Of a stretch of 64,000 nt of DNA, positions 1-64,000 are shown piece by piece. Positions within the stretch are counted from its first letter, which is position 1; each line of letters opens with the position of its first letter. Position numbers and translations under genes: made by a program. This stretch comes from Armatimonadota bacterium. GTDB lineage: Bacteria > Armatimonadota > UBA5829 > DTJY01. The notes below the pieces were generated by a model. It was given only the letters and a program-made list of their open reading frames with translations. It searched no databases and was not told the origin of the DNA. Location of the stretch: assembly GCA_023511795.1 (NCBI GenBank), contig JAIMAU010000001.1, positions 512,384 through 576,383 of the forward strand, in the 5' to 3' direction.

Positions 1-1
1 A

Positions 2-988
2 GACGCAAAGACTTCGATTTGGTACTCAAGGCATGTGGACTGGGATGCAAGCAAACCTAGTTTGGACTCTGATGATCCTCCAAGTACCGCTACGAGCTTT
101 ACCGTGCAGGTAGTTGACCCTGTAGAAGGCAAACTGAAGCTAAATGTAGGTAAGTATATCCAAGACTCACAAACGCACGCCTTGATATTCGATTATTCGG
201 ATAACTCTGATCCTTTGCAAGTAAAGCTGAAAGGATTATACCGTGCTGTAATAATCAATCCAGAAGAAGGCACAGTTAAATTCCTGCGCACTCCGGAGGC
301 CGGAGCTAGAATTTTAGCCACCTATAAGCCTAAGGGTTATAGGCTAACGATCGATGATGTTTCGGATGTTTCGCCATTTGTTCTTCTGGATAGCGACCCG
401 AACCCCCGCTACCGCCCCGGGCCAGGAAATCCGTTCGTTCTGCCAAACGCTGATTATCCTGAGGATATCGGTCCGCCAGTGGACCGCCTATGGCTATTCT
501 GGAGGCGTCCAGCTCCTGGTGGCAAAGGAACAGGCTTGTATTACAAGGCTTTCAGGAACAGCATTAAGTTGAATAAGCAGGTCGCTGTAACTCCAGAGGG
601 CGTCGCTGATGTTGAATCAGTGACCGTGGTAGGCGCATACCCGCCGCTCGAGACTCCTGTAGAAACCGATTGGGTGAAGAACCGTCTCTACTTTACTTCT
701 ATTGAAGAAGGCAAGAGAGTTGAGGTCAGATACAAACCGGCTGGGTCGTCGGAATATATTACGGAGCAGCATACAGTAACATTCCAAGAAGAACCTGACG
801 CAAAAGGAAATGCGTTCGGTTACCTAACAGATCAAATAATAAACGAAGGACAGATTTATGCGATAAAGAATACCTATTCAAACGCATTGTCGAGCGAAAT
901 CTGGGTTTTCTGGACGAGCACTCGTTCGGGGAATACCGACCTATATTTCGAGACTATTTGTCCGCGATTCTATGGAGCTAGGTACTAA
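2..988 (+). CDS. C-terminal part of a large secreted repeat protein (5' end outside window)
   Basis: The reading frame is open from base 2, so the gene starts upstream of the window; the GTG at 35 has no ribosome binding site and lies inside the frame. The visible 328 residues contain beta-rich segments with a recurring pattern of a Trp-Phe-Trp or Trp-Leu-Phe-Trp strand followed by a polar Gly/Asn/Thr turn and Asp-Leu-Tyr (near 509, 911 and at the very start of the window). This resembles BNR or TolB-type propeller repeats found in surface and secreted proteins. It ends 200 bp before pilM on the same strand, so a pilus-associated or adhesin role is possible, but this is inference from position only. 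No family was recognised with certainty. Confidence 0.6.
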   Translation, partial: DAKTSIWYSRHVDWDASKPSLDSDDPPSTATSFTVQVVDPVEGKLKLNVGKYIQDSQTHALIFDYSDNSDPLQVKLKGLYRAVIINPEEGTVKFLRTPEAGARILATYKPKGYRLTIDDVSDVSPFVLLDSDPNPRYRPGPGNPFVLPNADYPEDIGPPVDRLWLFWRRPAPGGKGTGLYYKAFRNSIKLNKQVAVTPEGVADVESVTVVGAYPPLETPVETDWVKNRLYFTSIEEGKRVEVRYKPAGSSEYITEQHTVTFQEEPDAKGNAFGYLTDQIINEGQIYAIKNTYSNALSSEIWVFWTSTRSGNTDLYFETICPRFYGARY

Positions 989-1058
989 AGACGTAAAAGT
1001 GGGTTTTAATGCCTCCAGAAAACTGATACAAGCATTAAAAGTGCATCTGTCCAAATTA

Positions 1059-1087
1059 TTGACAACGTTGCCAGGAAGTGATAACAT
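1059..1087 (+). promoter_or_regulatory. Putative promoter of the pil operon
   Basis: A perfect TTGACA (1059-1064) is followed after 17 bp by TAACAT (1082-1087, 4 of 6 matches to the -10 consensus). It lies 104 bp upstream of pilM, leaving a leader of about 95 nt. The decamer covering the -10 (1078-1087) is identical to the one in the rplJ promoter at 7679-7688. Confidence 0.5.
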
Positions 1088-1190
1088 CATTGTGTTTGCG
1101 CAATGGCGGTTGCCGGGCTCCAAACGCTTGGTGATTGGAACCGTCGCAAAAGCTACTGAATGGCAGGTTAGATTTCAATGGAGTTAATGA

Positions 1191-2684
1191 ATGGGAAAGC
1201 GGTCTAGTGGTGCTCCCACCGTTGGGATTGATATTGGTTCTAGCTTGATAAAGGTGGTGGAGGCAAGGCCTGGAAAAAGTGGTATACAAATAACCGCTCT
1301 AGGGATAAGCCCAACTCCACCAGGGACAATAGAAAACGAAATTGTTATAGATCCTCAGACGCTTGGGCAGGCAATTCGACGCTTGCTGTCGGAAAGCGGC
1401 ATAAAATGCAGGCGATGTGTGTCATCTGTCTCGGGTCAGTCCTCTGTAATTGTTAGAATTATTGAAGTGCCAAAGATGACAAGGCAAGAGCTGGCTGAGA
1501 CAATGAAATGGGAAATAGAGCGCCATGTTCCTTTTTCAGCCAGCGAGGTCGTTATGGACTTCCAGCCTATTGAAAGACCCGAAGCGCCTCCTGACGACCA
1601 GAACATGGAAGTCTTGCTTGCGGTTGCCCAACAGGAAGTCGTGAATACTCATGTGGAAACCATTTTTGCAGCTGGACTTGAACTCGTTGCCATCGATGTT
1701 GAGCCTCTTGCTGTATGCAGGTCGTTAGTAGACCTTTCCAGCAATGGAGAGGCTGCAGGTACAGTAGCTATTATCAATATGGGCGCAGAAACCACGGAGA
1801 TGGCCGTTTTCCAAGATGGTATACTTGCATTCCCAAGAACAATTCCGATTGCAGGCGATGCCATTACCAGGGCACTTAGCGATACGTTGAATATACCACT
1901 GGAAGAGGCAGAACGCATAAAGCGGCAACGTGCCAAAGTAATGTTGGATAGAATAGAAATCCATGCTACCGGCGCCGAAGCAGGGGGATTTGGCCTTACT
2001 GGCGTGGGAGGCACCAACGCTACTGTTAACATAGGTGCTCCACCCGCTGAGGAAGAAGATCTAAGCACATTAGCATTCATTCCTGGATTGGGATATGGCC
2101 CATCGGAGCCGGAAACTCAACAATCTGCTCAGCAAGCAGGCGCGGTTCCGGATTTCGACGTTGATTTCGGGGAGCCGGCAGCGCCAAAGCCGCCGTCTAT
2201 GGCATTTGACCTGTCGGAGGAGCCTGAGTCATCTGCGCCCACCGGGCAGAATTTCGATTTCTCTGCGGATCTACAGTCCGAGACTGGAATGGCTCAACCG
2301 ACTGAACTTGAGTCATCCATGCTTGTTCCTGCCGGCGAACAAAGCTTGCAAGTATCAGAGGACGCAATCTCTGACGAGATGATTTTTGATGCAATAGCGC
2401 CGGTACTTGTAGATCTAGCAGCGGAAATCAGACGGTCATTGGAGTACTACGTTAGCCGCTTCCAAAAACAACCTGAAAAGATTTTGCTATGTGGCGGAAC
2501 TGCAAAGCTACAAGATATTGATAAATTTCTCGAAAATGAACTTGCAATCCCAGTAATCATAGCCAATCCTCTCAGGAATGTTGCGTTCTTTCCCAAAGGT
2601 ATGTCTGAAGATTACCTAGAGGAAGTGTCAGCAGTTCTTCCAGTAAGCGTTGGTCTTGCAATTAGGGATTTGATAGGAGAATAG
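1191..2684 (+). CDS. pilM: Type IV pilus assembly protein PilM, with a long internal insertion
   Basis: PilM is the cytoplasmic actin-like ATPase of the type IV pilus alignment complex and binds the short N-terminal tail of PilN. The N-terminus carries the expected phosphate-1 motif GIDIGSSLIKVV (residues 12-23), and the typical EVPKM and MKWEIERHVPF segments follow. The conserved C-terminal phosphate/adenosine region is present (LLCGGTAKL near residue 435). At 497 residues it is about 140 longer than usual: roughly residues 250-395 are rich in Glu, Pro, Gln, Ser and Gly and look disordered, inserted inside the fold. It is the first gene of a pilM-N-O-P-Q order that runs to 7575, with 8 bp before pilN. 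Assignment is firm; the role of the insertion is unknown. Confidence 0.93.
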   Translation: MGKRSSGAPTVGIDIGSSLIKVVEARPGKSGIQITALGISPTPPGTIENEIVIDPQTLGQAIRRLLSESGIKCRRCVSSVSGQSSVIVRIIEVPKMTRQELAETMKWEIERHVPFSASEVVMDFQPIERPEAPPDDQNMEVLLAVAQQEVVNTHVETIFAAGLELVAIDVEPLAVCRSLVDLSSNGEAAGTVAIINMGAETTEMAVFQDGILAFPRTIPIAGDAITRALSDTLNIPLEEAERIKRQRAKVMLDRIEIHATGAEAGGFGLTGVGGTNATVNIGAPPAEEEDLSTLAFIPGLGYGPSEPETQQSAQQAGAVPDFDVDFGEPAAPKPPSMAFDLSEEPESSAPTGQNFDFSADLQSETGMAQPTELESSMLVPAGEQSLQVSEDAISDEMIFDAIAPVLVDLAAEIRRSLEYYVSRFQKQPEKILLCGGTAKLQDIDKFLENELAIPVIIANPLRNVAFFPKGMSEDYLEEVSAVLPVSVGLAIRDLIGE

Positions 2685-2692
2685 TAAGTAAA

Positions 2693-3445
2693 GTGTTAAA
2701 AATTAATCTTCTACCTCCTTATATATTCGAAAGACGAAAAGTACGTCAGGCTGCCTTCGTTGCAGGTTTGGCTTTTGTAATGGTCTTGGGTGGCATGCTT
2801 GGATGGTGGTTTACCCTCAACAAAGCAAAAGCCGACTTGCAATTGCAAGTTCAGGAAATGGAAGCCAAGCGCGACGAAGTTGTTGCTCTTCAAAAGCGTG
2901 TTGAGGCTGAAGAAGCCAAAATCCCGCCAATTCAGCAAAAACTCGATTTCATAGATGGGCTTCTCAAATATATAGACGCAATACCGAATCTATACGAGGA
3001 ATTGGCACGGTATACATATGGGCGCATCCTTTACAGGTCGATTACTCCATCATCAGATAGTCTCTCTATCGAAGCCCATGCGCGAAGTCTTGGTGACTGT
3101 GGGAGATATCTGCTTAATATGTATAGAGCAAGCCATATCTTCAGCTCTGTAACCATATCATCAGTTCCAGGATATCCGTCTGGGGTAACTAGAGGTGGCC
3201 AGGGCTTTGATTTTACGGTTACTTGCAGGCTAGTAAATCCCATAGTGCCGCCTCAATATGCCGGAGTATCTACCGAGGCACAAGCAGGTGGTGCGCCAGT
3301 AACTGGTGGTGCGCCTGGAACCTTCGCTCCGCCTCCACCTTCTGCGCAACCTCCGGGCGGCGGCCCCATGCCAGGAGCACCGACAACGGAGGAATTGCAA
3401 CGCGCAGAATCTGCGCCACCTCCTGGTTATCAAGGTGAAGAGTAG
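2693..3445 (+). CDS. pilN: Type IV pilus inner-membrane protein PilN
   Basis: PilN bridges cytoplasmic PilM and periplasmic PilO in the pilus alignment complex. The GTG start gives the diagnostic cytoplasmic INLLPP motif at residues 4-9, followed by a basic stretch, one transmembrane helix (about residues 20-42) and a coiled-coil region (45-80). The periplasmic ferredoxin-like domain covers roughly 90-185. The last 60 residues are Pro/Gly/Ala-rich and probably unstructured, longer than in standard PilN (about 200 residues). It follows pilM by 8 bp and precedes pilO by 28 bp, so it is co-transcribed. Confidence 0.9.
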   Translation: MLKINLLPPYIFERRKVRQAAFVAGLAFVMVLGGMLGWWFTLNKAKADLQLQVQEMEAKRDEVVALQKRVEAEEAKIPPIQQKLDFIDGLLKYIDAIPNLYEELARYTYGRILYRSITPSSDSLSIEAHARSLGDCGRYLLNMYRASHIFSSVTISSVPGYPSGVTRGGQGFDFTVTCRLVNPIVPPQYAGVSTEAQAGGAPVTGGAPGTFAPPPPSAQPPGGGPMPGAPTTEELQRAESAPPPGYQGEE

Positions 3446-3473
3446 TAGGATTTCAAGTCGTCGAGGAAAATAA

Positions 3474-4133
3474 ATGGGTCAAGGAAAGCTAAAAAGGATA
3501 CATGTCATAATAATAGGCATAGTTGCATGCATAGCCGTCGCTGCAGGGATATACTTTTTGGTAATATCAAAGTTGCGCCAAGAAATTGCGGCTTTGCAAA
3601 CAAGATATGATGAGGCAAAAGCTGTTGCCGATACTCGTCCGCAAGTAGAACGAAAACTTGCAGCTGCTCAAGCGAAATACCAAATAGCATTGGCTCGCTA
3701 TAACTACTATCTGCGAACAAAAATGCCTCCGATTACATTCCAAGATCGAGCACAGGGAATGATCGCCTTGTGGAAAGAACAAGCCGAGATTCTTGGACCA
3801 ATGATTGAATCATGGCCTAGGAAAACCAAGGTTAGACTATTAAGCGGTGTTCAAGTGCCAGCAGCCCCAGTCGATCCGAACGCGATAAATACAACCCTGA
3901 TACGAATTCCAATCGGTACTTTGCAAGTGCGAGGGGATTTTAAAACTTTGATGAACCACATTCGGTCTTGGAAGAACTTTGGAAGATTAGTGCAGGTTGA
4001 CCCAGCATCGTTAACTGGTCCTAGCCCAAATATGACCGCCCAATATGGCTTGACAGTCTATATCTTCCCATATGGTGAGCCAGGACCGCCTGTTCAGATG
4101 GCTGGCGCTGGAGGAACATCGACGGGCGGATAG
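3474..4133 (+). CDS. pilO: Type IV pilus inner-membrane protein PilO
   Basis: PilO pairs with PilN in the periplasm to connect the inner-membrane pilus machine to the secretin. The sequence shows a short basic cytoplasmic tail, a single transmembrane helix (about residues 9-31), a coiled coil (33-75) and a C-terminal mixed alpha/beta domain ending in a Gly-rich tail. Primary sequence similarity to PilO is weak, as is usual for this family, so the call rests on membrane topology, size (219 residues) and its place between pilN and the PilP-like gene. Confidence 0.8.
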   Translation: MGQGKLKRIHVIIIGIVACIAVAAGIYFLVISKLRQEIAALQTRYDEAKAVADTRPQVERKLAAAQAKYQIALARYNYYLRTKMPPITFQDRAQGMIALWKEQAEILGPMIESWPRKTKVRLLSGVQVPAAPVDPNAINTTLIRIPIGTLQVRGDFKTLMNHIRSWKNFGRLVQVDPASLTGPSPNMTAQYGLTVYIFPYGEPGPPVQMAGAGGTSTGG

Positions 4134-4144
4134 GGGTACTATTT

Positions 4145-4966
4145 ATGGATAAAGTAAGAGCTTGGTTACAAGATAGCAAGAATTTGCCAATAGTAGCCGC
4201 AGGTACAGGGATACTAATAATAGTCGTTGCCCTCATGTTCTTGAAATTATACGGAGTCATAGGAGGGACGCCACCTGCAGAATCTGATATGGAAATGGCG
4301 CAGCAGAGTAGCCCACAGCAGATGGGTTCTCCTGAGCCGTTGCCTCCTGGAATGGGAACTCCATCCGAATCAACACAGACAGCGCCAGGAGCTCCACAAC
4401 CTTCTCCTGCGCCCGCGGAAACTACGACAGCAACAGTAGCAGAGGCAAAACAGCCTCCGATGCTGCCATACCGGAAAGACCCATTTATGCCGTTTACAGG
4501 GCCACCTACAAGAACTCAGGCTCTTATGGCGCTTGTGCCGACTGTGCAACGCATACGCATTGCACCAGCAGAAGTGAGGCCTATACAACCTAAGAAGGTG
4601 GAAGAAGAAGCAGAGGAAGTATTGCCACCTCAACCCTTCCGTCGCGTAGCTGGTATATTATGGAATGGCAAGGTGAAAGCCATTCTCGAAACTGAAGGCG
4701 AAGTGCAAATCGTCCAGCCAGGAGATGTTGTAACCAAAGGTGGCTCCAAAGTACGTGTAGAGAGCATCGAACCCGATGGCGTGGTACTCAAAACTTTGGA
4801 TACACGTGTGCCAATGGCTATCAAGGTGCAGCTCGCAGGATCAATAGCAGCCAGACAAAGCGGAGGAACTGGGCAGTCTGGAGGGGGTGCGCCACCCACA
4901 ACATACCGGGAAGCTCCACCTCCCGGAGGTGGAGCTTTCTATGAAGGTCCGCCGCCTGGATTTTAG
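4145..4966 (+). CDS. PilP-like pilus lipoprotein/periplasmic linker
   Basis: This 273-residue protein has an N-terminal membrane anchor (about residues 16-38, no lipobox Cys seen), a long Pro/Gln/Ser/Thr linker (45-105), a RKDPF motif (residues 114-118) typical of PilP and GspC linkers, and a C-terminal beta domain (about 165-220) with the pattern VAGILWNGKVKAILE...VQPGDVV...VRVESIEPDGVVL that matches the PilP/GspC homology region. That domain docks on the N0 domain of the secretin. The tail is Gly/Pro-rich. It occupies the pilP slot between pilO and the secretin genes. Function by family and position is well supported; a gene symbol is withheld because the anchor differs from classical lipoprotein PilP. 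Confidence 0.75.
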   Translation: MDKVRAWLQDSKNLPIVAAGTGILIIVVALMFLKLYGVIGGTPPAESDMEMAQQSSPQQMGSPEPLPPGMGTPSESTQTAPGAPQPSPAPAETTTATVAEAKQPPMLPYRKDPFMPFTGPPTRTQALMALVPTVQRIRIAPAEVRPIQPKKVEEEAEEVLPPQPFRRVAGILWNGKVKAILETEGEVQIVQPGDVVTKGGSKVRVESIEPDGVVLKTLDTRVPMAIKVQLAGSIAARQSGGTGQSGGGAPPTTYREAPPPGGGAFYEGPPPGF

Positions 4967-5051
4967 TGCTTATTGGTCCTGAACTTATTAGCAAATAATG
5001 TCGTCCAACAATATGAAGACAAGTTTGAAAAGAGTAAAGGAGTGGATAGCA

Positions 5052-5771
5052 ATGAAAGCTATTTTAGTTCTATTGACTTTAGCGTCCATTTTGACCGTAA
5101 TTGTGGCTGCACCATCATTTGCGCAAGCACAAACCGAAACAGAAAGGCTTGTAACTATAAGGGTTCAGGATACACCAATTCGAAGTGCGATTGACATGTT
5201 GTTCCAGGGAAGTGGAAAAAACTACGGTTTTGAAGCAGGCGCAGATCAAAATACGCTGATTACCGTAAATCTGGTAGATGTTCCATTCACAAATGCGCTA
5301 AACACCATGCTAAGAGCCGCTGGCATGACTATGCGCCAGGAGAACGGCATCTATATGATTGGCCCCAAAAAGGAGCAAACCACCGAGGTAACTGCTCCGA
5401 CGGAATGGATTCCGGAAGTTGAGACCGACCAGACGACTTCAAAAGACATTAGAAAATTGCAGATTGGGTTTATCGATGTCGGCGACCTTGCCGATATCTT
5501 TGGGGTTCAAAGTTATGGTACTAGAGCTGCTTATGGCGGCTATGGAGGATATGGTGGTGGTTATGGCGGCTACGGAATGGGAATGGGTAGCTACGGCATG
5601 GGTAGCTTCGGTTATGGCGGCTACGGAATAGGAATGGGTAGCTACGGCATGGGCGGCTACGGTTATGGCGGCTACGGAATGGGAATGGGCAGCTACGGCA
5701 TGAGTGGCTATGGCGGCTACGGCTATGGTGGCTACGGTACTGGCGGCTATGGCGGCGGCTATTATCGTTAA
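5052..5771 (+). CDS. Secretin N-domain (STN) protein with Gly/Tyr/Met-rich repeat tail
   Basis: The ATG at 5052 is preferred because AAGGAG ends 9 bp before it; an in-frame ATG at 4998 has no ribosome binding site. The 239-residue product starts with a signal peptide ending near AQA (residues 20-24). Residues 30-105 form an STN/N0-type domain like the first periplasmic domain of PilQ and FpvA-type receptors. A short acidic linker follows, then about 85 residues made almost only of Gly, Tyr, Met and Ser, including three 17-residue repeats. There is no secretin pore domain, so this is not PilQ. It lies between the PilP-like gene and pilQ in one operon. A role as a secretin partner, plug or surface-exposed adhesive element is inference. 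Confidence 0.75.
   Translation: MKAILVLLTLASILTVIVAAPSFAQAQTETERLVTIRVQDTPIRSAIDMLFQGSGKNYGFEAGADQNTLITVNLVDVPFTNALNTMLRAAGMTMRQENGIYMIGPKKEQTTEVTAPTEWIPEVETDQTTSKDIRKLQIGFIDVGDLADIFGVQSYGTRAAYGGYGGYGGGYGGYGMGMGSYGMGSFGYGGYGIGMGSYGMGGYGYGGYGMGMGSYGMSGYGGYGYGGYGTGGYGGGYYR
5562..5714 (+). repeat. Three 51-bp in-frame coding repeats (17 residues each)
   Basis: Units at 5562-5612, 5613-5663 and 5664-5714 encode YGGYGxGMGSYGMxxxG with one to three changes per unit. They keep reading frame exactly and differ partly at silent positions, so the repeat is being held at protein level. Shorter Gly-Gly-Tyr motifs flank the array on both sides. Confidence 0.9.
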
Positions 5772-5898
5772 GAATATTTGCTTGTCAGAGCCGATGTCTT
5801 TTAAGAGCGAGTATTATAGAAGTAAAATCTATAAAGCGGCATACGTTAAATAAATGAAATTCAAACCAAGTTATCTACTAACCGGGGGAGGAAATTCT

Positions 5899-7575
5899 AT
5901 GAATTGCAATCGCGGACTGCCCGAAGCAAGAAAAAGCGTCGGGATGCTTCTGGTAGTCACAACAGTTTTGTTGCTCGGGATAAACTGCATTTTGTTCGCA
6001 CAAGGTATCGTTGATCTGAGCACAGGACCACGAATTACCCTTGATGTTATTGATGCTGACCTTAGCAAGGTGGTGATGCTTCTCGCAAGGGACAGCAAGC
6101 AGAGCATTATCATAGCCGACCAGGAAAAGGCTACTGCAAAGGTAACAGCAACACTAAAAGATATGCCCTTAGAAACAGCACTCAAGCGAATCGTGGAAAG
6201 TGTTGGATGTACATACCGAAGGGAAGCCGATGGCACATATATTATTGGTGGCCCAGCGTCGGCTACAGTTCAGGCCACCTCCCAAACGAGCACTCCATCA
6301 CTCAACGAGTCCTTAGGTTCAGCTGTGTGGGAAGCCGCCCTCCCGCAACGGCGGAATGTAAAGGTAGAAAAGATTCCCCTTTACTACGTCCGGCCGGTTG
6401 ACATGATGTGGTTGCTGGGGTTATACCAGCATCCGCCAGAAGAAGCAAAAAGCGAAGAAAAAATAGTACCTGGGGTTCACATTCCTGGCGGCAAAACGTT
6501 CCCTCCAGTTGATGCAACTCCGCCTTTAACTGAATCGCTGAGGGCTGATTTAGATTACGCAGGGCGAGCTCCTGGTGTAAGCTTGGAAGCTGCGCAAGGC
6601 GTACCACCATCACCTCCGGGTAGGCCAACCTACACTAGACCAGGGCAGGCTCAAACACAGCCCGGACAGGCGCCAGGCCAAACTACAACAACTCAGCAGA
6701 CAGGTCTTTGGCCTGAAGGTGTTGATTTTATAATGCCGTATGAATTAGACAACTCTCTTATCGTGAAGGGAACCGATGAAGGTATAGAAGAATTAGAGTC
6801 AACGATAAGACAGTTAGATTTGCCACCAAAGCAGGTAAGCATAAAGGCAGAATTCGTCGAAATAAGCACAACCGAAGCATCTTCCCTCGGTATTGATTGG
6901 AGCCTTGAAAGGGCTAACTCGTCATTCCAGACCCAATTTGGCCCTGGTGGCAATGTTATCTTTGGCTATGCTAATGGCAATGTTATGGCGACATTGCGAA
7001 CTAAGCTTCTCCAAAACAAGGCAAAAATAATAAATGCTCCAATTATCTCTACTTTAAACAATGTCCCTGCGACCATCCAAGTTGGCAGGCAGGTACCATA
7101 TTGGACAACAATAATAACCTCACCAGGACAAGGGCAGCTTGTTACGCAGCAGGTTCCTTTATTCCTTTCAATCAGCAGTCAACTTCTGGTGAGGCCTACA
7201 ATAAACCGCGGTGACAATTCTATTACGGTTTGGATTCAGCCGGTTGTAGCAGACCAAGGAGACCCGGTAAAAGGTCCTGACGGTACGGAAATCCCTATCA
7301 CAAATCAACAATCGCTCTCGACGACGCGGCGAGTTGCAAATGGCGAGACAATAGTTATTGGCGGAATTATTCGCAAATCTGATTCTACTAACGTTACCAA
7401 GATTCCACTTCTTGGCGACATTCCAATAATTGGCCCGCTATTCCGAAATGTTACTAAAAACAACACCGACGTCGAGCTTCTAATCTTCCTCACACCAAGT
7501 ATTGTTCCAGAGCGGCCGGTGGCGAGCACGGAGATTGGTGTGGCGCAACCTGAGAGAAGGTCAGTTACTCCTTAA
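5899..7575 (+). CDS. pilQ: Type IV pilus secretin PilQ
   Basis: PilQ forms the outer-membrane pore through which the pilus passes. The ATG at 5899 follows a strong GGGGGAGG (7 bp spacing); an upstream in-frame ATG at 5854 lacks one. The 558-residue product has a basic tail and signal anchor (about residues 15-35), an STN/N0 domain (40-110), an N1 region starting at LYYVRPVDMMWLL, a Pro/Gln-rich linker (about 225-275), a second secretin N domain, and the C-terminal secretin domain with the hallmark VPLLGDIPIIGPLFRN-like segment (here KIPLLGDIPIIGPLFRN). It is the last gene of the pil operon and is followed by an intrinsic terminator. Confidence 0.93.
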   Translation: MNCNRGLPEARKSVGMLLVVTTVLLLGINCILFAQGIVDLSTGPRITLDVIDADLSKVVMLLARDSKQSIIIADQEKATAKVTATLKDMPLETALKRIVESVGCTYRREADGTYIIGGPASATVQATSQTSTPSLNESLGSAVWEAALPQRRNVKVEKIPLYYVRPVDMMWLLGLYQHPPEEAKSEEKIVPGVHIPGGKTFPPVDATPPLTESLRADLDYAGRAPGVSLEAAQGVPPSPPGRPTYTRPGQAQTQPGQAPGQTTTTQQTGLWPEGVDFIMPYELDNSLIVKGTDEGIEELESTIRQLDLPPKQVSIKAEFVEISTTEASSLGIDWSLERANSSFQTQFGPGGNVIFGYANGNVMATLRTKLLQNKAKIINAPIISTLNNVPATIQVGRQVPYWTTIITSPGQGQLVTQQVPLFLSISSQLLVRPTINRGDNSITVWIQPVVADQGDPVKGPDGTEIPITNQQSLSTTRRVANGETIVIGGIIRKSDSTNVTKIPLLGDIPIIGPLFRNVTKNNTDVELLIFLTPSIVPERPVASTEIGVAQPERRSVTP

Positions 7576-7601
7576 AATTAAATGAACTTGTTAGAATGTA
7601 C

Positions 7602-7637
7602 TGGGCGGCGGAATCCTGCCGCCCACTATTATTTTCA
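7602..7637 (+). terminator. Intrinsic terminator after pilQ
   Basis: An 8-bp GC-rich perfect stem (7602-7609 with 7618-7625) with an 8-nt loop is followed by a T-rich stretch. It lies 27 bp after the pilQ stop and separates the pil operon from the rplJ transcription unit. Confidence 0.8.
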
Positions 7638-7658
7638 TGAAGAAATTAAAGTCATACG

Positions 7659-7688
7659 TTGACATATAGGGTTACGTTGTGATAACAT
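7659..7688 (+). promoter_or_regulatory. Putative promoter of rplJ-rplL
   Basis: A perfect TTGACA (7659-7664) with TAACAT at 7683-7688 (18 bp spacing), or GATAAC at 7681 (16 bp). Transcription would start about 7695, just ahead of the L10 leader. Confidence 0.6.
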
Positions 7689-7699
7689 ACATCGACAGC

Positions 7700-7862
7700 T
7701 GAATCTAGCAACTGCCGTAGACAGTAGGTGTCTGACGACTTAAAAGGTAGCAATATACCTGCCTACCGAGGCTGGGGAAGGGCAAAGGGTTTTTACTCAG
7801 ATTAAGTTGCCCAAAAAGATGTTTAAGGGATCCCGCAGTCTACGGCGATCCCTTTAATTTTT
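7700..7862 (+). promoter_or_regulatory. Ribosomal protein L10 leader with conditional terminator
   Basis: This is the L10 autoregulatory leader: the core segments GCCGTAGACAGTAGGTG (7714-7730) and CTGCCTACCGAGG (about 7759-7771) match the conserved parts of that RNA family as I remember it, and it sits directly before rplJ. The 5' segment 7714-7722 is exactly complementary to 7838-7846, which lies inside the loop of a terminator hairpin (stem 7825-7832 with 7847-7854, then a T-rich run). Long-range pairing and terminator formation therefore exclude each other. By family knowledge the L10-L12 complex binds the leader and favours termination. The 318-bp gap between pilQ and rplJ holds only the terminator, promoter and this leader. 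Confidence 0.9.
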
Positions 7863-7894
7863 AAAGAAGGTTTTCAAGAGGGAGGTGATACATA

Positions 7895-8419
7895 TTGCCG
7901 AAAGAAGAGAAGGTTGAAGCGGTAAGAAGGCTCGAGGAAGATATTCGTAGCTCCAGCGGTCTGTTACTTACAGATTATCGCGGGCTTAATGTCAGTGATA
8001 TTACCGACCTTCGCAGGAAGCTACGCGAGGCAGGCGCAGAATACAAGGTAGTTAAAAACACCCTTTTTAAGCGAGCAGTGGCCCAGGCGCAGACGTCGGG
8101 AATTAATTTGGACGAATTACTTGAAGGCCCAACGGCAGTAGCGTTCGTTCACAATGACCCAATCACTGTGGCGAAAGTCCTAACCGACTTCATGAAAGAG
8201 CACAAAACACTTGCCATTAAAGGCGGGTATATTGAGGGCCAGGTGTATGGTGCTGCCCAAATTGAGCAATTGTCAAAGATACCAGCAAAGCCCGTACTAT
8301 ATGCCCAATTGCTGGGAAGTATGCAGTCACCTATAGTAAACTTGGTTGGCACGCTACAAGGCGTGATTTCAAACCTAGTCTATACTCTACAGGCAGTTGC
8401 TGACAAGAAGGCAGCATAA
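7895..8419 (+). CDS. rplJ: 50S ribosomal protein L10
   Basis: L10 anchors the L7/L12 dimers to the ribosomal stalk base. The TTG start follows a GGGAGGTGAT ribosome binding site and gives a 174-residue protein of normal length with the typical TDYRGLNVSDITDLRRKLR and EYKVVKNTL segments. The C-terminal helix, which binds L12 dimers, is present. rplK and rplA, usually just upstream, are absent here; the pil operon takes their place. Confidence 0.97.
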   Translation: MPKEEKVEAVRRLEEDIRSSSGLLLTDYRGLNVSDITDLRRKLREAGAEYKVVKNTLFKRAVAQAQTSGINLDELLEGPTAVAFVHNDPITVAKVLTDFMKEHKTLAIKGGYIEGQVYGAAQIEQLSKIPAKPVLYAQLLGSMQSPIVNLVGTLQGVISNLVYTLQAVADKKAA

Positions 8420-8508
8420 TCCAAGCTTAAAGAGGTAGTAATTTTCGCTCAATTTGCCCATAGGCGAAATTTTAAAAGAAAATGTGAAACTAATAGGAGG
8501 TAAGCACA

Positions 8509-8907
8509 GTGGCTAATAAAGTTGAAGAAATCATCGAATCTATAGACAATCTAACCGTACTAGAGCTTAATGAACTAGTAAAAGCTCTGCAAGAGAAGTA
8601 TGGAGTTTCAGCAGCGGCTCCTGTAGCGGCAGTTGCAATGCCAGCCGGTGGAGTTGCGCCAGCAGCTGCAGAGGCTGCCCCAGCTGAAGAAGAGAAGAGC
8701 ACATTTGACGTAGTCTTAACTTCTGCAGGGGAAAAGAAGATCCAGGTCATCAAGGCTGTACGTGAGGTTACAGACCTAGGTCTTAAGGAAGCAAAAGACC
8801 TTGTTGAGTCCGCGCCACAAACAGTTAGAACAGGCGTGCCGAAAGAAGAGGCCCTTAAAATTAAAGCCAAACTAGAGGAGCAGGGTGCAACTGTAGAGCT
8901 GAAGTAA
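8509..8907 (+). CDS. rplL: 50S ribosomal protein L7/L12
   Basis: L7/L12 is the flexible stalk protein that recruits translational GTPases. GTG start after AGGAGG; 132 residues. The N-terminal dimerisation domain, an Ala/Pro-rich hinge (about residues 40-60) and the C-terminal domain with [20 protein letters not shown] are all clear. A weak hairpin (TTTCGC / GCGAAA, about 8443-8471) lies in the 89-bp gap after rplJ. Confidence 0.98.
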
Positions 8908-8931
8908 ATCTAGTTTGACAAAATTCATTAT

Positions 8932-8980
8932 AGCCGGGAGTGTTGCCCTTCTCAAAAAGGATTCACACTCCCGGCTTTTG
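8932..8980 (+). terminator. Intrinsic terminator after rplL
   Basis: A perfect 12-bp stem (8932-8943 with 8965-8976) is followed by TTTT. It lies 25 bp after the rplL stop, so rplJL and rpoBC are largely separate units here. Confidence 0.9.
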
Positions 8981-9042
8981 TCGATTATTTAATTTTTTTC
9001 AAAATTATTTTGAAAAAAATTTTCTCGTCATCTCCAAAGTTA

Positions 9043-9071
9043 TTGACAATTGATTTTTAAGCTGCTATAAT
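9043..9071 (+). promoter_or_regulatory. Consensus sigma-70-type promoter of rpoBC
   Basis: TTGACA (9043-9048), exactly 17 bp, then TATAAT (9066-9071): a full consensus promoter, preceded by an A/T-rich tract (about 8986-9025) that could act as an UP element. It is placed 30 bp before the rpoB start. Confidence 0.93.
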
Positions 9072-9101
9072 AACAGTTCGTGTCTTAAGGTGGAGGGCCA
9101 A

Positions 9102-12100
9102 ATGAGATCGAACCAATATTCATTCAATCGCACTCCTGCAATCCTCAAGGAAATCGATATCCCAGACCTCGTAGAAGTCCAACGAAATTCATATGAATGG
9201 TTTCTACGAGAAGGCTTGAGGGAGCTTTTTGAGAGCTTCTCTCCAATTTATGATTTTACTGGTAATATTTCGCTCGAACTCCTAGATTATACACTGGGAG
9301 AGCCAAAATACAGTATCGAAGAATGTCGCGACCGCGACATGACTTACGAAGCACCTATAAAGGCAAAGGTTCGGCTTACTGGTGCAGCAAAGGAAGTCAT
9401 CGAATCTGAAGTATACCTTGGCGACCTCCCTCTAATGACTGAGAAGGGAACATTTGTAATCAACGGAGCCGAGCGAGTTGTAGTCAGTCAGCTTGCCAGG
9501 TCAGCTGGGGTCTACTTTAGAGACACGTTGGATTTCAGCGGCCGCGTTCTCTATTTCGCTTCAATAATCCCAAATGAAGGCGCATGGGTTGATATCGAGA
9601 CAGACCCGAATGATGTAATTACCGTGCGCATTACTCAAACTCGCAAGTTTCCAATTACCACTCTCCTTCGCGCATTGAACATGTTCCCAGTAGCACGCCC
9701 AACAACGGAAATGGTTCCGCCGGAGGAAGCTGAGGGACGCAAACTTGTTAAACAGCTTGTTGACGTAGCTACTGGTGAGTTGTTGGCTGACGAAGGTACA
9801 ATTATAGATGCTGAAATTATGCAAAAAATTAAGTCGGCCATACTGCCCTCGGAAGGAATAGCGGTGGAGAAGCAATCGGTGCCATGCGATAGCACACGCG
9901 ATATTGTGGACCTCTTCTCAGAACGAGAGGTAATACAAAACCCAACGAGGGACCAACTTGTTGGTCTGCGTGTTGCAGAGGAAGTGGTAGATCCCAAAAC
10001 TGGAAAACTGATTCTTGAAGCGTATGGGAAGATAGAGAAAGAAGTTGCTCGAAAGATTGAAAATTTGAAACTGCCAGAAATCGCTGTGCTTAGGGTCAAT
10101 CGCTATATAGAGAGCACGCTTAGCCAGGATCCGACTCGAAACAAAGAAGAGGCATTACTGGATATATATAAGAAGATTAGGCCTGGTGACCCAGCGACAA
10201 TCGAGAGCGCAAGAAGTCTTCTCAATTCCATATTCTTTGACACCAGACGATATGACCTAGCTAAAGTGGGACGCTATAAGCTAAATCGCAAACTAGGACT
10301 AAGATTGCCACTAAGCTGCCGTACTATCACAAAAGATGACCTAATAAGCATAATCCAGTACATAATAGGTTTAAGCCAAGGTGTAGGTTCAACAGACGAC
10401 ATTGACCATCTAGAGAATAAACGTGTTCGTTCTGTCGGCGAGCTCTTGCAAACCCAGCTTCGAATGGGTTTTCTCAGGATGGAGAAAGTTGCAAAGGAAC
10501 GCATGACAAGCTTGGAAGCAGAAAATATTATCCCGCAGGTCGTGCTATCTGTGAAACCAATCTCAGCAAGCATAAAAAGCTTTTTTGGAAGCAGCCAACT
10601 TTCACAATTCATGGACCAAACAAACCCGCTGGCCGAACTTACTCACAAGCGGCGCCTTAGCGCTCTTGGGCCTGGCGGGTTAAGTAGACAAAGTGCAAAA
10701 CTTGAAGTCAGAGACGTTCATCACTCGCACTACGGCCGAATTTGCCCTATCGAGACGCCAGAAGGTCCGAATATTGGTCTAATTGGCTCGCTCGCAATTC
10801 ACGCAAAAATAAATGAGTTCGGTTTCATCCGCACGCCATATCGGAAAGTTGTGGATGGTAGAGTTACCGATGAAATACACTACCTTACAGCAGACGAGGA
10901 AAGCCATTATCATATCGCTCCTGCAAATACCCCGGTAGACGAGGAAGGCAGGATAAGCGTGCCGCACCTAACCGTACGCTATGAGAGTAGCTATCCTTCG
11001 GTGCCGGCTAAGGCAGTGGATTACATGGACGTGTCGCCGATGCAAGTGTTCAGCGTTGCTACCGCCATGATCCCATTCCTCGAAAATGACGATGCGAACC
11101 GGGCGCTCATGGGTTCAAACATGCAGAGACAGGCCGTGCCTTTGTTGAGGAGCAACGCGCCACTTGTAAAGACTGGTGTTGAGCGCCGAGCGGCACTGGA
11201 CTCCGGTGCGGTTGTGGTCGCCAAGCGGCCTGGTATCGTAAAGCGAGTGACAGCAGAGCAAATCAGTATTCAACTACGCGACGGAAGCATTGACGATTAT
11301 AATCTAATCAATATGCTTCGGTCTAACCAAGCTACTTGCATTACCCAGAAGCCAATTGTAAAGCCAGGTCAGCGAGTGCGTGAGGGCGACGTTATAGCTG
11401 ATGGACCTTGTACTGATAACGGTGAACTAGCGTTAGGTCAGAATGTCTTAGTTGCATTCCTTCCGTGGGGAGGTTACAACTATGAGGATGCAATCCTAGT
11501 GAGTTCACGCCTTGTGAAGGATGACACGTATACCTCTATTCATATTGAGAAATATGAAATCGAGGCTAGAGATACCAAGCTGGGCCCTGAGGAAATCACC
11601 CGCGATATCCCAAACGTGGGCGAAGACATGCTCAAAGACCTGGATGAGAACGGCATCGTACGAATTGGCGCCGAAGTCAGGGCTGAGGATATCCTTGTAG
11701 GCAAAGTAGCGCCCAAAGGCCAAGGAGAGCTAACGGCAGAGGAGCGGCTGATAATCGCAATCTTTGGCAAAAAGGCTGAAGAAACAAGAGATGTATCACT
11801 CCGCGTGCCACACGGGGAAAAGGGGAAAGTTATTGACACCAAAGTTTTCTCCCGATTCAAGTACAGATGTACAAGGTGCCAGACGGTCTTCAATTTCAGT
11901 AAGCGCGCGGACCGCACGGTGTGCGACAGGTGCGACGGTGAGCTAGAAAGACTGCCAGGAGATGAGTTGATGCCAGGCGTCAACCAACTAGTTCGCGTCT
12001 ATGTCGCTCAAAAGAGAAAAATAATGGAAGGAGACAAGCTTGCCGGCCGCCATGGAAATAAAGGAGTTATATCTAAAATAGTCCCAGAGGAAGACATGCC

Positions 12101-13157
12101 GTTCTTGCCCGATGGTACCCCAGTTGATATGGTTTTAAATCCATTGGGCGTACCGTCGCGTATGAATATTGGTCAGATTCTCGAAACTCACCTAGGAATG
12201 GTAGCTGCTAACACAAATGGCTCGTATATCAATCCCATTTTTCAGGGTGCCAGCGAGGCCGAGATTCTTGCAGAGCTAAAGAAATACGCTGAAAAAGCTC
12301 GGCAAACTATCCTGGCGGATTATGTAAAAACGGAACTCCGCTTCGATGTCGAGGTAACCCCTGAGGATACCATGGACACAGTGCTTGCGAAGATTCGTGA
12401 CAGTCTTGCCGAGCTTTCGGCTAAGGAGTTGGAAGACATTGCTCGTTATGTATGTGCGCCACCTGTTATCGATAACGAAATATATGAGGCTGAAAAGGCA
12501 AAGATAGAAAAGGCCGCAGAAACCGGTGGAGAACCAACATTGGTGCCAGCTCCCGAGGATTATGACCTGAATCAAATTGTTGAGCGGATTAAGAAAATAG
12601 TATGGGAGCGAAAGGGCTTCGACGAGAACACAGGAAAGACATGGCTTATTGATGGTTTGAGCGGTGAGCGCTACAAACAGCCGGTAACTGTGGGGTATAT
12701 GCATATGATGAAGCTGGCACACCTAGTTGACGACAAGATTCATGCTCGTTCGACTGGACCATACTCGCTAGTAACACAACAGCCGCTCGGCGGAAAGGCT
12801 CAGTTCGGCGGCCAGCGATTTGGCGAGATGGAAGTATGGGCTCTTGAAGCTTATGGTGCGGCTTACACGCTTCAAGAGATTCTTACTATCAAGTCAGATG
12901 ACGTTCTAGGGCGCGTTAAAACTTACGAATCTATTGTAAAGGGCGAAAGCATTCTCGAGCCCGGCGTTCCTGAGTCATTTAAGATACTTATCAACGAACT
13001 TCAGAGCCTTGGCCTCAAGGTTACTGTAGAGGATGATAGGTCTAGGGAGATAGACCTCAAAGACCGCGAAGAAGAATCTACCGAAACGCGCCGCGGGTTA
13101 ATGCGGCCCCGAGCGCCTTTAATGACTCCTAGCAGCGAGTTTGAGGAGGGCAAATAA
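9102..13157 (+). CDS. rpoB: DNA-directed RNA polymerase subunit beta
   Basis: The beta subunit forms half of the polymerase active cleft. ATG 9102 follows AGGTGGAGG; an in-frame GTG at 9090 overlaps that site and is less likely. The 1351-residue product has all core regions, including the rifampicin-pocket segment ([21 protein letters not shown]) and the catalytic-lysine motif [12 protein letters not shown]. An insertion of about 30 residues between the conserved VFSR and [15 protein letters not shown] segments carries Cys923, Cys926, Cys941 and Cys944 in a CX2C-X14-CX2C zinc-ribbon pattern, not present in the standard E. coli, Thermus or Bacillus beta sequences as I know them. A lineage-specific insertion also occupies about residues 205-330. 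The stop overlaps the rpoC start by 1 nt. Confidence 0.98.
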
Positions 13158-16100
13158 TGACGGATGTAAGCACATTCGATAAGATAAGGATAGCAATCGC
13201 TTCACCAGACGAAATACGTGCCTGGTCATGTGGCGAGGTCAAAAAACCAGAGACGATAAACTACCGCACTTTTAAGCCAGAGCGAGACGGCTTATTCTGC
13301 GAGCGAATATTTGGACCAGTAAAAGACTGGGAATGCCATTGTGGTCGTTATAAAAAGGTTAAATTCAAGGGTATAGTTTGTGACCGCTGTGGCGTAGAGG
13401 TCACTAGGTCAAAAGTAAGGCGCGAACGCATGGGTCATATCGAACTAGCGGCGCCCGTCTGCCATATTTGGTATCTCAAGGGAGTGCCAAGTCCCCTAAG
13501 CTTAATCCTCGATATTTCGACTAAGCCGCTTGAAAAAGTCATTTATTTCGCATCTTACATTGTCACACATGTAGACCGAGCACTTATCAATAGCGAGCTA
13601 GATGAGATTAGAGCGGCTGTGAGTGCCGAAATCGAGTCTATTAAAGAGGCTAAAGATGAAGCCATAGCTTCTATTCGCCGGTCTGCTGCAAAAGAAATGA
13701 AAGCAGCAGGCGAGGAGGAAGAAGGAGACGGCGAACTTAGCCAGAAGGAAATCGCAAGTCAAATTAGGATCGAAGAAGAAGATGCTGCCGCTCGGATTGA
13801 CGAGCTCATGCAATCTTTGAAACTCCTCGAGACGATTGAAAAGCGGCAACTCATAACCGAAGATCAATACCGTTCTCTTGAGCGCTTGCTATCGATGGTC
13901 AGCGCCAGAACGGGAAAAGATTTGACAGGTGTCGTAAAGGCTGGCTTGGGTGCTGCAGCGATTAAGGAACTCCTTCGAGAGATTGATTTGGAGCAGCTGG
14001 CGCGCGAGCTAAGACAAGAGATAAAGAATACACAAGGCCCGAAGCGGGCTCGTGCAATTAAAAGGCTCGAGGTTGTGGAGGCTTTTATTAGCTCGAAGAC
14101 TAGGCCAGAATGGATGATCCTAGAGGTGATTCCTGTTATATCGCCGGAGCTCCGTCCAATGGTTCAGCTCGACGGCGGGCGGTTTGCTACGTCTGACTTG
14201 AATGACCTTTATCGGAGAATAATCAATAGAAACAACAGGCTAAAGAAAATCATCGAAATTCGCGCTCCGGAGTCTATTATCAATCACGAGAAGCGTTTGC
14301 TTCAGGAAGCGGTGGATGCTTTGATAGACAACGGTCGGCGTTCACGGCCGGTCGTGGGTTCAAACAATAGGCCGCTAAAATCGCTCTCGGATATGCTGAA
14401 AGGCAAGGAAGGGCGGTTCCGCAAAAACTTGCTTGGCAAACGCGTTGACTATTCTGGTAGGTCAGTCATCGTAGTTGGTCCCCATCTAAAGCTGCACCAA
14501 TGCGGTCTTCCAAAAGAAATGGCGTTAGAGCTATTCAAGCCCTTCGTCATGAAGACGCTGGTTGAGAAACAATATACTTCGAATATTAAAACAGCAAAGC
14601 GAATGATAGACAGAATGAAACCCGAGGTATGGGATGCCCTTGAAGAAGTCATTCGCGAACATCCAGTTCTTCTTAACCGAGCTCCAACCCTCCACAGACT
14701 TGGGATACAAGCATTCGAGCCTGTGTTGGTAGATGGAAAGGCTATTCAGATACATCCATTAGTTTGCCATGGATTCAACGCAGACTTTGATGGCGACCAA
14801 ATGGCAGTGCATGTGCCGCTTTCAGCTACTGCGCAAGCTGAGGCGCGGATACTCATGCTTTCAAGCCATAACCTTTTCCTTCCGGCTGATGGGCATCCTG
14901 TTGTTGCACCAATTCAGGATATCGTACTTGGGTGTTACTACCTAACCCAAATGGCGGATGGAGAGCCACCTGAAGAGGTATTTAACGTAGATGAAGCCAT
15001 TTTGGCTTGCGAGCTAGGTCACCTTGATTTGCATGCGCCAATCAAAGTACGAGTCAAAGATGAGAATGGCGATTCGAGCATTCGCGTAACAACAGCCGGC
15101 AGGCTTATTTTAAACAAAATTCTGCCCGAAAAACTGCACAACTTTGATAAGGTGCTAAATAAGAAAGCAGTTGAGAACCTAGTAGCCGAATGCCACAAGC
15201 ACTACGGTTCCGATAGAACTATTCAGCTACTTGACGATCTAAAGGCAATCGGCTTCGAATATGCTACGCGCGCAGGAGTGACAATTTCAATGACGGATAT
15301 GGACATTCCTGCAAAACGCGATGAAATCATACGGTGCACAGAGGAAGCTGTCGAAAAAACAAATCAGCAATACCATAGGGGTCTAATTAGCCAAGGCGAA
15401 CGCAAGCAAAAGGTCTTGGAGTTGTGGACAAAAGCTTCTGAAGAAGTTGCAGAGGCTATTCTGGAAAATATCGACCGATTTAACCCAATATACATGATCA
15501 CAGATTCCGGTGCCCGAGGTAGCCAAAGGCAGATAACCCAACTTTCAGGTATGCGCGGATTGATGTCCGACCCATTTGGCAACTTAATTGAAGACCTCCC
15601 AATCAAGTCGAACTTCCACGAGGGTCTCTCAATCCTTGAGTACTTCATCTCGACACACGGGGCACGCAAAGGCTTGGCAGACACAGCTCTTCGAACCGCA
15701 GACGCCGGCTACCTGACTAGACGGTTGGTAGACGTTGCACAAGACGTAATTGTCCGAGCCGAAGACTGCGGCACAACCCAAGGTATATGGGTCAGCGAGA
15801 TAATCGAAGAAGGCGATGTTGTCGAGACCTTAGCAGAACGAATTCGCGGACGATGTGCAATTGAGCCAATTATAGATCCAAACACGGGGGAAGTACTCGT
15901 TGATGTAAACGAAGAAATCAGCGATGACATGGCCGACAGAATCGAAAAGCTAGGCATCAAGAAAGTGGGTATCCGGTCGCCTCTAACCTGTGAGCTTCGC
16001 CAAGGAATTTGCGCGAAATGCTACGGACGCGATATGGCAATCGGCAAGCCAGTTGAGGTTGGCGTAGCCGTCGGAATAATCGCAGCCCAGTCCATAGGCG

Positions 16101-17335
16101 AACCCGGAACTCAGCTTACGATGAGAACATTCCATACGGGTGGGGTTGCTGGAAAATACCTCACAGGCGTTGCAGAAGTCAAAAAGAAGAAGCAGGAATC
16201 CCTCCGAGAGCTTCATGACGATATCCAGCGCGGTCTTATCTCGCTCGAGGAAGGCATCGAAGGAATGGAAACCGAGCGTGTGCGTGCTGTGCAGGCAGTT
16301 CTGAAGGTTCTCGAAGATCAAGTTCGAGGCTTGCTTCGTGTAGTTGAGCTGTTCGAAGCACGGAAGCCAAAAGGACAGGCAATCATTACCGAAGTGGGTG
16401 GCAAAGTTGTCGACATCGAGACTAAAGGTCTCAAACGAGTGGTCATACATACAAAGCAACCTACTGAGAACCCGTCAGCACTTGTTGGCGAGGTGCTTGC
16501 GGAAGACATCATAGGTGAGGACGGCGAAGTATTATATGCCGCTGGAACTGAAATAACCGAGAAGATTGCAAGAAGACTCAAAGAACTTGGTCTTGAAACA
16601 GTAACGCTACGGAGAACCCACCTTGTGCCGTATCGTGGCAATTTGGAAGTCAACATCGGCGACGAAGTCCAACCAGGAGACAGACTCACGGAAGGTCCTC
16701 TAGACCCACACAAGGTCCTGGAGCTTCGAGGTGTACGTGGTGTTATGGACTACCTTGTCCGAGAAATTCAAAACGTCTACAAATCCCAAGGTGTGTCCAT
16801 CAATGACAAGCATATCGAGGTCATCGTTCGCCAGATGCTCAGGAAGAGGAAAATCAGAGATGCTGGGGATACAAAGTTCCTACCTGGACAAATAGTGGAC
16901 AAGTTCGAATTCGAGGACGAAAATGCTAGAGTCAGGCAGCTTGACCCGCCTGGAACCGAGGCAACAGCCGATTGGGTGTTGCTTGGTATTACAGAAGCAT
17001 CACTTGCAACCGATAGCTTCCTATCTGCGGCATCGTTCCAGAAGACCACAAGAGTTCTTACAGAAGCCGCGGTGAAGGGCAAGCGCGATAACCTAGTAGG
17101 TCTCAAAGAGAATGTAATAATTGGTCGTTTGATTCCAGCAGGCACTGGTTTGCCAGACTATCGTGCTATTGAGGTAGAGCCTGCCGAGAGCAAAGAAGCA
17201 ATCGCTGCCCGCGAGGTACTATCGGCACAGGCATTTCTCCCTGTAGGCGAATCGGCTACGGCAGAGTCCAAATCGGGAGAGTCATCCAGCAGAGAAGCCG
17301 AAGGTGAAGCGGAGGCGGCCGGGGCAGCTATATAA
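13157..17335 (+). CDS. rpoC: DNA-directed RNA polymerase subunit beta'
   Basis: The largest catalytic subunit of RNA polymerase. 1392 residues. The N-terminal zinc-binding motif has Cys60, Cys62, Cys75 and Cys78. The active-site motif NADFDGDQM starts at residue 541 with the three magnesium-binding Asp at 543, 545 and 547. The second zinc site ([13 protein letters not shown]) and the trigger-loop segment ahead of it are intact. A charged helical insertion follows the FHTGGVAG motif in the C-terminal third. The last 40 residues are an acidic Ala/Glu/Ser tail. The ATG overlaps the last base of the rpoB stop, so the two are translationally coupled. Confidence 0.98.
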
Positions 17336-17422
17336 ATATACAATCGGTGCTGCTGCTAATGGTAGACTCGGCTATTGGCGAGAATGTGACAAAAATATCA
17401 CAGAAAACTTCAGTACGGATTG

Positions 17423-17451
17423 TTGACAAACTACGAGCCATCTAGTATACT
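17423..17451 (+). promoter_or_regulatory. Strong promoter of the str operon (P1), with possible P2 downstream
   Basis: TTGACA (17423-17428), 17 bp, TATACT (17446-17451). A second candidate follows: TTGACA (17519-17524), 17 bp, TGTATT (17542-17547, 4 of 6). P1 would give a 5' leader of nearly 300 nt before rpsL. Confidence 0.85.
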
Positions 17452-17457
17452 ATATCG

Positions 17458-17754
17458 GTTCGTTAGAATAGTCGCGGTGACGAATTGATTGCTTTGCCTA
17501 GCTTTCTCGGCGAGGCAGTTGACAAGTTCCATTAAGGTGCTTGTATTGTCGTTCCGCATTAATATAAGGGGGGCGATGCGAGGAAAACATCTCCTCACAT
17601 AGATAGCTATAAAGTTCACTGCGGACGTCTATGTCTCATTGCCCCTCAAATCGCATGCGAGGGGCAATGTTGTTTGTAGAGAGATTTTTCACAGGCTAAT
17701 AGCCTAAAAAAGTAAGCAATTTTTAAAAGAAACAATAAAAAAGGAAGAGATCCT
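17458..17754 (+). promoter_or_regulatory. Long structured leader of rpsL
   Basis: Between the rpoC stop and rpsL are 419 bp with no credible gene. After the promoter, the leader contains a TGCCT/AGGCA hairpin (about 17495-17518), a GAGG/CCTC hairpin (about 17580-17595), and a perfect 11-bp inverted repeat (17637-17647 with 17659-17669) with a U-rich but imperfect tail (TTGTTTG). The last could be an attenuator of the str operon. I do not recognise a described S12 or S7 leader family in it; the regulatory role is inference. Confidence 0.5.
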
Positions 17755-18126
17755 ATGCCAACAATCAGTCAACTTATTCGAAAAGGACGCAAAAAAGTTA
17801 AAAAGAAGAGTGCGGCTCCAGCACTAAGAGGCACACCTCAGAAGCGAGGGGTATGTTTGAGCGTGCGTACTGAAACACCCAAAAAGCCTAACTCAGCACT
17901 CCGTAAGATTGCAAAAGTTAGGCTTACGAACGGAATGGAGGTAAAAGCCTACATTCCCGGAATTGGCCATAACCTTCAGGAGCACTCGGTTGTCCTTGTG
18001 CGCGGTGGTCGTGTTAAAGACCTTCCGGGTGTTCGCTACCACGTTGTAAGGGGGGCATTGGATGCTGCAGGCACCAAAGATCGGAAGAGTAGTAGATCCA
18101 AATACGGAACTAAGAAGCCCAAGTAA
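17755..18126 (+). CDS. rpsL: 30S ribosomal protein S12
   Basis: S12 is part of the decoding centre. 123 residues, full length, ATG after GGAAGAGA. The streptomycin-relevant segments [11 protein letters not shown] and the [13 protein letters not shown] loop are intact with the usual Lys and Pro residues. First gene of rpsL-rpsG-fusA. Confidence 0.98.
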
Positions 18127-18612
<486 letters not shown>

Positions 18613-18677
18613 TTGCCCATTGGGTGCTCCCTGGGCAACATCGCCCAGGTGTAGCAGCCAAATTGGGGGTGGAGTAA

Positions 18678-20777
18678 TTGAGGAAAGATTACGATTTAGA
18701 GAAGACAAGAAATATAGGGATTGCCGCGCACATTGATGCTGGCAAGACTACCACCACAGAACGCATCCTGTTCTACTCAGGCCGAATCCATAGAATGGGT
18801 GAAGTGGATGACGGAGCAGCGACTATGGACTGGATGGAGCAAGAACAGGAGCGCGGAATCACAATTACATCTGCGGCAACAACCTGCTTCTGGCGGGACC
18901 ATAGGATAAATATAATCGACACACCAGGGCATGTAGACTTCACTGTAGAAGTTGAAAGGTCCCTCAGGGTCCTTGATGGTGTTATTGCAATATTCTGCGC
19001 CGTAGGTGGCGTTCAGCCCCAGTCTGAAACAGTCTGGAGGCAGGCTAATAAGTATCGCGTCCCAAGGATAGCCTTCGTAAACAAAATGGATAGACTTGGG
19101 GCGGATTTCTATAGGGTAGTTGCTCGAATTCGCGAGCGTCTTGGAGCAAATGCAATCCCTATTCAGCTCCCTGTAGGAGCCGAATCCGCATTTGAGGGCA
19201 TTGTTGACTTGCTACAAATGAGGGCTATCCATTACCTTGATGAGCTGGGGACTCAAATAAGGGAGACCGACGTGCCCGCCGATATGCTAAACAATGCACT
19301 TGAGCATCGCGAGGCTATGATTGAGGCTCTGGCTGAGGTAGACGAAAATCTTATGGACATATACCTAGAAGGCGGTAGGATTACAGTTGAAGCTCTCAAA
19401 GCTGCAATCCGAAAAGGCACGCTTTCTGGGCAAGTAGTTCCTGTGCTTTGTGGTGCGGCATTCAAAAACAAGGGAATCCAACCCTTGATGGACGCAATTG
19501 TGGATTACCTACCTTCACCGCTTGATATAGACGCAGTAATAGGCACAAACCCAAAGACAGGTGAAATAGAAACCCGAAGCCCAGATGAAAGCCAGCCGTT
19601 CAGCGCATTGGCATTTAAGATAATGTCCGACCCCTATGTTGGAAGACTTACTTTCATTCGGGCGTACTCGGGGCGTTTATCAAAAGGTGCTCATGTCTTT
19701 AACTCGACCCGCGGCGTTAGGGAACGTATTGGACGAATTTTGCGAATGCATGCAAACCATAGGGAAGATATAGAGCAAGTCCGCGCGGGCGATATAGTGG
19801 CAGTTGTTGGGTTGCAGAGCACTGTGACGGGTGATACGCTTTGCGAGCAGAATCACCCTATTGTTTTGGAGGCAATCCAATTTCCGGTGCCGGTGATCTC
19901 AGTGGCTGTTGAGCCAAAGACAGCCGCCGAGCAAGAAAAAATGGCAACCGCCCTTGCAAGACTGTCCATTGAAGATCCGACATTCCGCGTCCACGTAGAC
20001 GAGGAAACCGGGCAAAGCATAATTTCAGGCATGGGTGAGCTTCACTTAGAAATTATACTGGATAGACTATTTCGGGAATTTGGCGTCCAGGCAAACCACG
20101 GCAGGCCGCAAGTAGCGTACAAGGAAACAATAAGGCACGCTGGAGAAGGCGAAGGTCGCTATGTAAGACAAACAGGAGGACGCGGCCAATACGGACACTG
20201 TATATTGAGAGTTGAGCCGCTAGGTCCTGGCGAGGGCATAAAGTTTAATACAAGAATCAAGGGTGGCGAAATCCCCAAAGAATTCTTCCCTGCAATAGAA
20301 GCAGGAGTTCGAGAAGCACTTGAATCAGGTGTATTAGCCGGCTACCCGGTTATTGATGTTGGGGTAACACTAACCGGCGGCTCGTACCATGAAGTGGATT
20401 CTTCGGAAGTAGCATTCAAGATAGCAGGCTCGATGGCAGTAAAAGCTGCTCTTAAAAACGCAGAGCCTGCCCTAAAGGAACCAATTATGGCCGTTGAGGT
20501 TGTGACTCCCGAAGGCTTTATGGGAGACGTAATCAGCGATTTGAACTCCAGGCGTGGACAAATTCTAGGTATGGAGCCAGGGCCCGGTGGAACACAGATA
20601 ATTAGGGCAGAAGTTCCACTTGCCGAAATGTTCGGGTACGCTACGAGTCTTCGTTCAATAACCCAAGGCAGGGCATCCTATACAATGGAGCCTTCGCGAT
20701 ACGAAGAAGTGCCAAAAGACGTCGAAGAAGAATTGATTGTAAAGGTCGGAGGACGACCCATCGGCGTGTCTTATTGA
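18678..20777 (+). CDS. fusA: Elongation factor G
   Basis: EF-G catalyses ribosomal translocation and recycling. TTG start after GGGGGTGGAG; 699 residues. All canonical G motifs are present: AHIDAGKTT (G1), [11 protein letters not shown] (G2), DTPGHVDF (G3 with the catalytic His) and NKMD (G4), followed by domains II-V. The first of two EF-G family genes in the window; this one has the classical sequence and the classical str-operon place after rpsG, so it is the housekeeping EF-G. Confidence 0.98.
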
Positions 20778-20874
20778 TGCTAAGCGTTAGTCGAGAATAG
20801 ATTAAACACAATTTTGATAGAGTCTTTTCTTCTCCTTGACCGGAGAAGGATGAGTAATAATAGATGGAGGCGTG

Positions 20875-20883
20875 TGCTAGAAT
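20875..20883 (+). promoter_or_regulatory. Possible extended -10 promoter of tuf
   Basis: TGC directly before TAGAAT (5 of 6) forms an extended -10 element about 98 bp before tuf; no good -35 is seen. The 203-bp fusA-tuf gap also contains a perfect 7-bp hairpin (20829-20835 with 20842-20848) without a following T-run, so it is not a clear terminator. Confidence 0.35.
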
Positions 20884-20980
20884 AATTAGCGCAAAAGTCT
20901 TCCATTTTCTGGATTAATCTGGTATTATTGCAAAGTTCGCGTCCAATAGAAATCAGACGTGCTTTAAGGAGGCATAAGAG

Positions 20981-22183
20981 ATGGGGAAGCAGCGGTTTGA
21001 GAGGACGAAGCCGCATGTAAACGTAGGGACTATTGGTCATGTTGACCATGGGAAGACGACGTTAACATCAGCGATCACGCAGGTATTAGCATCGAAGGGT
21101 CTAGCGCAGTTCAAGAGTTTTGATGAGATTGACTCAGCGCCTGAGGAGAAGGCGAGGGGGATAACGATTGCGACGTTTCATGCTGAGTATGAGACAGAGA
21201 AGCGGCATTATGCGCATGTAGACTGTCCTGGGCATGCTGATTACATCAAGAACATGATTACTGGTGCGGCGCAGATGGATGGAGCGGTATTAGTAGTATC
21301 GGCGGCGGACGGGCCGATGTTGCAGACGAGGGAGCACATATTATTAGCGAGGCAGGTAGGAGTGCCGTACATAGTAGTATTCCTGAACAAGTCTGACATG
21401 GTAGATGACCCTGAGTTACTAGAGCTAGTAGAGCTTGAGGTACGGGAGTTACTATCGAAGTATGAGTTTCCTGGGGATGAGATACCGATAGTTGTAGGGA
21501 GTGCGTTAAAGGCGTTAGAGTGTGGATGTTCGAAGAGGGAGTGTGAGTGGTGTGGCAAGATATGGGAGCTTTTGGATGCGATAGACAGCTACATACCGAC
21601 GCCGCAGCGAGATGTAGACAAGCCATTTTTGATGCCTATAGAGGATGTATTTACGATAACTGGTCGAGGCACGGTAGTAACTGGCAGAGTTGAGCGTGGT
21701 CGGATTAGGGTAGGAGAGGAAGTAGAGATAATAGGGTTACGTCCGGAGGTACGGAAGACAGTAGTTACGGGCGTAGAGATGTTCCGCAAGGTATTAGATG
21801 AGGGACAAGCTGGCGACAACATAGGAGTATTACTTCGTGGGGTAGAGCGGAAAGAGGTAGAGCGAGGCATGGTAGTAGCGAAGCCTGGTTCTATCAAGCC
21901 GCACACGAAGTTCAAGGCAGAGGTATACGTATTATCCAAGGAGGAAGGTGGGCGGCACACGCCATTTTTCAATGGTTATCGGCCGCAGTTTTACTTTAGG
22001 ACGACAGACGTTACAGGCACCATCACGCTACCTGAGGGTGTAGAGATGGTGATGCCTGGTGACAACGTTTCGCTTTCAGCGGAGTTGATACAGCCGATTG
22101 CGATGGAGGAAGGTCTTCGGTTTGCGATTCGGGAAGGCGGCCACACTGTGGGCGCCGGCGTCATCTCCGCATTGATTGAGTAA
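20981..22183 (+). CDS. tuf: Elongation factor Tu
   Basis: EF-Tu delivers aminoacyl-tRNA to the ribosome. 400 residues. G motifs [17 protein letters not shown] and NKSD are intact. Residues 181-191 form a Cys cluster, [11 protein letters not shown] (Cys181, 183, 188, 191), that replaces the short loop seen in E. coli; from memory, similar Cys-rich loops occur in some clostridial EF-Tu. The switch I region reads [13 protein letters not shown] instead of the common TINTAHVEY form. Codon use is very unlike the neighbours: Lys almost only AAG, Glu GAG, Gln CAG, with heavy use of GTA, TTA, GCG and ACG, until the last dozen codons, where it changes to GGC/GCC/GTC/ATC. This suggests transfer or conversion of most of the gene. 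Confidence 0.98.
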
Positions 22184-22201
22184 TGGTCGGAGGAGCAGTT
22201 T

Positions 22202-22510
22202 ATGCGTAAGGAAAAGGTCAGGATTCGGCTCAAGGCCTATGATCACAGAATACTTGACCAGTCTGCTGAAAGAATTGTGGAGACCGCGCGCCGTACAGGC
22301 GCTAGAATTTCTGGCCCGGTTCTTTTGCCAACTGAAAAGGATATTTTCTGTGTAATCAGAGGGCCTAATATTGACAAGGAATCAATGGAGCATTTTGAAA
22401 TGCGAACCCATAAACGGCTAATTGACATAATTGAGCCGGGTCCCAAGACCATTGATGCGCTAATGAGGCTGGACCTGCCGAGCGGGGTTGATATAGAGAT
22501 TAAGTTGTAG
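22202..22510 (+). CDS. rpsJ: 30S ribosomal protein S10
   Basis: S10 is a 30S head protein and, as NusE, a transcription antitermination partner. 102 residues, full length, with the loop signature typical of the family ([12 protein letters not shown]). ATG 18 bp after tuf, with GGAGGAG as ribosome binding site. First gene of the S10 cluster. Confidence 0.98.
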
Positions 22511-22515
22511 CGGAG

Positions 22516-22573
22516 AACCGAGGTTAGGTTTAAAGCTGGAAGTAATCCCAGTGATTAAGCCAGGACCTCGGTT
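22516..22573 (+). promoter_or_regulatory. Inverted repeat in the rpsJ-rplC spacer
   Basis: AACCGAGGT (22516-22524) is perfectly complementary to ACCTCGGTT (22565-22573), closing a 40-nt loop that has further pairing potential (CCCAG/CTGGG-type). It fills most of the gap before rplC and ends 30 nt before its start codon. A cis-acting leader for L3/L4 control is possible; there is no T-run, so it is not a simple terminator. Confidence 0.4.
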
Positions 22574-22602
22574 ACTCCTGGGTAATGGAGGAATGTGTAG
22601 AA

Positions 22603-23223
22603 ATGATTAGTAGCATATTGGGCAGGAAAGTCGGAATGACACAAGTTTTTGGCGACGGAGGTGTCGTCGTTCCGGTTACTGTGATAGAAGCAGGTCCGGT
22701 TGTCGTAACACAAATACGAACACCTGAAAAAGAAGGCTATAGCGCAGTTCAGGTTGGTTTTGGTGAAATTCGAGAAAAACTAGTAAACAAGCCACTTGCT
22801 GGCCATTTTGCGAAGGCCGGGGTTTCACCAAAGCGCTATCTGCGAGAATTGCACGTCGAAGATACAAGCGACATACAAGTAGGGCAGGAAGTCAAAGTTG
22901 ATATCTTCCAGCCCGGAGACAAAGTTAGCGTTACCGGCATTTCAAAAGGCAAAGGTTTTGCCGGCGCTGTTAAGCGATGGCATTTCCATGGCGGTCCAAT
23001 GACCCATGGCTCAATGATACATCGCAAACCGCAGTCCGGTGGTGCGACGGATGCGGCAAGAACTTTCAAGGGCTCACGAAGGCCGGGTCGTATGGGTGGT
23101 GAAAAAGTCACTACTCGTAACCTGACTGTCGTCAAAGTTGATCCCGAAAAGAACTTGCTTCTCATTAAAGGAGCAGTTCCGGGAGCGAATGGTGGACTTG
23201 TTATAGTATCTAAGACTTCATAA
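22603..23223 (+). CDS. rplC: 50S ribosomal protein L3
   Basis: L3 is an early-assembly protein reaching the peptidyl transferase centre. The ATG at 22603 gives the standard N-terminus ILGRKVGMTQVF and sits 11 bp after GGAGG; an in-frame ATG at 22585 overlaps that site. 206 residues. The central extension with GGPMTHGS and the glutamine of the PQSGG segment are present. Confidence 0.97.
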   Translation: MISSILGRKVGMTQVFGDGGVVVPVTVIEAGPVVVTQIRTPEKEGYSAVQVGFGEIREKLVNKPLAGHFAKAGVSPKRYLRELHVEDTSDIQVGQEVKVDIFQPGDKVSVTGISKGKGFAGAVKRWHFHGGPMTHGSMIHRKPQSGGATDAARTFKGSRRPGRMGGEKVTTRNLTVVKVDPEKNLLLIKGAVPGANGGLVIVSKTS

Positions 23224-23253
23224 TTGTATGTTAGCAAAGGATGGAGGACAAAA

Positions 23254-23880
23254 ATGCCTGAGGTAGCGGTGCTTAACACCGAAGGCGCCGAGGTAGGCAA
23301 AATAAACTTGGCACCTGAGATTTTCGAGGTTGAGCCAAACGAAAGTGTGGTGCATGCGGCAGTAATTGCTCACCTTGCGAAAATTAGAAGGGGAACGGCG
23401 GACACAAAAGTACGTTCAGAGGTCAGCGGCGGTGGCGCAAAGCCCTGGCGGCAGAAAGGTACTGGACGTGCAAGGCAGGGGAGCATACGCGCACCTCATT
23501 GGCGGCATGGTGGCGTAGTGTTTGGTCCCCATCCTAGGGATTATGACCTTGATATGCCAAAAAAGGTACGAAGGCTGGCTATGTGCTCGGCACTTTCTGC
23601 CAAATTGGCTGAAGGCGGGATCAAAATAGTAGAAGATATTAAGTTGGATGAGATTAGCACAAAGAAAATGGTTGAAATTCTCGATGCTCTTGATGGCGCA
23701 GGGAAAACCATGCTTGTGCTTGCAGAACCAGATGAGACAATCATAAAGTCAGCAAGGAATATCCCATCTGTAGCTGTGCGTATCTCGCCTTCAATTTCAG
23801 TGTACGACATTTTGAATGCTGATACTCTTATTTTTACCAAAGCCGCGCTCGCCAAGTTGCAGGAGGCTCAAATAAAATGA
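23254..23880 (+). CDS. rplD: 50S ribosomal protein L4
   Basis: L4 lines the exit tunnel and in many bacteria represses its own operon. The ATG at 23254 follows GGATGGAGG; an in-frame TTG at 23224 lies upstream of that site. 208 residues. The tunnel-loop signature [15 protein letters not shown] is intact. The stop overlaps the rplW start (ATGA). Confidence 0.97.
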
Positions 23881-24167
23881 AAGATCCTTATCAGATAATA
23901 GAGCGCCCAATTGTAACGGAAAAAAGCATCGCTGGAACGGACCAGCGAAAGTATACATTTCGCGTCAACCGGCGTGCGAACAAAATCGAGATAGCGAGAG
24001 CAATCGAGCAAATATTCAATGTCAAAGTTCAGGATGTGAATACAATAAACGTTAAAGGCAAGAAGAAAAGGCTTGGCCGCTATCCTGAAGGCAAAACGCC
24101 GGATTGGAAGAAAGCAATCGTTACATTGAAGCCGGGCCAAAAGATTGAAATTTTTGAAGGGATGTAA
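23877..24167 (+). CDS. rplW: 50S ribosomal protein L23
   Basis: L23 sits at the exit tunnel and docks trigger factor and SRP. 96 residues, with the typical [11 protein letters not shown] start and the [14 protein letters not shown] strand. Overlaps rplD by 4 nt; the next gene starts within a few bases. Confidence 0.97.
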
Positions 24168-24173
24168 TTGCAA

Positions 24174-24998
24174 ATGCCTGTTAAGAGTTTTAGACCAACA
24201 TCACCGGGCAAAAGGTTTCAGATTGTGCCTACCTTTGAGGAAATAACGGCAAAAGAACCTGAAAAGTCGCTGACACGGCCGCTAAAGAAAAGCGGAGGGC
24301 GAAATTCGCTTGGCCGCGTCACGGCTCGCCATAGAGGCGGAGGACATAAGCGTCTTTATAGGGTGATAGACTTCAAGCGCGATAAGGAAGGCATACCGGG
24401 CAAGGTTGTTAGCATTGAGTATGACCCAAACCGGTCAGCGCGTATAGCGCTAGTTGTCTACGCCGATGGCGAAAAGCGTTATATATTGGCGCCGCTGGGC
24501 TTGAACGTAGGAGACACCGTAATCTCAAGCCCAACTGCAGATATAAAACCAGGTAACGTTTTGCCGTTAAGCAATATTCCTGTTGGTACTATCGTTCATA
24601 ATATTGAGCTTACACCAGGCAAAGGTGGCCAACTCGTGCGTAGCGCAGGTGCTGGCGCACAAGTCATGGCAAAAGAAGGCAAATATGCACACCTGCGGCT
24701 ACCATCGGGCGAAGTACGCCTAGTTTTGCTTACCGCTAAAGCCACAATCGGACAAGTAGGCAACGTCGAACACGAAAACATTTCGCTCGGTAAAGCAGGC
24801 AAATCACGTTATCTGGGTATCAGACCGGCGGTTCGGGGTGTAGCCATGACGCCTAGAGATCACCCGCATGGTGGTGGCGAAGGCAAGTCTCCAGTTGGGC
24901 GCAAGACACCCGTGAGCCCTTGGGGCAAGCCAGCTTTAGGGCGAAAAACTAGACATCGCAAAGAAACCGACAAGTTTATCGTCAAGAGAAGGAAGTAG
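24174..24998 (+). CDS. rplB: 50S ribosomal protein L2
   Basis: L2 is needed for subunit association and peptidyl transfer. ATG 24174 gives the conserved start [13 protein letters not shown]; an in-frame TTG at 24168 is a possible alternative because GAAGGGATG is close upstream. 274 residues, normal. The peptidyl-transferase-proximal loop with the conserved His ([13 protein letters not shown]) is intact. Confidence 0.97.
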
Positions 24999-25009
24999 GG
25001 GGTCGAGAA

Positions 25010-25294
25010 ATGGCGAGATCTTTAAAAAAAGGACCTTACGCAGATCCGAAGCTCTTGAAGAAAATTGAGGAAATGAACGCCAAGGGCGAAAAGCGGATTA
25101 TCAAAACGTGGTCGCGTCGTTCTACGATCTTTCCTTCAATGATAGGGCATACGATAGCGGTTCACGACGGACGAAAACATGTGCCAGTGTTCATTACCGA
25201 AAATATGGTGGGTCACAAACTGGGAGAGTTTGCGGCAACTAGGACATTTAGAGGACACGGTGGCCATACTGAAAGGTCAACAGCATTGAAGTAA
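25010..25294 (+). CDS. rpsS: 30S ribosomal protein S19
   Basis: S19 forms a heterodimer with S13 in the 30S head. 94 residues, complete, with [10 protein letters not shown] at the start and [16 protein letters not shown] near the end. A 90-bp gap follows before rplV. Confidence 0.97.
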
Positions 25295-25384
25295 GCCTGA
25301 CAAGGCTTGGGCTGCCTAAAGTTTTGAGGGTGGGAGTCCAAGTTAACTTTGGTTCATCGTTTGGCAAGTTATTGGAGGTTTTAA

Positions 25385-25861
25385 ATGGAGGCAAGAGCAG
25401 TAGGGCGTTACTTAAGAGTCACACCCAGAAAAGCTAGATATGTGTTGGATTCAATACGGGGTATGACCGCAAGCGAAGCCCTAGCATTGTTAAAATTTGT
25501 ACCAAATGAAGCGGCAAGATACATAGCTCGCTTAATTGAATCGGCTATAGCAAATGCCGAACACAACTATAATCTTGACAGAAACGCCTTGCGGGTATCT
25601 CGTGCTTATGTTGACCAGGGGCCATCGCTGAAGCGCATTCGGCCAAGGGCAATGGGGCGAGCGTACCGAATACTTAAGCGCACAAGCCATATTACTGTTG
25701 TTTTAGAGGAGGATGAGAGCCTGAAGGCAGCGGCTTCCAAGCCGTCCAAGCAACGGAGGAGTCCTGCCCAGCGTGTGAAGAAACAGGCTACAGAAACTGC
25801 TACTCCGCGGGCTCAACGGGAAGCCCAAAAGAAAGAGCAAGCCGAAGAGACAACGGAGTAG
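25385..25861 (+). CDS. rplV: 50S ribosomal protein L22, with C-terminal extension
   Basis: L22 lines the exit tunnel; its beta-hairpin loop is seen around residues 75-100. 158 residues, about 45 longer than usual: the extra tail is Ala/Lys/Gln/Glu-rich and probably unstructured. ATG after TTGGAGG. Confidence 0.96.
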
Positions 25862-25878
25862 CGAAGGAGGATAAACGA

Positions 25879-26649
25879 TTGGGTCAGAAAGTTCATCCAA
25901 TAGGTTTTAGAATCGGCGTCATACGAGATTGGGAAAGCAAGTGGTATGCCGATAAGGGGTACGCGGCTAATCTCCTTGAGGATATTCAAATTCGTAGATA
26001 CATAAAGAAGAAACTATTCGCCGCTGCCATCTCAAGAATAGAAATCGAGCGTGCCGCTAATAGGATAAAGGTCACGTTGCACACAGCGAGGCCAGGGATT
26101 ATTATCGGCCGCGGCGGTAAGGGCGTTGACGAACTGAGGCTTGCACTCGAGAAGATGACAGGCAAACAGGTGCATGTGAGCGTTCAAGAAATCCGACGTC
26201 CTGAGCTAGATGCACAATTAGTAGCCGAAAGCATAGCCGCCCAAATTGAAAAGCGAGTCTCGTACAAGAGAGCAATGCGGCAAGCCGTGCTGCGAACAAT
26301 GAGAATGGGCGCAAAAGGCATCAAGGTCACAGTTTCAGGCAGACTTGCTGGTGCAGAGATGGCTCGAAGCGAATCAGACAAACAAGGCAAGATACCACTT
26401 CACACCTTGCGTGCCGACATTGATTATGGCTTTACCGAAGCAAGAACCACCTATGGCAACATTGGTGTTAAGGTTTGGATATATCGGGGAGACATCCTTC
26501 CTGGTCAAAAGGCTGAAACAGAGACGACTAAGACACTCGAAACCATGCCATTAAGCGTAGGAAGAGAAGAGCAAAGAAGCGAAGAGCGTGTTGAGAGTCG
26601 TCCACGGCGCGGCGGCAAACGTGCTGCACGTTCCGAAGAAGGAGAGTAG
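25879..26649 (+). CDS. rpsC: 30S ribosomal protein S3
   Basis: S3 lies at the mRNA entry tunnel. TTG start after GAAGGAGG, giving the standard [12 protein letters not shown]. 256 residues with the KH domain motif [13 protein letters not shown]; the C-terminal 30 residues form an Arg/Glu-rich tail. Confidence 0.97.
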
Positions 26650-26655
26650 CTCAAA

Positions 26656-27096
26656 ATGTTAATGCCCAAAAAAGTCAAACATCGAAAAATGCAACGTGGT
26701 TCGTTGGCTGGCAAGGCAAAAGGCGGCACTACCCTAAACTTTGGTGAATATGGTCTTCAGGCCTTAGAATCTTGTTGGTTAACAAGCAACCAAATCGAGG
26801 CTGCCCGAATCGCGATGACTAGGCACATCAAGAGGGGCGGCCAGATCTGGATAAGAGTATTTCCAGATAAGTCAGTAACAAAAAAGCCTGCGGAAACTCG
26901 AATGGGAAGTGGAAAAGGCGCACCTGAGTATTGGGTTGCAGTTGTCAAACCCGGGCGCATCTTATTTGAAATGGCAGGCGTGAGTGAAGAATTGGCAAAG
27001 GAAGCAATGAGATTGGCTTCTCACAAACTCCCAATCGCAACAAAATTTGTAACAAAGAAAGACTACGGAGAAGTTTATGAAGCGGGCACAGTATAG
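26656..27096 (+). CDS. rplP: 50S ribosomal protein L16
   Basis: L16 contacts the A- and P-site tRNAs. 146 residues. The ATG at 26656 gives the usual [11 protein letters not shown] start and is 9 bp after GAAGGAGAG. Its last 20 bases overlap the start of rpmC. Confidence 0.97.
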
Positions 27097-27295
27097 GGAT
27101 CAACTTCGACAGAGCACTGAAGCTGAGTTGCAGCGCATGCTTCAAGATGAGAGGAAAAACCTCTTTTTGACAAGGCGTGATGCTGCTACAAAGCAATTGG
27201 AGAATCCCATGCGGATTAGAGAAATACGCAAGAATATCGCTCGCATACTGACAATTCTGCGAGAGCGAGAGCTCAAAGCCGAGAAAGGACGCTAG
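27077..27295 (+). CDS. rpmC: 50S ribosomal protein L29
   Basis: L29 sits next to L23 at the tunnel exit. 72 residues, two long helices, with the family pattern of LRxxxxxELxxxLxxxRxxLF and ...[17 protein letters not shown]. Starts inside the end of rplP, which implies translational coupling. Confidence 0.95.
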
Positions 27296-27301
27296 TAAGA
27301 T

Positions 27302-27562
27302 ATGGAAAAGCAGAGAGGTCGGCGCAAAGTAAGAAGCGGGCGTGTTATAAGCGACAAGATGGATAAAACCGTCGTTGTTGCTATCGAGTCTGCAATTCGT
27401 CACCCCCTTTACGGACGCATAATTCGGCGAACAAAAAAGGTAAAAGCTCACGATGAGACAAATGAGTGTAGCGTTGGTGACCTTGTAGAAATAGCGGAGA
27501 CTCGCCCGCTGAGTCGTGAAAAGCGCTGGAGAGTTGCACGAATTCTGGAGAAGGCAAAATGA
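27302..27562 (+). CDS. rpsQ: 30S ribosomal protein S17
   Basis: S17 binds the 5' domain of 16S rRNA. 86 residues, with the signature [17 protein letters not shown] and the [13 protein letters not shown] motif. The stop overlaps the rplN start (ATGA). Confidence 0.97.
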
Positions 27563-27927
27563 TTCAACCTTATACTCGCTTAAAATCAGCAGACAACTCG
27601 GGTGCGCGCGAGATCATGTGCATTCGAGTGCTCAAAGGTTCGAACAATCAGTTTGCAAATGTCGGCGACATAATAATTGGAACCGTAAAGTCGGCGACCC
27701 CTGGGGCCGCCGTGAAGAAGGGCGATGTCGTTAGGGCAGTTATCGTTAGGACAAAGCAACCAATACGTCGGCCAGATGGTTCGTATCTGCGATTTGACGA
27801 CAATGCGGCTGTTGTTATTACAAACCAAAATGAGCCGCGTGGCACAAGGATTTTTGGGCCGGTAGCCAGGGAGCTTCGAGAAAAGAACTTTATGAAAATT
27901 ATATCCCTTGCTCCGGAAGTACTGTAG
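27559..27927 (+). CDS. rplN: 50S ribosomal protein L14
   Basis: L14 forms an intersubunit bridge. 122 residues, exact family length, with [17 protein letters not shown] at the start and [24 protein letters not shown]-like end. Overlaps rpsQ by 4 nt. Confidence 0.98.
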
Positions 27928-27938
27928 GGGAGATAAAG

Positions 27939-28277
27939 ATGGGCATCAAAATCAAAAAAGGCGACGAAGTTGTAATATTGGCTGGCAAAGATAAAGGCGC
28001 AAGGGGAAAGGTAATCCATACCTTTCCAAGGGAAGGCAAAGTCATAGTTGACGGCGTCAACATTGTAACGAGACATCAGCGGCCAAGAAGGACAACGCGA
28101 GCAACGCCGCAGACGCAGACCGGTAGAATTCAGAAGCCTGCGCCACTAGCAGTGGGAAAGGTTATGCTCATCTGCCCTCGATGTGGTAAACCTACTCGCG
28201 TAGGACATACAATTGCTGAAGATAACAAGCGAGTAAGAGCCTGCAAGAAGTGTGGCGAAATCATAGATATGGTATAA
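27939..28277 (+). CDS. rplX: 50S ribosomal protein L24, zinc-ribbon form
   Basis: L24 starts 50S assembly. 112 residues with the KOW motif ([14 protein letters not shown]) and a C-terminal four-Cys pair, CPRCG and CKKCG, that should bind zinc. This form is common in Gram-positive and thermophilic lineages. Confidence 0.97.
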
Positions 28278-28291
28278 GGGAGCACCAGACA

Positions 28292-28834
28292 ATGGCGCGT
28301 TTGAAAGAGTATTACAAAAAAGAAGTAGTGCCTGCCATGATGAAGCAGTTTGGATACAAGAACATCATGGAGGTTCCTAGAATAGAAAAAATTGTAATAA
28401 ATATGGGTGTTGGGCAGGCTGTTCAGGAGCCAAAGCTACTTGATGGGGCTGTTCAAGACCTTTCTCTAATTACAGGTCAGCGCCCTGTGGTTACGAAAGC
28501 AAAGAAATCCATAGCTAATTTCAAAATCCGCGCAGGAATGCGAATAGGGGCAAAGGTTACCCTTAGGGGCGACCGCATGTATGAGTTCCTGGACAGACTG
28601 TTGAATGTCGTTCTCCCGAGGGTTCGAGACTTCGGCGGAGTTTCACCAGACTCGTTTGATGGACGCGGAAACTTTGCCTTAGGACTAAAAGAACAATTGG
28701 TCTTCCCAGAGATAGACTATGACAAAGTAGATAAAGTGCGAGGAATGGACATCATAATAGTGACGACTGCCAAAACAGACGAGGAAGCTCGCGCTTTATT
28801 AAAACTTATGGGAATGCCATTCAGGGAGCGTTAG
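28292..28834 (+). CDS. rplE: 50S ribosomal protein L5
   Basis: L5 binds 5S rRNA and the P-site tRNA. ATG 28292 is 9 bp after AAGGGAG and gives the usual [16 protein letters not shown]; in-frame upstream codons run into rplX. 180 residues, full length, with [18 protein letters not shown]. Confidence 0.97.
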
Positions 28835-28843
28835 GAGGATCAC

Positions 28844-30928
28844 GTGAAAACATATAAGGCGGACGCTATCCGAAATATAGGACTTGTGGGGCATGGAGGT
28901 TGCGGAAAGACCTCTTTAACTGAGGCCTTACTTTTTACCTCAGGGGCAATAGACAGGCTTGGCAAAGTAGATGATGGAACAACCACTTCTGATTATGACC
29001 CGGATGAGGTAAAGCGCAAGATTAGTATAAACGCAACAATGGCGCCCTGCGAGTGGAAGAACGTCAAGGTCAACTTGATTGACACACCAGGATATGCTGA
29101 TTTCGTTGGCGACGTAAAAGGTGCGTTAAGAGTATCTGATGCTGTGGTCATAGTTGTTTGCGCAGTCTCAGGCATCGAAGTAGGCGTGGAAACGGCATGG
29201 GATTTCGCCGACGAATATGGCATTCCCAGAGCGTTTTTTATCAACAAAATGGAACGCGAAAACGCAGACTTTTACGCCGTCTACGAGGCATTAAAGGTTC
29301 GCTACGGTTCCCGGGTTGTACCTTTGAATCTGCCGATTGGTTCTCAAGATACGTTTAAGGGAGTTGTAGACCTTATTAGCATGAAAGCAATCACCGGTGC
29401 TGGTAGCCAAGCTTCTGTGGGTGAAATTCCAAGTGATATGGCCGAGGCTGCTGCAAAGTTCCGCGAGACTTTGGTTGAAGCTGCTGCAGAAAACGAAGAT
29501 GAGCTTGTAACTAAGTACCTTGAAGGCGAAGAACTTACAAATGAGGAAATTGCGCTAGGCGTTCGCTTGGGAATCAGAGCAGGCAAGCTGGTTCCAGTAT
29601 TTTGCGGGTCAGCGCTAAAGAATATTGGTTCAGTAACTCTTCTGGATAGCATGGTCCAATACTTCCCGGCGGCTGGTGATATGCCGCCTGCCAAAGGTAA
29701 GGACCCGCAAAGGAATGCCGAAGTCGAACGAAAGATTTCGGATGCTGAGCCATTCTCGGCACTTGTATTTAAAACACTGGCAGACCCATATGTGGGAAAG
29801 TTAACGTATTTTAAGGTGTACTCCGGCATATTGAAGTCGGATTCGCATGCTTTCAATTCAAGCAAAGGCATAGAAGAGCGTATAGGGCAAGTTTATTTCC
29901 TTAGAGGCAAAAATCAAATTCCTGCCGCGGAAGTTCACGCCGGCGACATAGCAGCGGTCGCCAAACTTTCTGAAACAAGCACTGGCGACACCTTGTGCGA
30001 TAAGGCGAATCCAATTGTTTATGAGCCAATAGAATTTCCGCCACCGGTCTATTCTGTGGCAATTCAGGCAAAAACAAAAGCCGACGAGGACAAGCTTGGT
30101 ACCGGATTGGCAAAATTGGCTGACGAAGATCCGACATTCCACTACCATCGCGATCCTGAGACATCTCAAACACTGGTTTCGGGTCTTGGCGAAACCCATG
30201 TAGAGATAATCGTGGACCGACTCAAGAGAAAGTTCGGTGTGGAGGTCGAAACGCAGCTACCAAAAGTGCCCTACCGAGAGACGATTCAAGTAGCAGCAAA
30301 GGCTCAAGGGAAACACAAGAAACAAACAGGTGGCCGAGGGCAATACGGCGATGCTTGGATAGAGATAGAACCTTTGGAAAGAGGCAAGGGATTCGAATTC
30401 GTAGACAAGATAGTCGGTGGCGCAATCCCGAAGCAATACATACCTGCCGTCGAAAAAGGTGTGCGAGAAGCAATGGAGCGAGGCATTTTGGCAGGGTATC
30501 CGGTTGTGGACGTGCGGGCTACAGTTTATGATGGCTCATTCCACACGGTTGACTCCTCCGAACTGGCGTTTAAGTTGGCAGGCAGTCTCGCTTTCCAAAA
30601 TGCAGCGGAGAAAGCGTCACCGGTGTTGCTAGAGCCAATGTTGAATGTAGAGGTCGTAATACCTGAGGAATATATGGGCGACGTCATCGGTGATTTAAAC
30701 GGGAAACGTGGGCGCATTTCTGGCATGGAACCACTTCCAGGTGGTAAACAGAGGGTGCGCGCCATAGTGCCGCAGGCGGAAATGTTAAGATATGCAATTG
30801 ATTTGCGCTCTATTGCGAGAGGAAGGGGCACATTTAAAACAGAGTTCTCGCACTATGAGGAAGTGCCAGCGCATATTGCTCAGCAAATAATCGAGCAACG
30901 CAAGAAAGAGCGAGAGAAAGAAGAGTAG
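28844..30928 (+). CDS. EF-G-like translational GTPase (FusA2 type) inserted in the spc operon
   Basis: A complete EF-G homologue of 694 residues with GTG start after AGGAGG, 9 bp after rplE and 18 bp before rpsN. Domains I-V are all recognisable. The nucleotide site deviates from classical EF-G: G1 is GHGGCGKT (16-23), the G2/switch I region reads RKISINATMAP in place of [12 protein letters not shown]3 is DTPGY with Tyr84 where the catalytic His stands, and G4 is NKME with Glu137 in place of Asp. The DTPGY form is known from the EF-G-like paralogue family (for example mycobacterial Rv0120c, from memory), whose role is still unclear. The window also has a normal fusA at 18678. Its place inside the ribosomal protein operon argues for a role in translation or ribosome assembly/recycling under the same control; this is inference. 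Confidence 0.9.
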   Translation: MKTYKADAIRNIGLVGHGGCGKTSLTEALLFTSGAIDRLGKVDDGTTTSDYDPDEVKRKISINATMAPCEWKNVKVNLIDTPGYADFVGDVKGALRVSDAVVIVVCAVSGIEVGVETAWDFADEYGIPRAFFINKMERENADFYAVYEALKVRYGSRVVPLNLPIGSQDTFKGVVDLISMKAITGAGSQASVGEIPSDMAEAAAKFRETLVEAAAENEDELVTKYLEGEELTNEEIALGVRLGIRAGKLVPVFCGSALKNIGSVTLLDSMVQYFPAAGDMPPAKGKDPQRNAEVERKISDAEPFSALVFKTLADPYVGKLTYFKVYSGILKSDSHAFNSSKGIEERIGQVYFLRGKNQIPAAEVHAGDIAAVAKLSETSTGDTLCDKANPIVYEPIEFPPPVYSVAIQAKTKADEDKLGTGLAKLADEDPTFHYHRDPETSQTLVSGLGETHVEIIVDRLKRKFGVEVETQLPKVPYRETIQVAAKAQGKHKKQTGGRGQYGDAWIEIEPLERGKGFEFVDKIVGGAIPKQYIPAVEKGVREAMERGILAGYPVVDVRATVYDGSFHTVDSSELAFKLAGSLAFQNAAEKASPVLLEPMLNVEVVIPEEYMGDVIGDLNGKRGRISGMEPLPGGKQRVRAIVPQAEMLRYAIDLRSIARGRGTFKTEFSHYEEVPAHIAQQIIEQRKKEREKEE

Positions 30929-30946
30929 TCAATAAGGAGGAGCTAG

Positions 30947-31132
30947 TTGGCAAAACAGGCACTTATTGAAAAAGCTAAGAAGACGCCGAAATTCAAAGTT
31001 CGCAAGTATAATAGGTGCGGCGTATGCGGTAGACCGCGCGGATACATGCGAAAATTCGGCATTTGTAGGATTTGCTTTAGAGAATTGGCTCATAAGGGAG
31101 TCATCCCTGGCGTAACCAAATCCAGCTGGTGA
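30947..31132 (+). CDS. rpsN: 30S ribosomal protein S14, zinc type
   Basis: S14 is a late-assembly 30S head protein. TTG start after AAGGAGGAG; 61 residues, the short zinc-binding form with CGVCG (res. 24-28) and CRICF (about 39-43). Confidence 0.97.
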
Positions 31133-31213
31133 GCTCGGAGTAGATTTGGTAAGTTGTTCGGCATTGACAGCTAGCATTCGAAAAGTTGCGCACAGGGCAC
31201 ATGGAGGAAACTT

Positions 31214-31612
31214 ATGTCAATTACCGATCCAATTGCAGATATGCTAACCAGGATTCGAAATGCAAATGCAGCAGGTCACGAAAGTACCGAAGTTGATATG
31301 TCGAAAATGAACCTGGAGATAGTCAAAATTCTGCAATCCGAAGGATTTATCAAAAGCTATGAAATAGTTAAGGGCCAGACACATGACCTAATAAAAGTTC
31401 ACCTAAAATATGGCCCTCGAAAGGAAAAAGTCATTACGAACCTGAAGCGCGTGAGCAAACCAGGCTTGCGAATATATGCAAAAAAGGGAGAAATCCCACG
31501 AGTTCTTGGCAGTCTGGGCATAGCAATAATCAGCACGTCGAAGGGTATAATGACCGACCGCGAGGCCAGAAGGTTAGGAGTGGGCGGCGAGGTCTTGTGC
31601 TATGTCTGGTAG
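31214..31612 (+). CDS. rpsH: 30S ribosomal protein S8
   Basis: S8 binds 16S rRNA helix 21 and in E. coli represses the spc operon. 132 residues, with [14 protein letters not shown] at the start and the RNA-binding [13 protein letters not shown] motif. Confidence 0.98.
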
Positions 31613-31623
31613 GAGGGCTTAGG

Positions 31624-32199
31624 ATGTCTAGAATTGGCAAGATGCCCATTCCAATCCCGGAAGGGGTCAAAGTAGATATAACGGACAATGTAGTTACGGT
31701 AACCGGACCCAAAGGAACTTTATCGCAAAGAATTCATCCTGATATGGATGTAGCGATAGAAGACAAAAGTATTGTTGTGCGTCGGCCCTCAGACGATAGG
31801 ATGCACAGGTCGCTTCATGGGCTTACTCGAACATTGATTGCCAACATGGTTGAAGGCGTAACAAAAGGCTTCGAGAAAGTCCTGCACATCTACGGAACCG
31901 GCTACCGCGCAGAGTTGGTAGGTAAGAATTTGAGCATACAAGTCGGCTACTCGCACCCAGTTATCGTTGAGCCGAGGCCAGGGATTTCTTTTGAGGTTGG
32001 CCAAACATCAGTGCAATATGAGGGTCGTGAGACCAGAATACCAGTCATTACCGTACGCGGGATAGACAAGCAAGTTGTTGGCCAACAGGCAGCCGATATT
32101 CGTCGGATACGCAAGCCTGAGCCTTACAAGGGCAAAGGTATTAGATATGCAACAGAAGTTGTGCGTCGTAAAGTCGGAAAGAGCGGCAAGGGCGCTTAG
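31624..32199 (+). CDS. rplF: 50S ribosomal protein L6
   Basis: L6 lies near the GTPase-associated centre. ATG 31624 after TAGGAGGG gives [15 protein letters not shown]; the frame extends upstream but overlaps rpsH. 191 residues, with the [11 protein letters not shown] signature near the C-terminus. Confidence 0.97.
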
Positions 32200-32216
32200 T
32201 GGAGGTATTTAACTAT

Positions 32217-32576
32217 ATGAATAAAAAGCAGTTAATGCGCCTTAAGAGACACGAGCGAATAAGGAAGCGCGTTACGGGTGTGCCTGAACGCCCTAGATTG
32301 AATGTCTTCCGTAGCCTCTACAATATATATGCTCAAATCATTGATGATACAAAAGGCCAAACGCTAGTCTCAGCGTCCACACTAGACAAAGAAATTAAGG
32401 AAAAGATCAAGAGTGGGGGAACTGTAGAAGCAGCGAAAGCCGTTGGCGAGTTGCTAGCACAGCGTGCCAAAGAAAAGAAGATCACGAAAGTGGTTTTCGA
32501 TCGCGGTGGCTATAAGTATCACGGCAGGGTGAAAAGCCTGGCGGAGGCTGCGAGAGCAGGCGGATTGGAATTCTAG
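32217..32576 (+). CDS. rplR: 50S ribosomal protein L18
   Basis: L18 binds 5S rRNA with L5. ATG 32217 follows GGAGG by 11 bp; an in-frame GTG at 32199 overlaps the rplF stop and is less likely. 119 residues, with the [21 protein letters not shown]-terminal signature. Confidence 0.97.
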
Positions 32577-32585
32577 GAGGATTTT

Positions 32586-33197
32586 ATGCCGAGAATCGAA
32601 GCAGATAAGCTGAACCTGGAGGAGCGGGTTATTCGGACAAATAAGGTCCAGAAAACTCATAAAGGGGGTCGCACCCTCAGTTGGAATGCTCTGGTAGTGG
32701 TTGGTGATGGAGAAGGCCATGTTGGCTTAGGCTTAGGCAAAGCACGTGCCGTTCCTGACGCTATACGCAAAGGCGTTGAGGATGCGAAAAAGAACCTAAT
32801 AGAAATTCCATTGGTTGGCACGACAATCCCTCATGATGTGATAGGACAAGCCGGTGCGTCAATGGTACTTCTAAAGCCGGCGTCTCCAGGTACTGGCATT
32901 GTAGCGGGAGGGGCGGTACGGCCAATCCTCGAAGTGGCGGGCATTCGTGATGCATTGGCAAAATCATTAGGTTCACCAAACGCCATAAACACTGCAAGAG
33001 CAACAATAGACTGCCTGCGAAAGCTCAAAAGAGCCGAGCAGGTTGCCCAAATGAGGGGCAAGTCTATCGAAGAACTTCTTCCGAAGGGTGTTCTAGCTGT
33101 AATGGCTGCTACTGAAACAACCCCTAGCTTCGAGACGGCAAGTGAGGAGAAAGAAGAAGCAATGTTAGCTGCTTCGGAGGACGAGTCAAATGATTAA
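32586..33197 (+). CDS. rpsE: 30S ribosomal protein S5, with acidic C-terminal tail
   Basis: S5 acts in decoding fidelity and mRNA unwinding. 203 residues: the normal core ([16 protein letters not shown] and [13 protein letters not shown]) followed by about 30 extra residues rich in Glu, Ser and Ala. Overlaps rpmD by 8 nt. Confidence 0.97.
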
Positions 33198-33402
33198 AAT
33201 TACTCTAAGAAAGAGTCCTATAGGCTATAGTGAAAAACAGCGGCGGACCCTGACGGCGCTAGGTCTCAGACGGCTAAACTCGTCAACTATAAAACCAGAT
33301 AATCCGCAGATTCGCGGAATGGTTAAGAGGGTTATTCATCTTGTGGAAGTAGAGCCGGTTGAAAATGATGCGGTAGGAGGCAAAGAAAGTGAGACTAAGT
33401 GA
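33190..33402 (+). CDS. rpmD: 50S ribosomal protein L30
   Basis: L30, 70 residues, with the family pattern [19 protein letters not shown] and [14 protein letters not shown]; the last 10 residues are an acidic tail. Starts inside rpsE and ends inside the first codons of rplO. Confidence 0.94.
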
Positions 33403-33823
33403 GCTAAAGCCAGCACCTGGCGCCGTCCACAGGCGGAAGCGCGTTGGAAGGGGAATAGGCTCGGGTCATGGAGTGACTGCGGGAAAAGGAACGAAAGGTC
33501 AAAAGGCTAGAGGAAAAATACGCCTGGGCTTCGAGGGAGGCCAGACTCCTCTACATCGCAGGCTACCCCAGCGCCGTGGTTTTACAAACATATTCAAAAA
33601 AGAATACGCCATCGTTAATCTAGACCAATTGGCAAAGCTAAGCGAAGACACCATAACGCCAGAGCTTCTTCTGGAAAAAGGGATAATAAAAGATCTTAAA
33701 GATGGCGTTCGGGTTTTGGGGCGAGGAGATATTGATAGAGCAATAACGGTGCGTGCACACCATTTTAGCAAAACAGCTGAAGAAAAAATCAAAGCCAAAG
33801 GTGGAACAACGGAGGTAATTTAA
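33389..33823 (+). CDS. rplO: 50S ribosomal protein L15
   Basis: L15, 144 residues, GTG start overlapping rpmD by 14 nt. The N-terminal rRNA-binding segment ([11 protein letters not shown]...[10 protein letters not shown]) and the C-terminal fold are normal. Adjacent to secY as in most bacteria. Confidence 0.97.
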
Positions 33824-35101
33824 TTGCTCCAATCCATTGTCGCAGCATTTAAGCTTCCTGACCTGCGGAGGCGAATATTATTCGTGTTTGGTATGTTCGC
33901 AGTCTTTGTTATTGGACTGCACATACCTGTTCCAGGTATTGACCGCGAAAAAATGGCGGAACTTTTCCAGCAAGGCGGCTTGCTGGGAATGGTTGACGTG
34001 TTTTCAGGCGGCGCGTTGAAGAAGTATACAATACTTGCTATGGGAATTGCGCCCTACATTAACGCGTCTATTATAATGCAGCTCCTGACGGTTGCTGTAC
34101 CTAGCCTCGAGGCTATGGCAAAAGAAGGAGAGCATGGAAGGAAAAAGATAGCGCAGTATACTCGCTATCTTACAGTCGTCTTGGCGGCATTTCAGGCTGC
34201 AGGAATGAACAGTATGCTCCAGCGTATTGGTATTCTTCAGGCGACACCGTGGCACTTTGTCCAGATCGTTGTAACCCTTACAGCAGGAACGGCATTCCTA
34301 ATGTGGATGGGCGAACAGATTCAGGATAAGGGTATCGGCAATGGTGTGTCGTTGATGATTTTCGTTGGAATTGTGGCTAGCTTGCCGCCGCAAATAATGA
34401 GCACAATAGAAATGATTCAAGGCGGGGCATACCCAATTCCGAAAGTCGTGGCACTGATAGTATTGTTCATTGGAACCGTTGTGGGAATTGTTGCCGTTCA
34501 GCAAGCGCAGAGGAAAATACCTATTCAGCACGTAAAAAGAGTCGTTGGCAACAAAGTATATGGCGGGGCAACTTCGTACATGCCACTGCGGGTAAACTCT
34601 GCGGGCGTTATCCCTATCATCTTTGCAATCTCGATACAGATGTTTCCCGCTACCATTGCGCAATTTGCAGGTAGCGGAAGGTTCGGAGAAACGGTTAGGT
34701 ATATAGCTAATTTATTCTCACCTGGTGCGAGCATCTGGGCAGCAATCGTTTATGCCGCCCTTATCATATTCTTCACGTATTTCTACACGGCTGTGCAGTT
34801 CAATGTGCCTGAAGTTGCCGAAAATATGAAGAAATATGGTTCATTTATACCTGGAATCAGACCTGGGAAGCCGACGCTAGAGTACCTTGACCGTGTAATG
34901 TCGAGAATAACGCTAGGAGGCGCGATTTTCTTGTGTATTATTGCTCTGCTCCAATATTGGGCGCCTCAGCTTACAGGGATACAGACATTCTACTTAGTTG
35001 GTGGTACATCACTTCTGATTGTAGTCGGTGTGGCACTTGAGACTGTGCAAGCCATGGAAGCCCAGCTTCTCATGAGGCATTACGAGGGATTCATTAAGTA
35101 A
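33824..35101 (+). CDS. secY: Preprotein translocase subunit SecY
   Basis: SecY is the channel of the Sec translocon in the inner membrane. TTG start 9 bp after GGAGG; 425 residues with ten predicted membrane helices. The plug-region and TM2 motif (HIPVPGID) and the lateral-gate segment GIAPYINASIIMQLL are present, as is the cytosolic loop with the IPGIRPGKPT motif. The first codon abuts rplO and the stop abuts adk. Confidence 0.97.
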   Translation: MLQSIVAAFKLPDLRRRILFVFGMFAVFVIGLHIPVPGIDREKMAELFQQGGLLGMVDVFSGGALKKYTILAMGIAPYINASIIMQLLTVAVPSLEAMAKEGEHGRKKIAQYTRYLTVVLAAFQAAGMNSMLQRIGILQATPWHFVQIVVTLTAGTAFLMWMGEQIQDKGIGNGVSLMIFVGIVASLPPQIMSTIEMIQGGAYPIPKVVALIVLFIGTVVGIVAVQQAQRKIPIQHVKRVVGNKVYGGATSYMPLRVNSAGVIPIIFAISIQMFPATIAQFAGSGRFGETVRYIANLFSPGASIWAAIVYAALIIFFTYFYTAVQFNVPEVAENMKKYGSFIPGIRPGKPTLEYLDRVMSRITLGGAIFLCIIALLQYWAPQLTGIQTFYLVGGTSLLIVVGVALETVQAMEAQLLMRHYEGFIK

Positions 35102-35758
35102 ATGAGATTAGTATTATTGGGACCGCCCGGAGCAGGTAAAGGCACGCAGGCGTCGCTTATTTCTAAAAAATATAAAATACCGCATATCTCAACAGGAGAT
35201 ATTCTAAGAGAAGCAGTAAAACAAGGCACGGAACTAGGACGTAAGGCCCAGGAGTATATGCAAAAGGGCGAACTAGTGCCGGATGAAATCGTGATTGGCA
35301 TTGTAGTAGAGCGCATTCAACAGCCTGATTGCCAAAACGGATTCATGCTTGACGGATTTCCGCGAACGGTAGTTCAGGCAGAAGCGCTCGATGAGGAGCT
35401 TCGTAAGCGCAACCAAGAATTGGATGCTGTTCTTTGTTTCGAAGTTGATGAAGAAGAAATAGTTCGCAGAATAAGCGGGCGTCGTGTTTGCGAGAAATGC
35501 GGTGCGGTATACAATGTTAATAATCTAACCTCTGGGAAAGAGGATGGGATTTGCGACAAATGCGGTGGTAGGTTAGCAACCCGACCTGACGACGAACCAG
35601 AAGCCGTGCGCAGGAGGCTGCAGGTCTATAAAAAGCAGACAGAACCATTGATTGATTACTACCGCCGAAAAAGCATTTTGAAGACAGTAAAAGCAGTAGG
35701 AGCGGTTCAAGAGATATTTGCCAGGGTTGAAGAGATTCTTGGAAGTGGTGATGTTTAA
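35102..35758 (+). CDS. adk: Adenylate kinase
   Basis: Converts AMP and ATP to two ADP. 218 residues. P-loop GPPGAGKGT (residues 7-15), AMP-site segment HISTGDILR, and a long LID domain with a four-Cys zinc site (CEKCG and CDKCG), the Gram-positive/thermophile form. Its ATG follows the secY stop directly. Confidence 0.97.
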   Translation: MRLVLLGPPGAGKGTQASLISKKYKIPHISTGDILREAVKQGTELGRKAQEYMQKGELVPDEIVIGIVVERIQQPDCQNGFMLDGFPRTVVQAEALDEELRKRNQELDAVLCFEVDEEEIVRRISGRRVCEKCGAVYNVNNLTSGKEDGICDKCGGRLATRPDDEPEAVRRRLQVYKKQTEPLIDYYRRKSILKTVKAVGAVQEIFARVEEILGSGDV

Positions 35759-35856
35759 AAGTGCATAGTTCGGACCCGGGTTTTATCGGTGGTTATATTA
35801 TACGCCAATAAGACAGGCCCACAGCCTTTCAGCGCAGTCCATCTAAGCCGGTTGGC

Positions 35857-36633
35857 ATGATAATAATTAAGACAAAGCAAGAAATCGAAAAAATGCGCCG
35901 AGCTGGGCGGGTAGTTGCAGCTGCACTAGCGCAGCTTGAGGCTTCAATAATCCCAAACAAAACTACCACTGCCGATCTTGATAAACTAGCGGCTTCAATT
36001 CTAGAGAAATGGAACGCTATACCATCGTTTAAGGGTTATCGTGGCTACCCAGCGGTGATATGTGTTGCAGTAAATGAAGAAGTGGTTCATGGGATACCTG
36101 GCCCAAGAGTACTTAAAGAAGGTGATATAGTCGGAATTGACATTGGCGCTATCGTGGAAGGCTATCATGCCGATTCGGCGATAACTGTAGGCGTAGGCGA
36201 AATCTCTCCGCTAGCTGCGAAGTTGATAAGGGTCACGAGGGAAGCCCTATTCTGTGGGATTGCAAAGGCACGGGTAGGTAATAGACTTACTGATATTTCA
36301 GCAGCAATCCAAGAGCACGCTGAAAAGAATAACTTCTCGGTTGTTCGTGATTTAGTTGGCCATGGTATCGGTCGAAGCATGCACGAGGATCCGCAAGTGC
36401 CGAACTTTGGCCGTCCAGGGCGGGGACCGCGTTTGGAGGAAGGCATGACTTTGGCCATTGAGCCAATGCTGAACGCAGGAGGCTACCAGGTAGAAAGCCT
36501 CCAAGATCAATGGACGATAGTAACGAAAGATAGAAGCCTTTCGGCTCATTTCGAGCATACTGTCGCAGTTACATCAAAGGGACCAGACATTCTTACTTTG
36601 CGCGAAGGGGAAGAAATCCCTGCGTTAAAATAA
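35857..36633 (+). CDS. map: Type I methionine aminopeptidase
   Basis: Removes the initiator Met from new proteins. 258 residues, type I without N-terminal zinc extension. Metal ligands are visible in DIGAIVEGYHADSA, GHGIGRSMHEDP, TLAIEPM and AHFEHTVAVT. ATG 35857; ribosome binding site weak. It lies 98 bp after adk and is the last gene before a fresh promoter. Confidence 0.96.
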   Translation: MIIIKTKQEIEKMRRAGRVVAAALAQLEASIIPNKTTTADLDKLAASILEKWNAIPSFKGYRGYPAVICVAVNEEVVHGIPGPRVLKEGDIVGIDIGAIVEGYHADSAITVGVGEISPLAAKLIRVTREALFCGIAKARVGNRLTDISAAIQEHAEKNNFSVVRDLVGHGIGRSMHEDPQVPNFGRPGRGPRLEEGMTLAIEPMLNAGGYQVESLQDQWTIVTKDRSLSAHFEHTVAVTSKGPDILTLREGEEIPALK

Positions 36634-36645
36634 ACAGAGCAGACC

Positions 36646-36674
36646 TTGATAAAAGACTAGTTTTTATGTATAAT
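36646..36674 (+). promoter_or_regulatory. Promoter of rpmJ-rpsM-rpsK-rpsD-rpoA-rplQ
   Basis: TTGATA (36646-36651), 17 bp, TATAAT (36669-36674). It lies in the map-rpmJ gap, where infA would be expected, 63 bp before rpmJ. Confidence 0.8.
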
Positions 36675-36736
36675 AAAAAATCTGCGCCGGCTTTGTTGAA
36701 AGAAAAGCAGAAAGAACAAGCAAATGGAGGCAGATA

Positions 36737-36850
36737 GTGAAAGTTAGAGCTTCTGTGAAAAAAATTTGCGACAAATGCAAAATAATCCGACGCGAAGGTG
36801 TTGTGCGGGTGATTTGTGTAAATCCCAAGCATAAACAGCGGCAAGGGTAG
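36737..36850 (+). CDS. rpmJ: 50S ribosomal protein L36, zinc form
   Basis: A 37-residue gene starting at GTG 36737 after TGGAGG. The product [20 protein letters not shown] (first 20 after Val) carries Cys11, Cys14, Cys27 and a His (NPKHKQRQG), the zinc set of the C+ L36 form. Ends 16 bp before rpsM. Confidence 0.97.
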
Positions 36851-36865
36851 GTGGAGGTGTAAAGT

Positions 36866-37240
36866 TTGGCTAGAATAGCAGGTGTAGATCTACCCCGCGA
36901 TAAGCGGGTTGACGTGGCGCTCACTTATATTTATGGCATTGGGCCTTCTAGCAGCCGCAAGATTTTGGAACAGACGGGCGTCGAGCCAAGTACGCGAGTA
37001 CGCGACTTAACGGAGTCCGAGGTTAGCAAACTCAGGGAAGTTATTGAACGCGAATACCGCGTAGAAGGAGACCTTCGGCGGCAGGTGTCAATGAATATAA
37101 GGCGTCTCATGGAGATTGGTTGCTATCGAGGGCTAAGACACCGTCGTGGCTTGCCGGTAAGAGGGCAGAGAACCAGCACAAACGCACGCACCCGCAAGGG
37201 CCCGCGACGAACCGTCGGAGTCAAGAGGAAGAAGAAATAA
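36866..37240 (+). CDS. rpsM: 30S ribosomal protein S13
   Basis: S13 contacts P-site tRNA and forms bridges to the 50S. TTG start after GGAGGTG; 124 residues with the [15 protein letters not shown] start, the [16 protein letters not shown] signature and a basic tail. Confidence 0.97.
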
Positions 37241-37255
37241 GGAGGTATCCCGGGC

Positions 37256-37651
37256 GTGGCTAAAAAGGCAGCAGCCGCAAAAGGCAAACCAAAAGAAAAG
37301 AAAAACATTGCTCAAGGGATCGCCCATATCAAATCGACATTCAATAATACAATCGTTTCTATCACCGATACTAAGGGTGAGGTTATAGCTTGGGCTTCCG
37401 CGGGTACTGTTGGTTTCAAAGGTACAAAAAAAGGTACGCCATTTGCAGCGCAGATGGCGGCGGAGTCATGTGCCCGTAAAGCAATGGAACATGGAGTTAA
37501 GCGAGTTGACGTTTATGTTCGAGGCCCAGGCTCAGGTCGAGAGACTGCAATTCGTTCATTACAGGCAGTTGGACTGGATGTTAGCTCGATCAAAGATGTT
37601 ACGCCTATTCCACATAATGGGTGCAGACCACCCAAGAGGCGAAGAGTTTAG
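37256..37651 (+). CDS. rpsK: 30S ribosomal protein S11
   Basis: S11 is a platform protein near the E site. GTG start after AAGGAGG; 131 residues, with the [10 protein letters not shown] and [18 protein letters not shown] signatures. Confidence 0.97.
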
Positions 37652-37664
37652 GAGAAGATAGACA

Positions 37665-38291
37665 ATGGCTGTTACATCTGGAGCTGTTTGCAGGATGTGT
37701 CGTCGGGAAGGCATGAAGCTTTTCTTGAAAGGCGAGCGTTGCTATTCAAGAAAGTGTTCTTTTGAAAGGAGAAGCTATCCTCCCGGCCAGCATGGCCAGA
37801 CACGTCCAGGCAAGATAAAAGAGTATGGAGCTCAGCTTAGAGAAAAACAAAAGTTGCGCAGAATCTATGGCGTCAGAGAGACACAACTTCGAATCTATAT
37901 CAAAGAGGCTATACGCAGGAGGGGTGTTACTGGCGAAACATTGCTCCAGTTGCTGGAGTCAAGGCTTGACAACGTGGTTTACAGACTAGGATTCGCATCT
38001 TCTCGAGCAATGGCCCGTGAACTCGTAAGCCATGGACATTTCCTGGTTAACGGACAAAAGGTTAATACGCCTTCCTATCTTGTCAAACCAGGCGATGTCA
38101 TCGAAGTGAAGCCGAAAAGTAAGGATATTATTCCCATCGTGGAATCTCTTCAAGCAACTGCGGGCAGGGTACCACCATGGCTCGAACTCGACGCGGAAGC
38201 AAAAAAAGGTAGGGTGCTACGATTACCTACTCGCGAAGAGATAGACACTCAGGTTGATGAAACACTAATCGTCGAGTTCTATTCAAGATAA
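37665..38291 (+). CDS. rpsD: 30S ribosomal protein S4, zinc form
   Basis: S4 starts 30S assembly. 208 residues. The N-terminus has CRMC and two further Cys (CYSRKC), the zinc-binding C+ form. The S4 RNA-binding domain ([20 protein letters not shown]) is intact. Confidence 0.97.
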
Positions 38292-38304
38292 TGGAGATGA
38301 AGAT

Positions 38305-39324
38305 ATGGAAGCAATTACGCCGCGCATAGAGGCTTTGTCTCAGACAGATACATATGGCAAATTCCTGGTCGAACCTCTGGAGCGAGGATTTGGAACAACC
38401 TTAGGCAACTCGCTCCGGCGCATATTACTGTCATCCATCCCCGGTGCGGCTATTACCTCCGTTAAAATCGAGGGGGTATTGCACGAATTCTCGACAATAC
38501 CGGGTGTGAAGGAAGACACAACGGAGCTTCTTCTGAACCTGAAAGACCTTCATATAAAGCTCCACCATGATGGAGCGGGTAGACCAGAGCCTAAGACAAT
38601 ATGGATTGATGTAAAAGGTGCAGGAGAAGTTACCGGTGCCGATATTCGCACGCCTGCCGAGGTTGAAATTGTTAATCCAGAGCTCCACATAGCAACCATC
38701 AGCGACGAATCGGCTAGTCTTTCTATGGAGATGACCGTGGAGCTTGGCAAAGGATATGTACTGCCTGAAAAACATGAGAGAATCAAGTCAACAATCGGCG
38801 TAATTCCAGTCGGAGCTGCGTTTACTCCTGTTAGAAAAGTGAATTTTATTGTGGAGCCAACAAGAGTAGGCCACAGAACAGACTTCGAGCGTCTCATATT
38901 AGAGATCTGGACAACCGGGGCAATTTCGCCGAAAGATGCTCTCGGCAAGTCTGCAGAGATACTTGAGCGACATATTCGGTTGTTTAGAGACTTTGCAGGA
39001 GGAGCAGGAACCGAATCGCTTGAAACTCAAGGAATAGTCGGTGATGAAGCCCAGCCTGCGGTCAGAGATGTAAGAATTGAGGAACTAGACTTCTCAGTTC
39101 GGACATATAACTGCCTTAAGAAAGCAAATATTATGACAATTGGCGAGCTAGTACAGATTAGTGAACAAGATTTAATGGGCATCAGGAACTTCGGTAAGAA
39201 ATCGCTCGCAGAGGTAAAAGAAAAGCTTGCACAGATGGGCTTAAGTCTCAAAAAGGTAGGCGGTGAATCGGCAACCGACGATATAGAATCGGAACAAGGC
39301 GAGGAGGCTGAAGCTGAGTACTAA
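38305..39324 (+). CDS. rpoA: DNA-directed RNA polymerase subunit alpha
   Basis: The alpha dimer starts polymerase assembly. 339 residues. N-terminal domain with GTTLGNSLRRILLSSIPG; C-terminal DNA/activator-binding domain (about 260-320) with YNCLKKANIMTIGELV and RNFGKKSLAEVKEKL; acidic tail at the end. Usual place between rpsD and rplQ. Confidence 0.98.
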   Translation: MEAITPRIEALSQTDTYGKFLVEPLERGFGTTLGNSLRRILLSSIPGAAITSVKIEGVLHEFSTIPGVKEDTTELLLNLKDLHIKLHHDGAGRPEPKTIWIDVKGAGEVTGADIRTPAEVEIVNPELHIATISDESASLSMEMTVELGKGYVLPEKHERIKSTIGVIPVGAAFTPVRKVNFIVEPTRVGHRTDFERLILEIWTTGAISPKDALGKSAEILERHIRLFRDFAGGAGTESLETQGIVGDEAQPAVRDVRIEELDFSVRTYNCLKKANIMTIGELVQISEQDLMGIRNFGKKSLAEVKEKLAQMGLSLKKVGGESATDDIESEQGEEAEAEY

Positions 39325-39384
39325 TCAGAATAACTTGGGAATGTAGTCCAGCCTTAGCGTTCTTGGAAAGGGAATGTTTTTAAA

Positions 39385-39741
39385 ATGCGACATAGAGTAG
39401 CATGGAGAAAATTTGGATTACCTAGCGACCAAAGAATGGCTCTACTTAAGAGTCTTCTGCGTGCTCTTATCGAGCGCGGAGAAATCCAGACAACAGAAGC
39501 TCGCGCAAAAGACCTGCGAAGCATAGCAGAAAAGGTAATAACAATTGCGAAGACCGACAGCCTGCATGCTAGACGGCAGGCTCGCAGATGGCTGAACGAC
39601 GAAAATCTGGTCAAAGTGCTTTTTGATAATGTGGCTCCCAAAGTTGCCGAGAAACCTGGGGGCTATACCAGAATTACAAAGCTTGGTTTCCGACGGGGCG
39701 ATGCTGCTCCAATGGTTAAAATAGAGCTTGCTACTGAGTAG
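39385..39741 (+). CDS. rplQ: 50S ribosomal protein L17
   Basis: L17 is located at the tunnel exit. 118 residues with the MRHRVAWRKFGLPSDQRMAL start and the GGYTRITKLGFRRGDAAPM signature. Confidence 0.97.
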   Translation: MRHRVAWRKFGLPSDQRMALLKSLLRALIERGEIQTTEARAKDLRSIAEKVITIAKTDSLHARRQARRWLNDENLVKVLFDNVAPKVAEKPGGYTRITKLGFRRGDAAPMVKIELATE

Positions 39742-39775
39742 GAAACGGCGAAGTTAGCTAAACAAGGCACACGTC

Positions 39776-40510
39776 GTGCGCAATATCAAGGCTGTCATAG
39801 ATTACGACGGTACCGATTTCTTCGGATTTCAAAAGCAGCCGAAGGTACGCACAGTTCAAGGAGAACTTGAAGCTGCTCTCGGCGAGCTCCTTAACGAGCC
39901 GGTTAGAGTTATTGGAGCAGGTCGAACTGATGCGGGAGTCCATGCAACAGGGCAAGTAATCAGTTTTCGTGCTGGGGGCACCATACCGATAGACAGGTTC
40001 CGCCCCGCACTCAATGGCATACTGCCGAAAGATATTAGGATAAAGACAGTCGAGCAAGTCTCGGATGAATTTCATGCTAGGTATTCGGCAAAGGCGCGGA
40101 CATATGTGTATTCAATTCTAAACCGTGAGATACCATCCGCGTTACTTGAGCGATATACTTGGCAGATAATTCAACCGCTGGACATTGAGAAAATGATTGC
40201 CGCCGCGCAAAAGCTTATTGGCATTCACGACTTTGCTTCGTTTGGGATGCCTGATAAGGCTAGTGGGAGCACTATCCGAAATCTCTGGGAATGTCGTATC
40301 TGGCGGCAAAAAGATCTGGTTCTTATTAAAATCAAAGCGAATGCATTTTTAAGAGGCATGGCGCGCGCTATCGTAGGTACGCTGGTCGAAGTTGGTCAGG
40401 AAGTGCTTCCTGTAGAAGGGATAGTTGAGATTTTGGCAGCTAGAAATCGACAAGCAGTGCGTTTAACAGCGCCGCCGCAAGGGTTGTTTTTGGTTAAAGT
40501 GGATTATTAA
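39776..40510 (+). CDS. truA: tRNA pseudouridine synthase A
   Basis: Makes pseudouridine at positions 38-40 of the tRNA anticodon arm. GTG start; 244 residues. The catalytic Asp lies in [14 protein letters not shown] (about residue 52), and the [14 protein letters not shown] and [13 protein letters not shown] motifs are present. It stands between rplQ and rplM, a common arrangement. Confidence 0.96.
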
Positions 40511-40554
40511 AAAGTTTTTGCATTTTTATTCGTTATAATTTCGGGAGGATTTGC

Positions 40555-40980
40555 ATGAAAACCTACACGGCAAAGCCGCAGGAAATACAACGAACGTGGT
40601 ACGTAGTCGATGCTGCTGGGAAGCCACTCGGTCGTCTTGCTTCTCAAGTGGCAAAGATCTTGCGTGGCAAGCATAAGGCAATCTTTACGCCGCATGTAGA
40701 CACCGGAGACCATGTAATCATTATAAATGCAGAAAAAGTAGTCCTAACTGGCAAAAAGGCGGGCGAGCCAATATATTGGCATTCGGGTTATCCAGGAGGC
40801 TTAAAGAGCACGACTTATGGCAAAATGCTTTCTGAGAAGCCAGAGCAGCTTATCAGAAGAGCGATTAAAGGGATGCTTCCACATAATGCACTAGGCAGGA
40901 GAATTTTTAGAAAACTCAAAGTTTATCGAGGCGCCGAACATCCTCATGAGGCACAAAAGCCAGAGGCGCTTGAGATTTAG
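40555..40980 (+). CDS. rplM: 50S ribosomal protein L13
   Basis: L13, 141 residues, ATG after GGGAGG. Family motifs [16 protein letters not shown] and [20 protein letters not shown] are intact. A TATAAT at 40534-40539 precedes it but no -35 fits. Confidence 0.97.
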
Positions 40981-40994
40981 GAGGAAACACAGTC

Positions 40995-41390
40995 TTGGTA
41001 GAGCAGGTTAAATACTACGCGACAGGCCATAGAAAAAACGCAACGGCAAAAGTATGGTTAACGCCTGGTGAGGGCATTATAACCATAAATGGCCGTCCGG
41101 CCGCCGAGTACCTCGGGCGCAAGACTCTCGAAATGATCATCCGACAGCCGTTGGAAGCTGTGGATGTCGCCGGGAAATATAACGTCATAGCACATGTGCT
41201 TGGCGGCGGCATTTCCGGCCAGGCGGGAGCAATCAGACATGGCATCTCTAAAGCTCTCGTTGTTGCTGATCCGGAACTGCGGCCTTTGTTGAGGAGAATG
41301 GGCTTCCTCACACGCGATCCAAGAGTAAAGGAGCGCAAGAAGTACGGCAGGAAGCGTGCGCGCCGCGGATTCCAGTTCTCGAAGCGTTAA
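40995..41390 (+). CDS. rpsI: 30S ribosomal protein S9
   Basis: S9 reaches the P site with its C-terminal tail. TTG start after TAGGAGG; 131 residues ending in the conserved [14 protein letters not shown], including the terminal Lys-Arg that contacts P-site tRNA. Last gene of the ribosomal region. Confidence 0.97.
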
Positions 41391-41437
41391 AATATCTGGC
41401 CGTTTCTTGCAATAGAAAAGATTCGGCTGCGAATTAA

Positions 41438-41497
41438 GGGGCGAAGCATCGGCTTTTGTAATGAGTTAAACGATTTACAGAACCGAGGTCTCGCCCC
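41438..41497 (+). other. Inverted repeat in the rpsI-nlpC gap
   Basis: GGGGCGA (41438-41444) pairs with TCGCCCC (41491-41497) around a 46-nt loop, followed by ATTTG. It might be a weak terminator or part of a leader. The rest of the 279-bp gap contains only the promoter at 41599. Confidence 0.3.
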
Positions 41498-41598
41498 ATT
41501 TGCATGTTAAGGAGTGATGTGCTATATTTCAAATGCATCTAGCACTTGTACTTGCTAAAGTTCATACCTCAACCAAGCCGATAATTTGAAAGGCAGCG

Positions 41599-41626
41599 CT
41601 TACATCCAATTTTAAGCTGGTATACT
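41599..41626 (+). promoter_or_regulatory. Putative promoter of the NlpC/P60 gene
   Basis: CTTACA (41599-41604, 4 of 6), 16 bp, TATACT (41621-41626, 5 of 6), 43 bp before the chosen start. Confidence 0.5.
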
Positions 41627-41669
41627 ATAAACTGAAAATGTTTCTTTGCTTATGAGGAGAATTGAACTG

Positions 41670-42488
41670 TTGGCAAAAAATATCATATTCTACTTTGCCT
41701 TTTCAGCACTCCTAATAATCGGCAATGGATATGCCGATGGACAGCTTACCATTACCCTTGATCCTCCTGCTGAGGAGCAGAAGGATAATCTTCGTTTGAA
41801 CCACGAGACACTCGGCGCTACTAGAGAGAACTCAGCAAAATATGAGGCAAGAGTTCTAAGTGCACGGCAAACCACAAATAAGGAGGTCGTAATCGGTCGA
41901 GTGGGAGTTGTCAGGGCGGCAAGTGCAAATATCATGCGCGCTCCTACAAAGAAAGGATATCAGCTATTTACTTGCCCCAAGGGTTCATATCTTGCAATCG
42001 TCGCTGATAGCCCCAACTGGTATGGTGTCCTGATGATTGATGGCAGTACAGGCTGGATTGAAAAGAGCAAAGTAAGCCTTCTAAATTACAATGTCGTTGG
42101 CCAGAAGAACCTTCCAAATGGACTTGGCCCTAAAATTGTTAATACAGCGCTTAAGTACCTTGGCATCCCCTATCAATGGGGTGGCTACTCTTGGAATGGA
42201 TTGGACTGCTCCGGTTTTGTTAAAGCTGTCTTCGCAAGCCACGGTATTGAACTCCCTCGTACAGCACGGGAGCAAGCAAATGTAGGCGTTCCTGTCAATG
42301 CAAGCAACCTCCAACCTGGCGACCGGCTTTACTTTGCATGCAAAGGTGGCGCGATTGATCACTGCGGTATTTACATTGGCAATGGTTTATTCATCCATTC
42401 ATCATCATCGCGAGGAGGAGTTGCTATCGATAATCTTCTAACAAAACCTCTCTATTATAATACCCTTGTTGCTGCCCGAAGATCATAA
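41670..42488 (+). CDS. Secreted NlpC/P60 peptidoglycan endopeptidase with SH3 domain
   Basis: The TTG at 41670 is 10 bp after GAGGAG and gives a signal peptide (about residues 1-24) as the N-terminus; in-frame TTG and ATG codons at 41646 and 41652 lie before that site. The 272-residue product has an SH3-like binding domain (about 75-140) and a C-terminal NlpC/P60 cysteine peptidase domain (155-272) with Cys in LDCSGF, His in DHCGIY and a third polar residue in FIHSSS. Such enzymes cut peptide links in peptidoglycan, usually between D-Glu and the diamino acid. It has its own promoter and no functional tie to its neighbours is evident. Confidence 0.9.
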   Translation: MAKNIIFYFAFSALLIIGNGYADGQLTITLDPPAEEQKDNLRLNHETLGATRENSAKYEARVLSARQTTNKEVVIGRVGVVRAASANIMRAPTKKGYQLFTCPKGSYLAIVADSPNWYGVLMIDGSTGWIEKSKVSLLNYNVVGQKNLPNGLGPKIVNTALKYLGIPYQWGGYSWNGLDCSGFVKAVFASHGIELPRTAREQANVGVPVNASNLQPGDRLYFACKGGAIDHCGIYIGNGLFIHSSSSRGGVAIDNLLTKPLYYNTLVAARRS

Positions 42489-42525
42489 CTCTCCGAATAT
42501 GGCAAGCGACGAATCCTTCTTCTTG

Positions 42526-42554
42526 TTGATAAAACGGCGTTCGTGTGGTATCAT
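42526..42554 (+). promoter_or_regulatory. Promoter of argCJB
   Basis: TTGATA (42526-42531), 17 bp, TATCAT (42549-42554), 53 bp before argC. No clear ArgR box was found in the short leader. Confidence 0.7.
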
Positions 42555-42607
42555 TTCACTATCCGCATTTTCTTTAGCATCTATCTTCATCTCAGAAAGA
42601 TTATGAA

Positions 42608-43654
42608 ATGGTAAGAGTAGGTATAATTGGAGCATTAGGATACGGCGGCGGCGAGCTTGTACGAATTCTTACTAATCACCCACATGTCAAGCTAACATAT
42701 TTATGTTCAGAGCTTGAAAAGCCTATGCGCGTTTCAGATGTGTGTCCAGGATTTAGAGGCATCCTTGACGCAAATTGCGAGGTATATAATCCAACCACAG
42801 CAATCGAGCAATGTGACATACTTTTTATTGCTCAACATCCCGGGTGGGCAATGAAACATGCCAGGCGATTTCTTGATGCTGGCATCAAAGTTATTGATTT
42901 GAGCGCAGACTTCCGACTTCGCAACCCTGAAAATTATGAGCAGTGGTATAAAATTAAGCATGAATCACCCGAATTGATTCAGCAAGCGGTTTACGGGTTG
43001 CCAGAACTCCATCGAAGTCAAATTGCCCAGGCGAAATTGATTGCCAACCCTGGTTGCTTTCCAACGGGTGCAATCTTGGCTCTGATGCCTCTGCTAAAAG
43101 AGAAGCTTGTGGACGCAGATACAATCATTGTGGATTCGAAAACTGGTGCTTCAGGTGCAGGGCGCATGGCTCATAAACTCGACTTCCACTTTCCTGAGCT
43201 TAACGAGAGCATGAAGCCATATAATGTTGGTGTCCATAGACATACCCCTGAAATTGAACAGGAGCTTAGTTCGATTGTTGGATGCCAAGTAACTATATCA
43301 TTCACGCCCCACTTAGTGCCAATCACTAGAGGTATTCTTACAACCGCGTATGCTCGGCTTCTTGACACTAGTATGACAACAGAAAACCTCGTTGACATCT
43401 ACAGGCAACATTATGCAAATGATTACTTCGTTGTAGTCCTAAATGCGGGCGAATATCCAGCAACGAAAAACACATATGGTTCGAACTTTTGCCAGATTGG
43501 TTTAAAAGCCGACGAAAGGACAGGGCGTGTAGTTGTGATTTCTGCTATTGACAATCTAGTCAAAGGCATGGCAGGCGAAGCCGTGCAAAATATGAACCTG
43601 ATGTGTGGTTTTGACGAAAAGACTGCGCTTGATCGTCCGGCGATGTTTCCATGA
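42608..43654 (+). CDS. argC: N-acetyl-gamma-glutamyl-phosphate reductase
   Basis: Third step of arginine synthesis: NADPH-dependent reduction of N-acetylglutamyl phosphate to the semialdehyde. 348 residues. NADP-binding GALGYGGGELVRIL at the start; catalytic Cys in NPGCFPTGAIL (about residue 150); substrate-site His in VHRHTPEIEQEL. The stop overlaps the argJ start by 4 nt (ATGA). Confidence 0.97.
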   Translation: MVRVGIIGALGYGGGELVRILTNHPHVKLTYLCSELEKPMRVSDVCPGFRGILDANCEVYNPTTAIEQCDILFIAQHPGWAMKHARRFLDAGIKVIDLSADFRLRNPENYEQWYKIKHESPELIQQAVYGLPELHRSQIAQAKLIANPGCFPTGAILALMPLLKEKLVDADTIIVDSKTGASGAGRMAHKLDFHFPELNESMKPYNVGVHRHTPEIEQELSSIVGCQVTISFTPHLVPITRGILTTAYARLLDTSMTTENLVDIYRQHYANDYFVVVLNAGEYPATKNTYGSNFCQIGLKADERTGRVVVISAIDNLVKGMAGEAVQNMNLMCGFDEKTALDRPAMFP

Positions 43655-44850
43655 TAGAATATCCTAGTTCAATAACCAAGCCAAAGGGTTTCTTAGCAGC
43701 AGGAGTGCGCGCTGGAATCAAAGAAAAAGGCGAGGATTTGGCACTCATAGTTTCGGAACAACCTGCTTCGATAGCTGGTGTCTTTACAAAAAACATATTT
43801 AAAGCCGCTCCGGTTCAAGTATGCATTTCGCGAATTCCTAGGGCAACCGCTCGGGCAATTGTCGCAAATAGTGGCAATGCAAATGCATGTACTGGTAAGG
43901 TCGGAATAGAGGATGCCAGGCGTATGATTGCCGAGGTGGCATGCCGACTGGACGTGCCGGAGGAAGATGTGTTTGTTGCGTCCACTGGCGTCATTGGACG
44001 GCGTCTGCCAATCCAAAAAATAATAAATGGCATTGATTTGGCAGTCTCAAGTTTGAGCAAGAACTGCGGAGCGAATGTGGCTCGGGCGATTATGACCACC
44101 GATACTCGTCCAAAGGAAGCCGAAGTTGAGTTTGATATCGGTGGGGTGAGGGCGACAATAGGCGGCATTGCGAAAGGTGCAGGCATGATATGTCCAAATA
44201 TGGCAACAATGCTTGCATTCCTTACCACCGATGTTGCTATTACACCCACAATGCTTCAGATAGCATTATCTCGTTCAACTGAAATCTCGTTCAACTGCCT
44301 TACCATCGATGGCGACACAAGCACAAATGATAGCGTATTTATTCTTGCGAATGGAGCAGCTGGAAATTCAGTAATTAATGCCGAGAGTGAAGTTTTTCAA
44401 GTTTTTCAACAACACCTTGATGCTGTCACAATTCAACTTGCTCGCCAAATTGCAGCAGACGGCGAAGGCGCCACGAAGGCAGTCAGCGTAACGGTCAAAG
44501 GCGCGAAATCTTATAAGGACTGCCGGCAAATTGCTAAAACAATAGCTAACTCTCCGCTTGTTAAGACGGCAATGTTCGGTTGCGACCCAAATTGGGGCCG
44601 AGTTATAGCAGCAGCAGGAAGAGCAGGTGTTGAATTCGACCCCAATGTAGTCAGCTTGTATTTTGGCGATATCTTAATCATTGAAAACGGAGAGCCTGTA
44701 ATTTTTTCGCAGGCTGAAGCACGCAAATATCTGTCTGGAAAAGATGTATTGATAACTTTGAACGTAGGCAGTGAAAATTGGTCTGCTACTGTATGGACTT
44801 GCGATCTTTCGTACGATTACGTCAAAATCAATGCAGAATATCACACTTAA
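43651..44850 (+). CDS. argJ: Ornithine acetyltransferase / N-acetylglutamate synthase (ArgJ)
   Basis: Recycles the acetyl group from N-acetylornithine to glutamate and in the bifunctional form also uses acetyl-CoA. 399 residues. The self-cleavage site lies before Thr186 in the PNMATMLAF motif, giving alpha and beta chains. NSGNANACTG and GDTSTND motifs are intact. No argA or argE is seen in the window, consistent with a cyclic pathway. ATGA overlap with argC. Confidence 0.96.
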   Translation: MIEYPSSITKPKGFLAAGVRAGIKEKGEDLALIVSEQPASIAGVFTKNIFKAAPVQVCISRIPRATARAIVANSGNANACTGKVGIEDARRMIAEVACRLDVPEEDVFVASTGVIGRRLPIQKIINGIDLAVSSLSKNCGANVARAIMTTDTRPKEAEVEFDIGGVRATIGGIAKGAGMICPNMATMLAFLTTDVAITPTMLQIALSRSTEISFNCLTIDGDTSTNDSVFILANGAAGNSVINAESEVFQVFQQHLDAVTIQLARQIAADGEGATKAVSVTVKGAKSYKDCRQIAKTIANSPLVKTAMFGCDPNWGRVIAAAGRAGVEFDPNVVSLYFGDILIIENGEPVIFSQAEARKYLSGKDVLITLNVGSENWSATVWTCDLSYDYVKINAEYHT

Positions 44851-44917
44851 AATTCTACATGATTTTTGGTTATTGAAAGTGTGGTGAAACCGGGGTTTAA
44901 TGGTTATGGAGAAAAAA

Positions 44918-45775
44918 ATGAGCGCTAGCGCTGAACAAGCAGAAATTCTCGTCCAGGCTCTTCCATATATCAGGCAATACTATGGCAAGACCATCGTCGT
45001 TAAATATGGCGGCAATGCGATGGTGGACGAAAGGCTTAAACAAGGCGTGATGAAGGACATAGTCCTTATGCATTATGTAGGCATGCGTCCTGTACTTGTC
45101 CATGGTGGCGGTCCTGAGATTACCGAATTAATGGAGCGAATGGGCAAAAAGCCGAGCTTTATCAAGGGGCTTCGTGTTACCGATGCAGAGACGATGGAAA
45201 TCGTCGAGATGGTTCTTACTGGAAAAACAAACAAGAGCATTGTCTCACTTATCAATTCGCAGGGGGGCAAGGCTGTTGGCTTGAGCGGCAAGGATGGGAA
45301 TCTTATGGTAGCTGAAAAGGCTCAGATTGAAGATGCTGACCTCGGATACGTTGGCAAAATTGTAGAAATAAATACCGAGATCATTGAAACCCTAATTCAT
45401 GAGGGATATATACCAGTAGTATCCTCTATTGCGGTAGGTAGAGATTGGGAAACATATAATTTGAATGCAGACCACGCGGCTGGGGAGCTAGCCGGCGCGC
45501 TTGAGGCGGCAAAGCTAATCATTCTAACAGACGTAACAGGGGTTTACCGTGACTTCAGCGACAAAACCAGCCTTATTTCGGAGCTTTCGGCATCAGAAGC
45601 CAAGGAAATGATTCGGACAGGCAAGGTTGACAAAGGAATGATTCCAAAGCTGGAGGCATGCCTTATGGCGTTATCAGGCGGCGTCGAACGCGCACATATT
45701 ATTGATGGCACGCTACCCCATGCGCTCCTGATGGAGATATTTACTGACACTGGCATTGGCACTATGATTACCTAG
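44918..45775 (+). CDS. argB: Acetylglutamate kinase
   Basis: Phosphorylates N-acetylglutamate; the usual control point of the pathway. The ATG at 44918 is 7 bp after TATGGAG; an in-frame ATG at 44900 lacks a site. 285 residues. KYGGNAM, VHGGGPEI and a C-terminal IFTDTGIGTMI segment are present. The N-terminal helix (AEILVQALPYIRQYYGK) and that C-terminal signature match the arginine-inhibited hexameric class, so feedback inhibition is likely. Confidence 0.96.
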   Translation: MSASAEQAEILVQALPYIRQYYGKTIVVKYGGNAMVDERLKQGVMKDIVLMHYVGMRPVLVHGGGPEITELMERMGKKPSFIKGLRVTDAETMEIVEMVLTGKTNKSIVSLINSQGGKAVGLSGKDGNLMVAEKAQIEDADLGYVGKIVEINTEIIETLIHEGYIPVVSSIAVGRDWETYNLNADHAAGELAGALEAAKLIILTDVTGVYRDFSDKTSLISELSASEAKEMIRTGKVDKGMIPKLEACLMALSGGVERAHIIDGTLPHALLMEIFTDTGIGTMIT

Positions 45776-45825
45776 CTTTACCAGTTGGTGTTTGTGACTC
45801 AATTGCACATGCGGTTCTAATGTGA

Positions 45826-45855
45826 TTGACTTTTGTGCAAGAATAGGAGTACAAT
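45826..45855 (+). promoter_or_regulatory. Promoter upstream of argD
   Basis: TTGACT (45826-45831), 18 bp, TACAAT (45850-45855): a good second promoter inside the arg cluster, starting a leader of about 130 nt before argD. Confidence 0.75.
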
Positions 45856-45861
45856 AGACTA

Positions 45862-45969
45862 CAATAGCAACTGTGAATTAGCATGAAAACGCCGGATTGC
45901 TCAAAAACCGCATACCGGCCTGGATGCGTCGAAGGGACGGAGCCTTTTGCTCTGTCTCTTTGTGTTTAG
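45862..45969 (+). ncRNA. argD leader RNA with terminator: attenuator or small RNA
   Basis: The RNA predicted from the promoter at 45826 would contain a GCCGG/CCGGC hairpin (45891-45895 with 45915-45919) and then a 10-bp hairpin with two G-U pairs (45934-45943 with 45949-45958, loop CTTTT) followed by a U-rich tail. The hairpin lies after the promoter and before argD, so it would stop new transcripts ahead of argD unless read through. No T-box sequence is present. A 28-codon frame (45883-45969) has a single Arg codon, so a classical arginine leader peptide is not supported. The ligand or factor is unknown. Confidence 0.5.
45934..45968 (+). terminator. Intrinsic terminator in the argD leader
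   Basis: Stem 45934-45943 with 45949-45958 and loop CTTTT, then TTTGTGTTT. It could also serve as the end of the argCJB transcript. Confidence 0.7.
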
Positions 45970-45991
45970 AAGATAGGAAAGGGTAAGTGGA

Positions 45992-47200
45992 ATGGCGATG
46001 CTAGATATGGATACAAAGACTGCGATTGAAATGGATGCCAAGTATATGATGCGCTTTGTCGGGCGGTTGCCAGTTGCATTTGTACGTGGTGAAGGAATAA
46101 AAGTTTGGGATGCTGAAGGAAAAGAATACCTAGACTTTCTTGCAGGTATCGCAGTAAATGGTTTGGGCCATTGTCCACCAGCCGTTGTGTCGGCTATTAG
46201 GGAGCAAGCTGGAACGCTCATGCATGTGAGCAACCTATACTACATACCCCAACAAGCAGTTCTTGCAAAGCGGTTAGTTGAGCTCTCAGGCTTGGGTAAG
46301 GCGTTTTTTTGCAATAGCGGTGCGGAAGCGAATGAAGCAGCTATAAAGCTTGCCCGAAAGTGGGCGAAAGAGAACTGTGGTGAAGATAAATACGAGATCA
46401 TAACAACAGAGGGGTCTTTTCATGGACGAACTCTTGCTACCGTAACTGCAACAGGACAGCCGAAGTACCATCAGGGATTCGAACCATTGGTTCCTGGGTT
46501 CAAATACGTGCCATTTAATGACCTCACAGCGCTGAAGGCAGCAATTTCTGAGAAGACATGTGCGATAATGCTCGAGCCCATACAGGGCGAATCGGGCGTT
46601 TTTCCTGCTACCCTTGAGTATCTGCATGGCATAAGAAAACTTTGCGATGAGTTAGGATTGCTCTTGATACTAGATGAGATTCAAACTGGGCTAGGTAGAA
46701 CTGGAAAGTGGTTTGGTTTTCAGCATTATGGCATAATGCCAGATATCATGACGTTGGCAAAGACCCTGGGAGGTGGTTTCCCAATAGGTGCATGTCTAGC
46801 GTCTGATATCGTTGCCACCGGATTTCAGCCGGGTAATCATTCTTCAACTTTTGGTGGGAATCCATTGGCTTGTGCCGCTGCAATCGCTGCATTGCGCGAA
46901 ATTGATGAAGAAGGTTTGGTTCAAAACTCGGCGGAAGTAGGGGTTTATTTTAAGGACCGGTTGGAAGAACTTAAATCAAGACGGGATGATATCATCGAAA
47001 TACGAGGCGTTGGTCTAATGATTGGAATGACGCTAGCGCGCAAGGGTGCACCCAAAGTGGCAACTAAATGCCTAGAAAAAGGATTAATACTCAATTCGAT
47101 TGGCGAAAGCATTTTGAGATTTCTCCCACCTTTAATTGTCAAAAAGGAACATGTTGATACCGCTGTGGATATACTTAGCGAAACCCTTCAGGAGGTTTAA
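45992..47200 (+). CDS. argD: Acetylornithine aminotransferase
   Basis: PLP-dependent transfer of the amino group from glutamate to N-acetylglutamate semialdehyde. 402 residues. PLP lysine in TLAKTLGGG; phosphate- and cofactor-contact motifs NSGAEANEAAIKLAR, HGRTLATV and LDEIQTGLGRTG are intact. ATG 45992 follows AGGAAAGGG by 9 bp. First gene behind the attenuator-like leader; 39 bp before the Clp N-domain gene. Confidence 0.96.
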   Translation: MAMLDMDTKTAIEMDAKYMMRFVGRLPVAFVRGEGIKVWDAEGKEYLDFLAGIAVNGLGHCPPAVVSAIREQAGTLMHVSNLYYIPQQAVLAKRLVELSGLGKAFFCNSGAEANEAAIKLARKWAKENCGEDKYEIITTEGSFHGRTLATVTATGQPKYHQGFEPLVPGFKYVPFNDLTALKAAISEKTCAIMLEPIQGESGVFPATLEYLHGIRKLCDELGLLLILDEIQTGLGRTGKWFGFQHYGIMPDIMTLAKTLGGGFPIGACLASDIVATGFQPGNHSSTFGGNPLACAAAIAALREIDEEGLVQNSAEVGVYFKDRLEELKSRRDDIIEIRGVGLMIGMTLARKGAPKVATKCLEKGLILNSIGESILRFLPPLIVKKEHVDTAVDILSETLQEV

Positions 47201-47239
47201 TTTTATTAGACTTCCGCTCTGTTGAGAGGAGATACAAAA

Positions 47240-47707
47240 ATGTGGAAGCAACTTACCCAGAAAGCACAAAAAGCAGTTTTTCTGGCGCTCGAAGAAGCAG
47301 GAAAGCTTGGTTATAGCCATGTAGGTCCAGAACATTTACTTCTAGCGCTTGTCAGAGAAGAGGATTGCCTTGCCGCCAGGATTCTTGAGCGCATAGGTGT
47401 TGACCTTGGCACGGTGCGCAGCGAAATTATGAAGCGGCTGTCGAGAGGTTCGGAGACCTTGAGCGATGGCCTTGAGCTTACGGCTGAGGCAAAGCACGTA
47501 ATAGACCTAGCTTTTGATGAAAGCAGACAGGCAAAAGAGGATTGGATAGGAACTGAGCATTTACTAATTGGGCTTGCAGAAGAACCCCATAGTATTGCAG
47601 CTCAGTTTCTTGCCGAGCATGGTATTGATGCAGCACTAATTCGTAGGGAGCTAAGAAGTATGCAAGCAGGTGCACTGCCGTTCGGGCAGAACAGTGGAGG
47701 AAAGTAA
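47240..47707 (+). CDS. Free-standing double Clp N-terminal domain protein in the arg operon
   Basis: 155 residues from ATG 47240, 8 bp after GAGGAG. The whole protein is two Clp_N repeats like the N-terminal domain of ClpC/ClpA, with no AAA+ module. Repeat 1 (about 3-70) has VGPEHLLLAL with Glu31; repeat 2 (about 78-148) has IGTEHLLIGL with Glu106. In Bacillus ClpC the equivalent residues (Glu32 and Glu106, from memory) bind phosphorylated arginine of substrates. Free Clp_N proteins (ClpS-independent, MecA-unrelated) are known but their roles are mostly undefined. It sits between argD and the Clp_N-ArgF fusion, with 3 bp to the latter, so the pair is co-expressed. It may interact with the fusion, with ClpC, or bind a small arginine-like ligand; all three are inference. 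Confidence 0.9.
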   Translation: MWKQLTQKAQKAVFLALEEAGKLGYSHVGPEHLLLALVREEDCLAARILERIGVDLGTVRSEIMKRLSRGSETLSDGLELTAEAKHVIDLAFDESRQAKEDWIGTEHLLIGLAEEPHSIAAQFLAEHGIDAALIRRELRSMQAGALPFGQNSGGK

Positions 47708-47710
47708 CTA

Positions 47711-49126
47711 ATGTGGCAGAGATTCACGGAAAAGGCGCGATTGGCTATTTTCTATGCGCAGGAGGAGGCGGCGAAAAGAAAGAGCAGAATCGTTGGCACT
47801 GAGCATTTATTGCTTGGTTTATTGCATAAGCCAGACAACATTGCCAAACGCGTCTTTCAGCGCATTGGAGTAAACGAGGAAAGCCTGCGCAGGGAGATTG
47901 AGAAAATGGCGCCGGTTTCCGACACTGGCGATGTAAACCAAGATATGCAACTCTCAGCAAATGCTAAGCGTGCAATTGACTTGGCTTACCAGTCGGCTAG
48001 AGAGCTGAGAAGCAATTACGTTGGGACAGAGCACCTACTCCTCGGGTTGGTCAAGAACGACCGTGGAACCGTTGCTCCCCTTCTAGCGCAAATGGGTGTG
48101 ACTTTCGAGCGTGTCAAGCAAGAAATCTCAGCGATTCAAACGTCAGAGACACGCGTTGACGAAATCACGGCTCACGATTCGCATCTAAAAGTACCAGATA
48201 ACATGCGAGGCAAAGATTTAATCTCAATTGATGACCTTAGCCGCGAGGAAATAGAAACAATATTTGACCTCGCCCGACAACTTAAATCACGGAGTTTGAC
48301 AGAGCAATATGCCAATCCCATTCTGCCAGGCAAGACGCTTGCCATGATATTTGAGAAGCCGTCTCTTAGGACACGTGTAACATTCGAGGTTGGTATGTCT
48401 CAACTTGGCGGTAACGCTGTCTATCTTGCACCTGCCGACATCCGAATGGGCGAACGTGAGCAAGTCAGCGATGTTGCAAAGAATCTCGAACGCTGGGTAC
48501 ATGGTATAATGGCACGGACTTTTAAGCACAAAACCATAACCGAACTTGCAAAGTATGCAAATATCCCAATTATAAATGGTCTATCAGACCTAGAGCATCC
48601 TTGCCAAGCATTGGCCGATTTCTTGACAATCTTAGAGAAAAAGGGCGACCTTTCAAAGCTCAAGCTTGCCTACATTGGCGATGGATGCAACACTTGCCAC
48701 AGCCTTATGCTCCTCGCTGCAAAGGTTGGCACAGACATTGCGGTGGGCTGTCCGGAGGGTTATGAACCAAATACAGTGATTCTCAACAAAGCACTTCGAG
48801 CTGCGGAGCACTCGGAAGCTTCGATAAAAGTAACAAATGACCCATTTGAGGCCGTAGAAAATGCTGATGCAATCTATACGGATGTCTGGTGTAGTATGGG
48901 ATTGGAGGATGAACGAGAGAAACGACTGCCGGTGTTCCAACCTTATCAAGTAAATCAAAAGCTTGTTGAGGCAGCTCGGAACGATGTGATTGTTCTCCAC
49001 TGCCTCCCAGCGCACCGCGGCGAAGAAATCACTGACGAAGTAATCGACGGCCCGCACTCGGTTGTGTTCGATGAAGCGGAGAATCGTTTGCATGTGCAAA
49101 AAGCACTGTTGGCATTGCTATTGTAA
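47711..49126 (+). CDS. argF: Clp N-terminal domain fused to ornithine carbamoyltransferase
   Basis: 471 residues in one uninterrupted frame. Residues 1-145 are two Clp_N repeats with GTEH at Glu31 and Glu107, followed by a 20-residue linker. Residues 165-471 are a complete ornithine carbamoyltransferase, which makes citrulline from ornithine and carbamoyl phosphate: SLRTR (218-222) for carbamoyl phosphate, HPCQ (296-299), DVWCSMG for ornithine, and HCLPAHRG (from 430). An internal ATG at 48203 would give the enzyme alone but has no ribosome binding site, so the fusion is the expected product. Normal ArgF is about 305-335 residues; I know of no described enzyme with this layout. Neighbours are argD and the free Clp_N protein upstream, argG and argH downstream. 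A link to Clp proteolysis or to arginine sensing is inference. Confidence 0.93.
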   Translation: MWQRFTEKARLAIFYAQEEAAKRKSRIVGTEHLLLGLLHKPDNIAKRVFQRIGVNEESLRREIEKMAPVSDTGDVNQDMQLSANAKRAIDLAYQSARELRSNYVGTEHLLLGLVKNDRGTVAPLLAQMGVTFERVKQEISAIQTSETRVDEITAHDSHLKVPDNMRGKDLISIDDLSREEIETIFDLARQLKSRSLTEQYANPILPGKTLAMIFEKPSLRTRVTFEVGMSQLGGNAVYLAPADIRMGEREQVSDVAKNLERWVHGIMARTFKHKTITELAKYANIPIINGLSDLEHPCQALADFLTILEKKGDLSKLKLAYIGDGCNTCHSLMLLAAKVGTDIAVGCPEGYEPNTVILNKALRAAEHSEASIKVTNDPFEAVENADAIYTDVWCSMGLEDEREKRLPVFQPYQVNQKLVEAARNDVIVLHCLPAHRGEEITDEVIDGPHSVVFDEAENRLHVQKALLALLL

Positions 49127-49147
49127 CATAAAGAAGGAGCGGAAAAG

Positions 49148-50338
49148 ATGAAAACAGTAGTTCTTGCATATTCTGGTGGCCTGGATACCTCAGTGTGCAT
49201 ACCGATGATGAAAGAATTTTATGGTTTTGATAAGGTTGTAACTGTAACAGTGGACGTAGGCCAGCCACCTGATGACATTGCCGAAGCCGAGGAGAAGGCT
49301 CGTATCCTAGGAACAGAGCATTATACTATCGACGCTAAAGAAGAATTTGTGAAGGATTATGTATTCCATGCCATAAAAGCAAATGGCGACTACCAGGGCT
49401 ATCCATTGAGTACTGCAATTGCTCGGCCTTTAATTGCTGCCAAGAGCGTTGAGATAGCCCAACAGGTCGATGCTGACGCATTCGGCCATGGGTGTACCGG
49501 TAAAGGAAATGACCAATTTAGGTTCGAAATCGTTGTTCGAACGTTTGCACCCGAAAAGGAAGTCATAGCTCCAATGCGAGAGCGGAACCTCACGCGAAGC
49601 GAGGAAATCGAATATGCAAAAAGCCGAGGCGTACCTATTGCCCAGTCGGTTGAGAAGATATGGAGCATTGATGAAAATCTTTGGGGTCGCTCAATAGAAG
49701 GCGGCCGACTCGAAGAACCTGACTTTGTGCCTCCGGAGGAGATTTATAAGTGGACAAAAGGTCCTAACAAAAGTCCAAATACCCCGCTTGAGATTACAAT
49801 TGGCTTCGAGAACGGTGTGCCAGTCTCGCTGGATGGCAAAAGAATGGACGGAGTTTCCCTAATTCGCCAGCTGAATGAAATCGCAGGTGAGCACGGCGTT
49901 GGTAGAATAGATATAATGGAGGATAGAATGCTCGGCCTGAAAGTGCGAGAAAACTACGAGTGTCCAGCAGCCGTCACACTGCTAACTGCACACAAAGCGT
50001 TGGAAGCACTGGTTTGCACAAAAGAAGAGATAAAGTTCAAGTCGATGGTTGACCGTGAGTGGGGCCAACTTGCATATGAAGGTCTTTGGTTCCATCCTCT
50101 GAAGGATGATCTAGAGGCGTTTATTGATAAGATTCAAGAGCGGGTAACCGGGGACGTAAAAATGCAGTTATTTAAAGGTCAGGCAAAGGTCATTGGACGG
50201 AGTAGTAGATGGGCGCTATATTCTGAGGACTTAGCATCGTTCGACACAAAGACCTTTGTGCAAAGCGAGATGACGGGTGCAGTAAAAGTTCATGGCTTGC
50301 AATCCAAAATGTATTGGTGGTTGAAAAGGGGTCAGTGA
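49148..50338 (+). CDS. argG: Argininosuccinate synthase
   Basis: Joins citrulline and aspartate using ATP. 396 residues. ATP-pyrophosphatase P-loop [10 protein letters not shown] (residues 7-16), [14 protein letters not shown], and citrulline/aspartate-site segments are intact. ATG after GAAGGAGCGG, 21 bp after the fusion gene. Stop overlaps the argH start. Confidence 0.97.
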
Positions 50339-51720
50339 TGTCTAAGCTTTGGGGCGGAAGATTCAAGAAAGCAACTTCCCCAATTGTGGATGAGTTCAAT
50401 GCGTCGATAAGCTTCGACGCGAGGCTTTGGAGATATGACATCGAGCAGAGCATTGCCCATGCTTCTATGCTTGGCAAGTGTGGAATTATTCCGCTGGCAG
50501 AGTCGGAAAAGATTATACAAGGTCTTCGTGATTTAAAAAACGATATTGAGGCGGGAAAAGTTGAGTTCGACACGTCGGCAGAAGACATCCATATGAACAT
50601 CGAAAAGCTTCTTCACGAGCGAATAGGCGATGTGGCTGGGATGCTGCAGACCGCTCGAAGCCGCAATGACCAGGTCGCAACCGATGTTAGAATGTATGTA
50701 AAGGCGCAAATAAAGGAGATTGATAGCCTGATTCGAGAAGCCCAATCGGCTTTTATCAAAGTTGCAGAAAGCAATATCGATACAATAATGCCTGGATATA
50801 CACACCTTCAACATGCCCAGCCAGTTATGCTAGCTCATCACATTCTTGCATATGTGTGGATGCTCCAGCGTGATCGAGAACGCCTAGCAGATTGTTTCAA
50901 GCGGACAGATGTGCTTCCGCTGGGATCCGCGGCGCTTGCGGGAACCTCGTTCCCGATTGATAGGGAATACACGGCTAAAATGCTTGGATTTTCACGGATA
51001 AGTGAAAATAGTATGGATGCGGTAGCAGAGCGAGACTTTGCGGTAGAGTTCTTATGTGCAATCTCAATCCTAGCCATGCACATATCCAGATTTGCTGAAG
51101 AAGTCGTCATTTGGAATACAAGTGAATTCGGCTTTATTGAACTTGACGACTCAGTTGCGACAGGCAGCAGCCTAATGCCACAGAAAAAGAATCCAGATGT
51201 AGCTGAACTCATGCGTGCGAAGACAGGACGTGTCTATGGTGACCTTATGGCACTTCTTACTGTTCTCAAAGGTCTGCCTTTGACCTACAACAAGGACCTC
51301 CAAGAGGATAAAGAACGCTTGTTTGATGCTTCAGATACAATAGTTATTTGTCTGAAAGTCCTCATTGAGTTTGTTGGGCATTTGAAGTTCAATACCAAAA
51401 GGATGTCGGCTGGGCTTGAAGATGACTTTTCAACTGCAACTGACATAGCAGATTACCTTGTAACACGCGGTGTGCCATTTAGAACCGCCCATGAAATAAC
51501 CGGGAAGCTTGTAAGGTATTGCTTGGAACAGGGCAAGACCTTGGGTAACTTGACGCTTGAAGAAATGCGGCGATTCTCGGATAAGTTCGAGGACTCGAGC
51601 TTGACGTGGGATGCCTGGTCCTCGGTTGAAAAACGCAATATCCCCGGAGCAACAGCTCCATGCCGATTGAAGGAACAATTGGAGGCTGCAAAAAAGGCTC
51701 TCGCCGCCGATTTGTTCTAG
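50338..51720 (+). CDS. argH: Argininosuccinate lyase
   Basis: Last step of arginine synthesis, releasing fumarate. 460 residues. ATG 50338 overlaps the argG TGA by one base and gives the standard SKLWGGRFKK start. The superfamily signature GSSLMPQKKNPD, with the catalytic Ser, is present, as are the TARSRNDQVATDVR and GYTHLQHAQP motifs. Ends the operon, convergent with the minus-strand pair below. Confidence 0.97.
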   Translation: MSKLWGGRFKKATSPIVDEFNASISFDARLWRYDIEQSIAHASMLGKCGIIPLAESEKIIQGLRDLKNDIEAGKVEFDTSAEDIHMNIEKLLHERIGDVAGMLQTARSRNDQVATDVRMYVKAQIKEIDSLIREAQSAFIKVAESNIDTIMPGYTHLQHAQPVMLAHHILAYVWMLQRDRERLADCFKRTDVLPLGSAALAGTSFPIDREYTAKMLGFSRISENSMDAVAERDFAVEFLCAISILAMHISRFAEEVVIWNTSEFGFIELDDSVATGSSLMPQKKNPDVAELMRAKTGRVYGDLMALLTVLKGLPLTYNKDLQEDKERLFDASDTIVICLKVLIEFVGHLKFNTKRMSAGLEDDFSTATDIADYLVTRGVPFRTAHEITGKLVRYCLEQGKTLGNLTLEEMRRFSDKFEDSSLTWDAWSSVEKRNIPGATAPCRLKEQLEAAKKALAADLF

Positions 51721-51754
51721 CCGTGTGACGGGTGTTTGTTTCCGGTTTATAACC

Positions 51755-52168
51755 TCAAGTTAATTTTTTTGCCATCCGAACGGTGGTAATGCCATTACTA
51801 CAACAAATTTTAAAGTTATCCATCACTTGTTTTATTAGATACAATCCCAAGCCGCCTTCGTGTATTTTTTCGAGGGGAGGTGGCTCAATCTTGAGCTTTT
51901 CCGGCTGAAAGTCGGCACTTTCGTTTCGTATCTCTATTTCAATCTGGTTAGGATGAATCTCAAATGCTATCGTAATCGGTGAGTTTGGCGAACGGCTGAA
52001 CTTAATTGCATTACTGCATGCCTCACCTATTGCTAGTTTGAGATCATCTTTTTGTTCTTCGGTTAGAGAAATTTGATTTGTCGGCATAAGATCGATTAAG
52101 TTTCTAACAAGCGAAAGATATTTCGGCGAGCTTGGTATCTCAACGTGTATGAATTCCAACGGTGCCAC
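51755..52168 (-). CDS. RsbW-like anti-sigma factor serine kinase (HATPase_c_2)
   Basis: 137 residues, GTG start with AAGGAG upstream on the minus strand. The single domain is a GHKL ATPase of the RsbW/SpoIIAB type: N-box EACSNAIKFS and G-box GGLGLYLIK are clear. Such proteins phosphorylate a STAS anti-sigma antagonist and hold a sigma factor. It lies 21 bp after the PP2C phosphatase gene, the usual partner. No STAS protein or sigma factor of that class is next to it. Confidence 0.88.
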   Translation of the reverse strand: MAPLEFIHVEIPSSPKYLSLVRNLIDLMPTNQISLTEEQKDDLKLAIGEACSNAIKFSRSPNSPITIAFEIHPNQIEIEIRNESADFQPEKLKIEPPPLEKIHEGGLGLYLIKQVMDNFKICCSNGITTVRMAKKLT

Positions 52169-52189
52169 AGCAATCTACTCCTTATTACG

Positions 52190-54430
52190 TTACAGTGTTT
52201 TAATTATAATAAGTGCTATATCATCAGTAACCTTAAGATTGGGAGCCGTTGCTAGTTTGTAAATATTATCGGCAATCTCATTGGCAGGTTTCAGGTGATA
52301 TTTCACAAGAGATTCACTAATCGCACGCAGAGACGTGGCGGGATCGTGTGATATCGCTTCAATCAAACCATCAGTGTAAAGCATAAGTATATCACCACTC
52401 CCCAATCGGATGCTTCGTTCTTGATAATTGATAGAGGGCATTACGCCAAGAATTAAACCCGGAGTGCTTATCTGTTCAACTCTACCAATGTGTGCCCGGT
52501 ATAGGATTGCTGGTTCATGACCAGCACAACTTAGGACGAGCGTACGTCGCCTCGCATCGAGAACTGCATAAAGCATGGTAATGAATGACTCATTCCCGGT
52601 TTGCTGGTATATCAGACGATTCATTTTTTGAAGCAGCTTCGCCGGTGATTGTGTTTCTTCTGCCAATGCTCTTAGAGAATGCTTGCACATTGCGATATAA
52701 TTCGCCGCTGCAACGCTTTTCCCTGAAACGTCCGCAATCGCTATACCGTAATTATGTTCGGAAATCTTTATAACTTCGTAGTAATCTCCGCCTACTTGGT
52801 GGGCTGGGTTAAATTTGGCGCTAACTTCGAACCCCGGTATGTTTTCAATTTCACCAGGTAAAAGATTTTTCAGACTAATATTGGCTATATCCCATTGATG
52901 CTGGTAAAGGCGTGCGTTTTCAATTGCAATGGCGGCAAGTTCGGCTAATCCGAGAAGCAAACGCTGAAGAGGAAGCTGGAAAGCGCTTGTTTGGCGGTGA
53001 AATATTACAATGTAACCTACTACTCTGCGCTTGATTGAAAGCCGCACAATTGTTGCTGCATCAAGCCCAAGATTTGTGATGGTTTTTATATCTTTGTATT
53101 CCTTATATTCTGAAAGGTCTAAGGTTACTATATTTTTTTTGGACCTTTCGGCCGTAATTATTCCTGGCATTGCAAGATCCATATATGCTCGGCTTTCGTC
53201 AGCTCCAAGTCCTCGGCCCCCTCCTAATTGGACCTCGCCGGATTGGGGATTATAGAGTACAATGCAGCATACTTCCGCTGCGAGCTTTTCGCAAAGCTGA
53301 CCCAATATTAACTCAAAAACCTTTTTTAATTCAAGCGATGAAGTTATGGTTTTTGCAATTTTAAACAGACTTGCAAGGTATTTTGTTTGAGTTGTAGCGG
53401 CGTTGTAAAGAAGGTTATTTTCGACCGCCATCGCTATTTGTCCCGATATTGTTGATACCATCACCATTTCTTGGTTTCCAAAAGTTCGCCCTGGCCTGGT
53501 TCGGTTCACGCTTAATATGCCAACAAGTGATTTTCTCCCAATTAGGGGAGTCGAGATTGAGGATACAATTTCTGGCCTCTCGGTGATTAAATCGAACTGG
53601 TTGGGGTCAGCTGGACCATTCAAAAGCAGTGGCTTTCGGTTTGCTATTACCCAGCCGGCTATTCCTCTTTCTTTGGGGATTGTTGTTAGTGGCTGTATAT
53701 CTTCCTTAAGGCCTTTGCAGGCGTAAATAGTAAATATTCCCCGCTTGCATAACATCACCGAGCCGCTATCTGCGTCTAGAGTATAAAGTATTTCCGTTAG
53801 TGCTTGGTCTAAGAGCTGTCGAATGTCTAGAGTTGAATGTGCAACTTTTGTAAGACGTTCGAACGGTAAATCGGTGTGCGTAGGAAAACTTCTAGCTTTT
53901 TGCCGCCCAAAGACAGCTGCAATGTGATTAGCTATCGTATATAGAAGCTCAACTTCCCAAACAGGGAATGGGCGGATGTGTGATGCCATGCCCAGCAGCA
54001 CTCCAGGCTTTGAGTCGGGAATTTCAACGGGAATAGCTACAAGTGCCCTTACATCTTCAAGTGAATATGGGCACACCGATTCGCAACCAATTGAGGGTAG
54101 ATTTTCTATCACTTTGGGAGAGCAGTTTGTTACGACCCAGTTGATAACTTCATCATTTGGGTGTTGAAGATACTCGCGTAGACTTGGTGAAAGATTTCTT
54201 GATGCAATTAAAGCAGGAGTGCCTACAATTGGCGAGGGGAGAAGAAGAGCTGTTTTATCTAATCTAAGGCATCGTATTGGAATTTCAACTGCAAGCTCCA
54301 GAACGTGTTCCAAATCACCTGCCGCTGCGTGGCGCGACAAAAAGTGAAGGTGCCCCAAAATATCAATAAAACTCTTGGGGCCTTGGCTGCTTTTGGCTGT
54401 AATCTCTTCTCGGCTTTCCATTGGATTCAC
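52190..54430 (-). CDS. Triple-GAF SpoIIE-type serine/threonine phosphatase
   Basis: 746 residues on the minus strand (GTG at 54430 or ATG at 54421; no strong ribosome binding site). Three GAF sensor domains cover roughly residues 20-165, 195-345 and 360-510, followed by a PP2C/SpoIIE phosphatase domain (about 540-745) with metal-binding Asp residues in QVGGDYYEV, ADVSGKSVAA, LYTDGLIEA and DDIALI. This is the RsbU class: it dephosphorylates a STAS anti-sigma antagonist in answer to a signal bound by the GAF domains. It is co-transcribed with the RsbW-like gene, forming half of a partner-switching pathway. Confidence 0.9.
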   Translation of the reverse strand: MNPMESREEITAKSSQGPKSFIDILGHLHFLSRHAAAGDLEHVLELAVEIPIRCLRLDKTALLLPSPIVGTPALIASRNLSPSLREYLQHPNDEVINWVVTNCSPKVIENLPSIGCESVCPYSLEDVRALVAIPVEIPDSKPGVLLGMASHIRPFPVWEVELLYTIANHIAAVFGRQKARSFPTHTDLPFERLTKVAHSTLDIRQLLDQALTEILYTLDADSGSVMLCKRGIFTIYACKGLKEDIQPLTTIPKERGIAGWVIANRKPLLLNGPADPNQFDLITERPEIVSSISTPLIGRKSLVGILSVNRTRPGRTFGNQEMVMVSTISGQIAMAVENNLLYNAATTQTKYLASLFKIAKTITSSLELKKVFELILGQLCEKLAAEVCCIVLYNPQSGEVQLGGGRGLGADESRAYMDLAMPGIITAERSKKNIVTLDLSEYKEYKDIKTITNLGLDAATIVRLSIKRRVVGYIVIFHRQTSAFQLPLQRLLLGLAELAAIAIENARLYQHQWDIANISLKNLLPGEIENIPGFEVSAKFNPAHQVGGDYYEVIKISEHNYGIAIADVSGKSVAAANYIAMCKHSLRALAEETQSPAKLLQKMNRLIYQQTGNESFITMLYAVLDARRRTLVLSCAGHEPAILYRAHIGRVEQISTPGLILGVMPSINYQERSIRLGSGDILMLYTDGLIEAISHDPATSLRAISESLVKYHLKPANEIADNIYKLATAPNLKVTDDIALIIIKTL

Positions 54431-54983
54431 GCCCGGCGAAGCACGATGTTAGCGCAACTGAGTATCTTTAGGCAATTCCTATTCTTAAATTGTCAACTAA
54501 ATATAAGCGAAGTATTTTTTCTATATTTTTGCAAGCAGCCAATTCAAAGCTTAAAATATTGACTATCTGAGGTTACAATTAGTTGGAAATTGTGCGCCTT
54601 TACCTTGCCAAACCAGATTGCCATTAAGGTTGCTAGAAAAGATATCCTCCCTGACTCGGTGTTTTCTTCTTTCTTTGAAAATACTTTTTGTCCTTTGGCG
54701 CTTATTTGTTTCTTGTTATCTTAGAATTTTTCCTTTATATAGCTAGTTGTTGGTAGCTGAGGTAAAATAAAGGGAATAATGGCTTGGCCTATGCTTGATA
54801 GTAATTATAGGTCATCCCATGGAGGCAGTCAAGTTTTTTTCTTTAGAAACTTCTAAAATTATGCCACCATGCTTTCCCTTAATTTTATCTTTATCAGCTT
54901 TTCTAGGAGGAATATTGTTTTAGAAGCATAAAGAATATCTGGCGTAATTGTTAAACAACCAAACACTTCCTAGGAAAAGGGGC
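54431..54983. other. Divergent intergenic region
   Basis: 553 bp of A/T-rich sequence between the divergent phosphatase and ceramidase-like genes. No gene, tRNA or clear RNA was found. A weak plus-strand promoter candidate is TTGTTA (54713-54718), 17 bp, TATATA (54736-54741). A strong ribosome-binding-like AGGAGG (about 54906-54911) is followed by TTG TTT TAG, which could at most be a minimal two-codon frame. No convincing minus-strand promoter was found. Confidence 0.4.
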
Positions 54984-56264
54984 ATGGAATTGAGTAAGTT
55001 GCTTGCAGGCGTTGCAAAGGCGGTAATTAATCCTCCAGTTGGAGTAGACCTTAGCGGTTATGCTAGCAGAACCAGCGGAAGCACTGGTATTCACGATGAT
55101 CTACATGCAAAAGCGCTGGTCATTTCAGATGGCTCGACAAAGGCAGCAGTTGTTACCCTTGACCTTGTCGGTATAGATGCTAGGCAGGTTGCTGATTTGC
55201 GAGCCGAGATATCATCAAAGACTGATGTCCCAATGGGCAATATCCTGATTTCTGCGTCACACACTCATACAGGACCAGCCACACAAGAGCTGAGGGTTTG
55301 CGGCAGAGTACATGAGCCATATGTTAGAGATTTGCTGAAAAAGATCACACTAACGGTCGAAGAAGCAGAAAAATGCATGCAGCCTGCAGAATTTGGTTAT
55401 TCGGTTGGCAGGGCAAATATCGCTGTCAATCGGCGGCTTCGCACTCAAACCGGCGAAACTCATTTAATGCCAAATCCTGCTGGGGTAACTGACCCCGATG
55501 TTGGTGTTTGGTACTTTAGAAACATGAAAGGTGAACCAATCGCCATTCTTTTCAACTATGCCTGCCATGCTGTAGTTATTGGCGATGTGCTCGAGATTTC
55601 TGCTGATTGGCCGGGTGTGGCACAGCGGACGGTTGAGCAGGATGTCGGCGGCCAAGCAATGTTCTTGCAAGGATGTTGTGGAAATATCAACCCACGAGAG
55701 CGTTTTTCATGGCAAATTGTCGAAAAATTGGGCAGAGAAGTTGCTGATGCAGTAAAGAACGTTTTGCCAGATATTCATTTGACGAGCGACGTAAAGATTA
55801 GTGTTGCTCGGGAAGTCATAGAATTGCCGCTTCAGCCACCTCCAAGCCGAGAGGAACTTGAGCGAATCATTGCTGAGACGGAGAAATCAATGCAAGCAAG
55901 TGAACCTACTTCGACTGATTGGCGTATTAATGCCGCATATAATGATTGGGCAAAAACCCTCCTTACAGGGGAAAGTAAGCCCTCTATCTCAACAGAGGTT
56001 TTTAGACTCAGGTTGGGAGATTATAACATCGTTACTCTTCCTGGAGAGGCATTTGTAGAGTATGCCTTGCAGATAAAGGCAATGAAGCCAAATACCATAG
56101 TCGCAGCATACTCAAATGGCAATATCGGTTATGTTCCAATCAAATCAGCTTTTCCCGAAAAAGGCTATGAGGTTGAAGTAGCATACAAGCTTTATGGTGA
56201 GCAAATGATAACAGATGATGCTGAGGATTTAATCCTTACTGCTGCATGTCGGTTGCTTACTTGA
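54984..56264 (+). CDS. Neutral/alkaline ceramidase-like hydrolase without signal peptide
   Basis: The ATG at 54984, behind AGGAAAAGGGG, is preferred over an in-frame TTG at 54948. 426 residues. The sequence has the features of the N-terminal catalytic domain of neutral ceramidases: a start typical for the family (GVAKAVINPPVGVDLSGYA), zinc-site His residues in SASHTHTGP and NYACHAVVIG, and the catalytic-Ser region replaced by a QGCCGNINPR segment. Many bacterial members of this family act on unknown amides. No signal peptide or membrane segment is seen, so the enzyme appears cytoplasmic, unlike true secreted ceramidases. The substrate cannot be told from sequence. Confidence 0.75.
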   Translation: MELSKLLAGVAKAVINPPVGVDLSGYASRTSGSTGIHDDLHAKALVISDGSTKAAVVTLDLVGIDARQVADLRAEISSKTDVPMGNILISASHTHTGPATQELRVCGRVHEPYVRDLLKKITLTVEEAEKCMQPAEFGYSVGRANIAVNRRLRTQTGETHLMPNPAGVTDPDVGVWYFRNMKGEPIAILFNYACHAVVIGDVLEISADWPGVAQRTVEQDVGGQAMFLQGCCGNINPRERFSWQIVEKLGREVADAVKNVLPDIHLTSDVKISVAREVIELPLQPPPSREELERIIAETEKSMQASEPTSTDWRINAAYNDWAKTLLTGESKPSISTEVFRLRLGDYNIVTLPGEAFVEYALQIKAMKPNTIVAAYSNGNIGYVPIKSAFPEKGYEVEVAYKLYGEQMITDDAEDLILTAACRLLT

Positions 56265-56323
56265 AAATAATTCGAACCTTTGGTAACTTGGTAAGCACTT
56301 CGACAAATGATTATGGGATATAG

Positions 56324-57889
56324 GTGAAAAAAGTGAGTGTTAAAAAAGTAAATTCGGTAGTTGATTTTTCATTCCAATTGCCAGCCGAACAAGGAATGCG
56401 AGGTGTTTTGCTACTGGATTGTAACCATCAAATAACTTCCATCGATCCAGGTTTCTGCGAATTGTTTGGCGTATCGTCGTCTGAAATGATAGGGAAGGAT
56501 AGGTTGCAAGCAATGCTCCAAATCCCAAACCTTCGCTTCCGAAATCCTGATGCTTTTATTGAGAGTTGTCAGGGCTTAGTTAGTAGACCCAAGAAGATTC
56601 TCGACGATGTGTTTGAGATAGTAAGCCCAACCCATCGAGTACTTCATAGATACAGCAGTCCTCTATTTGACAGCGAGGATAGATGCCTAGGGAGAATAGA
56701 GATCTATAGTGACATCACTAGAAGACGTGAGCTTGAGCACAGAGTTCGGCAGGCATATGAGGAGCTAAGGACTACCCAGGACCAACTTATTCAATCCGAG
56801 AAACTTCGAGCGGTAGGAGAAATTGCTAGTGGCGTTGCACATGATTTTAATAATGTGCTTGGTATTATCTTGGGGAACATTCAACTTCTAGCTCGTACAA
56901 CGAAAGATGAGGCTGTTCTTACTCGCTTAAACGCCATGGAACGAGCAGCTCTCGATGCGGCAGAGACTGTCCGAAGAATTCGCGAATTCACCAAAGTAAA
57001 ACCCGACGAACCATTTTGCCCCATTGATTTGACTGCTCTTGCGACAGAGGTAGTGGAAATGCTCCGTCCAATGTGGGAAAATTCGATGCAGGCACAAGGG
57101 AGCAAAATTGAAGTCAACATTCATGCACTCGAAAGAGCATTCGCTCTGGGTGTTGCTGCCGAGATTCGCGAAGTCCTTGCGAATGTTCTTCTAAACGCCA
57201 TACAGGCAATGCCTTCAGGTGGCAAGATTGATATTGCAGTAGGAAGAAATAATGGTTCATCCTGGATGCGAGTGGTTGACACAGGCGTTGGCATGTCAGA
57301 AGATGTGAAAAAGCGAGTATTCGATCCCTTTTTCACTACCCGCGGGGTCGAAGGTGCCGGTCTCGGAATGAGTGTAGCCTATGGAATCATTAGCCGGCAT
57401 AATGGCAATATCTCAATAGAGAGTAAGCCTGGAGAAGGCACGAGCGTAACTATATCACTTCCAGCCGCATTTGAGATTCCACAGAGTGATTCAGCAACTC
57501 CCGAAAAGGGGACCGCCAAACCAGCGCGAATTCTCGTTGTAGAAGATGAAGAAATGTTCGCAGAGGTGTTTTTTGAAATGCTGACCGAATGTGGACACGC
57601 AGTCTGCATCGCTAAAAGCGGGGAGGAAGCGATAGAAAAGTTTAAGGTGAACAATTTTGATATTGTGTTCACAGACCTGGGGATGCCAAGCATGTCCGGA
57701 TGGCAGGTTGCAAGGGAAATAAAGAATATTGAACCGAGAACGCCTGTAGTCCTCCTTACAGGTTGGGGTACGTCTGTTAACCAGACTGATGTGGAAGATT
57801 CAAGCATTGACATGGTCCTCTCGAAACCTGTTAAATTTGAAGATCTTTCAGCAATAGTGGCGGAAGCTTTGGCGAAAAAAGGTTCGTAA
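56324..57889 (+). CDS. Hybrid sensor histidine kinase with C-terminal receiver
   Basis: 521 residues, GTG start. A PAS-like sensor domain (about 25-135), a short coiled coil, HisKA with phospho-accepting His173 in VAHDFNN, HATPase with NVLLNAIQAMPSGG, DTGVGMSED and GAGLGMSVAYGI, then a receiver domain (about 400-520) with the Asp in TDLGMPSMSG and Lys in LSKPVKF. No membrane segment, so the kinase is soluble. It is followed by 1 bp and the NtrC-type activator, in a block leading to rpoN and flagellar genes. A FlgS-like role in flagellar control is likely by context. Confidence 0.92.
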   Translation: MKKVSVKKVNSVVDFSFQLPAEQGMRGVLLLDCNHQITSIDPGFCELFGVSSSEMIGKDRLQAMLQIPNLRFRNPDAFIESCQGLVSRPKKILDDVFEIVSPTHRVLHRYSSPLFDSEDRCLGRIEIYSDITRRRELEHRVRQAYEELRTTQDQLIQSEKLRAVGEIASGVAHDFNNVLGIILGNIQLLARTTKDEAVLTRLNAMERAALDAAETVRRIREFTKVKPDEPFCPIDLTALATEVVEMLRPMWENSMQAQGSKIEVNIHALERAFALGVAAEIREVLANVLLNAIQAMPSGGKIDIAVGRNNGSSWMRVVDTGVGMSEDVKKRVFDPFFTTRGVEGAGLGMSVAYGIISRHNGNISIESKPGEGTSVTISLPAAFEIPQSDSATPEKGTAKPARILVVEDEEMFAEVFFEMLTECGHAVCIAKSGEEAIEKFKVNNFDIVFTDLGMPSMSGWQVAREIKNIEPRTPVVLLTGWGTSVNQTDVEDSSIDMVLSKPVKFEDLSAIVAEALAKKGS

Positions 57890-57890
57890 A

Positions 57891-59279
57891 GTGAGCAGTA
57901 AATATGTCTTAGTTATAGATGATGAGGAAGGTATTCGAACCGTTCTTGCAGACCTTTTCGGAGAGATGGGGTGGCATGTTTGCGAGGCTAAAGATGGCAA
58001 GAGCGGTCTTGACTTAGCATTGTCAGAGGACTTCGACCTTATAATCCTCGATCTCAGCCTCCCCCGCCTCGACGGATTGGCTTTGCTTCGCAAGCTTAGG
58101 GAATCAAAACCTGATGTTCCAGTTATCATAATCACCGGCTACGCCACAATGAAGAGTGCAATCGAAGCTCTTAAGCTAGGTGCATTTGATTATGTTACCA
58201 AACCATTTGACTTGAGCGAAGTCCAAATTATCGCACAGCATGCTGTTGAGCGCCAACGCTTGATATATGAAAATCGGTATCTGAAAAACGAACTTCGGCA
58301 ACGCCATGGTTTCGATAATGTCATTGGCCTTACGAAAAAAGTGCAGAAGGCGTATATTCTCGCTGCAAAAGTTGCTGACAGCAACGCTTCAGTCTTAATT
58401 TTAGGAGAGACAGGCGTAGGCAAGGAATACCTAGCCCGAGCAATTCATTATCAGAGTGCGAGGGCAGATGGTCCATTTGTTAAGGTAAGTTGTGCAGCCT
58501 TGCCAGAAGCGCTTCTAGAAAGCGAGCTTTTTGGCCACGAGAAAGGAGCCTTCACTGGGGCAATTGCACGCAGAATTGGGCGCTTTGAGATGGCGGATGG
58601 CGGCACTCTATTTCTTGATGAGATCGGTGATATAACTCCAGCAACTCAGGTAAAGCTCCTTCGAGTCCTCCAAGAAAAGCAATTTGAGCGCGTGGGAGGA
58701 AGCGAAACAATAAGTGTAGATGTGCGAATCATTGCTGCTACAAACAAAGATCTTAAAAAAGCCATTGCCAACAAAGAGTTTCGCGAGGATTTATATTACC
58801 GCCTTAATGTAATAACTATAAATCTCCCGCCGCTTAGAGAGCGTATTGAGGACATACCGGAGCTTGTTCGCCACTTCATCGCAAAATACAATAGCGAGAC
58901 CGGGAAATCCATTGAGGGCATTTCGCCAGAGGGAATTGCAATGCTCCAAAGCTATCAATGGCCTGGTAATATCAGGGAGCTTGAGAATTGCATTGAGCGC
59001 GCTGTAATCCTTTGTCATGGGCGAACAATTCTTCCCCAACATATCCTCTTAAGCGAAGAAAATGTCCCATTTTCCACCCCCGCATTTTCAAGCGATGGCA
59101 TGAGGTCTCTTAAAGATGTCGAGAAGGAACACATCGCCAATGTTCTTGCCAAATGCAATTGGAACCAAAGTCGCGCCGCATCAATCCTCGGAATAGACCG
59201 CAAGACCCTCCGCAATAAAATCAGGGAATATGGGCTTGGCATGGAAATTGCTGGCTCCAGCCCTGATTATGAGCAATAA
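57891..59279 (+). CDS. NtrC-family sigma-54-dependent response regulator
   Basis: 462 residues, GTG start. Receiver domain (1-120) with phospho-accepting Asp54; AAA+ domain (about 140-375) with Walker A GETGVGKE, the sigma-54-contact loop GAFTGA and Walker [10 protein letters not shown]-terminal Fis-type helix-turn-helix ([21 protein letters not shown]). It activates open-complex formation by RNA polymerase carrying sigma-54. Nearby rpoN and the sigma-54 site before flgB make it the probable flagellar master activator (FlgR-like); this is inference from context. Confidence 0.95.
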
Positions 59280-60096
59280 ATCCTCCAATAATCTAAATGT
59301 GTATTTTCAACAAATTGCTTTTTGCCTTGCAAAAGCACGCGATGAAAGAGAAATCGCCGAAATAGCCAACAATTGGGCAGCCGAGGTTAGAGAGTATGTA
59401 AATGCCGAAAGACTTTCGGCGGCAAGTAGGATGGCAGGTTGGCTTGCTCATCGACTTAATAATTCGCTTGGAGCGATATCAGGAAATGCTCAGCTTCTTG
59501 CCAGGCGACTGCAGCGTGATATTAGCGATGAAACTGCTCTTCCAACGTATCTGAGGCACGTTGAGAGCATCCAGGTTGAGACCGAGCGGTGTGCTCAAAT
59601 AACATCCAATCTGTTGAGTTTTACTCGTTCTCGGAGCGTAGAATTAGGAAAAGTGGACGTGAAGCAGGCAGTGGAAGAGGCTACCATACTTGCCTCCTAC
59701 AATCGCGGCAAGACAGATATTGCCTATGGTAATGGACTGACCAATGGTAACATCTATGCACTTGCGGATAAAGAATTGTTTGTTCGGGCTATCTACGAAG
59801 TATTGGTAAATGCTATTCAAGCATCCGACGGACGGAAAGTATATGTTGATGTTGAATTAGTTCCTGCCGAAAACCCTGAGTGGGTTCATGTATTGATAGC
59901 CGATTCTGGTCCCGGAATACCGGAAGATATTTTGCTGGACATTTTCGACCCATTCTTTTCCACTCGAGAAAAAGCACAAGGGCTTGGTTTGACTATAAGC
60001 TTAGCAGTAATGCGCCAGATGGGTGGGTCGGTTGAAGTAATGCACACAGGGCCAGAGGGCACCGTGATGGCAATCAAAGTGCCAGCAAGGAGGTAA
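59269..60096 (+). CDS. Soluble histidine kinase
   Basis: 275 residues from ATG 59269, overlapping the end of the NtrC-type gene by 11 nt; no ribosome binding site is evident, so coupling is likely. HisKA with His61 in LAHRLNNSLGAI and an HATPase domain with VLVNAIQAS, DSGPGIPED and FFSTREKAQGLGLTIS. There is no obvious input domain beyond a short N-terminal helix region. It may phosphorylate the single-domain regulator that follows (4 bp downstream). Confidence 0.9.
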   Translation: MSNKSSNNLNVYFQQIAFCLAKARDEREIAEIANNWAAEVREYVNAERLSAASRMAGWLAHRLNNSLGAISGNAQLLARRLQRDISDETALPTYLRHVESIQVETERCAQITSNLLSFTRSRSVELGKVDVKQAVEEATILASYNRGKTDIAYGNGLTNGNIYALADKELFVRAIYEVLVNAIQASDGRKVYVDVELVPAENPEWVHVLIADSGPGIPEDILLDIFDPFFSTREKAQGLGLTISLAVMRQMGGSVEVMHTGPEGTVMAIKVPARR

Positions 60097-60100
60097 CAAG

Positions 60101-60496
60101 TTGAGCCGGGCACGAATTCTCGTTGTAGATGACGAGCAGAAGCTTTGCGATATCTTAAAGGATATTCTGGAAATAGAGGGATACGAAGTTGAGGTATGTT
60201 TTGATGAAGCCTCGGCTTATGAAAAACTTGCCTCTAATCGGTTTGACATAGCCATTGTGGATGTCTTTATATCCAACGAGCCGTGTGGCATCTTGTTAGC
60301 CAGGCATATAGCTGAGTGTTATCCAGAGACAAGCCTGATTCTAATGACTGGTTTTGCAGACGAAGCGGATATTTGCCGGGCCTTCGAGGCTGGAGCCTAT
60401 GCCTGTATTGCTAAGCCTTTCATGCTTGACGACGTTCTTCGTGTTGTCGGAACGGTCTTGGATAATCGAGGGCAAAATCTTGCGTTTGCGGCTTGA
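60101..60496 (+). CDS. Single-domain response regulator
   Basis: 131 residues, TTG start after AAGGAGG. CheY-like receiver only: acidic pair Asp10-Asp11, phospho-accepting Asp54, and conserved Thr and Lys in MTGFADEA and AKPFMLDD. There is no output domain, so it acts by protein contact or as a phosphate relay between the two kinases and the NtrC-type protein. Confidence 0.93.
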   Translation: MSRARILVVDDEQKLCDILKDILEIEGYEVEVCFDEASAYEKLASNRFDIAIVDVFISNEPCGILLARHIAECYPETSLILMTGFADEADICRAFEAGAYACIAKPFMLDDVLRVVGTVLDNRGQNLAFAA

Positions 60497-60524
60497 TTAG
60501 CTGTCTGAAAGCAGGGTGTCGAAA

Positions 60525-61928
60525 ATGCGAATAAGGACGGAAACATCACAAAAGCAGATAGCTGGGATAGCGCCTGAGTACATAATGGGGAAAAGCGTAC
60601 TGAAAATGAGTTCTTTGGAGCTTCAGGAATTTGTTCAGGCGCAGTCCGTTGAAAACCCAGCTCTGGTTATAGAAGAAGTACCACAATGTCCTGTTTGTGG
60701 CCGTGACCTCTCAGATGGTGAATGTCCTGCATGCGGTTCTCATCCACTCGATGTTTCCAATGACCAAGTTGAATCGGACGATTGGCATGAAGAGGGGTGG
60801 TTGGCAGTCCAGCGCTCATCAGAAAGTGATACTTCGTTCGAGCCTCTTTCCGTTGTGGCATCACCTCAATCCCTTCGTGATTATTTAAAGGAGCAAATTC
60901 GGACTAGCCTTGAGCCTGAGCTTTATGAAATTGCAGATTTCATCGTTGACGTTTTGGACGAAGACGGCTATTTGCGGGAGCCCTTAATTGATATGGCTAG
61001 TCGCTTAGGCCTTAGCGTACCTGAACTTGAGTCTGTACTTGAGAAAGTCCAAGATCTTGATCCACCTGGGATAGCTGCCCGAAGCCTTCAAGAATGCTTG
61101 CTTATTCAACTTAAGCGGTTAACAATAGCACATCCAGCCCATTTTCTTGCATGTGTTATCGTCCGCGACCATTGGGATGGTGTTGTGCGAATGAGGCTCG
61201 ACCAAGTCGCGAAGAAGATAGGCGTATCACGGGAGCAAGTTGATGGCGCTTTCAAGTTCATACGTGAGCATCTAAATCCTAGACCTGCAAGCATGTTTCG
61301 CGACCCATGGGAGCGTTTCGCACCACACAACGTGTGCCGAACAAGCCCTGATATTGAGGTTCGTTTGGATGCTGATGGTTTAATAGCACAAATTGTAGAT
61401 CCAACGACTGGCCGCATTGCGGTAGATCAGTTTTATGCTGACTTATATGCTGAAATGAGCCACAAGCGGAATGGTTACTCAGAATCTGACCGTGCTCATG
61501 TTCGAGAGTGCGTACTGAAGGCTCAGGCGCTCATTGAGGCTCTTGAATTTCGAAAAGTAACACTCCGAAAAATTGCCAATGAGCTTCTTAACTTGCAAGC
61601 TGATTTTTTCCTTCGAGGTCCATCGGAATTAAAACCTATGACAAGAAAAGAGCTTGCTGCACGCATAGGTGTTCATGAGTCGACCGTATGTCGAGCAATT
61701 AAAGATAAGACAATCCGACTCCCATCTGGCGAAGTTATTTCAATGGAACTCCTTTTTGACTCCGCACTTCCGGTTAAGGAGCTTGTGAGAAGTCTTGCAT
61801 CTCAGCGGCTTAGCGACAGCGAAATCGCGGCACGGCTTAAAGAACTAGGAATCTCCATTGCTCGCAGAACTGTAGCCAAATACCGCGAGCAACTACGGGT
61901 GCCGCGCATGGAATACCGCATTGCATAG
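60525..61928 (+). CDS. rpoN: RNA polymerase sigma-54 factor with zinc-ribbon-like insertion
   Basis: 467 residues from ATG 60525 (an in-frame GTG at 60516 is an alternative). Region I (LKMSSLELQEFVQAQSVENPAL) is shorter than usual. It is followed directly by CX2C-X8-CX2C (Cys55, 58, 67, 70), which looks like a small zinc ribbon in the place of the normally acidic region II. The core-binding domain and helix-turn-helix are normal, and the RpoN box ARRTVAKYRE is intact near the C-terminus. It lies between the two-component block and a sigma-54 promoter for flgB. Confidence 0.95.
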   Translation: MRIRTETSQKQIAGIAPEYIMGKSVLKMSSLELQEFVQAQSVENPALVIEEVPQCPVCGRDLSDGECPACGSHPLDVSNDQVESDDWHEEGWLAVQRSSESDTSFEPLSVVASPQSLRDYLKEQIRTSLEPELYEIADFIVDVLDEDGYLREPLIDMASRLGLSVPELESVLEKVQDLDPPGIAARSLQECLLIQLKRLTIAHPAHFLACVIVRDHWDGVVRMRLDQVAKKIGVSREQVDGAFKFIREHLNPRPASMFRDPWERFAPHNVCRTSPDIEVRLDADGLIAQIVDPTTGRIAVDQFYADLYAEMSHKRNGYSESDRAHVRECVLKAQALIEALEFRKVTLRKIANELLNLQADFFLRGPSELKPMTRKELAARIGVHESTVCRAIKDKTIRLPSGEVISMELLFDSALPVKELVRSLASQRLSDSEIAARLKELGISIARRTVAKYREQLRVPRMEYRIA

Positions 61929-62042
61929 GCATCTCTTTTTGCTTGCAAAATCCCATCATTAACTGCCAAAACCCTCTTCTCAGCAAAAAAACTTTGTAAT
62001 ATTGCTCGGGCGGCACTAGGCAACCGCAGTAATTCTTTCCCA

Positions 62043-62058
62043 TGGCACACAAATTGCT
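62043..62058 (+). promoter_or_regulatory. Sigma-54 promoter of the flgB operon
   Basis: TGGCACACAAATTGCT matches the -24/-12 consensus TGGCACG-N4-TTGCW at every fixed position but one, with the required GG-to-GC distance. The -12 GC is at 62056-62057, giving a start near 62069 and a 32-nt leader before flgB. It is 115 bp after rpoN. Confidence 0.9.
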
Positions 62059-62100
62059 GTAAATACGTTGCCCATCGAACAAAGGCAGGTAGAGGTAGAT

Positions 62101-62487
62101 ATGGTACGCAGTTTCTTCTCAGATTTAACGACTGTAATGCTGGCTAAATGCTTGGATGCTTGTGGCCTAAGACAGCGCGTCATTGCCAATAATATCGCAA
62201 ATGTTGAGACGCCTGGCTTCACGCGCTCAGAGGTGGCTTTCGAAAGCCGTCTTAAGGAGGCACTCGAAGCTACGAGCGAAGAATCAGCAATAAGCCTGAT
62301 TGAGAAAATCCAGCCTGAAATTATACAGGATAACATTTCGCCAGCAAGACCAAATGGGAATAACGTCTCGATTGAGAAAGAAATGACTGATATGACGAAG
62401 AACTCAGTGCAATATGAAGCTCTTGTTCAGCTAATGAACCTCAAAGCAGCCATGATTCGCATGGCAATGAATGAAGGGAGGCGTTAG
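62101..62487 (+). CDS. flgB: Flagellar basal-body rod protein FlgB
   Basis: Proximal rod subunit of the flagellum. ATG 62101 follows AGAGGTAG; an in-frame TTG at 62068 lies at the predicted transcription start and is excluded. 128 residues with the rod signature RVIANNIANVETPGFTR and a C-terminal coiled-coil helix. Confidence 0.95.
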   Translation: MVRSFFSDLTTVMLAKCLDACGLRQRVIANNIANVETPGFTRSEVAFESRLKEALEATSEESAISLIEKIQPEIIQDNISPARPNGNNVSIEKEMTDMTKNSVQYEALVQLMNLKAAMIRMAMNEGRR

Positions 62488-62489
62488 CT

Positions 62490-62900
62490 GTGGGTAGTTT
62501 TTCCTCAATGGACATAAGTGCAACGGGACTTTTCGCCCAACGAGTTCGCTTGGATGCTATTGCCAACAATATTGCAAACGCAACGACCACCCGCACTGAG
62601 AGAGGTGGACCGTATAAAAGGCTTGAGGTTATTTTCAAGGCTTCAAGTGGTCAGTTCGACCACTCAAACGCGGGTGTGCAGGTGGAATCAGTTGTAGAAA
62701 GCAACGACCCACCTAAGATGATTTATGATCCCTCGCATCCCGATGCTGGGCCTGATGGAATGGTCGCCATGCCGAACGTGAATATTGTGGAGGAAATGGT
62801 GGACCTGATTAGCGCAACAAGAGCTTATGAGGCGAATATCATGGCAATTAATGCAGCACGTTCTATGGTAAGCAAGGCTTTGGAGATCGGAAGAACATAA
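62490..62900 (+). CDS. flgC: Flagellar basal-body rod protein FlgC
   Basis: Proximal rod subunit. GTG start 2 bp after flgB. 136 residues with ISATGLFAQRVRLDAIANNIAN and the C-terminal rod motif VEEMVDLISATRAYEANI. Confidence 0.96.
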   Translation: MGSFSSMDISATGLFAQRVRLDAIANNIANATTTRTERGGPYKRLEVIFKASSGQFDHSNAGVQVESVVESNDPPKMIYDPSHPDAGPDGMVAMPNVNIVEEMVDLISATRAYEANIMAINAARSMVSKALEIGRT

Positions 62901-62918
62901 TGGGGGCAAGTGATAGCC

Positions 62919-63209
62919 ATGAGGATAGAAGGAATTGGTAGTGGAATTTCAAAAAATCCAGTTTCAATAACAGAAACCACCAATAAAGAAAGGAGTTTCG
63001 GGCAGTCGATAAGAGATGCGATTTCCGAGGTAAACCGTCTTCAAACGGAAGCAGACCAGCTCGCCAAAAAGCTTGCAGTAGGTGACGCTGTCGAGATACA
63101 CCAGGCGATGATTGCTATGCAGAAAGCAAGCACCGCACTGCAGTTCACTGTTCAAGTTAGGAACAAGATTATAGAGGCTTATCAAGAAATTATGAGGATG
63201 CAAGTCTGA
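62919..63209 (+). CDS. fliE: Flagellar hook-basal body protein FliE
   Basis: Joins the MS ring to the rod. ATG 62919 is preferred to an in-frame GTG at 62910, which is too close to the GGGGG site. 96 residues, with the typical C-terminal pattern VEIHQAMIAMQKASTALQFTVQVRNK and YQEIMRMQV end. Confidence 0.95.
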   Translation: MRIEGIGSGISKNPVSITETTNKERSFGQSIRDAISEVNRLQTEADQLAKKLAVGDAVEIHQAMIAMQKASTALQFTVQVRNKIIEAYQEIMRMQV

Positions 63210-63224
63210 AGAGGTAAGTAACTA

Positions 63225-64000
63225 ATGGAGCAATTGGCTAAATTTGGTCCGTTTCAAGCTGTCGGAAAGTTTTGGAATGCTCTGACAGGCACTCAGCGTT
63301 TCATAAGCGTTGTTTTTATCTCAACGAGTGTGGTTTTACTCATTGTTGTATCAGTTTTAGCCACAAGGCCAAGGATGGAGGTACTTTTTGCTGGGTTGGA
63401 ATCCACTGATGCCGGCGCAATTGTCTCCAAGCTTCAGGAAAAAGGAATTCCTTATGAGATTAGCGGCGGCGGCTCTGTTATCAAAGTACCTGAGCGGAGC
63501 GTTCATGAGATGCGTTTGGCTATGGCGACTCAGGGCTTGCCTCAAGGTGGGAACGTTGGATTTGAAATCTTTGACAAGACAACCTTTGGGATGACGGAGT
63601 TTTCGCAGCGCCTGAATTACCAGCGTGCGTTGCAGGGTGAACTAAGTCGAACAATTAGCCAGCTTGATATGGTTGATCAGGCAAGAGTTCATATTTCTAT
63701 CCCGGAGCCAAGTGTTTTTAAGAAAGACAATAAAGAGGCGTCGGCATCTGTGGTAGTCAAGCTGCGCCCTGGCGGGAGGTTGGAATCTGAGCAGGTAGCT
63801 GGCATAGTGCATCTCGTTGCGTCCGCAGTTTCCGGGTTAGACGCAGACCATGTGACTGTTATTGATACCCATGGCAATGTACTCTCAGAGGCTGGTGAGT
63901 CTAAAACCGGAATTGACCCTCGACTTAGTGCTTCTCAATCTCAGCTCAAGAGGAACTACGAACGCCAAGTTGAGAAGGACCTTCAGGCCATGCTTGACCG
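63225..64000 (+). CDS. fliF: Flagellar MS-ring protein FliF (3' end outside window)
   Basis: 258 residues are visible. A cytoplasmic tail, a membrane helix (about 27-46), then the YscJ/FliF-type periplasmic ring domain with LFAGLESTDAGAIVSKLQEKGIPY and the ring-building motif FSQRLNYQRALQGELSRTI. Cut by the window end. It starts 15 bp after fliE in the usual order flgB-flgC-fliE-fliF. Confidence 0.96.
   Translation, partial: MEQLAKFGPFQAVGKFWNALTGTQRFISVVFISTSVVLLIVVSVLATRPRMEVLFAGLESTDAGAIVSKLQEKGIPYEISGGGSVIKVPERSVHEMRLAMATQGLPQGGNVGFEIFDKTTFGMTEFSQRLNYQRALQGELSRTISQLDMVDQARVHISIPEPSVFKKDNKEASASVVVKLRPGGRLESEQVAGIVHLVASAVSGLDADHVTVIDTHGNVLSEAGESKTGIDPRLSASQSQLKRNYERQVEKDLQAMLD

Follow-up and report, generated by a model that had tools for sequence, protein, structure and literature searches.

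Two adjacent genes in the arginine biosynthesis operon of an Armatimonadota bacterium encode a double Clp_N domain of the ClpC type, one as a free protein and the other in fusion with ornithine carbamoyltransferase (OTC, ArgF), and Clp_N is repeatedly linked to arginine genes within this phylum. When two domains are found fused or side by side again and again in genomes, this strongly indicates a functional link; the two partners here are the domain by which a protease motor recognises its substrates and a central biosynthetic enzyme. Judged from their sequences, these genes look like an uncharacterised way to tie a metabolic enzyme to protein quality control, which is proposed as their candidate function. 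It is possible, with a chance that we place somewhat below even, that the encoded proteins are mimics of the ClpC N-terminal domain (NTD) that tether ArgF to the McsB/ClpC network.

The window, which is the whole stretch of 64,000 nucleotides that was analysed (G000:C1:512384-576383), comes from a genome of 3.09 Mb. The operon lies on its forward strand in the order argC-argJ-argB-argD-[free Clp_N]-[Clp_N::argF]-argG-argH, with the neighbours typed by NCBIfam. Its first gene, argC (42608-43654; TIGR01850, 445 bits), is followed by argJ (43651-44850; NF003802, TIGR00120), argB (44900-45775; TIGR00761, Pfam AA_kinase) and argD (45992-47200; TIGR00707, Pfam Aminotran_3), and the two Clp_N genes are followed by argG (49148-50338; NF010392, 634 bits) and argH (50338-51720; TIGR00838, 632 bits). 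The free Clp_N gene (47240-47707, with ATG at 47240 and TAA at 47705-47707), which argD precedes by 39 bp, encodes a protein of 155 amino acids with Clp_N repeats at 47285-47440 (G000:C1:559668-559823) and 47510-47659 (G000:C1:559893-560042). The fusion gene (47711-49126, with ATG at 47711) encodes a protein of 471 amino acids, in which a double Clp_N domain (47711-48145, repeats at 47756-47908 and 47984-48133) is connected by a linker of residues 146-164 (48146-48202) to an OTC domain (48203-49126). The Pfam Clp_N profile PF02861 is matched by the free protein at 99.4 bits (E 1.2e-28) and by the fusion at 110.4 bits (E 4.6e-32) against a cut-off of 20.7 bits, in two stretches per protein, and the fusion also matches OTCace_N and OTCace. 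By reading of the sequence, a Shine-Dalgarno-like GGAG is located 8-10 nt 5' of both starts, at 47228-47231 for the free gene and as part of GGAGG at 47696-47700, within the 3' end of the free gene, for the fusion. The open reading frames and the Pfam matches agree with the original prediction that the free gene consists of two Clp_N repeats only and lies between argD and argG, 3 bp from the fusion.

The OTC part of the fusion exceeds the TIGR00658 equivalog cut-off (413.8 versus 280.85 bits), contains the catalytic motifs SLRTR, HPCQ and HCLP intact, and matches ArgF structures (E 2e-105 to 1pvv). Thus, the fusion has a complete OTC domain, whereas ordinary ArgF has no Clp_N. It is also the sole OTC found in the window genome. 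The second carbamoyltransferase match shown for this genome is an aspartate carbamoyltransferase, behind which a gene was identified by eye as dihydroorotase-like. The GC content is uniform across the operon (0.46-0.50), so that recent import is not suggested. Promoter and terminator matches are at chance level. The sole RNA family matched in the window, far from the operon, is the ribosomal protein L10 leader (RF00557, 7697-7804, 45.6 bits with a gathering score of 44).

Both Clp_N domains of the window are of the ClpC N-terminal domain type, not of the ClpB type, by sequence, by tree and, for the free protein, by predicted fold. ClpC N-domains are the best Clp_N structures for both proteins in a PDB sequence search (E 1e-29 for the free protein; E 3e-26 for the fusion, with 5hbn), and both domains group with ClpC, away from ClpB, in the domain tree (split 100/100). 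The AF2 model of the free protein, taken as the best of five models of which the other four have a pLDDT of 47-55, consists of eight helices with a pLDDT of 86.5, and matches ClpC NTDs at a TM of up to 0.90 and the phosphoarginine complex 5hbn at a TM of 0.79. The double Clp_N fold and its length are common to the ClpC NTDs of Bacillus subtilis (5hbn, 2y1r) and Mycobacterium ClpC1 (6pbs), but the window proteins are without the AAA+ motor, one copy being standalone and the other fused to an enzyme. Residue R9 of the ClpC NTD is replaced by lysine in both window copies, while K85 is kept in both, although it is often gone from the free copies of relatives. Neither a MecA domain (PF05389) nor an arginine-kinase domain (PF00217) is found in either window protein by Pfam. 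The plant protein ClpT1 (4y0b) is a standalone double Clp-N protein like the free gene product, but its match is far weaker (E 1.7e-6 by sequence). ClpT associates with the ClpPR core. Mycobacterial ClpC2 (8ad9, 9p2p) is likewise a motor-less ClpC-NTD-like protein, with a weaker match to the free protein than that of the ClpC NTDs (E 3e-15). According to PMC10030653, the ClpC2 domain forms the C-terminal 160 residues behind a non-homologous region, whereas in the window the domain makes up the whole protein of 155 amino acids or is fused to OTC. The free protein therefore does not have the ClpC2 architecture.

ClpC2 also provides the model for one explanation of the window genes, according to which Clp_N, present in abundance, would intercept antibiotics or phage proteins directed against the ClpC NTD, and the arg operon would be no more than a site of steady expression. 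As described in PMC10030653, cyclomarin A is sequestered by ClpC2, which can also keep casein away from ClpC1, and a free Clp_N gene is located directly upstream of clpC in G033 (L183), G047 (L186), G031 (L193), G045 (L212) and G072 (L213). A decoy of this kind is nevertheless very improbable here, because it explains neither why the argD-argF site was chosen again and again across families nor why Clp_N is fused to an enzyme.

Both Clp_N units of the window are under strong purifying selection, and the linker is relaxed. When the window genome is compared with its congener G001 by NG86 counting, dN/dS is 0.042 in the free gene; within the fusion, it is 0.053 in Clp_N, 0.316 in the linker and 0.051 in the OTC domain. 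In 38 fused loci, one of them that of an OTC-like pseudoenzyme, linker length ranges from 16 to 175 amino acids, with a median of 24.5. In the AF2 model of the fusion, in which the confidence is low in the Clp_N part as well, the pLDDT is below 50 at residues 142-157. Because the dN/dS of Clp_N is low and the linker is variable in length and predicted with low confidence, the fusion amounts to a conserved domain held by a loose tether. The fused frame is far beyond chance, since 30 of 85 genomes, with the window counted, have it open and dN/dS between the two congeners is about 0.05 in each Clp_N region.

The Clp_N-OTC fusion is present in at least 37 of 291 Armatimonadota genomes, in 12 of 44 families. 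The number of 37 is a lower bound from the best matches of this search and seven further loci that were fetched, and it counts G108, G112 and G134, in which the frame of the fusion is interrupted or truncated at the end of a contig. In the first set of 101 genomes, 85 OTC loci were read (84 and that of the window), among them G026, whose OTC is cut by a contig end and which was left out of the 91-row OTC tree, and G043, which is partly judgeable; Clp_N is fused to OTC in 30 of them. In contrast to these numbers, no Clp_N open reading frame is present in 45 OTC loci of other phyla (fetched stretches of 628,819 bases). The link between Clp_N and arginine genes, as predicted originally, is thus real and recurrent within Armatimonadota. 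In open-licence PMC text, no paper was found that joins Clp_N with ornithine carbamoyltransferase, or Armatimonadetes arginine biosynthesis with Clp, and no such fusion appears in the titles and abstract starts of the matches listed for OTC with ClpC or McsB, or for Clp_N with fusion or Armatimonadetes.

The free Clp_N gene does not occur mainly away from arginine genes, because it directly follows argD in all five genomes of the window's family. It adjoins the fusion in only 6 of the 30 genomes (G000, G001, G003, G004, G046 and G084), and the other 24 fusions are without an adjacent free gene. Conversely, as far as the short Clp_N open reading frames of relatives were covered, an arg-linked free gene is present without the fusion in five genomes, between argD and argF in G028, G042, G055 and G088 and beside argD in G002. 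The free and fused domains of the window are 38% identical and are not sisters in the tree. Therefore, the place and the domain of the predicted arginine-linked Clp module hold, but a dedicated, obligate system of one free and one fused protein does not. In G002 (L195:4516-12001), argD and the free Clp_N gene are followed by genes for a pyrR-like phosphoribosyltransferase, a pyrB-like protein, a dihydroorotase-like protein, carA and carB (Pfam), so that arginine and pyrimidine genes are joined around carbamoyl phosphate.

Arg-linked Clp_N has been recruited more than once, because the AU test rejects a tree in which all 32 arg-linked domains form one clade (p 8.5e-7); it was run on 56 domains, 20 of 76 rows having been dropped as long-branched or extra. 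In family f6, free Clp_N genes are nested with ClpC of the family itself (100/99). For the 24 fused domains tested, a single clade is compatible with the AU test (p 0.07), and a test of a 19-row subset (class plus f8 fusions) gives p 0.25. The 91-row OTC tree requires 13 changes of the fusion state, of which starred branches force at least six. This patchy distribution and the possible single origin of the fused domains would suit a passenger or solubility tag with no specific function, inherited after a chance fusion. However, such a passenger would not be expected to show strong purifying selection on both Clp_N units while the linker is relaxed, or to be recruited more than once overall. 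It would also not be expected to persist in G037 (L203:4717-6168), where argD is followed by a protein of 484 amino acids, in which Clp_N is intact and SLRTR, HPCQ and HCLP are missing from the OTC-like part, and then by argG. The normal OTC of G037 is encoded on another contig and has no Clp_N. We therefore regard a functionless passenger as improbable.

The residues that bind phosphoarginine in ClpC are largely kept. In Staphylococcus aureus ClpC, E32 and E106 of the NTD mark two phosphoarginine sites, with T7 at one of them, according to PMC12583610. K85 anchors the NTD to ClpC. Both window proteins contain T7, E32 and E106, and all four repeats keep the glutamate that had been noted in their motifs, which are GPEH and GTEH in the free protein and GTEH twice in the fusion. 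In 30 fused domains, a set from which four additional N-terminal copies in G046, G029 and G056 were excluded, the ClpC residue is kept at 71% on average over 83 ClpC-invariant columns, and at 97% for E32, 93% for E106, 87% for T7, 80% for K85 and 47% for R9. The corresponding values in 13 free domains are 60.5% on average, 100% for E32, 85% for E106, 77% for T7, 46% for R9 and 38% for K85. By these values, the pocket residues are favoured, which falls short of proof that phosphoarginine is bound. Since E32 and E106 are likewise present in both Armatimonadota ClpB domains compared, these residues are not diagnostic of phosphoarginine binding, and the argument that was built on the conserved glutamate is weak.

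Clp_N could also serve as a metabolite sensor that binds phosphoarginine or arginine and alters ArgF activity by feedback. The ClpC NTD has two such pockets, and S. aureus ClpC is activated through it by free phosphoarginine as an allosteric effector, but not by arginine itself (PMC12583610). The usual arginine sensor is missing, because the ArgR C-terminal domain is found in none of 56 genomes searched, as compared with 8 of 14 control genomes. Its absence is not specific to fusion genomes, since it is equally missing from those without the fusion. In addition, a linker of such variable length without confident predicted structure fits poorly to rigid allosteric coupling, and free Clp_N has no enzyme in cis. 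A sensor of this kind is quite unlikely.

McsB and ClpC, the presence of which had been raised as a check, are both encoded in the window genome, where a class IV aminotransferase gene, a short McsA-like frame (identified by eye), McsB and ClpC form a row with McsB directly upstream of ClpC. This genome also contains one LMW phosphatase-family gene, and no MecA is found in it. McsB is present in 31 of 37 fusion genomes as compared with 22 of 54 non-fusion rows (Fisher 4e-5, raw counts, with G002 scored as McsB-negative). When the genomes are at least 95% complete, it is present in 24 of 24 with the fusion and 16 of 32 without it (p 1.5e-5); the latter were counted by hand in the 101-genome set, from which 23 of the 24 fusion genomes also come. 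By family, the numbers are 9 of 12 with the fusion and 11 of 32 without it (p 0.02). By independent pairs on the tree, a test that was also done without G002, significance is lost (median p 0.5 for 6 pairs). The link between the fusion and McsB is thus suggestive. McsB is not a strict requirement of the fusion, because G046 (assembly 88% complete) has the fusion and a full-length ClpC, and McsB is neither upstream of ClpC nor elsewhere. In the remaining five fusion genomes without McsB, completeness ranges from 73 to 92%. G002 is not a case of free Clp_N without ClpC, because a ClpC fragment, 88% identical, is located at the very start of contig C107; its McsB and the front of its ClpC are therefore probably missing owing to an assembly gap. 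No McsB match is present in G033 and G047, two of the genomes in which free Clp_N directly precedes clpC, and mcsB sits upstream of clpC in several other genomes.

The case of G046 also bears on the possibility that Clp_N is a scaffold that gathers the arginine enzymes ArgD, ArgF and ArgG, with the free protein as a linker and without involvement of ClpC or McsB. Such a scaffold would account for the position of the free gene, which stays beside argD throughout the window's family, even in G002 with argF about 10 kb away. It would also fit the frequent loss of K85 from free copies and the multiplication of Clp_N at the locus, where G029 and G056 have two double units and G046 has three together with one free copy. 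On the other hand, Clp_N is also fused to enzymes at loci in which no arg gene is recognised, and its recurrent derivation from the NTD of ClpC itself suggests that ClpC-like binding matters. A scaffold is rather unlikely for these reasons.

Tethering of ArgF to the McsB/ClpC network could be achieved as follows. Both products would be ClpC-NTD mimics, in which the recognition domain of the unfoldase is present without its motor, and the fused copy would be held by a flexible linker on the only OTC of the cell. The domain may bind the ligands of the ClpC NTD, such as segments that are unfolded or phosphorylated on arginine, McsB or a different adaptor, or the docking surfaces of ClpC, so that whatever binds the ClpC NTD could bind ArgF too. 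Oligomeric ArgF would then display several Clp_N copies and be connected to McsB/ClpC quality control, possibly with regulated turnover, protection or local recruitment of ArgF as the outcome. In this way the amount of ArgF, or arginine synthesis, may be affected. A known precedent, with a different layout, is ClpC2, a motor-less NTD-like protein that is able to compete for ClpC1 ligands (PMC10030653). Tethering is favoured by this precedent, the likeness to the ClpC NTD, the McsB and ClpC of the window genome itself, the spread over 12 of 44 families, the presence of McsB in 24 of 24 nearly complete fusion genomes, the conservation of E32, E106 and T7, the activation of ClpC by phosphoarginine, and G037. 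It is disfavoured by G046 without McsB, the null result of the pairs test, the 11 of 32 fusion-free families with McsB, the retention of R9 at 47% in fused domains and of K85 at 38% in free copies, the conservation of E32 and E106 in the two ClpB domains, and the absence of MecA.

Clp_N travels as a module onto metabolic enzymes. On the reverse strand of the respective loci, it is fused to a NadC-type quinolinate phosphoribosyltransferase in G043 (L204:3977-5389), to PTPS in G034 (L207:4307-5218) and to a RidA-type protein in G049 (L210:4556-5563), and the reference search recognised no arg gene in these three fetched loci. Since OTC, RidA and PTPS form oligomers of threefold symmetry, their fusion to Clp_N would give a multivalent display. 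In Armatimonadota, the ClpC recognition domain might serve to mark metabolic enzymes (ArgF and the NadC, PTPS and RidA types) as a portable regulatory tag, which in the arginine pathway would read arginine phosphorylation or free phosphoarginine and let McsB/ClpC stress signalling feed back on arginine synthesis, the enzyme part having decayed to a dedicated carrier in one lineage; this broad proposal is doubtful, and we give it a small chance. If the domain works as it does in ClpC, it would be a natural reader of phosphoarginine or quality control built into metabolism, where ArgR is not found. The proteins are small and directly testable, and they form a phylogenetic series in which the domain is fused, free, multiplied or placed on an OTC homologue without catalytic motifs.

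Other arrangements were observed among the relatives. The same neighbours are joined in an alternative fusion, argD-argF without Clp_N, in a single frame of 704-748 amino acids in G038 (L126), G074 (L152), G092 (L165) and G098 (L170). In G052 (L137:11611-13140), a protein of 509 amino acids with three Clp_N stretches is encoded about 1.8 kb downstream of argH, and in G055 (L209:5055-6194, reverse strand) GGDEF, ribbon-helix-helix and Clp_N are combined in one protein. The fusions of family f25, G084 (L160:7001-8875) and G111 (L216:4934-6844), contain an extra insert between Clp_N and OTC, which in G111 matches T2SSE (secretion ATPase) in Pfam and in G084 looks similar by reading.

Follow-up and report, generated by a model that had tools for sequence, protein, structure and literature searches.

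The locus examined here raises the question of why an enzyme of arginine synthesis should carry the N-terminal receptor domain of ClpC. Within the window, the whole 64,000-nucleotide stretch of an Armatimonadota contig (JAIMAU010000001.1) that was analysed, one open reading frame of 471 amino acids (47711-49126, forward strand) encodes a ClpC-type N-terminal module (residues 1-145; 47711-48145) with two Clp_N repeats at 47756-47908 and 47984-48133, a variable linker (residues 146-164; 48146-48202) and an ornithine carbamoyltransferase (OTCase; residues 165-471; 48203-49123). Clp_N was found twice in the chain above the Pfam gathering score (PF02861, E 4.6e-32), and the carbamoyl-phosphate domain OTCace_N (PF02729; residues 168-309, E 1.1e-48) and the ornithine domain OTCace (PF00185; residues 316-470, E 1.8e-62) were both matched at full length; furthermore, with the TIGR00658 OTCase equivalog model the protein reached 413.8 bits, well over the cut-off of 280.9. 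These matches agree with a preliminary description of the frame as two Clp_N repeats joined to a complete ArgF, whose motifs KPSLRTR, HPCQ, SMG and HCLPAH are all intact (checked as SxRT, HPxQ, SMG and HCLP). No AAA domain was found in the 471-residue chain by Pfam, so that the AAA+ rings and ClpP-binding loop that define an Hsp100/ClpC unfoldase are missing from it. The only other carbamoyltransferase relative in the source genome (3.09 Mb in 35 contigs) is a distant 30% match, presumably an aspartate carbamoyltransferase, which makes the fusion the sole OTCase of the genome; from the intact motifs and the single copy we infer that the protein is an active anabolic OTCase.

The fusion is not an artefact of assembly, since standalone and fused genes are paired in the same way in the independently assembled congener G001, the two fusions being full-length and 96% identical, and fusions at 44-60% identity occur in many more distant genomes. 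A separate OTCase product starting at the ATG at 48203 was likewise rejected: as had been noted before, this codon has no ribosome binding site, nothing like GGAGG standing before it, whereas a Shine-Dalgarno GGAGG at 47696-47700 lies 10 nt before the ATG at 47711 and overlaps the 3' end of the preceding gene; moreover, the methionine is not conserved outside the source family.

That preceding gene, passed over in the preliminary description, encodes a standalone double Clp_N protein of 155 amino acids (47240-47707, forward strand; Pfam E 1.4e-28) with repeats at 47285-47440 and 47510-47659; its ATG at 47240 follows GAGAGGAG at 47224-47231, and the open reading frame is listed from a TTG at 47222. 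All five genomes sampled from the source family have retained it. The source genome has only four Clp_N genes, namely clpC, clpB, the standalone gene and the fusion. The last two sit in an arginine operon on the forward strand, as had been claimed for the fusion, in the order argC-argJ-argB-argD-standalone double Clp_N-Clp_N-OTCase-argG-argH. The acetylornithine transaminase gene argD (45992-47200) is directly upstream of the Clp_N genes and argG and argH (49148-51720) are directly downstream of the fusion; the latter two, like argC, argJ and argB (42608-45775), are supported by open reading frames and homologues and take their names from translation and gene order rather than from a family search. 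A scan of 47150-49200 revealed promoter-like sites no more often than expected by chance, and terminator-like sites that fell inside genes; no PADLOC family for anti-phage defence was matched.

The arrangement is not a single case but extends across the phylum, in variable forms that include standalone and multi-copy modules. We searched 291 genomes of the phylum and retrieved the DNA around 100 argF genes, which with the window gave 101 loci, picked by rank and diversity and not at random. The double Clp_N module was fused to argF or lay directly upstream of it in 41 of these loci, representing 13 families, which answers the earlier proposal to look for the PF02861-OTCase architecture in relatives; nearly all Clp_N matches in the sampled argF stretches were of these two kinds. 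The simple Clp_N-OTCase fusion was the commonest form among the module-bearing loci, the standalone-plus-fusion form being seen in the source family and in G077, and a standalone module alone beside argF in family f6 and in G106. Two double modules were fused to the OTCase in G029 and G056, and three modules were fused and one was standalone in G046. On contig C4 of G056 (about 25-44 kb), mcsB-clpC genes were also seen ~16 kb away from the arginine locus and its fused OTCase. The catalytic motifs were intact in all fusions but those of G032, which is cut by a contig end, and G075, whose frame is broken in the OTCase part. Outside the phylum, Clp_N was absent from the retrieved DNA around 45 OTCase loci of other records, these being every locus besides L039 that a single, non-exhaustive scan with short patterns gave.

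Several loci depart further from the common form. A T2SSE-like piece stands between Clp_N and OTCase in G079, and more weakly in G077; a shortened T2SSE/GspE-like N-terminal piece in this position was recognized at L133:3998-5860 (Pfam T2SSE, E 2e-13) and at L139:3998-5848 (below the cut-off), both on the reverse strand, and the C-terminal part of a Clp_N protein at L240 resembles this piece by eye. G002, of the source family, has kept the standalone Clp_N gene but encodes an unfused OTCase some 10 kb beyond it, with a pyrB-like carbamoyltransferase between the two (L126:2258-3196). In G080 the Clp_N part adjoining argF is split over several frames (L143:4984-6918), by real decay or by an assembly frameshift. 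ArgD and OTCase are directly fused into one chain of 700-750 amino acids, without Clp_N, at L187, L188 and L190 of family f16 and at L189 of G070. ClpC-type N-domains were also seen on other carriers in larger genomes (L235, L238 and L239, from G075, G074 and G055), one of them with a GGDEF-like part by eye, and the domain seems to be mobile in Armatimonadota.

Linked copies could merely hitch-hike and be kept alike by gene conversion, with no function in OTCase; the OTCase tree requires at least 15 changes of module state, an indication of easy gain and loss, and sister genomes without the module exist. Comparison of the source genome with G001, however, gave dN/dS values of 0.053 for Clp_N, 0.051 for OTCase, 0.042 for the standalone Clp_N protein and 0.32 for the linker; strong purifying selection thus acts on both the Clp_N and the OTCase part, but not on the linker. 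A module constrained as tightly as the catalytic domain and persisting across 13 families makes neutral capture very improbable.

We then asked where the module comes from. Its best matches in the PDB are crystal structures of the ClpC N-terminal domain (2y1q, 5hbn and 3wdd, E about 3e-27), and it is 47% identical to the N-domain of the source genome's own ClpC. In a structure model it forms eight predicted helices at low confidence, owing to a shallow alignment, while the OTCase part exceeds a pLDDT of 90 over most of its length; most of the linker, about 10-60 amino acids long in most homologues, falls below 50. In trees of N-domains the OTCase-linked modules do not form one clade apart from ClpC; those of f6, f21 and G079 group with the ClpC N-domain of their own lineage. 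The module of G046 pairs with the G046 ClpC (99/91), those of f6 with the f6 ClpC (97/93 in one tree and 100/100 in another) and that of G079 with the G079 ClpC (100/79 in two trees); the first modules of f7 pair with the f7 ClpC in one of two trees (97/99) and lie elsewhere in the other, an unstable placement on long branches. A tree that holds the ClpC domains together and apart from the OTCase-linked modules was rejected with a large loss of 117 likelihood units and a p-AU of 7.4e-14, a value that is optimistic because the rows were picked after the first trees; OTCase has therefore acquired the receptor domain of ClpC on more than one occasion. The probable donor is ClpC, since its branches are short and those of the modules long. 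At the nucleotide level the G079 module matches the N-domain of the resident clpC at 93% identity, the similarity dropping to background at about codon 145, and at the other extreme some modules are only about 35% identical to ClpC. Repeated capture from ClpC and gene conversion are both compatible with these data.

Near-identical copies of ClpC's own domain are also what would be expected if OTCase were only an abundant carrier, the N-domains on display serving to divert substrates, adaptors or natural-product inhibitors from ClpC by titration. Precedents are the mycobacterial ClpC2 and ClpC3, N-domain proteins without an ATPase and with solved structures (8ad9, 9p2p and 8b9o), to which the standalone protein at 47240-47707 corresponds in build; their match to the module is weaker (E 1e-13 to 7e-17). 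ClpC2 and ClpC3 have a protective role; we know of none in an arginine operon or fused to an enzyme. A decoy would not need OTCase as its carrier, and yet the argF site recurs, even if other carriers do occur in the larger genomes of the phylum; we consider this explanation distinctly unlikely.

The known biochemistry of the ClpC N-domain suggests what the module might bind. That domain has two pockets for phospho-arginine (E32 and E106) and a groove for unfolded segments, binds adaptors as well, and holds ClpC in its resting state through T7, R9 and K85 (PMC12583610). The preliminary description had taken the GTEH glutamate of both repeats as a mark of binding to phospho-arginine or an arginine derivative. 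The residues are indeed kept, Glu31 and Glu107 aligning with ClpC E32 and E106, and across the fused modules T7 (T/S), E32 (E/D) and mostly E106 are retained, T7, E32, T/S81 and E106 being among the most conserved residues of all, while R9 and R122 are often changed, a pattern that by itself would point to a preserved ligand pocket and abandoned contacts within ClpC. Eight full-length ClpB N-domains from genomes of the phylum, that of the source genome included, nevertheless keep Thr7, Glu32-His33, Glu106-His107 and usually Thr/Ser81 (a ninth stretch, being truncated, gave a poor alignment). The pocket residues are thus generic to the fold and no proof of phospho-arginine binding, and the glutamate was dropped as a specific sign of it.

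This control weakens the reading in which the module senses a small metabolite, either phospho-arginine in its free form or some other derivative of arginine, and alters OTCase activity allosterically. Such a sensor would fit the high conservation of T7, E32, T/S81 and E106, the arginine-operon setting, the presence of mcsB in the source genome and the likeness of free phospho-arginine to bisubstrate analogues of OTCase such as PALO. The flexible and unconserved linker is less readily reconciled with allostery, as is the occurrence of the module in some genomes as a separate protein and not as a part of the enzyme. Two-pocket binding of phospho-arginine by ClpC again favours a sensor, and phospho-arginine activates S. 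aureus ClpC through the N-domain; unphosphorylated arginine does not (PMC12583610), which disfavours the feedback by arginine itself that had been suggested at first. Families f6, f11 and f21 carry the module with no McsB found, a further point against a metabolite sensor, and on balance we regard it as unlikely.

The arginine kinase McsB was examined across the sample. The source genome has mcsA-mcsB-clpC, mcsB adjoining clpC, and McsB was detected in 31 of the 41 genomes with the module as against 30 of the 60 without it; draft gaps blur the absences, and in an independent-pairs test the association was not significant. A dependence of the module on McsB, which does not track it on the tree, accordingly found no support. 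G002 at first looked like a joint loss of McsB, ClpC and the fusion; a 96% identical ClpC piece at a contig edge indicates that the absence is probably a gap. In the draft genome of G020, which carries the fusion, ClpC was not detected. In the strongest form of a link to arginine phosphorylation, the ClpC N-domains carried on OTCase oligomers would recognize this modification on proteins or the free product of its breakdown, and ClpC/McsB proteolysis would thereby tune arginine synthesis directly; this reading appears distinctly improbable.

The position of the module opens another route. Where argD and argF occur together the module, with few exceptions, stands between them, and it may bind ArgD, a different enzyme of arginine synthesis or segments of unfolded protein, thus serving enzyme assembly or OTCase solubility with no link to proteolysis. 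The direct ArgD-OTCase fusions of f16 and G070 lend some support, and the two to four module copies seen in f7, f6 and f21 are suggestive of avidity arrays. ArgJ acts between ArgD and OTCase, however, and the product of ArgD is not the substrate of OTCase; repeated recopying from ClpC would also go unexplained. We judge a scaffold or chaperone of this kind to be unlikely.

The explanation that we tentatively prefer, itself put at rather less than an even chance, is that the enzyme carries a tethered mimic of the ClpC N-domain, which would tie OTCase to ClpC partners and control its stability or activity. The module would most likely bind the partners of ClpC's own N-domain, candidates being McsA/McsB or MecA-like adaptors, arginine-phosphorylated or unfolded protein segments, and contact surfaces of ClpC, and OTCase, hence arginine synthesis, would be placed under the ClpC partner network. 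The module could be a docking site, built into the enzyme, that sets the moment of OTCase modification or degradation; alternatively, its display on OTCase could draw partners in competition with ClpC. Because the ClpC domain works beside OTCase almost unmodified and has been repeatedly adopted, shared partners are favoured, and we infer from the sequences that partners are shared with ClpC; repeated capture from ClpC likewise strengthens the case for targeting of OTCase by the ClpC system, which is possible. Whether it would act on turnover, on activity or by titrating partners is a matter of guesswork.

Several observations argue for the tethered mimic. The module is selected as strongly as the enzyme and recurs at argF in 13 families, the linker has the flexibility expected for a recognition domain on a tether, mcsA-mcsB-clpC is present in the source genome, and the pocket residues are kept while R9 and R122, which make intramolecular contacts in ClpC (roles from PMC12583610), are relaxed. 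Against it stand the equal retention of the pocket residues in ClpB, the 10 of 41 module-bearing genomes in which McsB is absent or undetected, with no tracking on the tree, the failure to detect ClpC in G020, albeit a draft, and the far-diverged modules, whose low identity to ClpC would fit a changed ligand; gene conversion, moreover, could explain the likeness of the copies even if no partners were shared.

Set beside known systems, the parts are familiar and their combination, an enzyme with a fused receptor domain, is recurrent and undescribed. The module shares the double Clp_N fold of the ClpC N-terminal domains of B. subtilis (2y1q/5hbn), S. aureus and M. tuberculosis (ClpC1), and in several families the OTCase-linked copy derives from the resident ClpC; in contrast to ClpC, it has no AAA+ rings, M-domain or ClpP contact, is joined to a metabolic enzyme and has relaxed R9/R122 contacts. 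The plant proteins ClpT1 and ClpT2 (4y0b and 4y0c), accessory proteins of the chloroplast ClpPR, are also standalone double Clp_N proteins, with a weak sequence match. The fusion contains the complete catalytic chain of an anabolic OTCase such as that of P. furiosus (1a1s/1pvv; 357 bits, all motifs), and ordinary OTCases, unlike the fusion, lack any N-terminal receptor domain. Aspartate carbamoyltransferase likewise pairs a carbamoyltransferase with a dedicated regulatory part, PyrI, which is unrelated to Clp_N. In line with the first impression that no such system had been described, a search of the open-access literature, which takes in few subscription journals, gave no paper that describes Clp_N attached to a carbamoyltransferase.

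Domains of AAA+ proteases are normally studied within the protease; here, across a phylum, the receptor domain of ClpC has been taken up repeatedly by an enzyme of core biosynthesis, either in the same chain or as a neighbour. The chimera is a natural setting for asking what the N-domain does alone, and the large body of work on ClpC N-domain ligands, including antibiotics and BacPROTACs, makes the system readily testable. Were arginine synthesis indeed tuned by ClpC and McsB, a metabolic enzyme would have turned an unfoldase's substrate receptor into its regulatory subunit, and done so repeatedly. More broadly, the recurrence suggests that arginine synthesis has a direct, selectable and undescribed connection with the ClpC network or regulated protein breakdown, and with it a possible new regulation of a textbook pathway.
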